From Anaerolineaceae bacterium (GTDB lineage: Bacteria; Chloroflexota; Anaerolineae; Anaerolineales; Anaerolineaceae): DNA of 36,080 nucleotides. Position 1 is the first letter of the stretch. Each line of letters starts with the position of its first letter. Below, one piece after another: positions 1-36,080 of this stretch. The stretch spans positions 1 to 36,080 of the forward strand of contig JAFPZX010000076.1 of NCBI GenBank assembly GCA_017417055.1. The letters are read 5' to 3'. The notes beneath the pieces are model-generated. The model saw only the letters and a list, made by a program, of their open reading frames with translations, had not been told where the DNA came from and ran no database searches. A program made the position numbers and the translations under genes.

Positions 1-21
1 CGGGCTTCGCCCGATTTTATT
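1..21 (+). terminator. possible intrinsic terminator cut by the left edge
   Basis: The window opens with CGGGC-TTC-GCCCG followed by ATTTTATT. This is a five-base-pair GC stem with a short T-rich tail. The stem may be longer to the left, beyond the window. It would end a plus-strand gene that is not visible here. Confidence 0.4.
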
Positions 22-516
22 CGAAGCAGGAGCTTCGCCCCCATTCAAATTGCTGTGTCTGCCCGGTGATGATGCGTAACTCTTTATCAGTTTTAGCAAT
101 TCCGGCGTCTTCGAATCGTGCAAAACAGCTAATCTTTTGTTGCTGTAAAACATTTTAAGTAACGCCTCACCAACGGAGTATCTCAGATACTTAAATGGGG
201 GTGTCGGGGGCACGCGTGAGCTTGCTCAGCGCGTGCCCCCGACTGTAAACTTAAGGACGCGGGAAGAGTTTTTGCTGGCAAGGCAGCGCTGCTCGCCGCG
301 TCCCTGCGAAGCATTCCCTCCGGCAGGCTTTCCTATATGATTATGTGCGACATTCCCTCTGACTCAGTACTGAACAGTTCCATGATCTTTAAAAGAATCA
401 ATCGGCCTTCCCAGTAAATACCATTATTATATTATACCGTAAAATTTTTAGAAACAAAAGGCAGAAAAATTAATCGCAGTGCAGACCTCGTGTGCTCCGT
501 GGACAGTAACCATCTA
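22..516. other. intergenic region without a convincing gene
   Basis: I see no gene with a start, a ribosome binding site and a recognisable product. The minus strand is open from about position 222 to the left edge. From an ATG at 153 it reads MFYSNKRLAVLHDSKTPELL and onwards, but I do not recognise it and it may be repeat-borne. Inverted repeats at 177-303 are listed separately. A GTGCTCCGTG word at 494-503 also occurs in the dispersed repeat at 25938-26022, and with one change at 29821-29900. Confidence 0.5.
177..303. repeat. three consecutive inverted repeats
   Basis: First, AGTATC-TCA-GATACT lies at 177-191. Second, 203-243 forms a very strong hairpin. Its outer arm GTCGGGGGCACGCG pairs with CGCGTGCCCCCGAC, an inner TGAGC-TT-GCTCA continues the stem, and there is a single bulged G. 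Third, GGACGCGG at 255-262 pairs with CCGCGTCC at 296-303 around a loop that holds the palindrome GCAGCGCTGC. None is followed by a T-run that would make it a plain terminator. They may be a mosaic of palindromic elements or part of an RNA; the sequence does not decide. Confidence 0.7.
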
Positions 517-1098
517 TCAAAACTTTCCAGACAACAGCTTTTGGTTCAATTTTGAATAAATGCGGGCACGAAACCAGAGCTCTGCAGACGCGGCAATCGC
601 ATCTTCCAGGGAAAACCAGGCCACACCGCTGTTTTCATCCGCCTTTTTAGCTAAATGATCAGCCTCATCTGCTTCCAGCAAATAGGTAAGATTCAAATGG
701 AGGTGTGAAGAGACATACTGTCCCCGTTTTTCATGTCCATCGACTGTCAAGATCTCCAGTGAAAAAATAGAATCGGAAAGCGGACGCACCGTATGAATAC
801 CGGTCTCTTCTTTCGCTTCCCGAACCGCGACGGCAAGGAGATCGGTTTCGCCGTCCGCATGGCCGCCTGTCCAGGACCAGGAATTATAGATGTTGTGATA
901 AACCATCAGTACCTTCGTCCGTTCTCGATTGACGACCCAGGAAGATCCCGTCATATGAGCATTGCGATTTTCACGCGTGAAAATATCCGGACAGGTTTTG
1001 ATCTGACGGATTATTTCCGGACGGTCTGCAGCTTCCTGCTCATTCCATGGGATATAGCCTTGCAGCTCAGATAACAGTTCTTCTATAGTCATACACAT
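517..1098 (-). CDS. Nudix hydrolase
   Basis: This cytosolic hydrolase should cleave a nucleoside diphosphate linked to another group; the substrate cannot be read from the sequence. The Nudix box is clear: GGHADGE, then REAKEETGI about eight residues later. The first box Glu is one place off the usual spacing, which is seen in relatives of this GGHADGE type. The protein is 193 residues, or 191 from the second ATG at 1092 (MTIEELL). No strong Shine-Dalgarno sequence distinguishes the two. It is transcribed on the minus strand after the kinase-like gene, separated from it by two 43-bp repeats, so it may or may not share that transcript. Confidence 0.88.
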   Translation of the reverse strand: MCMTIEELLSELQGYIPWNEQEAADRPEIIRQIKTCPDIFTRENRNAHMTGSSWVVNRERTKVLMVYHNIYNSWSWTGGHADGETDLLAVAVREAKEETGIHTVRPLSDSIFSLEILTVDGHEKRGQYVSSHLHLNLTYLLEADEADHLAKKADENSGVAWFSLEDAIAASAELWFRARIYSKLNQKLLSGKF

Positions 1099-1123
1099 AA
1101 CTTATATTGATTCAGAATAGCGC

Positions 1124-1209
1124 AAATGGGGACAGTCCCATAAAGGGGCAGTCCCCGTCATATCAGAAATGAGGACAGTCGCATAAAAGGACAGTCCCCG
1201 TCATATCAG
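1124..1209. repeat. two tandem 43-bp REP-like units
   Basis: Unit 1 is 1124-1166 and unit 2 is 1167-1209. Both begin AAATGRGGACAGTC and end CAGTCCCCGTCATATCAG. Each carries self-complementary GGGACAGTCCC or GGGGCAGTCCCC words. The second unit overlaps the 3' end of the minus-strand kinase-like gene and supplies its TGA stop at 1206-1208. The units resemble the GGACAGTT/GGACGGTT hairpins at 17667-17705 and 29510-29796. Confidence 0.85.
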
Positions 1210-2582
1210 GAATAGTAGGGAACTGTCAGCGTAAAAACGCTGCCTTTTCCCAGACGGCTTTCGATATCCAACCGTCCTTTGTGAACCTTGGCAACATACT
1301 TCACCAGCGCGATGCCATGCAGCCCGCTTCCAGCTGCCTCCGCATAGTTCAATGACTGCATTCGTTCCAAATCAAGCGGAGAAATTCCCGTACCGAAATC
1401 TTCTACACGCAATGACCAATCATCTTCATTATAGGCAATCTGCACATTGATTGGTTTCCCGTCCATCGGCGTAACACGAATCGCATTGTCCAGCAGGTCA
1501 AAAACTGCAAGGGTCAACAGCCATGGATCCCCAACGGCATTACCCACTGTTCTTCCTTTGGTACCGCTTTCTGTGTCCAGCTCAATTTCGATCCGTTTAT
1601 TCCGTGCCACCGCAGCCATATCATAAATCACTTCCCGGGCAATATCCGTCACGGAGACCACTTCAAAAGACATTGACGCGTTTTCCGTTCGCTGATAATG
1701 TTTCGTTCCAAAGCCAAATAGCACTTCCAACCGGTTGATTGGAGATTCAGTCTTATCAATATAACTTTTTTGCAGATTCGTCAGCTCACCGGAGGATTCC
1801 AGTAATTCGAGCGAACCCATTGCACGCTGCGTGAGCAAATGATAATATTGAATCTCGTTTTCGCCAAAACGGATCTCACGGATATCACCGCCCACATGTG
1901 GGAATATATAGATCCGTCCGCTTTGTACATCGGAAAAATCGATCTTTTTCAGAATATAATCGAAATCCGAAAAACGTTTTCCCGCTTCTTCTCTGTTTTC
2001 CGCTTCCTGACGTAAAACAGAAAGGAAAGCTTCTTTGTCTTTCATACCTTCAAAGGATGGATTTGAAATCAGCAGCCGGTCCGGCTGTGTTAGAATCAAA
2101 GCGGGGATATTCAACCGCTCTAAAAGATCCACATATTGATTCGCCTGGTTCTGGATACTCAATTCACTTTCCAGCCATTTTTGAATGACCATTTCCACCC
2201 ATTCGCAGCAGCCGACAAAAGAATCGGAGATTTTTTCCGTGAAGGTATCGGCAGGGAAACAAGCCCAGATAAACCCGCAGTAACCATAATGAGAATTCAA
2301 AGGGAAGAAAATTGCGGATCCTTCAGCATATAACAGGTTAGACAGTAATCCCGATTGTTTTATCGAAGGAATTTTCAGCACTTTCTGTGTCCGCATAATT
2401 CCATAGAATTGAGAATCGACCATCTCAAATGCGTTGTTCGTCCGTCCCAGGCTGTAAAGTCGCAAATCTTCGGTTTCATTCCGTCCTGCATTTCGATTAA
2501 CGACCACACGGGCTGAAACAGGATCTAAAAAATCAATCGTATCCAGAATGGTACGGATATTCTTTTCAATATCAGCCCACAT
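1206..2582 (-). CDS. histidine-kinase-like protein with degenerate H-box
   Basis: The 458-residue soluble protein has a GAF-like N-terminal part (about 1-150), a middle PAS-like or linker part, and a C-terminal GHKL ATPase. The ATP site looks intact: N-box DLLDNAIRVTP (362-372), G1 DFGTGI (395-400), G2 GSGLHGIAL (418-426) and a final GKGSVFTLTVP. The dimerisation helices (about 245-295) align with HisKA, but I see no H-E/D-x-R-x-P phosphoacceptor. The nearest His is H248, without that context. It may signal through another subunit or act as a pseudokinase. No response regulator is adjacent. It starts 3 bp after cmk, so the two are probably cotranscribed. Confidence 0.82.
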   Translation of the reverse strand: MWADIEKNIRTILDTIDFLDPVSARVVVNRNAGRNETEDLRLYSLGRTNNAFEMVDSQFYGIMRTQKVLKIPSIKQSGLLSNLLYAEGSAIFFPLNSHYGYCGFIWACFPADTFTEKISDSFVGCCEWVEMVIQKWLESELSIQNQANQYVDLLERLNIPALILTQPDRLLISNPSFEGMKDKEAFLSVLRQEAENREEAGKRFSDFDYILKKIDFSDVQSGRIYIFPHVGGDIREIRFGENEIQYYHLLTQRAMGSLELLESSGELTNLQKSYIDKTESPINRLEVLFGFGTKHYQRTENASMSFEVVSVTDIAREVIYDMAAVARNKRIEIELDTESGTKGRTVGNAVGDPWLLTLAVFDLLDNAIRVTPMDGKPINVQIAYNEDDWSLRVEDFGTGISPLDLERMQSLNYAEAAGSGLHGIALVKYVAKVHKGRLDIESRLGKGSVFTLTVPYYS

Positions 2583-2585
2583 AAA

Positions 2586-3260
2586 TTAATCCATCAACGC
2601 AAAAATCTGTTCAGCCACTTCCATTGCGGTGTAATCATCCGTGTGAATAATAACAGCATCATCAGCAGGACGCAGCGGCGCTACAGTACGCTCTCTGTCG
2701 TTTTTGTCCCGTTGAATAATATCAGCGAGGATCTGCTCATAGGTTTCCGATTCGATATGCTTGGAAAGATTTTCCAGATAACGCCGTTTCGCACGTGTTT
2801 CCGGTGAAGCTTCAAGATAAATCTTCAGTTCGGCATCCGGCATCACAACCGTACCGATATCGCGTCCAACCATCACCACACGTCCGCGAAGACCGATCTT
2901 CCGCTGCTGCATCGTCAATGCAGCACGGACACCCGGATATGCCGCAACTGTGGAGACAATTTTGTCTACCTCGGGTAAATGAAGCCGGTCGGTAATATTC
3001 TGACCATCCAGCAAAACATTTGTTTCGCCCTTTTCCGCGTCATTTTCGAGCGCGATATCCATCGCCTCAACTATTTCACTGACCTTTTTTTCATCACTGA
3101 TGGCATTCAGCTTTTGATAAGCACCATAAGCCGCAACACGATACATAATTCCGGTATCAAAGAAAAGGTAGCCAAGTTTTTCAGCCACGATTTTTCCTAC
3201 AGTCGTTTTTCCGGAAGCAGCTGTTCCATCCATCGCAATTTGATTCGGTATCTTATTCAT
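2586..3260 (-). CDS. cmk: cytidylate kinase
   Basis: It phosphorylates CMP and dCMP with ATP in pyrimidine nucleotide recycling. The P-loop GTAASGKTT is near the N-terminus, followed by DTGIMYR, which is typical of the family. The GRDIGTVV segment and an arginine-rich lid (RRYLENL) are present. At 224 residues it is full length for bacterial Cmk. The start is supported by GGAGAGAG directly before ATG. It is followed after 3 bp by the histidine-kinase-like gene and preceded by a 150-bp gap after the glycan operon, so it may have its own promoter there. Confidence 0.95.
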   Translation of the reverse strand: MNKIPNQIAMDGTAASGKTTVGKIVAEKLGYLFFDTGIMYRVAAYGAYQKLNAISDEKKVSEIVEAMDIALENDAEKGETNVLLDGQNITDRLHLPEVDKIVSTVAAYPGVRAALTMQQRKIGLRGRVVMVGRDIGTVVMPDAELKIYLEASPETRAKRRYLENLSKHIESETYEQILADIIQRDKNDRERTVAPLRPADDAVIIHTDDYTAMEVAEQIFALMD

Positions 3261-3410
3261 CTCTCTCCATCCTTAAAATCATTTCAAATCCGAACAGGTC
3301 TTGTTTATCACCTTAATTCGTACTTTTCAGTACCGAGTCAAAGCAACCAGTTCTGTTGACCCAAATTAAGTCAACGAAAACAGGTCACATTGACTCATTT
3401 TTTAAATACA

Positions 3411-5138
3411 TTAATTCATAAAAAATCTTTCCGCCCTTGCCCATAGAGTCACAGGTACATCCGCAGCAGGCTGGGCGTCCCCAAATATCATCCATTTACC
3501 CCAATTCTGAAAGGAAAATGTCCGCCAATCCATCGTACCGCGCCAATTTTGCCGCGTACTCAAAAACCCATAATTTTCATAAGCATCGCCTGCCTGATCA
3601 ATGATCAGATCTACACCGGTCAGGTCAGCATTTTTGTTGGCAGTCGTACGGATGCCGGGATAATTCCGGACCAGCCAAGCCGCCATCGGATCATTCACAA
3701 TAAAGTTCAGTCCAAAATTGGTATTTGATGCATCTCCGTGTTTCGCGATTGTTTCCCCGAACAGTTCAAGAAAAGCTTTATTTGTAAACGAAGTGTACGC
3801 CCCGTTTAAGATATTCGCAGTATTTTTTGAATGAGCCATAAGCGGATGGTCGCCTTCCCGGTCAAAACCGCCCGCATTCCAGATTCCGGTCATCAGGCTC
3901 CAGGAAAGGATCACCGCTGCTCCGGCAAACAACCCACGGCGAACCGAACCCGATTCGACAAAACCCAGCAGTATCTTCACGATCAGGGCTATGATCACAA
4001 TACTGATAACAGTCAGCAAAACCGCACCGGTATATCGGGTAAGCGGCAATGTCTGCGTGACATTATTCCAGTTGAATTGAATCAATTCATTCCCGTTTGA
4101 CTGTTTGAATAATTCCACCAGACGAAAATAGAAAAAGGACCATGCTCCGGCAACAGCAAAACAGGTCATGGCAAACGGGAAATCAAACGGGCCTCTGATC
4201 CTTTCCAAAATCTTCAAAACCGTCCCGAAGGCATTTATCCACAGCAAAATCGAAATCCACGGGAGCATTATAACGCCATGCCACAATATTAAACCGGTGG
4301 CCGCGAGAACAGACAGCAGCAATTCCGGAAGGTGATGATGACGGAAAGCACAGACACAGCTCAGGAACAGCGGGACACCGCAATACAAAGCCACTGCAAT
4401 CAACTCAGCTGCCAGCCCCGGATAAACCCAGGCAGGGCCTTTCTTGAAGCTGTTTATGATTCCGGTTCCGAATCCGCCGATACCACCGGGGAACGCGCCA
4501 AAAGCAGTGCAGAACAAAACAAAAAAAACAGCAGCTAAAATAATGTTCTTTTTTGTAAATCGCAGGAACCATAAATAATAAGGATCATTTTTCAAAAGGA
4601 CCGTACTCAAAGCCAGGCATACAGCACAAACCAAAAGCACAGGCCATATCCGTTCACCACCGCTAAATGCAATCAGAAAACAGGTCAGAGCAGATGTTTT
4701 CCTTTGTTTAACAAGTAAAACAATTGCCGCAGCCAATAACGCGGCAGCAGGAATAACGGCATCCGCGCGCTTGCTCCAAAACAGCAGGACAGGGTCCACC
4801 GACAGCAGGAAGGACAAAACAAAAGCTTTGCGTCTGCCGGTATTTTTGCAGAAAAACAGAGGAATCAGAGCAAGCAAAATACCTGCCAAAGCAGGGAACA
4901 GGCGGGCGGTATATTCGGAACTTCCGAAAAATTTAAAGAATATAGCCGTCGGCAGTTCATACAAAAGCTGTCCGCGGCTGCCATTTTCAAACAGATGAAG
5001 CGCGGTCATGGCATTTTCCGCTTCATTCATCGTCAGAGAAGCGCTGCCAAGTCCAACCAACCGCAATCCGGCGGCTGATAAAACCGTCAGGACAGTCAAT
5101 AATGTTATATTACGCTTTGATTCGGATCCTCTCTCCAT
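3411..5138 (-). CDS. polytopic membrane protein, TIGR03663 / Agl23-like
   Basis: This is an integral membrane protein with about ten or more hydrophobic segments and a soluble C-terminal part. The N-terminal pattern (SLTMNEAENAMTALHLFENG, then ARLFPALAG) matches GT39/PMT-type proteins, where this loop carries the acidic catalytic residues. TIGR03663 members are usually described with a DE pair and an HGP motif; here I read NE and no HGP, so it is a divergent member at best. That family is known to sit beside Chlor_Arch_YYY genes, as it does here. I chose ATG 5138 (MERGSES) because GAGGCGGAG precedes it and it leaves 10 bp after the upstream stop. An in-frame ATG at 5186 would overlap the previous gene. 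Confidence 0.65.
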   Translation of the reverse strand: MERGSESKRNITLLTVLTVLSAAGLRLVGLGSASLTMNEAENAMTALHLFENGSRGQLLYELPTAIFFKFFGSSEYTARLFPALAGILLALIPLFFCKNTGRRKAFVLSFLLSVDPVLLFWSKRADAVIPAAALLAAAIVLLVKQRKTSALTCFLIAFSGGERIWPVLLVCAVCLALSTVLLKNDPYYLWFLRFTKKNIILAAVFFVLFCTAFGAFPGGIGGFGTGIINSFKKGPAWVYPGLAAELIAVALYCGVPLFLSCVCAFRHHHLPELLLSVLAATGLILWHGVIMLPWISILLWINAFGTVLKILERIRGPFDFPFAMTCFAVAGAWSFFYFRLVELFKQSNGNELIQFNWNNVTQTLPLTRYTGAVLLTVISIVIIALIVKILLGFVESGSVRRGLFAGAAVILSWSLMTGIWNAGGFDREGDHPLMAHSKNTANILNGAYTSFTNKAFLELFGETIAKHGDASNTNFGLNFIVNDPMAAWLVRNYPGIRTTANKNADLTGVDLIIDQAGDAYENYGFLSTRQNWRGTMDWRTFSFQNWGKWMIFGDAQPAADVPVTLWARAERFFMN

Positions 5139-5148
5139 TTGCTCCGCC

Positions 5149-7653
5149 TCAATAGACCTGATAGATCGCACAGCTTCCGGATTCAAAAACCTTCGTCAGA
5201 TTACGATCGAATTTATTATCCTGAATATTATAAGCACTTTTTTCCGCACTGCCGACAAAAACATAGCGAATCTTATATAAATCCAGTAATTCTCTTGCAG
5301 TTTCCCAGCTGTGCGTTTCATAAATCCGTTTTACATCATCATTCCGGGACCCCATCTCGTCATATCCACCCCGCCACTGGGATTCATGTCCCATAGGACC
5401 GAGAACGGAAGGAAGCCCGACAAAGGTACTCACAATATTATCCCCACCATAGCTGGAGCCGACTTTTTCCAGCACAACACCGGGTTCGGCATTTTCCAGC
5501 CACTGCAAGCCCTGCCAATCGTCTTCCCTGCCGATTCGAAGAAAATCTGAACCATTCAGGGTCAATGTCTGCTTTCGGCTCATGCTGCCCCATTTTCCGC
5601 TGATGCAGAAAAACGGATAAACCATCACAGCCGCGGTCATAACCACCATTACGACTGCAAAAACTACACGTATTGCAGATTTTTTGAATCCTCTCATAAG
5701 TTCCGGGACCGCGTAAGCAGCGGACAAACCGAAGAGGATCCAGGCCTGATAATAAAACTTGAAAATCGTGTTCATCCGCGTACCGAACAAATCCCGGAGG
5801 TAAAAAAATTCGGGAAAAATCACCAGTGCGGACGCAATCAGGATCATCAGAGAACAAAACACATCAATTGGATGAGATGCTTTGCTGTTTTCGCTGTCGG
5901 GCCCGCCGCCAATTTGACGGATCAGGGTAAATGCCAAACCGGCTGTCAGGAAAAGGATCACCAATGTTGGCAATGCCGCGATTCTCCTGCTGAAGAAGCC
6001 ATCAAGGCCGCTCCGCATAGAGCTTATCTGCTGCATGCTGACAAATGCCTTTGCTGCGTTACCCAATGCCCCCGAGCTTTCCCCTGCCTGAATGCGAATC
6101 AGTCCAAAATAAAGCAGGCATTCCAGCAGCAGCAAAACCCCGAAAATAACCAGCGAGGTCAGCGCTCCAAAGCGTTTTGATTCCCGGTTACATCCTTTCA
6201 ACCGGAATATTTGCCACCAGAGAACCGGAACAATAAAGAACCCGAACATGATCAGGAATTGAACCGACCGCGTCACATACACGCCGCTGGGAACAATGCC
6301 GCCCGCCTGCGACGCAAAGCTGACGAAAAACAAACTATACAGCAAAATGCACGCAGCGCCGAATGGCAGCGCTGTTTCAAAAAATACGGTGAATGCCCGG
6401 CGGTTCCAGCCAAAATTCCGCACCTGAGCTGCCGTGACACACAGGCAGTAAAGTCCGAAATAAAACGGAAAATCCCACATGTTCAGGAAAAGCAGCGCAC
6501 CAACGCTCAGCGAGGTCAGCCAAAAATCAACCGAACAGACCCAGCGTACCATCGCTGAATCACGCAGCGCAAGATCTTCCCGAAGCAGGCTTTCCGCAAA
6601 ATATACGCGTTCTTTTCTTTGTCCAAGTGCCGTCATCAAGCCGTTCAGCGCAATTCCAATAGCGAACAGCACAAACGGGATAGCCAGCACATGCGGATGA
6701 AGATCCCCAAGTTCAAAGGAAAACATTGGGAATTCATCGATCACTTCCCTGACAGCCCCTTCCAGTCCAATATCACTGACAACACGGGAGGCACGCCACC
6801 ACCAGATTCCCGACCGTCCGGATGGATCCCAGGAAGGCAGGCGAACCGGGGCATCCGTCAGCTCTTTCAACCCCAGCCAGGTCCAAAAAGCGGATGTGCC
6901 GTCAGCGTTCCAAAAGATATGAAGGGAATGAAGAACTTCGAGCAATCCCTCAAGGTTTCCGGCTATCAGCACAAACAGCGGAGCCAAAAGGGAGCTCATC
7001 CTTGGCAGATGTTTCCCGTTTTCGGAAGGATGGCGCAAATTCAGCAAATCATTCAAAATGCCATACGCCGATTCCGCAGCCAATCCGAAAACAGCTGCCA
7101 GCATCAGATTGAAGCCCACTGAAGGCAGCACACCGGAAAGCATCACCAGAACAGCGGACATAATATATCCAAAGTAGTAATAAGAAATGGAATACCCGGA
7201 AAGCCAGCCGTCATTGGGAGGGAAAGTTTCAGATTTCAAAATACTGTTGATAAACATCATCTCCATCGGCTTTTCGGTACCGGAAACCTCCGGACCACCA
7301 AGACGGATGGTGATGATCAGCAGGAAGGCAAGCAGAAAAACAAGCTCCGAAACAAGAACATAAGACTTCGACTTTCCAAACCACTCTCTGATTTCATTCC
7401 ATTGACGATACCCGCTGATTCCCGCACAGACTGCTGTGACACAAACAACCAGCAGCAAACTCCCGGTATTATTTCTCAGCAAGCCAAGAGAACCGCCCAG
7501 CCAATACAGGAAAGAAATCAAGATCAATCCAATGGAACGAGAGAAAACAAAACCTCGTCCCGGCAGTTTTTTCAAAAAACCGAAAACGATCGGGAATCCG
7601 ATGATTCCAATTCCGGATAATACCAAATACCATTTTATAATGTCAATAATCAT
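5149..7653 (-). CDS. DUF2298 / Chlor_Arch_YYY membrane protein (copy 1)
   Basis: The 834-residue protein is very hydrophobic, with many membrane segments and a soluble C-terminal tail. It carries the diagnostic YYYxG motif as YYYFG at residues 158-162. An upstream block (GTEKPM, then N-ILKS--FPP-D-W) is shared almost residue for residue with the next gene, so the two are tandem paralogues. The family's function is unknown. The overall layout, with acidic residues in an early external loop and a soluble C-terminus, resembles GT-C glycosyltransferases, which is inference. It starts 15 bp after the other copy. GGGA lies 8 bases before its ATG. Confidence 0.88.
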   Translation of the reverse strand: MIIDIIKWYLVLSGIGIIGFPIVFGFLKKLPGRGFVFSRSIGLILISFLYWLGGSLGLLRNNTGSLLLVVCVTAVCAGISGYRQWNEIREWFGKSKSYVLVSELVFLLAFLLIITIRLGGPEVSGTEKPMEMMFINSILKSETFPPNDGWLSGYSISYYYFGYIMSAVLVMLSGVLPSVGFNLMLAAVFGLAAESAYGILNDLLNLRHPSENGKHLPRMSSLLAPLFVLIAGNLEGLLEVLHSLHIFWNADGTSAFWTWLGLKELTDAPVRLPSWDPSGRSGIWWWRASRVVSDIGLEGAVREVIDEFPMFSFELGDLHPHVLAIPFVLFAIGIALNGLMTALGQRKERVYFAESLLREDLALRDSAMVRWVCSVDFWLTSLSVGALLFLNMWDFPFYFGLYCLCVTAAQVRNFGWNRRAFTVFFETALPFGAACILLYSLFFVSFASQAGGIVPSGVYVTRSVQFLIMFGFFIVPVLWWQIFRLKGCNRESKRFGALTSLVIFGVLLLLECLLYFGLIRIQAGESSGALGNAAKAFVSMQQISSMRSGLDGFFSRRIAALPTLVILFLTAGLAFTLIRQIGGGPDSENSKASHPIDVFCSLMILIASALVIFPEFFYLRDLFGTRMNTIFKFYYQAWILFGLSAAYAVPELMRGFKKSAIRVVFAVVMVVMTAAVMVYPFFCISGKWGSMSRKQTLTLNGSDFLRIGREDDWQGLQWLENAEPGVVLEKVGSSYGGDNIVSTFVGLPSVLGPMGHESQWRGGYDEMGSRNDDVKRIYETHSWETARELLDLYKIRYVFVGSAEKSAYNIQDNKFDRNLTKVFESGSCAIYQVY

Positions 7654-7668
7654 TAATATTTCCCGATA

Positions 7669-10119
7669 TTAAATCACTTCATAAATCTGTGTGTTCCCCT
7701 GAGTATACACACAAGTCCAAAGCTCACCCTCCAGCGCAGCAAATTTCTCAATTCCCTCTGCGCTGTACATACCTTTTTCCATTTGGCCCACGATGATATA
7801 CTTCACATTATATTTGTCTAAAAATGCCTGTGCGGAAAGCATATCGGCTGTGTTATAAAAATCATGGATTCCATTCACCCGTGCCCAAACCTGCCCGGAA
7901 ATCGGACCGCGCTGCTGACGCTGGTGATAATTCCAACCCACCACTCCCGGGAGACCGGTATAAACCGTATACCGGGAACCGAATTTATATTCCGTCGGAC
8001 TGGCTTCAACGATTACCGGAGAACCTTTTACATTTTCCTGCATCCAGATGATGGCTTGATAGTCCTCATTCAGATCCATCAAAAATCCGTCCTGCCAATA
8101 GGAGGAGGTTTCCATATATTTCATGCCATCCAGCGTATGCGGAGCCCGGTCAGACATCCGATCCGTCATTTTGTCCGTTCCCGCAAACACGGTATACAGA
8201 AAAGCACAGAAAACCAGCACACAGCCCGCCATTTTATATATTTTGATCCATACGCCATCAAATTTTTCCGCACGAACCACATCGATGGTACAGGAAAGAC
8301 CAAAAGCTGAACAGATGGAAAGCATCACCCATATCTGGTTGTAAAATTTGAAGACAACGTTCATGCGGCCGTTGTCGCCAAACAGATGAACCATCTCGAC
8401 CAAAACCGACGCGAATAAAGAGACGCCGATAAGGAAAAAGACAAACCGCTTCGTTTCGGTAATGTCTTTCCGCAGCAAAAGCAGCAGCGACAAAACCATC
8501 AGCGGCAGGGCAATCCAGATGATCTTCACACCGTCAGCAGCAAAATAAATCAGGATCAGCAAGCCGGCAGCGGCCCCCGTGAACAGCAATCCGCGGTATT
8601 TTCCAAACAGATCCAAACATTCCCGCAGGGACGTATATTTCATCCAATGGTGTATTTCGGAAATATACCAGGCACTGATAAAAAACAGGAAGACGCCCCA
8701 ATGCATAAAATAAGAAGACAGCGGGGTCCGTTCTTCCCGGTAAAGACCGATCTGATTCACCTGAGAATTTGTGGAAAGATAAGGAGAAAACATCCCGATC
8801 ATCAGTGCGGCGAACAGTCCCAAAAGCACCAGCAGAACAAATATGTTCCCGGTACCTTTTTCCCGTCTGAAAAAGCCATAGCGGATCCCCAGGTAAAGCA
8901 GCACGGCGGCAGTTATACAGAAATAAGTCGGGGCATCCCAGGTGTTGGTCGGGATCAGCGTACCGATCAGCAGACTGCCGCTCACAAAAGTCACGATCCA
9001 TTCAGCAGTTGTATAATGTTTTCCGCCCGTCACCCGAAGGATCGTGGCTGAGAGCCACAACAGCACCAGAACCGTCATCGGCAGCGCAAACAGATGGGCA
9101 TGCGGATCACCATAAAGAAAGGTGAAAAACGGGAATTCGGTGATTGAGGAATCAGGAATGGCACGGCTGGGAATCCAATACCAATCGCCTTTATACATTA
9201 TCAGACGCTCGCCTGAGAACAGCTTTGCCAAACCGCTCCAGAAAGCCGCAAAACTATTGGAAGCGCCTCCGTTACGTCCCAATTCAACCAATTCGTTTTT
9301 GATTTGAACCACCGTACCCAGGTTTCCGATTACCTGCATAAAGACCACTGTAAAAAATCCCGCAAGGTTCCCCCTGCGTTTTTTACTGGACGCATCCGCG
9401 TGAAGATACAGCGTTTTCCCGATGCTGAAAGCGGCACTGCCCAGAAAACCGTACCACAATGCCAGGTTCAGGTTAAAGGCTGTCGATGGGACCACCCCCA
9501 GCAGCTTGACCATCAGTCCGGAGAGGTATATACCGTAATAGTAATAATTCAAAAAACCGCCCGCAAACCAGGGATCATACGGAGGAAATTCACTGCTTTT
9601 CAGAATAGCATTGAAATAGGAAAAATCCATCGGGCGTTCCCCGCCTTTGTAGGGATGCCACAGGTCCGGATTCATGAAACGGATCAGTAAAAAGAAGAGG
9701 AAACAGCACAAGAATACAAGCTCAGCCCACAGGATATCTTTTCGTATCGCTTTCAGTGTGCTTTTGATTTTTTTTCGATTGATCAGCGCGATCAGTCCGT
9801 TCAGTAAAACAAAGCCACACAGGATCAGCAGAATATTCCTCTTAGAATATTCCAATTTCAGAGAAGAAGCCAGCCAAACTGCGTATCCCCAGACCATCAG
9901 ACCGAAAAACTTTGAAATCCCCCAGCCTTTATCTTTCAGCGGACGAAAAACCACAGCCGTGAGCGGCATAAATATCACACCCAACAGCCAAAACACCGCC
10001 AGCCAGATCAAAACCGTGAGGACCTGAGAACTGTTTATCAAAGAGGATCGATCAAAGAGCTCCGCCCACGTTCCCGCAGTCTGCTGCGCAGTCCATTGCT
10101 CTGTAGGAAGCATTTCCAT
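7669..10119 (-). CDS. DUF2298 / Chlor_Arch_YYY membrane protein (copy 2)
   Basis: A second large, hydrophobic DUF2298 protein of about 816 residues. The motif is YYYYG near residue 192, preceded by GGERPM and N-ILKS--FPP-D-W as in copy 1. Outside this block the copies differ widely, so the duplication is old and the roles may differ. A TTG at 10125 overlaps the stop of the preceding gene (TTGA), but I prefer ATG 10119 (MEMLPTEQ). GGGAG lies 10 bases before that ATG and only 4 before the TTG. The family is described for Chloroflexi, several archaea and a Clostridium. Confidence 0.88.
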   Translation of the reverse strand: MEMLPTEQWTAQQTAGTWAELFDRSSLINSSQVLTVLIWLAVFWLLGVIFMPLTAVVFRPLKDKGWGISKFFGLMVWGYAVWLASSLKLEYSKRNILLILCGFVLLNGLIALINRKKIKSTLKAIRKDILWAELVFLCCFLFFLLIRFMNPDLWHPYKGGERPMDFSYFNAILKSSEFPPYDPWFAGGFLNYYYYGIYLSGLMVKLLGVVPSTAFNLNLALWYGFLGSAAFSIGKTLYLHADASSKKRRGNLAGFFTVVFMQVIGNLGTVVQIKNELVELGRNGGASNSFAAFWSGLAKLFSGERLIMYKGDWYWIPSRAIPDSSITEFPFFTFLYGDPHAHLFALPMTVLVLLWLSATILRVTGGKHYTTAEWIVTFVSGSLLIGTLIPTNTWDAPTYFCITAAVLLYLGIRYGFFRREKGTGNIFVLLVLLGLFAALMIGMFSPYLSTNSQVNQIGLYREERTPLSSYFMHWGVFLFFISAWYISEIHHWMKYTSLRECLDLFGKYRGLLFTGAAAGLLILIYFAADGVKIIWIALPLMVLSLLLLLRKDITETKRFVFFLIGVSLFASVLVEMVHLFGDNGRMNVVFKFYNQIWVMLSICSAFGLSCTIDVVRAEKFDGVWIKIYKMAGCVLVFCAFLYTVFAGTDKMTDRMSDRAPHTLDGMKYMETSSYWQDGFLMDLNEDYQAIIWMQENVKGSPVIVEASPTEYKFGSRYTVYTGLPGVVGWNYHQRQQRGPISGQVWARVNGIHDFYNTADMLSAQAFLDKYNVKYIIVGQMEKGMYSAEGIEKFAALEGELWTCVYTQGNTQIYEVI

Positions 10120-10121
10120 GG

Positions 10122-12551
10122 TCAATACACTCCCGTCTTTCCGGAACTGAATGTCGTGTAAGAATAGAAATTCTTCCCGGAATATGGCCCGGTATGCAGC
10201 TGCTCAACACCGTAAGGATATTTTGCTCTGATCACTTCAGCCGCTTCGGTATCTGATTCCCGGTAGATGAAAAGACGCGGTTTGCCGTCATTGGAGAGCG
10301 AAGGAACAAAGGATTTATCAAAGGAATAATCTTGCCCCGGATCACCGGCGTTGATTCCCACCAGACGGGTATCCACCCAATGCGGATAGGGAATTACATA
10401 TGCTTCGGAATAGGACCCGATGGACTCCGCAAAACCTTTGATGACGCTGCCGATCTGTTTTGTGTTCCAGGCACTGCGGTTATAATCGTAAGCAAAACGC
10501 CTGAATACCAGGTCGTAATTATTCAAAAGAACACTGCTCAGCAATGCGGCTGCAACCACCAAAGTGCATATCACTGCTCCGGTTTGTTTTTTTGTCATCT
10601 GAAGTATCACATCAAAAACGCAGCAAAAACCACCGGCTGCAATCAGGAAAACAGGGACCAGAGCTCCCGCAGTACGGTTCAGGCAGGGATTTTCAGCCGG
10701 AAATGCCAGCGAAAGCGTAGAGGGCAGCATCAGCAATGGAATCGAAAGCAGCATGCAGACATCATCCCACCGCCTTTTTTGAATGATACGCATCAGCACA
10801 AACAGCAGACCAAGGAAGAAGAAAGAAGCCGTGAAATGTTCCAATGCCGGACGATAGACGATTGAATGTACCCAGGTGGAGCCGTCACTCCAGAAGGGCA
10901 TAATGATTCCCTTCCACACATTATCAGCAAAAATGCCCAGCGGTGAGGAATCAAAGCTTTTCTCTGTCTCGCCAAGCCTGGAGACGGAACGATAAACGAC
11001 CATCTCCGGCATATCCACCGTCACACGAGCCAGGGGCAAAAATACGAGAAAAGCGAAAAGCACCATGCAGAGAAAAGCGCCAAGAGCGTTTGTCCTGCTG
11101 CCGGTTTTTACGTCCATCAGCAGATAAATGACAAAGAAAATCACAAATGCCACCGGAACGATGCGGAAGGGGCTGTATCCATGCAGTCCGATACCGAGGA
11201 AGATCCCGCTCCAGATCAAAGCACTCCGGCTGCGTTCACGCAATCCTTTGATAAAGAAATACAAAGCCGGTGCTGTAAACATCGGATAGTACGCAAACCG
11301 CAGCGCGGCACGCTGGATCACGATTGGCCAATATGAGATTCCGCAAAAAAACATGGCGATCAGTCCAACCCAGCGGTTCCCCAGCATCTTCCCCAGTTTA
11401 TACACAAACGGCAGAATAAACAACCCGGCCAATGCCGTACCGATTTTCAAACTGAGGAAACTCAAGCCTGTTCCAAAAATCTTTATGATCAGCACCGTAA
11501 AATAAAACTGGAAACATTCACGGCCGGTGTTCCGGGTAAAGAAGATCGGATAGTCACCATCCAGAATATCTTTGATGTCATAGAGCTTTTCCGCGTGATC
11601 GCTCACCATGTCGACAGGAACAGCATCCAGGTCATAAAAGATAATCAATGCGCAAAGAGCAAAAACAATAACGCACAGCAGGTTCCAGGCGGAAAGATTT
11701 AAACGGATCAAAAACTTTCGGTTTGCAAAAGCTGAAATCTTCTTTCTCCCGAGTGAGATCAATTCGCGTACACTATGCGAACTAAAGGCAAGCAAACCAA
11801 AAATAATGGACAAGATCCACGCAGAAACATTCAGAAACTTGAACCGGTTCCCGCCAAACAGCAAAAACGCCAGCACTGTACAGACAGCACACAATCCCAG
11901 ATATTCAAAGCGGATCTTTTCCTCAAAACGAGGTCCGTCATTTTCAGCGGTTGCATCAGAGATATTTTCAGAATCCACATCGGTGCTATCTTCCCGCTGC
12001 CGCAGGAAAAAGGAAGCTGCAAAACACAGAGAGGAAAGCGCGTATAACCCGCCGCCGATCCAGGAGCTCATGCTTGTCCGGGCAATAATCGCCGGTTCCA
12101 AAACAACCTGAGCGGTCAGGGCAAAACAAAAGCTGAGTATTATAAACAGCGGGTTCAGTTTTGATTGAACGAGAGCACTACCAGACAGATATTTTTCAGC
12201 AAAAGCCTGTTTCCGGACCTGTTCGGTTTTCGTTTCTTCAGGAAGCACAAAGGAGAGATCCTCCGCCGGTAAAATTTCTTTACCGAAATTCTTTGGATTC
12301 AGACGGAACTTCAGATAATCAAGGACACTGATTTCTGTGAAAGGATCGTTTACTGCTTCCAACTTATGCTCATCCGATTCGACCGCGGGAACACTGCCGT
12401 TTTCTTCACTCGCTGTATACATCTCACCGTCTGATTTTATGCTGAGTACTTCCTCTGCTGTTCCTGTAATTTCCTGTTTTTCGTTATTAATTACAGGATT
12501 TTCATCCGTTTTTTCCATCTCGTTTTTTTCATCCATTTTCAACCCGTCCAT
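10122..12551 (-). CDS. GT39-like polytopic glycosyltransferase
   Basis: The protein has 809 residues. The first 130 or so are cytoplasmic, acidic and of low complexity; the rest is a many-pass membrane domain with a soluble tail. The first external loop after a long hydrophobic region reads VPVDMVSDHAEKLYDIKD, with the acidic residues expected of PMT/ArnT-type enzymes. ARG-rich loops (RAALRFAYYP) follow. Such enzymes transfer a sugar from a polyprenyl-phosphate donor on the outer face of the membrane. Acceptor and sugar are not deducible. AGGA lies 6 bases before the ATG. The 3' end overlaps or abuts the DUF2298 copy 2 start, which indicates translational coupling. Confidence 0.75.
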   Translation of the reverse strand: MDGLKMDEKNEMEKTDENPVINNEKQEITGTAEEVLSIKSDGEMYTASEENGSVPAVESDEHKLEAVNDPFTEISVLDYLKFRLNPKNFGKEILPAEDLSFVLPEETKTEQVRKQAFAEKYLSGSALVQSKLNPLFIILSFCFALTAQVVLEPAIIARTSMSSWIGGGLYALSSLCFAASFFLRQREDSTDVDSENISDATAENDGPRFEEKIRFEYLGLCAVCTVLAFLLFGGNRFKFLNVSAWILSIIFGLLAFSSHSVRELISLGRKKISAFANRKFLIRLNLSAWNLLCVIVFALCALIIFYDLDAVPVDMVSDHAEKLYDIKDILDGDYPIFFTRNTGRECFQFYFTVLIIKIFGTGLSFLSLKIGTALAGLFILPFVYKLGKMLGNRWVGLIAMFFCGISYWPIVIQRAALRFAYYPMFTAPALYFFIKGLRERSRSALIWSGIFLGIGLHGYSPFRIVPVAFVIFFVIYLLMDVKTGSRTNALGAFLCMVLFAFLVFLPLARVTVDMPEMVVYRSVSRLGETEKSFDSSPLGIFADNVWKGIIMPFWSDGSTWVHSIVYRPALEHFTASFFFLGLLFVLMRIIQKRRWDDVCMLLSIPLLMLPSTLSLAFPAENPCLNRTAGALVPVFLIAAGGFCCVFDVILQMTKKQTGAVICTLVVAAALLSSVLLNNYDLVFRRFAYDYNRSAWNTKQIGSVIKGFAESIGSYSEAYVIPYPHWVDTRLVGINAGDPGQDYSFDKSFVPSLSNDGKPRLFIYRESDTEAAEVIRAKYPYGVEQLHTGPYSGKNFYSYTTFSSGKTGVY

Positions 12552-12583
12552 ACAGCTTCCTGTGCCGTGTTAAGAAGCACAAA

Positions 12584-13735
12584 TCATATGTTTTTGAATA
12601 AATCCGTATAAATTGCAGCCACATTATCCGGACTGTACATTTTTTTTATTTCTTCACAGAACTCCGTGGAATAGACCTGCTTTGTGTGCAAAATGCGGAT
12701 CAGAGCATCCGCCAATGCATTTGCGTCTCCGACAGGGAAAATTTCACCCATTCCATGCCGCTGCACCGGAACACGAATTCCGGGCAGATCCGAGGCGGCA
12801 ACCGGCTTTCCGTTGATCATAGCCTCGATCTGAACCAGACCGAAAGAATCCGTGCGGTTCAGGCTCGGCATTGTCAGCACATCAATACAGCGGTAAAACG
12901 CAGGGACTTCCGCATCCGGAAGTCTGCCCATGAACTGCCAATGTCCTGCTTTGATCAATTCATCAATGCGGGGCTTCAGTCGTTCATAATATGCGGCTTC
13001 ACCAAGAACATTCTCATACGGTCCCATAAAGAAAACCGCGGCTTTCGGAAACGCTGTCAAAACCTTCGGCAGCGCATCCAGCAGGATCTCCACACCCTTG
13101 TCCGCCGCAAACCGACAGGCCATCCCGATGATGGGAGAAAAACGATCTGCGTTTTTCTTCATGCGGAATGCTGCAGCAGCCTCATCGCTGATCGGATCCA
13201 GCTCCACCGGCGGCTGAATGATATGCACCTTGTCTTTGATCTTCGACAAAATTTCAGAATGATCCGCATAATCCTGTGAATTGGTCACAACCGCGTCACA
13301 GCTGCGGAATGCGAGATCATTCATCCACAGTACACCCTTGTTGGCGAGTGAATTGATCACACCCGAGGGCATCTGCAGGTCGCAGTGATAGGTCAGAACG
13401 ATCTTTTTTCCATATTTTCTGCCTAACCGTGCCAGCAAAGCGCTTTCCAGCTGCGGCAGATGAATGTTGATCACATCAGCTTCCTTCACATACTTTGCCG
13501 CATCCAGCCAGAATTTCGGCATCACCGCACCCTTGCTGATTTTCAGGAAAACCGGTTCACGTACAACACGAACACCGTTCAGCATCTCTTCCGGGGCCTG
13601 GTCAGCCGAATGACGGGATGTAAGGACAGTCACCTCATGGCCTGCCCTGGCCCAGGCTTCCGCCACCCGGGCCGCGTAAATCGTCAGCCCGCTGATGTAG
13701 GGTTTATAATAAGTCAAAGCGGCCAGAATTTTCAT
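12584..13735 (-). CDS. GT4 family glycosyltransferase
   Basis: A 383-residue cytosolic enzyme of the GT-B fold. The N-terminal domain opens MKILAALTYYKPYISGLTIY and contains VAEAWARAGHEVTVLTSR, the acceptor-side pattern of GT4 enzymes. The C-terminal donor domain contains GMACRFAADKGVEILLDA and DSFGLVQIEAM. The usual EX7E motif appears here as DX7E, with Asp in the first place. It probably adds a sugar from a nucleotide donor to a lipid-linked intermediate made by this operon. It lies 36 bp after the flippase-like gene and 32 bp before the GT39-like gene. Confidence 0.9.
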   Translation of the reverse strand: MKILAALTYYKPYISGLTIYAARVAEAWARAGHEVTVLTSRHSADQAPEEMLNGVRVVREPVFLKISKGAVMPKFWLDAAKYVKEADVINIHLPQLESALLARLGRKYGKKIVLTYHCDLQMPSGVINSLANKGVLWMNDLAFRSCDAVVTNSQDYADHSEILSKIKDKVHIIQPPVELDPISDEAAAAFRMKKNADRFSPIIGMACRFAADKGVEILLDALPKVLTAFPKAAVFFMGPYENVLGEAAYYERLKPRIDELIKAGHWQFMGRLPDAEVPAFYRCIDVLTMPSLNRTDSFGLVQIEAMINGKPVAASDLPGIRVPVQRHGMGEIFPVGDANALADALIRILHTKQVYSTEFCEEIKKMYSPDNVAAIYTDLFKNI

Positions 13736-13771
13736 ACAAACCTGATAATCGTATCCCGCAGCTCCGGTTAA

Positions 13772-14782
13772 TTATTGCTTTTCTTCAGATGTCAGATCTT
13801 TATCCATCGTGCTGGCGAAAACTTCACCTAATTTCAATCCCTGAACCGAGAAACCGATCAAACCCCAGATTACCGGCGTAATGATCGCGATTGCGTGCAT
13901 CACCAGTCCAAAAGCAAGCGCCTTGGACTGATCAATTCCAAAGAAACCGAGTGAGACCACATAAGCTCCTTCCACAACACCGATCCCGGCAGGAGCGGAA
14001 GGAATCGCGCCGCCCAGCGCACCAACACCCTGAACAAACAGACCTGCCCAAAACGGCAGCTGTGGGAAAAAGTCATGCATCGCAATTTGAAGTGTCATAA
14101 TCCAGCAAACCCAGGTTGCCAGGATCCAGAACAGCCAGACAAGGAAACGTTTTGGCTGCGTCAGGATCCCCATACCGGAAAGAAGCAATTTCACTTTTGG
14201 AAGAATAAATTTCCCCATTTTGCTTTCCGGTTTGATGATTTTTTCAAGGAACTTCATGAAAGTTTCCTGATGTCCAGCGACCCAGAACATAAAAGCGATC
14301 CCTATGAGGATAAGAGCAAACAGAACATAATATATCGTTCCGGAAAAAGAAGCAGCACTGAGCATCGGAATTGTGATCACAAGAAAGATCAATGTGATCA
14401 GAACGTCAAAAATACGTTCCAGGATAACTGTCGTGAAAACATAAAAGGGACTCTTCCCAATCAAACCGCCCATGATCACAGAACGGCCAATCTCACCCAG
14501 ACGCAGCGGCAGCAGATTCAGCAAATACCCTTCTGTGATAGTAAAGAAAGAATTCAATACAGAAGGAGCATCATTCAAAATCACACGCCATGCCATTCCA
14601 CGGCAAAAAAAGGAGACTGTCTGAACCACAAACAGGATCAGGAAAAGCCTGGGTGAACAGTTCTTCAATGCATCAGTAAGAACATTCCAGTCCACAAAAT
14701 AAATCAGAACCCCGATGATCACCGCACTGCAAATGATCCCCGGGAGCATCTTTTTCCAGATATTCGTCTTTTTTTCTGTCAT
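13772..14782 (-). CDS. flippase-like LPG-synthase-TM protein (UPF0104)
   Basis: The 336-residue protein has about eight membrane segments and the features of the lysylphosphatidylglycerol synthase TM family: FCRGMAWRVIL, LLPLRLGEIGRSVIMG and a glycine/proline-rich GGAIPSAPAGIGVVEGAY near the C-terminus. Relatives include the membrane domains of MprF and the archaeal AglD. The catalytic domain of MprF is absent, so lysyl transfer is not expected. In this setting a role in moving or handling lipid-linked glycan is plausible, by inference. It is the first gene of the glycan operon. It follows lepA after 110 bp, where an AT-rich stretch could hold a promoter. Confidence 0.85.
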   Translation of the reverse strand: MTEKKTNIWKKMLPGIICSAVIIGVLIYFVDWNVLTDALKNCSPRLFLILFVVQTVSFFCRGMAWRVILNDAPSVLNSFFTITEGYLLNLLPLRLGEIGRSVIMGGLIGKSPFYVFTTVILERIFDVLITLIFLVITIPMLSAASFSGTIYYVLFALILIGIAFMFWVAGHQETFMKFLEKIIKPESKMGKFILPKVKLLLSGMGILTQPKRFLVWLFWILATWVCWIMTLQIAMHDFFPQLPFWAGLFVQGVGALGGAIPSAPAGIGVVEGAYVVSLGFFGIDQSKALAFGLVMHAIAIITPVIWGLIGFSVQGLKLGEVFASTMDKDLTSEEKQ

Positions 14783-14857
14783 ATTTTATTATTTACAATA
14801 TTTATATTATATAAATCAGGAGACTGTTCAAGGAATACAGTCTGTGTAAATATTACA

Positions 14858-14892
14858 CTAAAACCTAATCCCTAATACCTAAAACCTGAAAA
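14858..14892. repeat. degenerate heptanucleotide array after lepA
   Basis: Read on the minus strand directly after the lepA TAG stop, five units keep a strict 7-bp period: TTTTCAG, GTTTTAG, GTATTAG, GGATTAG and GTTTTAG. It is one of five such arrays in the window. Confidence 0.75.
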
Positions 14893-16692
14893 CTATTCAT
14901 CTTCCAGCGAAAGCACCGCCATAAAGGCTTCCTGCGGGATTTCCACGTTGCCGACCATCTTCATACGCTTTTTTCCGCGTTTCTGCTTCTCAAGCAGCTT
15001 GCGTTTCCGGGTTATGTCACCGCCATAGCATTTGGCAAGAACATCTTTGCGGTAAGCTTTTACGTTAGCACGGGAAATAATCCGTCCGGAGGCACTTGCC
15101 TGGATCGCGACCTCATAAAGCTGCTGCGGGATCAGCTTTTTCAGCTTGGAAACCAACAGCTGCCCTTTATGATAGGCATCTTCCTTATGAACAATAGAGG
15201 CCAAAGCGTCAACAGGTTCACCGCCGACCAGCACTTCCAGCTTGACGAGGTTCCCCGCACGATAATTATCGATTTGATAGTCCATGGAGGCATATCCCTT
15301 GGTGCGGGACTTCAGCTCATCAAAGAAATTGACGATCAGCTCCGCCAGCGGAATTTCAAAATTCATCTGGACACGGTTCGGAGCGGGATAGTCCTGAGAA
15401 ACAAATACACCCCTGCGTTTACGGACCAGTTCCATGATGGTACCGTAGAATTCAGTCGGCGTAAAGATCTGCAGCTTCATCCATGGTTCACGGATCTCCG
15501 CGATTTTACCTTCATCTGGCAGCTGCACCGGGGAATCGATCAGGATTACCGATCCATCATTAAGTTCGACTTCATACTCCACAGATGGGGCCGTCACGAC
15601 AATGTCAAGATCATATTCACGTTCCAGCCGTTCCTGGATAATTTCCATATGGAACAATCCAAGGAACCCGCAGCGGAACCCGAAGTTCAGTGCCTGCGAG
15701 GTTTCCGGAACAAAGTCCAGGGAAGCGTCATTGAGCTGCAGCTTCTCTAACGCATCCCGCAGGTCATCGTAATCTTCCCCTTCAACCGGGTAAATGCCCG
15801 CGAACACCATCGGTTTGGCTTTTTGATAACCGGGCAGCATCTCCGGAGCGGGATTATTCGCTAAAGTCAGCGTATCACCGACACGGCACTCCCGCACGGT
15901 TTTCAATCCGGTGGCAACATAGCCTACATCGCCGGATTTCAGCTCGTTGACGGTCATCATCCCCGGGTTGAATATCCCGATTTCGACCGGTTTCATTTCT
16001 GACCGGGTAGACATTGCCTCCAGTGTATCATTGGGGCGAATCACACCGTTGCGGACACGAATATAGGCGATAACACCTTTGTAGGAATCATAATGTGAAT
16101 CGAAGATCAATGCCTGCAGCGGAGCTTCATCGGACCCGGTTGGAGGGGGAACGAGTTCAACGATTTTTTCAAGAACCTGTTCCACATTCAGTCCTTCTTT
16201 TGCCGAGATTCGGGGGATGTCATGAGCGGGAACACCGAGCAGCTGTTCCAGTTCATCCGCCACCTCATCCGGGATTGCGGAGGGCAGATCAATTTTGTTG
16301 ATGACCGGGATGATCACCAGATCGGATTCCAGTGCCAGGTACAGGTTCGCAAGCGTCTGTGCCTCGATTCCCTGCGTAGCATCTACCACCAGCAAAGCAC
16401 CTTCACAGGCTTCCAGGGCACGGCTGACTTCATAATTAAAGTCAACATGCCCGGGTGTGTCGATCAGATTCAGTTCATAACGCTTTCCATCCTTCGCGTC
16501 ATAAAACATCCGCACCGCGGAGGCTTTAATGGTTACGCCTTTTTCGCGTTCCAGATCCATGCTGTCCAGCACCTGATCCACCATCTGCCGGTCGGAGATG
16601 GTCCCGGTGATCTGCAGCAGACGATCCGCTAAAGTAGACTTGCCATGATCAACATGGGCGATAATACAAAAATTCCGAATGTTCTCTTTCAT
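14893..16692 (-). CDS. lepA: elongation factor 4 (LepA)
   Basis: A ribosomal GTPase that acts on stalled or mispositioned ribosomes. The G motifs are intact: [10 protein letters not shown] (G1), DTPGHVDF (G3) and NKIDLPSA (G4). The following domains end in the LepA-specific C-terminal domain with [20 protein letters not shown]. At 599 residues the length is standard. The start is the conserved [19 protein letters not shown] context, though no good Shine-Dalgarno sequence precedes it. It is the furthest upstream gene of this minus-strand block; the glycan operon follows. Confidence 0.97.
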
Positions 16693-16995
16693 AATCAGTT
16701 ATCAAGTATATCATTATCTTCCGCTGAATCACTCATGAAGGTGAATATTTTCATATAATGTATTTATTCAGAGAATTACTACTCACAAGAATGCCCGCAT
16801 AGACATAATTTTTTTCATGCGATTCTCAGTGAGACAGGCACAGAAGCCTGTCCCGTGAATAGGACATGAATGACAGTATTTCCGAATCATTACAATAATT
16901 ACTTATTCGATATCAACGCTCAAAGTGAACAAACTATGTTAAAATTATATAGCCTGTATCAATAATTGACCATATAAGGTAAAGGAGCATTATTC
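16693..16995. promoter_or_regulatory. divergent intergenic region between lepA and a secreted protein gene
   Basis: This stretch should hold promoters for lepA (minus) and for the gene at 16996 (plus). It contains a hairpin GACAGGC-(6 nt)-GCCTGTC at 16833-16852, resembling the REP words elsewhere. AAAGGAG at 16981-16987 is a strong ribosome binding site, 8 bases before the plus-strand ATG. I cannot fix a convincing -35/-10 pair. Confidence 0.5.
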
Positions 16996-17547
16996 ATGAA
17001 AAAGATTCTTGTTGTTTTGCTTGCGGTTCTGTTGTTCGCGCTGCCGGTAATGGCACAGGAAAAGGATAACCCCATTGTCACCAACTGGGAAGGTGATATG
17101 GAAGACAGCTTTATTGAAAAAGAATACGCCGGCCAGTTCTACCTGTTTCCGGATTACGGCATCCAGTTCCTGGTACCCGCCGGACTTGACCCGATGGAAT
17201 TAACGGAAGAGCATAACGAAAACAGTGTCTTTGGCGCTTTCGCTTCTGAAGAAGGTCATTCTATTTTCGCGCAGCTCCTCAACTACGGTGTCGACACCCT
17301 TGAAGAAGTAGCAATGTTCGAGAAAGAACAACGCGGTGACGACATGCATTTTGCGGGTTACTACGTGCTCAACGGTCTGAACGCGATCATTTTCATGGAC
17401 AGTGAAAGTGACGTCCTTGTTGCAAATATTGAAACCTCAGCCCCGCAGAATTTCATCAAAATCACCATTTCACCGATTTCTGATGAAAATCTGAACGCCC
17501 TTTCCGGTTACATTCTGGCTTCCATCCAGCCATATTCAGAAGAATAA
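16996..17547 (+). CDS. small secreted protein of unknown function
   Basis: The 183-residue product has a clear Sec signal peptide: MKK, a hydrophobic stretch, and a likely cut after VMA at residue 20. The mature part is acidic, has no membrane segment and is not a lipoprotein (no lipobox Cys). Segments such as YGIQFLVPAGLDPMELTEE and NFIKITISPIS suggest a compact beta-rich fold, but I do not recognise a family. It has a strong ribosome binding site and its own terminator, and is therefore a single-gene transcription unit. Products like this are often lineage-specific. Confidence 0.75.
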   Translation: MKKILVVLLAVLLFALPVMAQEKDNPIVTNWEGDMEDSFIEKEYAGQFYLFPDYGIQFLVPAGLDPMELTEEHNENSVFGAFASEEGHSIFAQLLNYGVDTLEEVAMFEKEQRGDDMHFAGYYVLNGLNAIIFMDSESDVLVANIETSAPQNFIKITISPISDENLNALSGYILASIQPYSEE

Positions 17548-17570
17548 AAAGTATAATTTTCAGCGCTATA

Positions 17571-17604
17571 CAATCCCTGTTTTTTTTACAGGGATTGTTT
17601 TTTT
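17571..17604 (+). terminator. intrinsic terminator of the secreted protein gene
   Basis: CAATCCCTG at 17571-17579 pairs perfectly with CAGGGATTG at 17589-17597. A seven-T run follows. The loop is also T-rich. Confidence 0.9.
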
Positions 17605-17611
17605 AAATTCC

Positions 17612-17761
17612 AAGGAAGTACTGATTAATCAGAATTTTCCTAAGGAAGCACTGATTAATTGAGGTTCGGGGACGGTTCTCCCGAGGAACAAGGGGAACTG
17701 TCCTCACGCCTTCACAGGAATTAATCAGCAATTTCCTAAGTTGTACTTAGGAAATTGTTTT
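17612..17761. repeat. composite palindromic element
   Basis: The element has three parts. Two direct repeats beginning AAGGAAGYACTGATTAAT lie at 17612 and 17642, a spacing of 30 bp. A REP-like hairpin at 17667-17705 (GGGGACGGTT to GGGGAACTGTCC) is the reverse complement of the unit repeated at 29510-29796. A perfect 12-bp stem, CAATTTCCTAAG at 17729-17740 with CTTAGGAAATTG at 17746-17757, is followed by TTTT. CTGATTAATT and AATTAATCAG form outer inverted arms around the hairpin. It could be a small non-autonomous mobile element or a REP cluster. Confidence 0.75.
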
Positions 17762-17877
17762 CCGAGGAGACCGTGGATAGTTTCGAGTTATAATAGACAA
17801 GACATAACATTGTCTTCCAACAAACGGGGCATTGTTTTTTTGAAAAATATAATCAGTCTGACAAAACGGAGGCAATT

Positions 17878-19128
17878 ATGTATTCCATCAAACGGCATAT
17901 CGAACCTGTCATTTTAAAACGGGCAAAAAACAATAAGGCCATTCTTCTGACCGGCCCCCGCCAGGTAGGAAAATCGACATTATTTAAGTACCTTTTCAAT
18001 AATGTGAACCAGGTTACCTTTGATGACGATTTGCTTCTGTCACAGGCAGAAAATGATATTGGTCTTTTTCTCTTGAACAATCCATGTCCGCTGATGATCG
18101 ATGAGGTTCAAAAGTGTCCGGGAATATTCAATAAAATAAAAATCATTTTAGATAAAACAGATCAGTATTCCAATTTTTATCTTACCGGTTCTCAAAAAAT
18201 GGATCTTATCGAAAATAGCAGTGAGTCTCTTGCAGGAAGAGTATCTGTGGTTGAACTTGAAGGCCTTTCCCTCAGGGAAATATATGATATTGATTACACT
18301 CACCACTTTGTCCCAACAGCTGATTATCTTTCTTCCCGTGAACAGCATCAAAAAAAGTACACGGGGGACATATGGCAGACAATTCACCGCGGCAGTTACC
18401 CTGAACTTTACGCAAATCCGGCAAAGGAATGGATTGATTTTTACCAGTCATACGTAAAAACTTATCTCGAACGTGATGTAAATCGTCTGATAAAAGCCAA
18501 AAATCACCTTACATTCGTTCGTTTCATGACAGCGATCGCAGCCAGAACCGGACAAATTCTGAATTACGCTAACATATCTTCAGAATTGAGCGTATCAGAA
18601 GTAACAATTCGGGAATGGGTCTCGATTTTGGAAAAAAGCGGCATTATTTACCTGTTGAAACCTTATACATCAAGTGTTCTTAATCGGACAATAAAAAAAC
18701 CAAAACTGTATTTTCGCGATACAGGCCTTTGCAGTTATTTGACCCGATGGCTGACGCCGGAAACATTGAAAAACGGTGCAATGGCAGGAGCCATGTTTGA
18801 AACCTTTGTCATTAACGAAATATTGAAATCCTACGCCAATGAAGGGTTGGATTATGATTTTGATGTATTCTATTACAACGGCAAAGATAAAAAAGGCAAA
18901 AATATCCATACAGAGGGAGAAATAGACCTGATCATACAGGAAAATGGCATTCTTTATCCCATCGAAATTAAAATGTCAACTTCGCCGAAAGTCAGCATGG
19001 CAGCTGAATTTGATGTGCTTGACGGAATTCCCGATAAAAAACGCGGAACCGGTGTAATTATTTGTCTGATCGATCGAAAGCTCTATCTGAGAGAAAACCT
19101 GATTGCATTGCCATTAGAATATATATAA
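17878..19128 (+). CDS. AAA ATPase with DUF4143 domain
   Basis: A 416-residue protein with Walker A TGPRQVGKST (25-34), Walker B PLMIDEV (71-77) and a sensor-like YLTGSQ. A winged-helix-like DUF4143 region follows, with YLERDVNRLI and a KPKLYFRDTGLCSYL motif. Near residues 346-366, GEIDLII...YPIEIKMS resembles the D-ExK core of PD-(D/E)XK nucleases and is common in this family. The family's role is uncertain; it is widespread and often found in accessory positions. GGAGG at 17868-17872 and a TATAAT at 17848-17853 support the start. It runs convergently toward the Hsp70-like gene with only 8 bp between. Confidence 0.88.
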   Translation: MYSIKRHIEPVILKRAKNNKAILLTGPRQVGKSTLFKYLFNNVNQVTFDDDLLLSQAENDIGLFLLNNPCPLMIDEVQKCPGIFNKIKIILDKTDQYSNFYLTGSQKMDLIENSSESLAGRVSVVELEGLSLREIYDIDYTHHFVPTADYLSSREQHQKKYTGDIWQTIHRGSYPELYANPAKEWIDFYQSYVKTYLERDVNRLIKAKNHLTFVRFMTAIAARTGQILNYANISSELSVSEVTIREWVSILEKSGIIYLLKPYTSSVLNRTIKKPKLYFRDTGLCSYLTRWLTPETLKNGAMAGAMFETFVINEILKSYANEGLDYDFDVFYYNGKDKKGKNIHTEGEIDLIIQENGILYPIEIKMSTSPKVSMAAEFDVLDGIPDKKRGTGVIICLIDRKLYLRENLIALPLEYI

Positions 19129-19136
19129 GACGCTTT

Positions 19137-20687
19137 TCAAACGAGTCTCACAACAGGATGATCTTTCAGAGCCTGCCTGTTTGTGAGCAAATCCACCGCA
19201 TTGATGAGCAGCATTTTGTTCGCGTCGATCCCAAAAGAGAATTCAAACTGCGGGACACCAATCTCTGCCGGAGACTCAGCGGTAAGGAACAGCGGGTTGC
19301 GTTCATTCATCCAGAAACGCTGTTCGGAATGGGTTTCCGCTTCTGTAAGCGGCAGGATATGGACCGAGCCATCGGAATCAAAAAAAATCTCCTTTTTATT
19401 TTCCATCTGGACATGACTGCTCGTGAGCTCATAGATCGCGATACCAAACTGCTGCTGCCCTTCATAAGAAGGCTTGAGCCGCAGCATTCCCGGTACATGA
19501 ATTTTCGGATATTTTGTACCCTTTGGGACAATTGTTTTATAGGCATAATCACCGGTACGCGGATCAGTATAACGAATCGCGTAGCTATGCTGAATAAAAT
19601 CATAAATATGCATTCCGCCGGCAATCACCGCGGCACCACGTGCGACCGCACCAAGAGGTTCTCCAAAAACAATTTTTTCAACCGGAAAGCGGCTTTCCAG
19701 ATATTCCCGAACCATGGGGATCAGGCAGGATCCGCCGACAGGCAGTACAGCTGTCAAAGCATCACGGACAAGTCCATGGTCTTCCGCCGCACGCAGCGCT
19801 TCTTCAATGATTTTTGACAGTGTATCAAAGAGCTCATGTGCCGTTAATAAAGAGCGGAGATCTTCACGCGTCAGGAGAAAGGTCCGTTCCGGGATAAAAT
19901 CAAAAATAACACTTTCCGAATCCGACAGCCGGATCTTGATTTGTTCACAATAACGCAGCAGCTCCGCGGAAACCCTGTGCACCTCCGGATCGTTTTCCGA
20001 CAGCTGCATGTGGCTTAGCACATCTTCATAAATCCAGCGGTCCACCGTCATACCGCCAATTGTACAGCCCGCTTTTCCAAGCACGCGGCAGCTGCGTCCA
20101 TCTTTCCCGTCTTCCTCCATAACCGAAACACAAACCGCCTGCAGCGTACTGCCGCCAAAATCAAGCACCAGCATCGTATCACCCGGGTGCAGGCTCAATC
20201 CATATCCGGCAGCAGCAGCGGCGGCCTCATCCACCAGACGCAGATGGAGATTTTCGAATCGCTTCATATCGCCAAGGAGCCAGTCGCTATAATGCTCAAA
20301 GGACTCCACCGGAACGCTGATCACCAGTTCATCCGGCTGTTCTTTTGCCTCAGCAAAAACAGCTGCTGTCAATGTATGAAGAAAATCCTCCGCAGCTCGT
20401 TTTGCGTCAATTCGTTGTTCACCTACACGCAAAGTATAAGGGCTGCGCAGATTGATGTACCGCTTCATCCAGCGGAATTCTTTGCTGTCCGCTGAGGCTT
20501 GTGAGATAATTTGATATCCGACAAAAAAACGTCCATCGGGTTCATAAGCGATTTTGGATGGGATCAAAACCGAACCGCGCTCACAGGCAGAAGGAATCGA
20601 CAGCGTTTCAGCACACTGTTTCTCTTCATTCCAGAGAGCCGCAACCGTGTTACAGTTACCGAAATCGATTGCCGCTTTATTCGCCAT
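19137..20687 (-). CDS. Hsp70-family protein, divergent and short
   Basis: This 516-residue actin-fold ATPase has the Hsp70 motifs in altered form: AIDFGNCNTVAAL (phosphate 1), LVLDFGGSTLQAV (phosphate 2), VDEAAAAAAGYG (connect region) and VLPVGGSCLIPMV (adenosine). It is about 100 residues shorter than DnaK, with a reduced C-terminal part that ends in a beta-domain-like segment and lacks the helical lid and EEVD-like tail. It is therefore probably not the housekeeping DnaK. Its ATG overlaps the end of the SGNH-like gene by 11 bp, a strong sign that the two are translated together. Confidence 0.85.
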   Translation of the reverse strand: MANKAAIDFGNCNTVAALWNEEKQCAETLSIPSACERGSVLIPSKIAYEPDGRFFVGYQIISQASADSKEFRWMKRYINLRSPYTLRVGEQRIDAKRAAEDFLHTLTAAVFAEAKEQPDELVISVPVESFEHYSDWLLGDMKRFENLHLRLVDEAAAAAAGYGLSLHPGDTMLVLDFGGSTLQAVCVSVMEEDGKDGRSCRVLGKAGCTIGGMTVDRWIYEDVLSHMQLSENDPEVHRVSAELLRYCEQIKIRLSDSESVIFDFIPERTFLLTREDLRSLLTAHELFDTLSKIIEEALRAAEDHGLVRDALTAVLPVGGSCLIPMVREYLESRFPVEKIVFGEPLGAVARGAAVIAGGMHIYDFIQHSYAIRYTDPRTGDYAYKTIVPKGTKYPKIHVPGMLRLKPSYEGQQQFGIAIYELTSSHVQMENKKEIFFDSDGSVHILPLTEAETHSEQRFWMNERNPLFLTAESPAEIGVPQFEFSFGIDANKMLLINAVDLLTNRQALKDHPVVRLV

Positions 20688-21699
20688 AAACAGGGAGATC
20701 GTTCAGCAGACGCCAGACACGGTCCAGCGCTTTCAAAGCGGAAAGGTTCCGCACCGTCCAGCCATAGGTTTGCAGATCATCATTGGAAAAATTGCATAAA
20801 TTGACGCTGCTCGCGGTCGGATGCACATCACCCTCCCGCAGTCCATTGTTCGGAAGAGCGGACATGGGCTTCCAAAGGTTCCAGAAAGGCACACGATATT
20901 CATTGGCGATACGGGCAGCTGCCTCATTAAAGCTGCCGTCGCCCTCAAGGTTATCGGCTTTGGAATAAAGGATCGGTACAATTTTCCGCGAGAGTGTTTT
21001 TTCCACCAGGGACCGCAGATGTTCTTCATAGATTTCGATGCCAAGCAGCGCGTCATTCGTTCCAAAGCCGATGAAAGCGATTGAGGGAGTGAACAGCCGG
21101 TATTCGCAGCTGAGTGCGGACTCATACGGCCAGCAGATGTCGTCTTCATACCAATGATAAACATCCATATCCATAGCCGTCGCACCATTGCGGGCTGCCC
21201 GGGAATTACGGGAGAAGGACCATTGGAATTGGTCGATGGCTTCCTGAAGGTAAGCATAAGGTCCCAGCACATACCCGGTGTCAACGCCGGAGTCATAACA
21301 GCCGAAAAAAGATGGCATCATGGTGTTGCTGTCACCAATCTTACTGAAGCGTTCCGGGTTATTGCCTTCTTCGAGGCCTTCCCGGTACATGGCTTTGATT
21401 TCCGGATCAATACCTTCCGGGAGTTCCGGCCAGTTCTGCCAGTCTGCCGGATCAAGGAGCGTAACAGCCGGTTCCGCTGTCGGAAGCTCTGTCGGGATCT
21501 CAGTCGGAACGGCTGTATCGGTTGACACCGGCGTTTCCGTGGGAACAGGCGTATCCGTCGGAATAGCTGCCAGTGTCTCTTCAGCAATTTCCGTCATCCG
21601 CAAATGCATCTTCTCCCTGCTGTTTCGATTCACAAAAAAGAGTGCGAAACATCCGCAGATCAAGAAAACAACTATCCCAATGAGAATTACTTTTCGCAT
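20677..21699 (-). CDS. membrane-anchored SGNH/GDSL hydrolase-like protein
   Basis: Residues 4-24 form an N-terminal membrane anchor. A Thr/Pro-rich linker (about 46-78, TPTDTPV-type repeats) leads to an extracytoplasmic domain. SGNH blocks are visible: GDS at 122-124 (catalytic Ser124), GFGTND at 211-216 (block III), and DVHPT at 291-295 (Asp291, His293). Such enzymes deacylate or deacetylate esters, often on cell-wall glycans; the substrate here is unknown. The gene overlaps the Hsp70-like gene. Upstream it is separated from the DUF212 gene only by a heptamer array. Confidence 0.8.
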   Translation of the reverse strand: MRKVILIGIVVFLICGCFALFFVNRNSREKMHLRMTEIAEETLAAIPTDTPVPTETPVSTDTAVPTEIPTELPTAEPAVTLLDPADWQNWPELPEGIDPEIKAMYREGLEEGNNPERFSKIGDSNTMMPSFFGCYDSGVDTGYVLGPYAYLQEAIDQFQWSFSRNSRAARNGATAMDMDVYHWYEDDICWPYESALSCEYRLFTPSIAFIGFGTNDALLGIEIYEEHLRSLVEKTLSRKIVPILYSKADNLEGDGSFNEAAARIANEYRVPFWNLWKPMSALPNNGLREGDVHPTASSVNLCNFSNDDLQTYGWTVRNLSALKALDRVWRLLNDLPVYGE

Positions 21700-21701
21700 T
21701 A

Positions 21702-21729
21702 TTGATTTCTTATTTCTGATTTCTTATTT
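21702..21729. repeat. heptanucleotide array between DUF212 and SGNH genes
   Basis: On the plus strand the units are TTGATTT, CTTATTT, CTGATTT and CTTATTT, four units with an exact 7-bp period. It fills nearly all of the gap between the stop of the DUF212 gene (21733) and the start of the SGNH gene (21699). Confidence 0.7.
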
Positions 21730-21732
21730 CGA

Positions 21733-22185
21733 TCAGTGCGTCATCCAGATGGTTTCCACCAGCAGGCCCACAATCAGCCCAAAGAGCGCTCCGGCATAGA
21801 CCTGACGCGGCGTGTGTCCGATCACTTCCTTCAGCGTTTCTTCTGAAATCGGCTGTCCGCGGAACAATTCGCGCAGGATCTGATTGATACGCTGGGCATG
21901 CAGACCCGACTGCCAGCGTACATTCGCCGCGTCATAAAGAACAATGATGCCAAACACAGCTGAAACCGCAAACACTTCGCTGTCAAACCCGGCACGCATC
22001 CCCGTCACCAGCGCCAGTGCACAAACAAAAGCCGAATGAGAACTCGGCATTCCGCCTGAACTGAACATCTGCACCGGGTCCCATTCTTTATACATCCAAT
22101 AGTGAACAAAGGGTTTGACGAACTGAGCCAGCATCATGGCAATCAAAGCCGCAATCAAAGCATGATTTTGAAAGATCGATCCCAT
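21733..22185 (-). CDS. divergent PAP2 family (DUF212/YuiD-like) membrane protein
   Basis: A 150-residue membrane protein with FSSGGMPSSHSAFVCALA, the motif that relates DUF212 proteins to PAP2 phosphatases, and a later GHTPRQVYAGALFG segment. Histidines expected of acid phosphatases are present in both places. A lipid-phosphate phosphatase role is possible but not shown for the family. It starts 4 bp after xseB, so the two are cotranscribed. Confidence 0.9.
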   Translation of the reverse strand: MGSIFQNHALIAALIAMMLAQFVKPFVHYWMYKEWDPVQMFSSGGMPSSHSAFVCALALVTGMRAGFDSEVFAVSAVFGIIVLYDAANVRWQSGLHAQRINQILRELFRGQPISEETLKEVIGHTPRQVYAGALFGLIVGLLVETIWMTH

Positions 22186-22189
22186 TGTC

Positions 22190-22399
22190 TCAGTCTTGCT
22201 CCATCTGCCGCAGGTCTTTCAGCTTCAATTCCGCTTCTTCCAGCATCTTGCGGCACTGTTCGGCTGTTTTTTTCCCTTCTTCAAAAGCCTTCAATGCCGT
22301 TTCCAGGTCCAGGCTTTCTTTTTCCATCTTTGTCACGATCTCATCCAATTTTTTGTATGCGGATTCAAATGTTTCTTTGTTTTCAGTTTCGTTGTTCAT
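22190..22399 (-). CDS. xseB: exodeoxyribonuclease VII small subunit
   Basis: A 69-residue helical protein with ESAYKKLDEIVTKMEKESLD and LETALKAFEEGKK, the XseB signature. Several copies bind one XseA to form the single-strand DNA nuclease ExoVII. GAGG lies 5 bases before the ATG. In most genomes it directly follows xseA; here about 1.6 kb with a two-gene toxin-antitoxin-like module separates them. Confidence 0.95.
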   Translation of the reverse strand: MNNETENKETFESAYKKLDEIVTKMEKESLDLETALKAFEEGKKTAEQCRKMLEEAELKLKDLRQMEQD

Positions 22400-22523
22400 G
22401 TTTTCCTCTGATTATTCTTTCGGAACGCACCGAATTACACTTCCAAAAAAATTTTCCACTTTAATGCGGTAAAATCTGTCATGTTTTTCGACAAAAACAT
22501 ATTATATAATGGATCAAATGAAG

Positions 22524-23285
22524 CTATGTGTTTTGATCCTTACCTTCATGATTCTTTTTCCCCCGCAGAAGAGATATAATTTCATCTACATTAGCAGTCT
22601 TCAATACACCTGGATAATTATGATCAAAACCATGTAAAAGCTCATTTGTTTCCTGCTCTTGATCAATGGCATTCCGATATAATTCTGCAAAGTTTTGATT
22701 TGTCATAATATTTTCTATAAAAACACACATATTTTCTGAAAGCAAACTCCAATCTCCATAAAGATCGACAAAAGCTTTCCTGATTTGATCCATGGAAACA
22801 GGATTGTTTCGTTTCTCGTGTTCAGCCAAAATACCAAGAATATCTGAAAGATCATTTTTATATTGTCTTCCGGAGCGAAGTTTCATCGCTATCAGATACT
22901 TAGCAGATACTGTCCGAATCGAAACAATATTTGAAAATGTTCTGTAATACTCAGAATATTGAACCAGCTTTGGCGTATAGGACAAAGTGTTTTCAAAATC
23001 CGCATTCAACCAGCCATTCGGGAGATTAAATCTGTCACCAACACTATTGATTGCATCTTTCATGGAAGATGCAGCCAAAATCAAAGCATCAATATCTGAT
23101 GTCATATTACGAAAACCATAATTGATAAGAACAGACGCACCACCTACAAGGATCAATTCTGCAGGAACTTCTTTTCCCGATAATTTTCGATATTCCTTTG
23201 CAACTGCCTTTAAATAAGTATTGATGTCTTCTCTTGTAAACTCGAAAATATATTCAAGCAACGTCCCGTACCTCATTTTCCACAA
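22524..23285 (-). CDS. nucleotidyltransferase (DUF6036/AbiEii-like), probable toxin
   Basis: A 253-residue protein of the polymerase-beta nucleotidyltransferase superfamily. The core LVGGASVLINYG (46-57) followed by TSDIDAL (62-68) gives the GG-S and D-x-D catalytic signature (Asp64, Asp66). Relatives such as AbiEii and other MNT toxins transfer nucleotides to tRNA or proteins; the target here is unknown. It overlaps the 3' end of the HTH gene by 32 bp. A later ATG at 23276 (MRYGTLL) would reduce the overlap. The HTH-toxin order fits an autoregulated toxin-antitoxin pair. Confidence 0.8.
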   Translation of the reverse strand: MWKMRYGTLLEYIFEFTREDINTYLKAVAKEYRKLSGKEVPAELILVGGASVLINYGFRNMTSDIDALILAASSMKDAINSVGDRFNLPNGWLNADFENTLSYTPKLVQYSEYYRTFSNIVSIRTVSAKYLIAMKLRSGRQYKNDLSDILGILAEHEKRNNPVSMDQIRKAFVDLYGDWSLLSENMCVFIENIMTNQNFAELYRNAIDQEQETNELLHGFDHNYPGVLKTANVDEIISLLRGKKNHEGKDQNT

Positions 23286-23823
23286 TGTTGAACCTAATAA
23301 ATTCTGGTATTGACTCCCGAACCGATTGCTCTAACAGAGCGACATTACGAGAAGCAGCAGCAAGAGCCTTAAAACCGGCAGGATATATAATTTTTTTCAA
23401 CTTCATTGAACGCAAATCATCATAATCCCTGCACAAAGGAATATTATTCTCACGGCTCAAATAATCCAGCATTGCAAGCAAATAAAAACATTCCGGATAC
23501 CATTTTCTATCATAGTTTTTTCGTATTTCACCACTTTCCAGTGTTTCGATAATAAAATTAATATCCCCGGCTTCTTTTACGCGATGGCATACCGCACTTT
23601 TATAATTTTCAAAATCAATACGTTTACATATATAGGGCGTCAGCAACTCTTCCATAGTTACATTTAAGATACGGGCAAGTTTATAAATTGTCTCACCACT
23701 GCATTTTTCCAATCTCGTCCGACCGCTGCATATATCATTTACCGTTGTATAAGGAATACCACTCAGTTTAGCTAACTTATACATAGAAATATTTTTTGTT
23801 TCAAGCAATTTTTTTATTTCCAT
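23254..23823 (-). CDS. XRE-type HTH regulator, probable antitoxin
   Basis: A 189-residue protein. The first 60 residues form a helix-turn-helix (MYKLAKLSGIPYTTVNDICS, then ETIYKLARILNVTMEEL). The remainder is an extended domain without a motif I can name (KNYDRKWYPECFYLLAMLDY), which could bind the toxin. Its promoter region contains a 10-bp palindrome suited to autoregulation. With the downstream nucleotidyltransferase it forms a two-gene module inserted between xseA and xseB. Confidence 0.82.
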   Translation of the reverse strand: MEIKKLLETKNISMYKLAKLSGIPYTTVNDICSGRTRLEKCSGETIYKLARILNVTMEELLTPYICKRIDFENYKSAVCHRVKEAGDINFIIETLESGEIRKNYDRKWYPECFYLLAMLDYLSRENNIPLCRDYDDLRSMKLKKIIYPAGFKALAAASRNVALLEQSVRESIPEFIRFNIVENEVRDVA

Positions 23824-23840
23824 TTTTTACTCTAAATTAA

Positions 23841-23857
23841 ATTATAACGGTAAACCG
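23841..23857 (-). promoter_or_regulatory. -10 box and palindromic operator of the HTH/nucleotidyltransferase module
   Basis: On the minus strand TATAAT (complement of 23841-23846) lies upstream of the HTH gene. Immediately beyond it, inside the spacer, is the palindrome CGGTTTACCG (23848-23857). A repressor bound there would block polymerase. I see no good -35. Confidence 0.55.
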
Positions 23858-23972
23858 ACATAAAATTTATAATACATTCACTTACTGTTACGAAACAGAT
23901 AACTGTCCAGGATTTATTTTTTCGGGAATAGTCCCGCAGTGCTACGTACTGAATAGAGATATCCAAAGCAAT

Positions 23973-25175
23973 TTATTTGATTTCAGCTGTTTTTTCTCCG
24001 TCGGCAAAACGGATATTGATTTGATCGCCCTTTGTGAGGTCTGCGGCGGATGTAATGATTTTCTCGTCACGGCGGACAAAGGCATAGCCGCGTTTCATGA
24101 TGTTTTCCGGATTCAGCACCAGCAGACGTTTTTCCAGCGCATCCAGAGCGGCATGACGGCTTTCGAAATAATTTTTCCGAAGCAAGTCCAAATGGGCTGA
24201 CAATTGATCCAGCGCTCTTTTTTCGCTTTGGATCTTGGTCTCCGGGCTTTGCGACATCAGGCGTTTTTCCAGAATATCCAGGCTCTGCCAGCGCTGATTC
24301 AAAATGTTTTCCATCGTCCAAGCCAAACGCTGCTCATATCCGCGCAGTTCCGCCAGCACATCCTCGCGGGAGGGTACCGCTTTCACCGCGGCACCGGTCG
24401 GCGTTGGCGCACGGTAATCGGAAGCATAGTCCACCAGGGTAAAATCCACCTCATGCCCGACACCGGTAATCAAGGGAATCGGGGAAGCCGCCACCGTCCG
24501 CACCAGTGCCTCATCATTAAAACACCACAGATCCTCAGCTGAACCCCCGCCGCGGGCAAGGATGATCACATCCGGTTTTCGCTCATAAAGCCGCAGGAGT
24601 GAGGCAATGATTTCCGGAGGAGCGCCATCTCCCTGAACAGAGGCAGGAGAAAGCCAGACTTCAGCAAGCGGCCAGCGGCTGCGCAGGGTGTTCAGGATGT
24701 CCTGCAGTGCCGCACCGGAAGGCGACGTCACAACACCGATGGTTCGCGGGATACGCGGCAGCGGACGCTTTTTTTCTTCATCGAACAACCCTTCCGCTGC
24801 GAGTTTCTTCCGAAGTTTTTCCAGTTCCTCATAGATATTCCCGCGTCCTTTGGGACGGACCGAATCGATGGTCAGCTGATAATAACCGCCACGTTCATAG
24901 ACACTGACGTATCCATGAGCTTCAATGGCGTTTCCCTGCGTCAGCAACCCGCGAATCTTGGCGTTCAGACTGCTTTTCCAGACAACTGCCTTCATTTCGG
25001 AAGTGTTATCTTTCAGGGTAAAATAGCAGTGACCGGAGGTCGGGATTGAAACTTTCGACACCTCACCGGCGACCCAGCAATCCTGAAAATCAGGAACAGC
25101 CCGCACCACCCCGGCAACGAGCTTATTGATATCGCTTACAGTAAAAACTATTTCTTCCTGATCAAATAAGTTCAT
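23973..25175 (-). CDS. xseA: exodeoxyribonuclease VII large subunit
   Basis: The catalytic subunit of ExoVII, which degrades single-stranded DNA to oligonucleotides. The N-terminal OB-fold includes FQDCWVAGEVSK and GHCYFTLKD. The nuclease core has ILARGGGSAEDLWCFNDE and GHEVDFTLVDY, and the C-terminal part is coiled coil. At 400 residues it is slightly short but complete for the family. No Shine-Dalgarno sequence precedes its ATG, because a heptanucleotide array reaches right up to the start codon; it may rely on coupling with rnhA. Confidence 0.96.
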   Translation of the reverse strand: MNLFDQEEIVFTVSDINKLVAGVVRAVPDFQDCWVAGEVSKVSIPTSGHCYFTLKDNTSEMKAVVWKSSLNAKIRGLLTQGNAIEAHGYVSVYERGGYYQLTIDSVRPKGRGNIYEELEKLRKKLAAEGLFDEEKKRPLPRIPRTIGVVTSPSGAALQDILNTLRSRWPLAEVWLSPASVQGDGAPPEIIASLLRLYERKPDVIILARGGGSAEDLWCFNDEALVRTVAASPIPLITGVGHEVDFTLVDYASDYRAPTPTGAAVKAVPSREDVLAELRGYEQRLAWTMENILNQRWQSLDILEKRLMSQSPETKIQSEKRALDQLSAHLDLLRKNYFESRHAALDALEKRLLVLNPENIMKRGYAFVRRDEKIITSAADLTKGDQINIRFADGEKTAEIK

Positions 25176-25345
25176 AGTTATTAGTTGTTAGTTGGTAGTT
25201 GGTAGTGGACAGTGGTCAGTGGCTGGCGATTGGTGGTTGGTGGTTAATAGCTGCCGTACACTGGTCACCGCCCACTGAACACTGATCATTGACTGCTAAC
25301 CACTGATCACGGCTCACTGCTCACTGTCCACTGACCACGGATCAC
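25176..25345. repeat. long degenerate heptanucleotide array between rnhA and xseA
   Basis: About 24 consecutive 7-bp units fill the whole gap from the xseA start codon to the rnhA stop. The plus strand begins AGTTATT, AGTTGTT, AGTTGGT, AGTGGAC and changes halfway to ACTGATC, ACTGTCC, ACTGACC. The two halves are roughly inverse complements, so the transcript could fold into a long hairpin. The rnhA TGA stop lies within the first unit. Confidence 0.85.
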
Positions 25346-25800
25346 TCCCCACCGGGAACAGTCCACTTTCCCGTCTTATAAGCATTCACAGCCAGTTCAT
25401 CGCAGCGGTTATTGTAGGGATTGTCTGCGTGTCCTTTGACCCAGATCATTTCCACCTTATGAACCTGCAGCAGTTCATCCAGCTCCTTGAGCAGGTCGAC
25501 GTTCTTTGCCGGTTCAGACTTGTTCCGCATCCAGCCATTGCGTTTCCACTTTTGCATCCACCCAAGCTTGACCATGTTCACAACATATTGAGAATCCGAA
25601 TAAAGGGTAACATTGCAGGGACGCTTCAAGGCTTTCAAACCGACAATAACCGCCATCAGTTCCATACGATTGTTAGTCGTGGACGGTTCTCCGCCGGAGA
25701 TTTCTTTTTCAAACTTTCCGGACTGCAGCACCACGCCGTATCCACCCGGACCGGGGTTCCCGCTGCAGGCTCCATCTGTATAAATTGTTACATCATTCAT
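25342..25800 (-). CDS. rnhA: ribonuclease HI
   Basis: It removes the RNA strand of RNA-DNA hybrids. The DEDD catalytic set is complete: Asp9 (IYTDGACSGNPGPGG), Glu47 (NNRMELMAV), Asp69 (LYSDSQYVV) and Asp134 (NRCDELAV), with the loop histidine in VKGHADN at 124. At 152 residues it is a full-length type 1 enzyme with the basic handle (KWKRNGWMRNKSEPAKN). Confidence 0.96.
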   Translation of the reverse strand: MNDVTIYTDGACSGNPGPGGYGVVLQSGKFEKEISGGEPSTTNNRMELMAVIVGLKALKRPCNVTLYSDSQYVVNMVKLGWMQKWKRNGWMRNKSEPAKNVDLLKELDELLQVHKVEMIWVKGHADNPYNNRCDELAVNAYKTGKWTVPGGE

Positions 25801-25888
25801 AGCTTTTGTTCTGTCCTGCCCTCCTGATAGGGTAGAATAAGTATTATTCTATCATCTTCACCACTGTTTTCCGGTGAAAGGTGAAGAA

Positions 25889-25916
25889 AAATAAGAAATC
25901 TGAAATCAAAAATAAG
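25889..25916. repeat. short heptanucleotide array upstream of the membrane protein gene
   Basis: Four units with exact 7-bp period: AAATAAG, AAATCTG, AAATCAA and AAATAAG. They are the same units, on the opposite strand, as those at 21702-21729. Confidence 0.65.
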
Positions 25917-25937
25917 TTTACTATTCACGCGTTCGCC

Positions 25938-26022
25938 AATATTGCTGAGCCGCACATGGGGAACAGACACGCCAGAGTCGGCTTACGCGACACAGGGTAT
26001 CAGTCCCACATGTGCTCCGTGA
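25938..26022. repeat. dispersed ~80-bp repeat, copy A
   Basis: It starts CAATATTGCTGAGCCGCACA and ends CACATGTGCTCCGTGA. It matches the reverse complement of 29821-29900 along its whole length, with small indels. It contains GTCGGCTTACGCGAC, a short hairpin, and terminal CACATG/CATGTG words that can pair. A small open frame across it looks accidental. Confidence 0.75.
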
Positions 26023-26067
26023 ATTGTAATGATATAAGAAATTCGGGAATAAGATTGGCGGAATAAC

Positions 26068-28110
26068 ATGAAAAACAGGATTTTAAAAATATTCGAAACT
26101 CTTTTGTTACTCGTATGCACAATTCAATGCGGCCGGGCTGTTTACGAACGCTATGCCGAATTTCTGCAGAAGGGCAGCATCGTTCCCTCTTTCATCGCGA
26201 TCTGCGGCATTCTTGTCCTCGGAACGCTCTTCACCCTGGTACTGATCTGGAGACCGGGATGGCTTGAACCGATCGGGAAGCTGAAAAACCGTGCGCTCAT
26301 TCTCAGCCGCATCATCGCGATTCTGCTCTGCCTGGTACCGGGAGTATTTTACAATTTCGTCCATTCCAGTGAACCATACCGCGGGTTGTGGATCCGGATC
26401 TTTCTCTGCGGATTTCTCACGATACTCGCAGCCTGGTTCTGGGAGAAGGAGAAAGAAATCCATTTTTCCGCCCTGCTTTACTGCACGCTGATCTTCAGCG
26501 CCGGTTTTGTGCTGATCACACAATTCCAGGACATTACAGACTATCCCTTCAGCATCGGCTGGTCGGAAGGCAACCGCATGTGGGACTATTCCGTTCTCTT
26601 CGGAAAATCCCGCTACAACTTTCCGCAGGATCAGACCATCCCCGCATATATTGATATTGGACGCCAAAGCCTGTGGGGGCTGATATATCTGCTGCCGGGC
26701 ACAAATATTGTGACCGCCCGGATATGGAATGATATCCTGTTCACAATTCCCTGCGCACTGCTGGGCTGGGCACTGCTGCGGAAACAGCCCAACACACAGG
26801 GTGTCCGACTGCTGACATACAGCCTGTGGGCAATGCTTTTCCTGATGCAGGGGCCGATTTACACACCGCTCACCCTTGCAGCCATTCTGGTTGCACTCGG
26901 GAGCCGGCTGCCGCTCATCCTCAATTGTCTGCTTGTGGCTGCTGCCGGATTTTATGCCGTCATGTCCCGTTCCACCTGGATTGCCGCCCCTTCCGCATAC
27001 GCGGTTTTTTTGCTGTTCCTGGATCGAAAAGCCATCAGCAATGATCATGAAAAAAAGATGCGCTGGTGGAAATCCATCGCGCTCGGGCTTTCGGGGCTTG
27101 CTGGCGCGGCAATTTATATGAAGCGGGACAGTATTGCCGGACTGCTGCACATCGGAACAAAGACTGCCGAAACAGCGGTCAGCGAAACTGCGGCTGCCGC
27201 GACGGAAGCGATGGAGGCAGTTCCGCAGATATTTACTCCGGCGTGGTTCCAATATTATTTAGGCCGACAGGCACTGCTGTTTGACCGCCTGTGGCCCAAT
27301 GAAACGTACAAACCCGGCATCGTACTCGGACTGCTGATAGCCGTGCTGCCGGTAATACTGGTGATTCTTTTCTGGATCAGAGACGGCAAATGGAAGCTGG
27401 ACGGCTGGCAGAAGCTGCTGCTGTGCGGCGGGAGTCTCATCTTTCTCGGAGCAGGGCTGATTTTTTCAGTGAAAATCGGTGGGGGATCCAACCTGCACAA
27501 TCTGGATATGTTCCTGATTCTGGTCCTCATCATCAGTTCTCTTGCATGGAAAGCCGGTCTGGGATGCTGGCTTGCGGAAAAGATCCGCAATGACAGTCTG
27601 GTCTGCCTTTCGGTGCTGGCCGCCATCATCCTGCCCTGCTGGACAAGTATGACGACCGCCGTTCCCCGGAGCTATCCCAAAGCTGAGGTGACAGCGGATG
27701 CTGTGGAAAAAATCAATCAAGTCATCGCGGACCATGAAGGGGAGGACATCCTGTTCATGGACCAGCGGCAGATGCTGACCTTTGGAACTGTTCCGAAAAT
27801 CCCGCTCATCGCTGATTATGAGAAAAAATGGATGATGGATGAGGCTATGGCCAATGATGCCGCTTATTTTGAACCTTACTTCCGGGACCTGAAAGCCCAT
27901 CGCTTTGCGGCCATCATCAGTGAACCGCTGCACATCAAATTCCAGGGCAGCGGAGGTGACTTCAGTGAGGAAAATGATCTGTTCGTGACCTATGTCTCCA
28001 TGCCGACGCTCTGTTACTATGAACCGCTGGAAACCTTCCAGGATCAGGGTGTTGAGATTCTCATTCCGCGGGAGAGCGTGCTGGAAATGGACGGGGTGGA
28101 GTGCCCATAG
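26068..28110 (+). CDS. polytopic membrane protein, possibly GT-C glycosyltransferase-like
   Basis: A 680-residue protein with about twelve or more hydrophobic segments and a soluble C-terminal domain of about 130 residues. An external-looking loop reads SIGWSEGNRMWDYSVLFG, with acidic residues placed as in GT-C enzymes, but I cannot assign a family. The C-terminal part contains DHEGEDILFMDQRQMLTFG, similar in style to the tails of polyprenyl-phosphate-dependent glycosyltransferases. It is alone on the plus strand, apart from the glycan operon at 3411-14782, though its product may act in the same pathway. Its stop codon is followed at once by a heptamer array. Confidence 0.7.
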   Translation: MKNRILKIFETLLLLVCTIQCGRAVYERYAEFLQKGSIVPSFIAICGILVLGTLFTLVLIWRPGWLEPIGKLKNRALILSRIIAILLCLVPGVFYNFVHSSEPYRGLWIRIFLCGFLTILAAWFWEKEKEIHFSALLYCTLIFSAGFVLITQFQDITDYPFSIGWSEGNRMWDYSVLFGKSRYNFPQDQTIPAYIDIGRQSLWGLIYLLPGTNIVTARIWNDILFTIPCALLGWALLRKQPNTQGVRLLTYSLWAMLFLMQGPIYTPLTLAAILVALGSRLPLILNCLLVAAAGFYAVMSRSTWIAAPSAYAVFLLFLDRKAISNDHEKKMRWWKSIALGLSGLAGAAIYMKRDSIAGLLHIGTKTAETAVSETAAAATEAMEAVPQIFTPAWFQYYLGRQALLFDRLWPNETYKPGIVLGLLIAVLPVILVILFWIRDGKWKLDGWQKLLLCGGSLIFLGAGLIFSVKIGGGSNLHNLDMFLILVLIISSLAWKAGLGCWLAEKIRNDSLVCLSVLAAIILPCWTSMTTAVPRSYPKAEVTADAVEKINQVIADHEGEDILFMDQRQMLTFGTVPKIPLIADYEKKWMMDEAMANDAAYFEPYFRDLKAHRFAAIISEPLHIKFQGSGGDFSEENDLFVTYVSMPTLCYYEPLETFQDQGVEILIPRESVLEMDGVECP

Positions 28111-28278
28111 GAGTTAGGAGTTAGGAGTGAGGAGTGACTGGTGGTTGGCAGTGTGAAGAGTGAAGTGTGAAGTGTGAAGTGTGAAGTTAATGGTGGTTGA
28201 CGGCTGAATCTGAAACCCGACACCTGCCACCTGACACCTGACACCTGAAACCCAACACCTAACACCTGACACCTCCAA
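28111..28278. repeat. 24-unit degenerate heptanucleotide array
   Basis: It starts on the base after the TAG stop at 28108-28110 and keeps a perfect 7-bp register for 24 units. Early units are purine-rich (GAGTTAG, GAGTGAG, then GTGAAGT four times); late units are C-rich (CCTGACA, CCTAACA, CCTGAAA). The sequence of units drifts but the period does not slip. Confidence 0.9.
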
Positions 28279-28310
28279 TTGGTCTAAAGATTGCACATTA
28301 TTCCGATTAA

Positions 28311-28384
28311 TGAGTCAAGACGCTGACTCAGACACAATGGTACATAAAGGAGGCGGTCGGAAGACCGATGAGAGAAATATTATG
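28311..28384 (+). promoter_or_regulatory. structured leader of ddl with a detached Shine-Dalgarno and a 5-codon ORF
   Basis: GAGTCA-AGACGC-TGACTC (28312-28329) is a hairpin. AAAGGAGG at 28346-28353 is a near-perfect Shine-Dalgarno but lies 28 bases before the ddl ATG. Between them CGGTC-GGAA-GACCG (28354-28367) forms a stem with a GNRA loop. Directly after it an ATG at 28368 opens MREIL, whose TGA overlaps the ddl ATG (ATGA). Confidence 0.55.
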
Positions 28385-29422
28385 AAAATCGCTGTTTTAT
28401 CAGGCGGAATTTCACCGGAGCGGGACGTATCCCTCTCCTCCGGATCAATGATTGCGAACGCCCTGGCGGAAAAAGGACATTCCGTCGTGATGGTCGACTC
28501 TTTTCTCGGCATTGAAGCACCGGAAGAAGGGCTGGACGCTTTATTCAAAAAGCTGCCTGACTATAAACCTCAAACCATAGAAGTTCCTTCCGAACCGCCG
28601 GATCTTGAAAAAGTGCGCAGAGAGCGCAGACCGGACACCGGCTGCAACTTCGGACAAAATGTTCTGGAAATCTGCCGTCTTGCGGATGTGGTCTTTATCG
28701 CCCTTCATGGCGAAGGCGGCGAAGACGGCCAGGTCCAGGCCACATTTGACCAGCTCAACATCCACTACACAGGCTCCGGGTTTTACGGCTGCGTGAAAGC
28801 TATGAACAAAGACGTAGCTAAACACCTGATGAAAGCCAACCGCATTCCAACTGTCCCCTGGGAACACATGATTTACCCGGAAGATGTTCACTGGGACCGT
28901 ATCCGCGCCCTGGGCTATCCGCAGTTTGTCAAGCCGACCTGCGGCGGGTCCTCCATCGCCACCTATAAATGCAATAATGAAGAAGAAGTCCGTCAGGCGC
29001 TCGAGGAAGCCTCGAAGGTTTCCAACGACTTGATGTGCGAAGCCTTTTTCGGCGGACGCGAATTTGACGTCGGCATTCTGGATGGAAAAGCGCTGGAACC
29101 GATCGAAATTATCCCGGTGGCGGAGTTCTTTGATTATGAAAGTAAATACCAGCCGGGGATGAGCCAGGAGATCTGCCCGGCAGATATTCCTTCGGAATTT
29201 GCGGAAATCCTGAAAGACGCCGCACTGCGGATCCATAAGTGCCTCGGGCTTGGGTTTTACTCCCGCATCGATTTCAAACTGAAATCTGACGGCAGCTTCA
29301 CCTGTCTGGAAGCCAACACCCTGCCGGGCATGACGCCGGGGAGCCTGTTCCCGAAAGAGGCCAAAAACGCGGGAATCTCTTACCCGGACCTGTGCGACAT
29401 GATCATCCGCGCAGCGATTTAA
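28382..29422 (+). CDS. ddl: D-alanine--D-alanine ligase
   Basis: It joins two D-alanines with ATP for peptidoglycan precursors. The protein is 346 residues from the ATG at 28382 (MKIAVLSGGISPERDVSLSS), the conserved Ddl N-terminus. An in-frame upstream ATG at 28310 would add 24 unlikely residues. ATP-grasp features are present: GEGGEDGQVQATFDQLNI, FVKPTCGGSSIATYKC, YSRIDFKLK and ANTLPGMTPGSLFPKEA. It shows that the organism makes a D-Ala-D-Ala precursor. The unusual leader is described separately. Confidence 0.96.
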   Translation: MKIAVLSGGISPERDVSLSSGSMIANALAEKGHSVVMVDSFLGIEAPEEGLDALFKKLPDYKPQTIEVPSEPPDLEKVRRERRPDTGCNFGQNVLEICRLADVVFIALHGEGGEDGQVQATFDQLNIHYTGSGFYGCVKAMNKDVAKHLMKANRIPTVPWEHMIYPEDVHWDRIRALGYPQFVKPTCGGSSIATYKCNNEEEVRQALEEASKVSNDLMCEAFFGGREFDVGILDGKALEPIEIIPVAEFFDYESKYQPGMSQEICPADIPSEFAEILKDAALRIHKCLGLGFYSRIDFKLKSDGSFTCLEANTLPGMTPGSLFPKEAKNAGISYPDLCDMIIRAAI

Positions 29423-29509
29423 TAAGACCACCACGGGGACGGTTACGCGTCAGCGGAACTGCGAAAGACCCCGCTCCGTAAGGTATGAGCTGCGCTCAAT
29501 TTAGATGCG

Positions 29510-29796
29510 GAGCGGGAGCTGCGCCCCCTCGTTTACACAGGATGGGCGTTCATTCTTACGATGCGTGAGGACAGTTCCCCTCGTTCCTCGGGATAACCGT
29601 CCCGTCACAATAACGGTTAAGCGTCAGCGGGAGCTGCACATCTCTTTTACACAGGATGGGCGTTCATCTCTACAAAACGTGAGGACAGTTCCCCTCGTTC
29701 CTCGGGATAACCGTCCCCGTCACAATAACGGTTAAGCGTCAGCGGAGCTGCGCCTCTCGTTTACACGGGATGGGCGTTCATCTGTATAAATCGTGA
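29510..29796. repeat. tandem repeat of 111-115 bp with REP-like hairpin
   Basis: Units lie at about 29510-29620, 29621-29735 and 29736-29796 (partial). Shared words include GTTTACACAGGATGGGCGTT, GTGAGGACAGTTCCCCTCG and GTCACAATAACGGTTAA. The segment from GGACAGTTCCCC to GGGATAACCGTCC folds back on itself. A single inverted copy of that hairpin lies at 17667-17705. Confidence 0.88.
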
Positions 29797-29820
29797 GACA
29801 CAGCCCGCATATACGCATAG

Positions 29821-29900
29821 TACGGAGCACATGCGGGACCGGCATCGAGTGTCGCGCAGCCGACACGAGCGTGCCTGTCACCATGTGCGTCATAATATTG
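29821..29900. repeat. dispersed ~80-bp repeat, copy B (inverted)
   Basis: Its reverse complement aligns along its length with 25938-26022, from CAATATT at one end to GCATGTGCTCCGT at the other. Together the copies form an inverted pair that brackets the membrane protein gene and ddl. Confidence 0.75.
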
Positions 29901-29926
29901 AAACAAAAAACTCAAAGGCTGGCTTC

Positions 29927-30514
29927 ATGAACAAGACACTGAACTACTATGCACAGAACGCTGAAAAGTTTGCCGCGGAAACAGCTGCGATAGATTTTTC
30001 TGCCACACGGGAACGCTTTCTTGCGCACCTGACTCCGGGTTCCGCCATATTGGATTACGGCTGCGGATCCGGGCGGGACACGAAGGCTTTTCTCGAACAT
30101 GGATTTCGGGTAACGGCAGTGGATGGCTCCCCGGAGATGTGCACACTGGCTTCGGCGTACACCGGTATTCCGGTTCGGCAGATGATGTTCGCGGAGCTGG
30201 ATGATGTGGAAGCATATGACGGCATCTGGGCCTGTGCCTCGATCCTGCATGTGCCGTCGGCGGAGCTGCCGGACATTTTTCGGCGCATGATCACCGCACT
30301 GAAGCCCGGCGGGACCATCTATGCATCATTCAAATACGGAGCTTTTGAAGGCATACGCTATGGCCGGCTCTACAACGATTTCACGGAAGAAAGCTTTGCA
30401 GAATTTCTGCGTCAATTTCCGCAGCTTTCCCTCATTGATCAATGGTTATCCAATGACCCCCGCCCCGGCAGAGAAGCCGAACAATCGCTGAACACGATTC
30501 TTGGAAAAGCATAA
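29927..30514 (+). CDS. class I SAM-dependent methyltransferase
   Basis: A 195-residue Rossmann-fold methyltransferase. Motif I is ILDYGCGSGRDTKAF, post-I is VTAVDGSPEMC, and motif II/III follow as GIWACASILHVPSAELP and LKPGGTIYASFKYG. The substrate is not evident; the family includes small-molecule and toxic-oxyanion methyltransferases. I chose ATG 29927 (MNKTLNYY) because AAAGG lies 8 bases upstream and the longer frame would run through the dispersed repeat. Confidence 0.9.
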   Translation: MNKTLNYYAQNAEKFAAETAAIDFSATRERFLAHLTPGSAILDYGCGSGRDTKAFLEHGFRVTAVDGSPEMCTLASAYTGIPVRQMMFAELDDVEAYDGIWACASILHVPSAELPDIFRRMITALKPGGTIYASFKYGAFEGIRYGRLYNDFTEESFAEFLRQFPQLSLIDQWLSNDPRPGREAEQSLNTILGKA

Positions 30515-30560
30515 CGGATTCTTTCGTATTTGAACCTGTGAATTGTTATATAGTTTTTGT

Positions 30561-30938
30561 TCAGCTAATAATATTCCCTGTCGATGAAAGCGTTATTTTT
30601 TCATAAGAATCAGACTTATCATTTGGATGTGGTTCCAATCCTATGATCGTTATTTCCCCTCGATTAGGCCCATAAACCCAAAAGATGCGTCCTGCAGCCG
30701 GTGTTTGGTTCTCAAGGTAAGACTGCCACACCTTCATTCCATAACGTCTTTAAAGAGATGTTATTTCATGAGTTTCAAGACCCGTGTGCCGGGGATTCTG
30801 TGAGATATGATACATCGCCTTCCCTATTTTCTTATAGAGCTTTATCTCATCTTTAGTGGCTATTCCGGAAGCGGCCTTTGAACATAAATCATTCCAAAAC
30901 TCCTGCATTTCCGGAATACCCATAGCAATAGTGAACAT
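30561..30938 (-). pseudogene. RelE/ParE-like toxin interrupted by an in-frame TAA
   Basis: Residues 1-62 (MFTIAMGIPEMQEFWNDLCS to THEITSL) end at TAA 30750-30752. The same frame continues without a shift as RRYGMKVWQSYLENQTPAAG, RIFWVYGPNRGEITIIGLEP and on to a TGA at 30561-30563. The joined product would be about 124 residues and reads as one toxin-like domain, with the conserved-looking core after the stop. A point mutation of one codon explains this. It lies 3 bp after an intact antitoxin-like gene, so the pair is probably inactive as a toxin system unless the stop is read through. Confidence 0.8.
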
Positions 30939-30941
30939 AAG

Positions 30942-31190
30942 CTAATCCCCAAACATGGAAAGGTCGATTGGCTCTGATACCTTACCGGATTTGATATTTT
31001 CAATAGCCTTATCCATCATCAAAAGTGTATTTGCTGAGGTCTGAAATGGACCGGTCAGTTCCCTTGGTTCCAACACAATTGTACCGTCATTCATTTCCTG
31101 TACATGATAATAATCAAAATTTGCATTTCTTAGTGTAAGTCGTCTCTTGGCATCCAGTTTCGCGTCATATTCCCTGATAGCAGTTTGCAT
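30942..31190 (-). CDS. antitoxin-like protein
   Basis: An 82-residue protein. Its start AIREYDAKLDAKRRLTLR recalls AbrB/SpoVT or related antitoxin folds, and the C-terminal helix (SANTLLMMDKAIENIKSGKV) could wrap a toxin. The gene has an excellent promoter, a perfect 16-bp palindrome at the transcription start and the ribosome binding site GGAGGTGA four bases before ATG. It is followed directly by the interrupted toxin. The intact antitoxin with its operator suggests that the module was recently functional. Confidence 0.78.
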   Translation of the reverse strand: MQTAIREYDAKLDAKRRLTLRNANFDYYHVQEMNDGTIVLEPRELTGPFQTSANTLLMMDKAIENIKSGKVSEPIDLSMFGD

Positions 31191-31194
31191 TTTA

Positions 31195-31254
31195 TCACCT
31201 CCACAGAGTGGGATATCCCACTTAAATGTTACCCGAGAAGTATCAAAAAGTCAA
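31195..31254 (-). promoter_or_regulatory. promoter, palindromic operator and ribosome binding site of the antitoxin gene
   Basis: On the minus strand TTGACT (31249-31254), a 17-bp spacer and TAACAT (31226-31231) form a near-consensus promoter. The palindrome AGTGGGATATCCCACT (31207-31222) covers the expected start of transcription. GGAGGTGA (31195-31202) is the ribosome binding site. This is the arrangement expected for autorepression. Confidence 0.85.
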
Positions 31255-31336
31255 GCTGGAAAAATCGCTGGTTCAGTACTGTAAAAAAATCAAAGTGACC
31301 TGATTCCATTGACTTCATCGAACGGTCAATTAATTG

Positions 31337-31378
31337 TTATTGAAGCACAAGAATTTCTTTCTCTGTCAGACGAATCAT
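31337..31378 (-). pseudogene. Doc/Fic toxin remnant
   Basis: Thirteen codons, MIRLTEKEILVLQ, then TAA. This matches the usual opening of Doc toxins (MIRLT-E---L). The ATG overlaps the stop of the preceding antitoxin fragment (ATGA), as in phd-doc operons. Nothing of the catalytic Fic motif follows. Confidence 0.6.
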
Positions 31379-31552
31379 TTTGCAAGTTCCCGAAAGTCAT
31401 CGTCATAAAGATCCATCATCCTGGCTGCTGAGGCAAGTGCATCGGATATTGGCGCGTCAGTTACTTTGTCGCCATCCTCAAACTGCATGACCAAATGCGG
31501 CTATAATACCGCACCACCGTTTCATCACAGACACGAAGGATTTCTTCCTTTT
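31375..31552 (-). pseudogene. Doc-partner antitoxin remnant
   Basis: From 31500 to 31375 the minus strand reads PHLVMQFEDGDKVTDAPISD and on to DDDFRELAK and a TGA. A TAG at 31501-31503 precedes it. In another frame just upstream, KEEILRVCDETVVRYY suggests that the N-terminal part has been shifted out of frame. The tandem order with the Doc start supports a decayed toxin-antitoxin pair. Confidence 0.5.
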
Positions 31553-31553
31553 A

Positions 31554-31630
31554 CGCCCAAAGGTCCCAGAGAACAGCCGGAGGAACAGATCCTCGCAAAA
31601 ACATACGGAGTTTGATGTATATATATTGCT
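31554..31630. repeat. ~75-bp direct repeat, copy 1
   Basis: It shares GAACAGCCGGAGGAACAGAT, CCTCGCAAAAAC and GAGTTTGATGTATAT with copies at 33017-33095 and 33981-34058. GAGGA-ACAGA-TCCTC within it can form a small hairpin. It sits just downstream of the AlbA_2 pseudogene. Confidence 0.85.
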
Positions 31631-31645
31631 TATAACTAACTTTTT

Positions 31646-32913
31646 TCAGACAATTGTGAAATGATATTTATTCCGCTCTTCCGCAGGAATAATCAAACCA
31701 TTCAGTTTTAATCGTGTCAGCAGTTCCGTTGCAGAAGACCTTGACAGCCCGGTTACATGCATAATTTCAGCTCTTCCAAAAGAATATTCAAGTCCATATT
31801 CTTCAAAAAGGATTTCAATGTTTTTTCTGGTTCGATTGTTGAGTACAAGAGATCTCACCCGTTCAAGAAAATTTTGATCTTGAACCGAGTATCCGGTTTC
31901 ACGATCAAAAGGGCCGGTTTTATTGTCTGGGAGGCCGGTTTCATTATCAAAAGGGCCGGTTTTATCGTCCGGGAGGCCGGTTTCATGATCAAAGGGGCCG
32001 GTTTTATCGTCCGGGAGGCCGGTTTCACGATCAAAGGGGCCGGTTTTAATGATGAAATCGCGAATATTCTCAGCGGCAATTCCATAATTCAAATTGAATA
32101 ATGTGATAATAAAAGTAGCATGATTGGAGTAATATTTTGGCTGAACTTCTGGTCTTGACAACAAAGCCCTGCGGTAATCCTCATTAATTTTCTTAAATCC
32201 GCTGCCGCGCCTTTCCATCAAATGCATACGATCAAAGAGATCCGCTATAACCGGATTCCGGCGTTTGGATAGAACCATATCTGTATCAAGATTCTGAACG
32301 ATTGTGCCATCAAACATACCACCGGGAGAATAAATTTCCATCCTGTCATCAAAAATGTCAACATGGATTTCACTGCCGATATCAAGATAGTCCCTGTGAA
32401 TAATGGTATTTACAAGACTTTCATTCACTGCCCGTTCCGGATAATCCGGCATATCGATCCGCTGCGTTTCCAACTTTTTCCAGCGTTTTTTGGTATTGTT
32501 CCGCACAAAAGCTTCCGCATCTTCCAGCAATGATTTTTCCCTACATAATAATATGGGGTCTCACTTCCCGGTGAAACGTTGAGAATGACCAGATTTTTTC
32601 CGTCAACAGAAATAAATCGCAGTACAAAAGCTGGCACCGGGTCCATCCTGTCGTGAATGAAACGGCTTATTTTTTCAGCTGTTTCTTCAGCATTCAGCAA
32701 ACCGATAATTTCATTGGTTTTGTCTGCAATTCCAAAAATTAACGATCCGCCGATACCATTGGCAAAGGCACTGACACTTTTCAGCCAGCTTCGCGGATCC
32801 TTTTCTTCCAGAAACTGTTTTTTATCGTATTCTGTAGCCTCACCGAACCAGTTCCGCTGAATTTCATCCGCTGTCATTTGTATTGTGGCTTTGATTTTAT
32901 CTTGTTCGTTCAT
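31646..32913 (-). pseudogene. AlbA_2 / RecG-like ATP-binding protein with internal deletion
   Basis: The first part (32913 to about 32535) is an AlbA_2 domain: MNEQDKIKATIQMTADEIQR, FANGIGGSLIFGIADKTNE, ending in SPGSETPYYYVGK. In another frame, 32530 to 31646 encodes the later part: AEAFVRNNTKKRWKK, PDYPERAVNESLVNTIIHRD, ERRGSGFKKI and a C-terminal winged helix. In intact relatives, by recollection, about 100 residues lie between PYYY-G and the AEAFVRNN segment. A deletion with a frame change near 32530-32545 explains the sequence. The second part alone retains most of the HATPase_c_4-like domain. A 21-bp repeat array lies in its linker. Confidence 0.8.
31893..32061. repeat. coding tandem repeat, 42-bp period with 21-bp half-period
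   Basis: CCGGTTT recurs at 31893, 31914, 31935 and every 21 bp to about 32040. On the minus strand it encodes alternating TGPFD and TGLPD blocks, about eight in all, in the linker before the winged helix. The two half-units differ consistently, so the true unit is 42 bp. Confidence 0.9.
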
Positions 32914-33016
32914 TCCTGTCTCCGCTATTTTTGTAAACCGGCTGTTGCTAAATATCTGTAACCATATATTGTATTCCTAAAAAGCAGTATCACATATCTT
33001 TGTTCACATGCCCGCC

Positions 33017-33095
33017 TTCTCCGCCCCAAAGATCCCGAAGAACAGCCGGAGGAACATATCCTCGCAAAAACACCAGAGTTTGATGTATATTGCAT
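33017..33095. repeat. ~75-bp direct repeat, copy 2
   Basis: Located between the DUF3800 gene (ends 33123) and the AlbA_2 pseudogene (begins 32913). It begins CTTCTCCGCCCCAAAGATCC and ends GTATATTGCAT, like copy 3. The minus strand has an open frame EDMFLRLFFGIFGAEKAGM, and the same frame in the other copies gives EDLFLRLFSG. Confidence 0.88.
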
Positions 33096-33122
33096 TTCCA
33101 GTAATAAGTAGAAATAATCGTT

Positions 33123-33803
33123 TTACAATTGTTTTGATTTTATTTTTTTATAATAGTTTTTTTTGAAATTCCTGTAATTTTCAAAAAAATCATTTTCTGA
33201 TTGAGAAAAGTTATGATGTTCAGCCTTCAGATCGAGCATTTCCATAGTGCATAACAAATCAGCAACCTGAAACAGTCTGTAATCAACTGGTTTCACTTTT
33301 CTCATTTCAACATTTGAAAACAGCGTATTAAAAACAGATGTCAGAATTTTTGTTAACTGTGTCTGACCATTGTCATAATAAATTATCAATTTATCATAAG
33401 AATACCAGAAATCCATGTGCGATTGAATCTCTTTGGATATCTCTTTGCTTAATTTTGCAGTTAATTCAATTTCACCGGAACATTCGGATTTATTAACTTT
33501 TATAGTCATATATGAAATCGATGCCCTAATTGTAAAATAATACAAAATATTAAACAGATGTTTTCTCTCATCTACTGTATGATTTTTGTAATTATTTTCC
33601 CGACGAATCAGCGGTCCAACATGAATTGCATGGTTTTTCCAGCCATAATTCAGTATATGTTCTTCCATAACTTTAATTATGTCTTGAATTTCTTTATTTT
33701 GATCGTGCAGAACCATGGTGACAAGATAATAAGGTGCCCTATAATCATAAAGGCCAAAATCTCCTGATTCATCAATAAAGCAGCTCAATATCTTTTCTGC
33801 CAT
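33123..33803 (-). CDS. DUF3800 protein
   Basis: A 226-residue soluble protein with the DUF3800 opening CFIDESGDFG (Asp11, Glu12, Asp15) and the closing VKPVDYRLFQVADLLC. These acidic residues resemble an RNase H-like metal site; the family's activity is not established and it is frequent in mobile and defence-rich regions. I chose ATG 33803 (MAEKILSC), as AGGA lies 6 bases before it; an earlier in-frame ATG at 33887 lies inside the structured leader. It is AT-rich compared with the housekeeping genes here, consistent with transfer. It has its own promoter. Confidence 0.88.
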   Translation of the reverse strand: MAEKILSCFIDESGDFGLYDYRAPYYLVTMVLHDQNKEIQDIIKVMEEHILNYGWKNHAIHVGPLIRRENNYKNHTVDERKHLFNILYYFTIRASISYMTIKVNKSECSGEIELTAKLSKEISKEIQSHMDFWYSYDKLIIYYDNGQTQLTKILTSVFNTLFSNVEMRKVKPVDYRLFQVADLLCTMEMLDLKAEHHNFSQSENDFFENYRNFKKNYYKKIKSKQL

Positions 33804-33827
33804 ATACGTTCCTGATATATAAAAATA

Positions 33828-33892
33828 GCGGGGGATTCCCCCGCCTTCGGTGGACCAGGGTCTTTCGACCAGCCCGAACAGTTTCAAACTGT
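33828..33892 (-). ncRNA. candidate structured RNA leader of the DUF3800 gene
   Basis: Read on the minus strand: hairpin 1 ACAGTT-TGA-AACTGT (33892-33878). Then a stem TTCGG/CCGAA (33878-33874 with 33850-33846) encloses GGTC-GAAA-GACC (33870-33859), a GNRA-capped hairpin. Then GCGGGGG-AAT-CCCCCGC (33844-33828), followed by TATTTTTATAT. The promoter places the transcript start just before hairpin 1, so the element is transcribed. Several conserved RNA motifs named DUF3800-I and onwards have been reported next to this gene family; whether this is one of them needs a covariance search. Confidence 0.6.
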
Positions 33893-33898
33893 ACTTAT

Positions 33899-33927
33899 AG
33901 TTTACAGATTTTTTATCAATTTGTCAA
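33899..33927 (-). promoter_or_regulatory. promoter of the DUF3800 transcript
   Basis: TTGACA (33922-33927), a 17-bp spacer and TAAACT (33899-33904) on the minus strand. The predicted start falls about seven bases on, right before the first leader hairpin. Confidence 0.85.
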
Positions 33928-33980
33928 GTCTTTTTTTTTCGTTTTCTATTATATTCCACAATATTAATGGTGTCATTCAC

Positions 33981-34058
33981 TTCTCCGCCCCAAAGATCCC
34001 GGAGAACAGCCGGAGGAACAGATCCTCGCCAAAACTCCCGGGGTGTTGTGTATTGCAT
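33981..34058. repeat. ~75-bp direct repeat, copy 3
   Basis: It begins TTCTCCGCCCCAAAGATCCC and ends GTATTGCAT. It lies upstream of the DUF3800 promoter, so copies 2 and 3 bracket the complete DUF3800 unit (promoter, leader, gene). Copies 1 and 2 bracket the AlbA_2 gene in the same way. Confidence 0.88.
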
Positions 34059-34149
34059 AAAATTTTAATTTCCTATGCGTGCAAATGATTGTTGCATATA
34101 TAAATGAGTTTTTTATCACTTCAGCCATGTTTTTTCGGATGGTTTTACT

Positions 34150-34331
34150 CTCCGGGGACTGGACCGCTTGCGGGCCTGTACCCGTCTCACGAACACAGCG
34201 GATAGTCAAACGGGTCTGCGGATGGAGTGCATCAAACCTGAGATGGGATGTTGCGGACAATGATGTGGGAGGCTTTTTATGAGCGAGGCTATGAATGGGG
34301 TACAGGCCCGCAAGCGGTCCAGTTCCCCGAG
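34150..34331. repeat. 26-bp perfect inverted repeat with 114-bp spacer
   Basis: 34158-34183 (ACTGGACCGCTTGCGGGCCT and on) is the exact reverse complement of 34298-34323. Partial matching extends to 34150 and 34331. The spacer has no gene. The right arm ends 30 bp before the IS66 left end. Confidence 0.9.
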
Positions 34332-34489
34332 ACGCACAAGGGAGAAAGCACGCGAAGGCAGGTAAGCGTCAAATAGAAGACGGATTGAAAAGAGTGTAGA
34401 AAAAGGGCATACTCTAAAGATGTCTCAAGATTTCTACGAGAATTTCATAGAAATCTCGAGAAACCTATGAAAGCAGTAAGGAGTATGGC

Positions 34490-34845
34490 ATGGAAAAGGG
34501 AAAATATACTCTGAATTCGGCAAAACACGCATCGAAAATGGCCGAATAGCGGATTCGGATTGGGGAATGTCGGAACAGTGGGAAAACTGTAAGAAACTGG
34601 TGTAAAGAGAATCACAATTCAGTAAAAACATACTACAGATGGCAGCGCAGCGGATCATCTGGGATGTTGAATCAGAAAACAGGTCTATCGAGCCCCAAAA
34701 AACAGGAGAGATCGAATTTGCGGAAACTCCACTAATCAGAATAGAATCAGATTCTCAGCAAGCAATGATTGTGATCCGAAATGGAAACTGGCAGATCGAG
34801 TTACAAAACAATGCGAATCCGGCGCTCATCAAACAGATCATGTAA
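34490..34845 (+). pseudogene. tnpA: IS66 tnpA, with in-frame TAG and a frameshift
   Basis: The ATG at 34490 has AAGGAG six bases before it. It reads MEKGKYTLNSAKHASKMAE, a TAG at 34547-34549 (where relatives have Trp), then RIRIGECRNSGKTVRNWCKE and KTYYRWQR. A frame change near 34645 leads to RIIWDVESENRSIEPQKTGE and the C-terminus. This is the helix-turn-helix accessory protein of IS66 elements. Confidence 0.75.
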
Positions 34846-34858
34846 ATGGTGGTGCAGA

Positions 34859-35200
34859 ATGTTTGACCCATCAAAAGCCAAGCATGTTATATATCGCAAT
34901 CGGATACACGGGATTGACGGACTGACCGGAGTGATTGCAAACACATTCCATCAAAATCCGCAGAGCAATTCACTGTTTTTGTTTTGCGGGCGAAAGAAGG
35001 ACCGGATCAAAGGTTTGTATTGGGATAGCGACGGATATATACTGTTGTACAAGAGACTGGAGATCAGGCGGTATCAATGGCCGCGCAACGAAAGTGAGCT
35101 GAAATAACTAACACCACAGCAATTCCGCTGGCTGATGGAAGGCTTGAGTATATACGTGAAAAAAGCGATTCGACCGATACAGGAATTATTTACATATTAG
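34859..35200 (+). pseudogene. tnpB: IS66 tnpB, with in-frame TAA
   Basis: MFDPSKAKHVIYRNRIHGID, LFLFCGRKKDRIKGLYWD and GYILLYKRLEIRRYQWP are diagnostic of IS66 TnpB. TAA at 35105-35107 interrupts it, and the frame continues as LTPQQFRWLMEGLSIYVKKA to a TAG at 35200. The total of 113 codons is the family's usual length, so a single codon changed. Confidence 0.85.
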
Positions 35201-35243
35201 ACGAACCTTAACAAATAATAGTATCCGGAGAGAAGCAGCCGGA

Positions 35244-35576
35244 GAGACGACAGTCAAAGAACACAAACGCAAGAAATATGTAACCAATCCGGATAATCTG
35301 CCTGAAAATATCGAAGCAGAGGTTATTGACAAGGATTTATCCGAAACAGAACGCATCTGTAATCAGTGCGGCGGTGAATTAACAGAAATCGATGTGGATG
35401 TTGACCCGAAAGTGAAGCTGGTTCCGGCAAAATTCAACATTGCCGAAACTCGTACGCACTCATATAAATGCTTTGAATGTGATAAAAACAACGCTGGAGG
35501 TTCTCAGAGAACCGGGACGGAAAGCGCAGAGCAAAGTTATATGTGGCTTTACCGTACTGGTTCTCAGCATATTTAA
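35244..35576 (+). pseudogene. tnpC: IS66 transposase (tnpC) fragment
   Basis: The frame reads KEHKRKKYVTNPDNLPENIE, ERICNQCGGELTEI and RTHSYKCFECDKN, the zinc-ribbon region of IS66 transposases, then jumps to AEQSYMWLYRTG, a downstream motif. The N-terminal part, the middle and the DDE catalytic region after the jump are missing. It cannot be active. Confidence 0.85.
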
Positions 35577-35584
35577 CTGCAATA

Positions 35585-36080
35585 TTAACTGCTTTGTTCC
35601 GCTGCTAATTGTCCGCAGCCTGCATCAATATCGATTCCTCTTTTCAAACGAACGGTACACGGTATACCGTTTTTATCCAAAACGGATTTAAAGCTCTGTA
35701 ACCTGTCCTGGTCCGCACCGCTGCCTTCATATTTTTTTGTGTCATTGAGCGGGATAAGATTCACTTGGCAGGACATTCCTTTGAGATGCCTGCATAACAG
35801 ATCAGCATTCTCATAATCGTCATTCAAACCATGGATAAGCGTATATTCAAACAGAATTCTCCTTTCTGTTTTCTCTGTATAATTCCTGCAGGCTTCGAGC
35901 AGGCTCTCAAGGGGATATTTTTTGTTTGCGGGGATGATCCGATCACGGACAGTGTTGCTGGGCGCATGTAAAGAAACTGCAAGGTTGACCTGATGTTTTT
36001 CTGCAGTAAACTGTTCAATGCGCGGTACGATCCCTACGGTTGAAATCGTGATCTTTCGTTCACTGAAACCCATACCTTTC
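35585..36080 (-). CDS. rlmN: 23S rRNA (and tRNA) adenine-C2 methyltransferase RlmN, 3' part
   Basis: A radical SAM enzyme that methylates A2503 of 23S rRNA. Only the C-terminal half is in the window: KITISTVGIVPRIEQF, VNLAVSLHAPSN, CQVNLIPLND, and RGIDIDAGCGQLA with the catalytic Cys near the end. The frame is open to the right edge, and the upstream bases still encode RlmN-like GMGFSERK, so the start lies outside. The gene runs convergently toward the IS66 remnant, with 8 bp between. Confidence 0.95.
   Translation of the reverse strand, partial: KGMGFSERKITISTVGIVPRIEQFTAEKHQVNLAVSLHAPSNTVRDRIIPANKKYPLESLLEACRNYTEKTERRILFEYTLIHGLNDDYENADLLCRHLKGMSCQVNLIPLNDTKKYEGSGADQDRLQSFKSVLDKNGIPCTVRLKRGIDIDAGCGQLAAEQSS

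Follow-up and report, generated by a model that had tools for sequence, protein, structure and literature searches.

What does a short structured RNA do when it lies directly ahead of a gene for a DUF3800 protein? The question is raised by a locus of an Anaerolineaceae bacterium, located in a 36,080-nt stretch of DNA that was analysed as a whole and is referred to as the window. As the initial annotation had proposed, a near-consensus sigma-70-like promoter precedes three consecutive hairpins, all of which were recovered by folding (P1, P2 with the GAAA tetraloop, and P3), and these are followed by a likely ribosome binding site and the DUF3800 gene (Table 1). The last hairpin had been described as a seven-pair GC stem with a T-rich run; the run is present, whereas the stem has eight pairs, seven of them G-C, and continues into ATTTTTATAT. 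The 77-nt segment spanning the three hairpins folds with -32.5 kcal/mol (z = -3.42), a value equalled by none of 200 shuffles, and P3 is one of two terminator-like sites found against 0.5 expected. Promoter-like sites are more common, with 10 found in 1 kb versus 4.9 expected from shuffles, including a better match (11/12 consensus bases) further upstream at 33976-33948. Taken alone the promoter match is weak; it gains its weight from lying immediately in front of the RNA.

Table 1. Features of the DUF3800 module and its borders in the window
Feature	Positions	Strand	Evidence
Sigma-70-like promoter, TTGACA-17-TAAACT	33899..33927	-	10/12 consensus bases
P1 hairpin, first in transcript, optional in homologues	33876..33894	-	Fold
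P2 hairpin, GAAA loop and 2-nt bulge	33852..33875	-	Rfam, fold, covariation
P3 hairpin, terminator-like, followed by U-run	33827..33845	-	Fold, terminator scan, covariation
DUF3800-XI RNA core (Rfam RF02975)	33830..33876	-	67.8 bits, cut-off 37.8
Likely ribosome binding site, CAGGAA	33809..33814	-	Read from sequence
DUF3800 gene, 226 aa	33123..33803	-	PF12686, 34.8 bits, cut-off 21
65-nt direct repeat, downstream side of module	33025..33089		Repeat search
65-nt direct repeat, upstream side of module	33989..34053		Repeat search

A further copy of the 65-nt direct repeat is located at 31556-31620, and thus both the DUF3800 module and an AlbA_2 gene region are flanked by repeats, which could mark a cassette-like insertion. 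They were rejected as boundaries of a mobile element: although they look like cassette ends, a genome-wide search gave just four matches. The neighbouring region at 31646-32913 of the reverse strand encodes Schlafen AlbA_2 and RecG C-terminal-like domains in overlapping frames (32425-32913 and 31646-32530) and looks like a split gene. The second of these frames gives weak PADLOC matches to Argonaute-associated models, and within the gene (31893-32048) 21-nt-spaced repeats encode repeated DKTGPFD/ETGLPD-like units. An inverted repeat of 35 nt (34149-34183 and 34298-34332, 94% complementary, 114 nt apart) and, upstream of the module, an IS66 TnpB-like frame on the forward strand (34781-35107) were also observed.

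The suggestion that the leader belongs to the conserved RNAs associated with DUF3800 was borne out by the Rfam search, which assigned it to DUF3800-XI with a score above the gathering cut-off and a DUF3800 gene downstream on the same strand. In sequence, structure and same-strand position the window RNA is a clear member of this family. The Rfam model stops inside P3 and leaves it unpaired there, whereas P3 proved to be a covarying helix; this analysis differs from the Rfam description also in finding the RNA without DUF3800, in viral records and in bacteria. A match to the cow-rumen-3 RNA (RF03083) in the window reached 19 bits, below the cut-off of 86.7, and the P2 sequence is common to both. 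The RF03083 consensus ends in a hairpin with the core of P2, so a relationship between the two families is possible.

A pattern search with the P2 core yielded at least 118 stretches in named bacterial genomes and 27 in IMG/VR. Among the matches listed, a full-length DUF3800 frame follows 64 of 119 bacterial RNAs (70 frames less 2 of the own genome and 4 viral ones), and many of the remaining stretches end too early. The carriers among these matches include Lachnospiraceae, Oscillospiraceae, spirochaetes, Flexilinea, Fibrobacter, Nocardioides and others, mostly as metagenome bins. Forty-three of 47 diverse RNAs were aligned with MAFFT, blind to structure, with the window copy standing for L001 (L157, L279, L020 and L235 were omitted). 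The homologous leaders do show covariation: 90.4% of cells are paired compared to 82.0 in shuffles, 61 cells are changed on both sides compared to 18.1, and two-sided changes occur in 11 of 18 pairs, including all eight pairs of P3, for which the figures lean somewhat towards pairing since a hairpin finder delimited the copies, while those for P2 are unaffected. Shifting the partner strand abolishes the signal. The sequence of P1 is variable and, as seen without shuffle control, self-paired in many bacterial copies. Among 55 distinct bacterial RNAs whose gene is intact, 49 are preceded by a -10-like hexamer, compared to 10 of 50 windows taken 300 nt further upstream, and a U-rich tail is likewise present in 49 of the 55. 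Four copies (L020, L080, L089 and L098) seem to have a terminator hairpin distinct from P3. The RNA is a single unit in the window, and no tandem arrays were found in the homologues, two of which (L033 and contig 4 of G637) hold two separate copies.

The Anaerolineaceae genome (assembled in 200 contigs, 4.4 Mb in total) contains three RF02975 RNAs above the cut-off and one below, as well as four DUF3800 genes. Two of these genes (contigs 172 and 96) are located downstream of an XI RNA; the third XI RNA lies at a contig end, and DUF3800 is absent from the stretch read around the weak fourth. The two further genes (L010 and L012, contigs 41 and 102) are accompanied by a DUF3800-III RNA, which is encoded on the opposite strand, converges with the gene and slightly overlaps the 3' end of its frame, and therefore is no leader. 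The RNA and gene start on contig 96 (L119, L003) are identical letter for letter to those in a bin named as Acidaminococcaceae, an identity that likely reflects recent transfer or a binning error.

The mutual dependence of RNA and gene was assessed in 397 Lachnospiraceae genomes, each searched with the DUF3800 protein profile (E 1e-20) and with RF02975. These searches produced 42 protein matches (31 intact and 11 broken genes) and 81 RNA matches, of which 72 exceed the cut-off; weak RNA matches are lost where more than 40 genomes are searched, since stricter filters apply there. An RNA match lies within 400 nt upstream of 28 of the 31 intact genes (27 over the cut-off, the other in G440) and 10 of the 11 broken ones. 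A contig end accounts for one of the three remaining intact genes (G391), and a divergent RNA was recognised by eye for the other two (G393 and G573), so that all 30 testable intact genes possess the RNA (two by eye). The reverse does not hold: DUF3800 matches are absent from the 400 nt around 43 of the 81 RNA matches, and around 35 of the 72 that pass the cut-off. Six of the 43 are accompanied by remnants of the gene and one by a start motif, and 36 lack any DUF3800 stretch of at least 25 residues, with L196 among them showing a match of 18 residues. Fifteen of the 25 genomes holding an RNA without an adjoining gene gave no match to this DUF3800 clade, although the assemblies may be incomplete.

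Solitary bacterial RNAs retain their structure. In 34 of the 36 (L247 and L248, with less than 28 bits, were excluded), 93.8% of P2 cells are paired versus 84.2 in shuffles and 33 P2 cells are changed on both sides versus 9.4; two-sided changes affect five pairs, a number that 22 of 500 shuffles also attained. Compared with RNAs that adjoin intact genes, the solitary ones score somewhat lower (median 50.2 versus 59.0 bits, P = 0.07). This one-way dependence, in which the gene appears to need the RNA and the RNA occurs alone, fits an antitoxin and carries modest weight. It is weak proof because the RNA is a small mutational target between promoter and gene, and its sole loss would therefore be rare under any model. 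A Pfam scan of the neighbours of solitary bacterial RNAs (98 proteins in 93 families, each with at most four members) revealed no common partner, and no alternative protein partner stood out. A prophage origin was likewise set aside, as no structural phage family was present in the best 25 of 63 PHROGs.

Two wider patterns added 20 IMG/VR records to the 27 above, six of which (L267, L268, L272, L273, L275 and L276) were judged by eye to be chance matches, with no P3-like hairpin following, and were dropped. Of the 41 records kept, all of them fragments with contigs of up to 193 kb, 33 contain no DUF3800 in the record and seven match PF12686, one of these seven (L134) only through a piece of the gene at a contig end, below the cut-off; in the remaining record, L278, a DUF3800 remnant was seen by eye. 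Comparison of the flanks of 40 records (L154 was not re-matched) sorted them into 23 context groups, of which 20 lack DUF3800, and solitary viral copies thus occupy at least 20 contexts without shared flanks. Proteins flanking these copies match PHROGs in 17 of 20 cases, among them portal, terminase, tail, exonuclease, helicase and RNA ligase families. An INPHARED search returned 18 weak partial matches, none covering more than 51% of the query and none convincing.

A tRNA gene lies within 1.5 kb of the RNA in 22 of the 33 solitary records and in none of the 8 with DUF3800 (Fisher P = 0.0008), a comparison of partly related records in which six of the eight DUF3800 records form one context group. 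Every such tRNA is on the strand of the RNA, and the remaining 11 solitary copies have no tRNA within this distance. On nine large contigs (those of 13 with RNA coordinates), seven RNAs fall inside tRNA clusters compared to 0.94 expected (P = 2e-6, among the tRNA matches listed). Counted over distinct sequences, a -10-like hexamer precedes 3 of 14 copies in tRNA arrays and 2 of 7 other solitary viral copies, and a U-rich tail is present in 0 of 14 and 3 of 7, respectively. With promoter and U-run mostly missing, the RNA in tRNA arrays appears to be transcribed together with the tRNAs. As P2 served as search key, it is kept in the viral copies by construction; P3 was no part of the search, and a P3-type hairpin follows every scanned viral copy except L145 and L261, several of the stems being weak (5-6 pairs, e.g., L135 and L141). 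The scan ran without L154 and L274, where P3 was seen and seen by eye, respectively; L274 is outside the hexamer and tail counts.

Other structured RNAs and tRNAs were observed near individual viral copies: L152 lies 2.4 kb from a ROOL RNA, a drum RNA directly adjoins L139, and in the tRNA array of the 107-kb contig L277, at a distance of 201 nt from the RNA, ARAGORN calls a tRNA-Pyl that is possibly a suppressor. Solitary viral RNAs are also known from two further classes. A DUF3800-III RNA (87 bits) stands alone at positions 7913-8019 of the 58-kb viral contig L286, a record without DUF3800 match and the only viral class III record (1/1 solitary), and for class I four of 11 records are solitary and seven have DUF3800. 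No tRNA was found in the fetched flanks of the class I and III records.

The protein is predicted to adopt an RNase HII-like fold (pLDDT 93.7), the best fold neighbours being RNase HII, with Argonaute/Piwi and IscB chains also among them. Four acidic residues (D11, E12, D144 and D182) are invariant in 21 DUF3800 sequences. The model thus combines an RNase H fold with an acidic active site, as in the RNase H superfamily, and DUF3800 is a probable ribonuclease. In the Foldseek viral library one DUF3800 phage protein was matched at E 1e-8, along with weak RNase H matches. The profile had no PDB sequence match at E 1, the protein had no match to PADLOC protein models at E 0.01, and a Pfam scan at E 0.001 returned DUF3800 only, with no Abi_2 and no ToxN/CptN/TenpN family. 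Published work links DUF3800 to class 2 loci, those of Cas12a2 among them (PMC10910872, PMC12669027). In a Legionella transposon screen, as far as the available part of the report goes, a DUF3800 gene is among the essential accessory genes, beside antitoxins (PMC7811196); this does not fit a free toxin, and its subfamily may differ from that associated with XI.

We consider it slightly more probable than the contrary that a trans-acting RNA antitoxin restrains a DUF3800 ribonuclease, following a type III-like logic, and that phages carry the RNA as a counter-defence. The locus would produce a short P1-P2-P3 RNA of about 75 nt, mostly ending at the P3 terminator, and a smaller share of read-through mRNA for DUF3800, a putative ribonuclease with the RNase HII-like fold; P3 may still set the ratio of RNA to mRNA. 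The RNA would bind the protein in trans through P2 and P3 and keep it inactive, as type III RNA antitoxins do. When the supply of RNA fails, for example on shut-off of host transcription by a phage, the freed nuclease, whose activity and target we infer, would stop the infected cell. Phages of many lineages would carry P2-P3 alone, mostly beside tRNA genes, to keep the nuclease blocked.

This antitoxin reading is preferred because 33 of 41 viral records, in at least 20 contexts, have the RNA without DUF3800; because the copies in tRNA arrays keep the P3 hairpin, mostly without hexamer and U-rich tail; and because the solitary viral RNAs, unlike the DUF3800 records, mostly adjoin co-directional tRNA genes. 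It is further favoured by the presence of the RNA with intact Lachnospiraceae genes while many RNAs stand alone, the P2 pairing kept in solitary bacterial RNAs, the predicted fold with its four invariant acidic residues, the DUF3800-III RNA of the own genome, which on the opposite strand is no leader, and the precedents of AbiF/RCd22 and phage pseudo-ToxI in the accessible parts of their descriptions (PMC12373285, PMC3475682). Against it count the lack of a convincing INPHARED match, of a PADLOC match and of ToxI-like tandem repeats, the solitary bacterial RNAs that are remains of a module (6 remnants and 1 start motif in 43) together with their lower scores, and the small number of solitary viral copies of classes I and III, none near tRNAs as far as their flanks were retrieved.

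The initial annotation had named a guide, an antitoxin RNA and a regulated leader as possibilities; of these the antitoxin is favoured, and the other two are disfavoured. A guide was rejected since the bacterial RNAs examined (P1, P2, linker and P3) contain no unpaired variable segment of useful length, unlike OMEGA/CRISPR-like RNA-guided nucleases with their variable unpaired guide. The main rival is that the RNA activates DUF3800, as cofactor or scaffold of a nucleic-acid-cutting ribonucleoprotein, and that phage copies are decoys making dead complexes. It predicts much the same distribution, and the RNA accompanies every testable intact gene; RNase H folds serve RNA-guided enzymes, with Argonaute/Piwi and IscB among the fold neighbours, and the links to Cas12a2 and other class 2 loci in the available text of the two papers point the same way (PMC10910872, PMC12669027). 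The short P2-P3 linkers of bacterial copies (a few nt, longer only with an extra inserted hairpin) and the self-paired P1 speak against this explanation, and an activating RNA would be useless in the genomes where no such DUF3800 was found; we regard it as rather unlikely. The strong bias to phage tRNA clusters and the missing common neighbour at solitary bacterial copies would also agree with an RNA that serves some other process, for instance the processing of tRNAs, its use by DUF3800 being secondary. Such a role is improbable, given that bacteria of several phyla have an almost identical core ahead of DUF3800, that a third of the solitary viral copies (11 of 33) lack a nearby tRNA, and that defence-evading tRNAs, too, are kept in tRNA-rich phage regions, according to the accessible text (PMC11555353).

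Decay would make the solitary bacterial copies the remains of modules and the phage copies chance passengers, in line with the remnants and start motif noted above, the 18-residue match in L196, the 11 broken genes among 42 and the somewhat lower scores of solitary RNAs. We give it little credence, as 36 of the 43 lack a longer DUF3800 stretch, P2 pairing is kept with compensating changes in 34, and the RNA recurs in 20 or more viral contexts, most with the P3 hairpin. The least credence goes to a cis attenuator, as suggested initially for the last hairpin, in which P3 would stop transcription unless a signal let the polymerase reach DUF3800. The terminator-like P3 does lie directly ahead of the gene, and the U-rich tail is common where the gene is intact; however, some viral and bacterial copies have no recognised DUF3800 that they could regulate, P3 and terminator look separate in four copies, tRNA-array copies keep P3 without the U-run, and the class III RNA converges with its two genes. 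The solitary copies and those lacking the U-run in tRNA arrays thus disfavour attenuation as the main role.

Beyond this locus, the solitary viral copies suggest that the RNA is the antidote of a defensive nuclease, borrowed by viruses, and they yield a concrete and cheap hypothesis, namely that the cellular or phage RNA neutralises DUF3800. More tentatively, at somewhat less than an even chance, DUF3800-XI may represent an unrecognised class of RNA-restrained antiviral nucleases with an RNase HII-like toxin, distributed over several phyla, with about 20 lineages of tRNA-rich phages carrying the solitary antitoxin RNA as counter-defence and expressing it with their tRNAs. The same logic of restraint by RNA could extend to other RNA classes linked to DUF3800. 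Should the RNA, phage version included, indeed neutralise the protein, the module would add an RNA-antitoxin class with an RNase HII-like toxin, phage tRNA arrays would be stores of anti-defence RNAs, and there may be implications for the accessory DUF3800 proteins described from certain CRISPR-Cas loci. The DUF3800 RNA motifs were reportedly first described by Weinberg in 2017, a work that may hold remarks on solitary copies or copies in phages. The accessible portions of the literature on DUF3800 contain no function for its RNAs and no phage copies, and no title on DUF3800 was found in the literature on phage RNAs and antitoxin mimicry. The RNA family itself is already known; what appears to be new, in the literature searched, is its occurrence in phages and its reading as an antitoxin.

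Among known systems, ToxIN has the arrangement of RNA, terminator and then ribonuclease gene. The present locus resembles it in that the RNA and a terminator, as judged by sequence, lie directly upstream of the gene and in that phages carry a copy of the RNA. In ToxIN, CptIN and TenpIN the antitoxin occurs in tandem repeats, whereas here it is a single unit, and DUF3800 is matched by the Pfam family of that name only and not by the ToxN/CptN/TenpN family. Phage pseudo-ToxI, a phage-borne RNA mimic of the ToxI antitoxin as described in the available part of the source (PMC3475682), differs from the phage copies of DUF3800-XI, which occur as single units in at least 20 contexts and mostly next to tRNA genes. 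In the AbiF/RCd22 system of Clostridioides difficile, which the accessible text likens to type III antitoxins, an RNA neutralises a co-encoded toxic protein both in cis and in trans (PMC12373285); a structured RNA encoded with a protein is shared with our locus, while the protein there is Abi_2/AbiF with links to Cas13 and here DUF3800 with a predicted RNase HII-like fold. Finally, phage tRNAs evade tRNA-cutting defences, according to the part of the report available (PMC11555353). These tRNAs share the genomic place of the viral DUF3800-XI RNAs and, by inference, the purpose of blunting an RNA-cutting defence; they are replacement tRNAs, whereas the DUF3800-XI RNA would act by inhibiting the protein.
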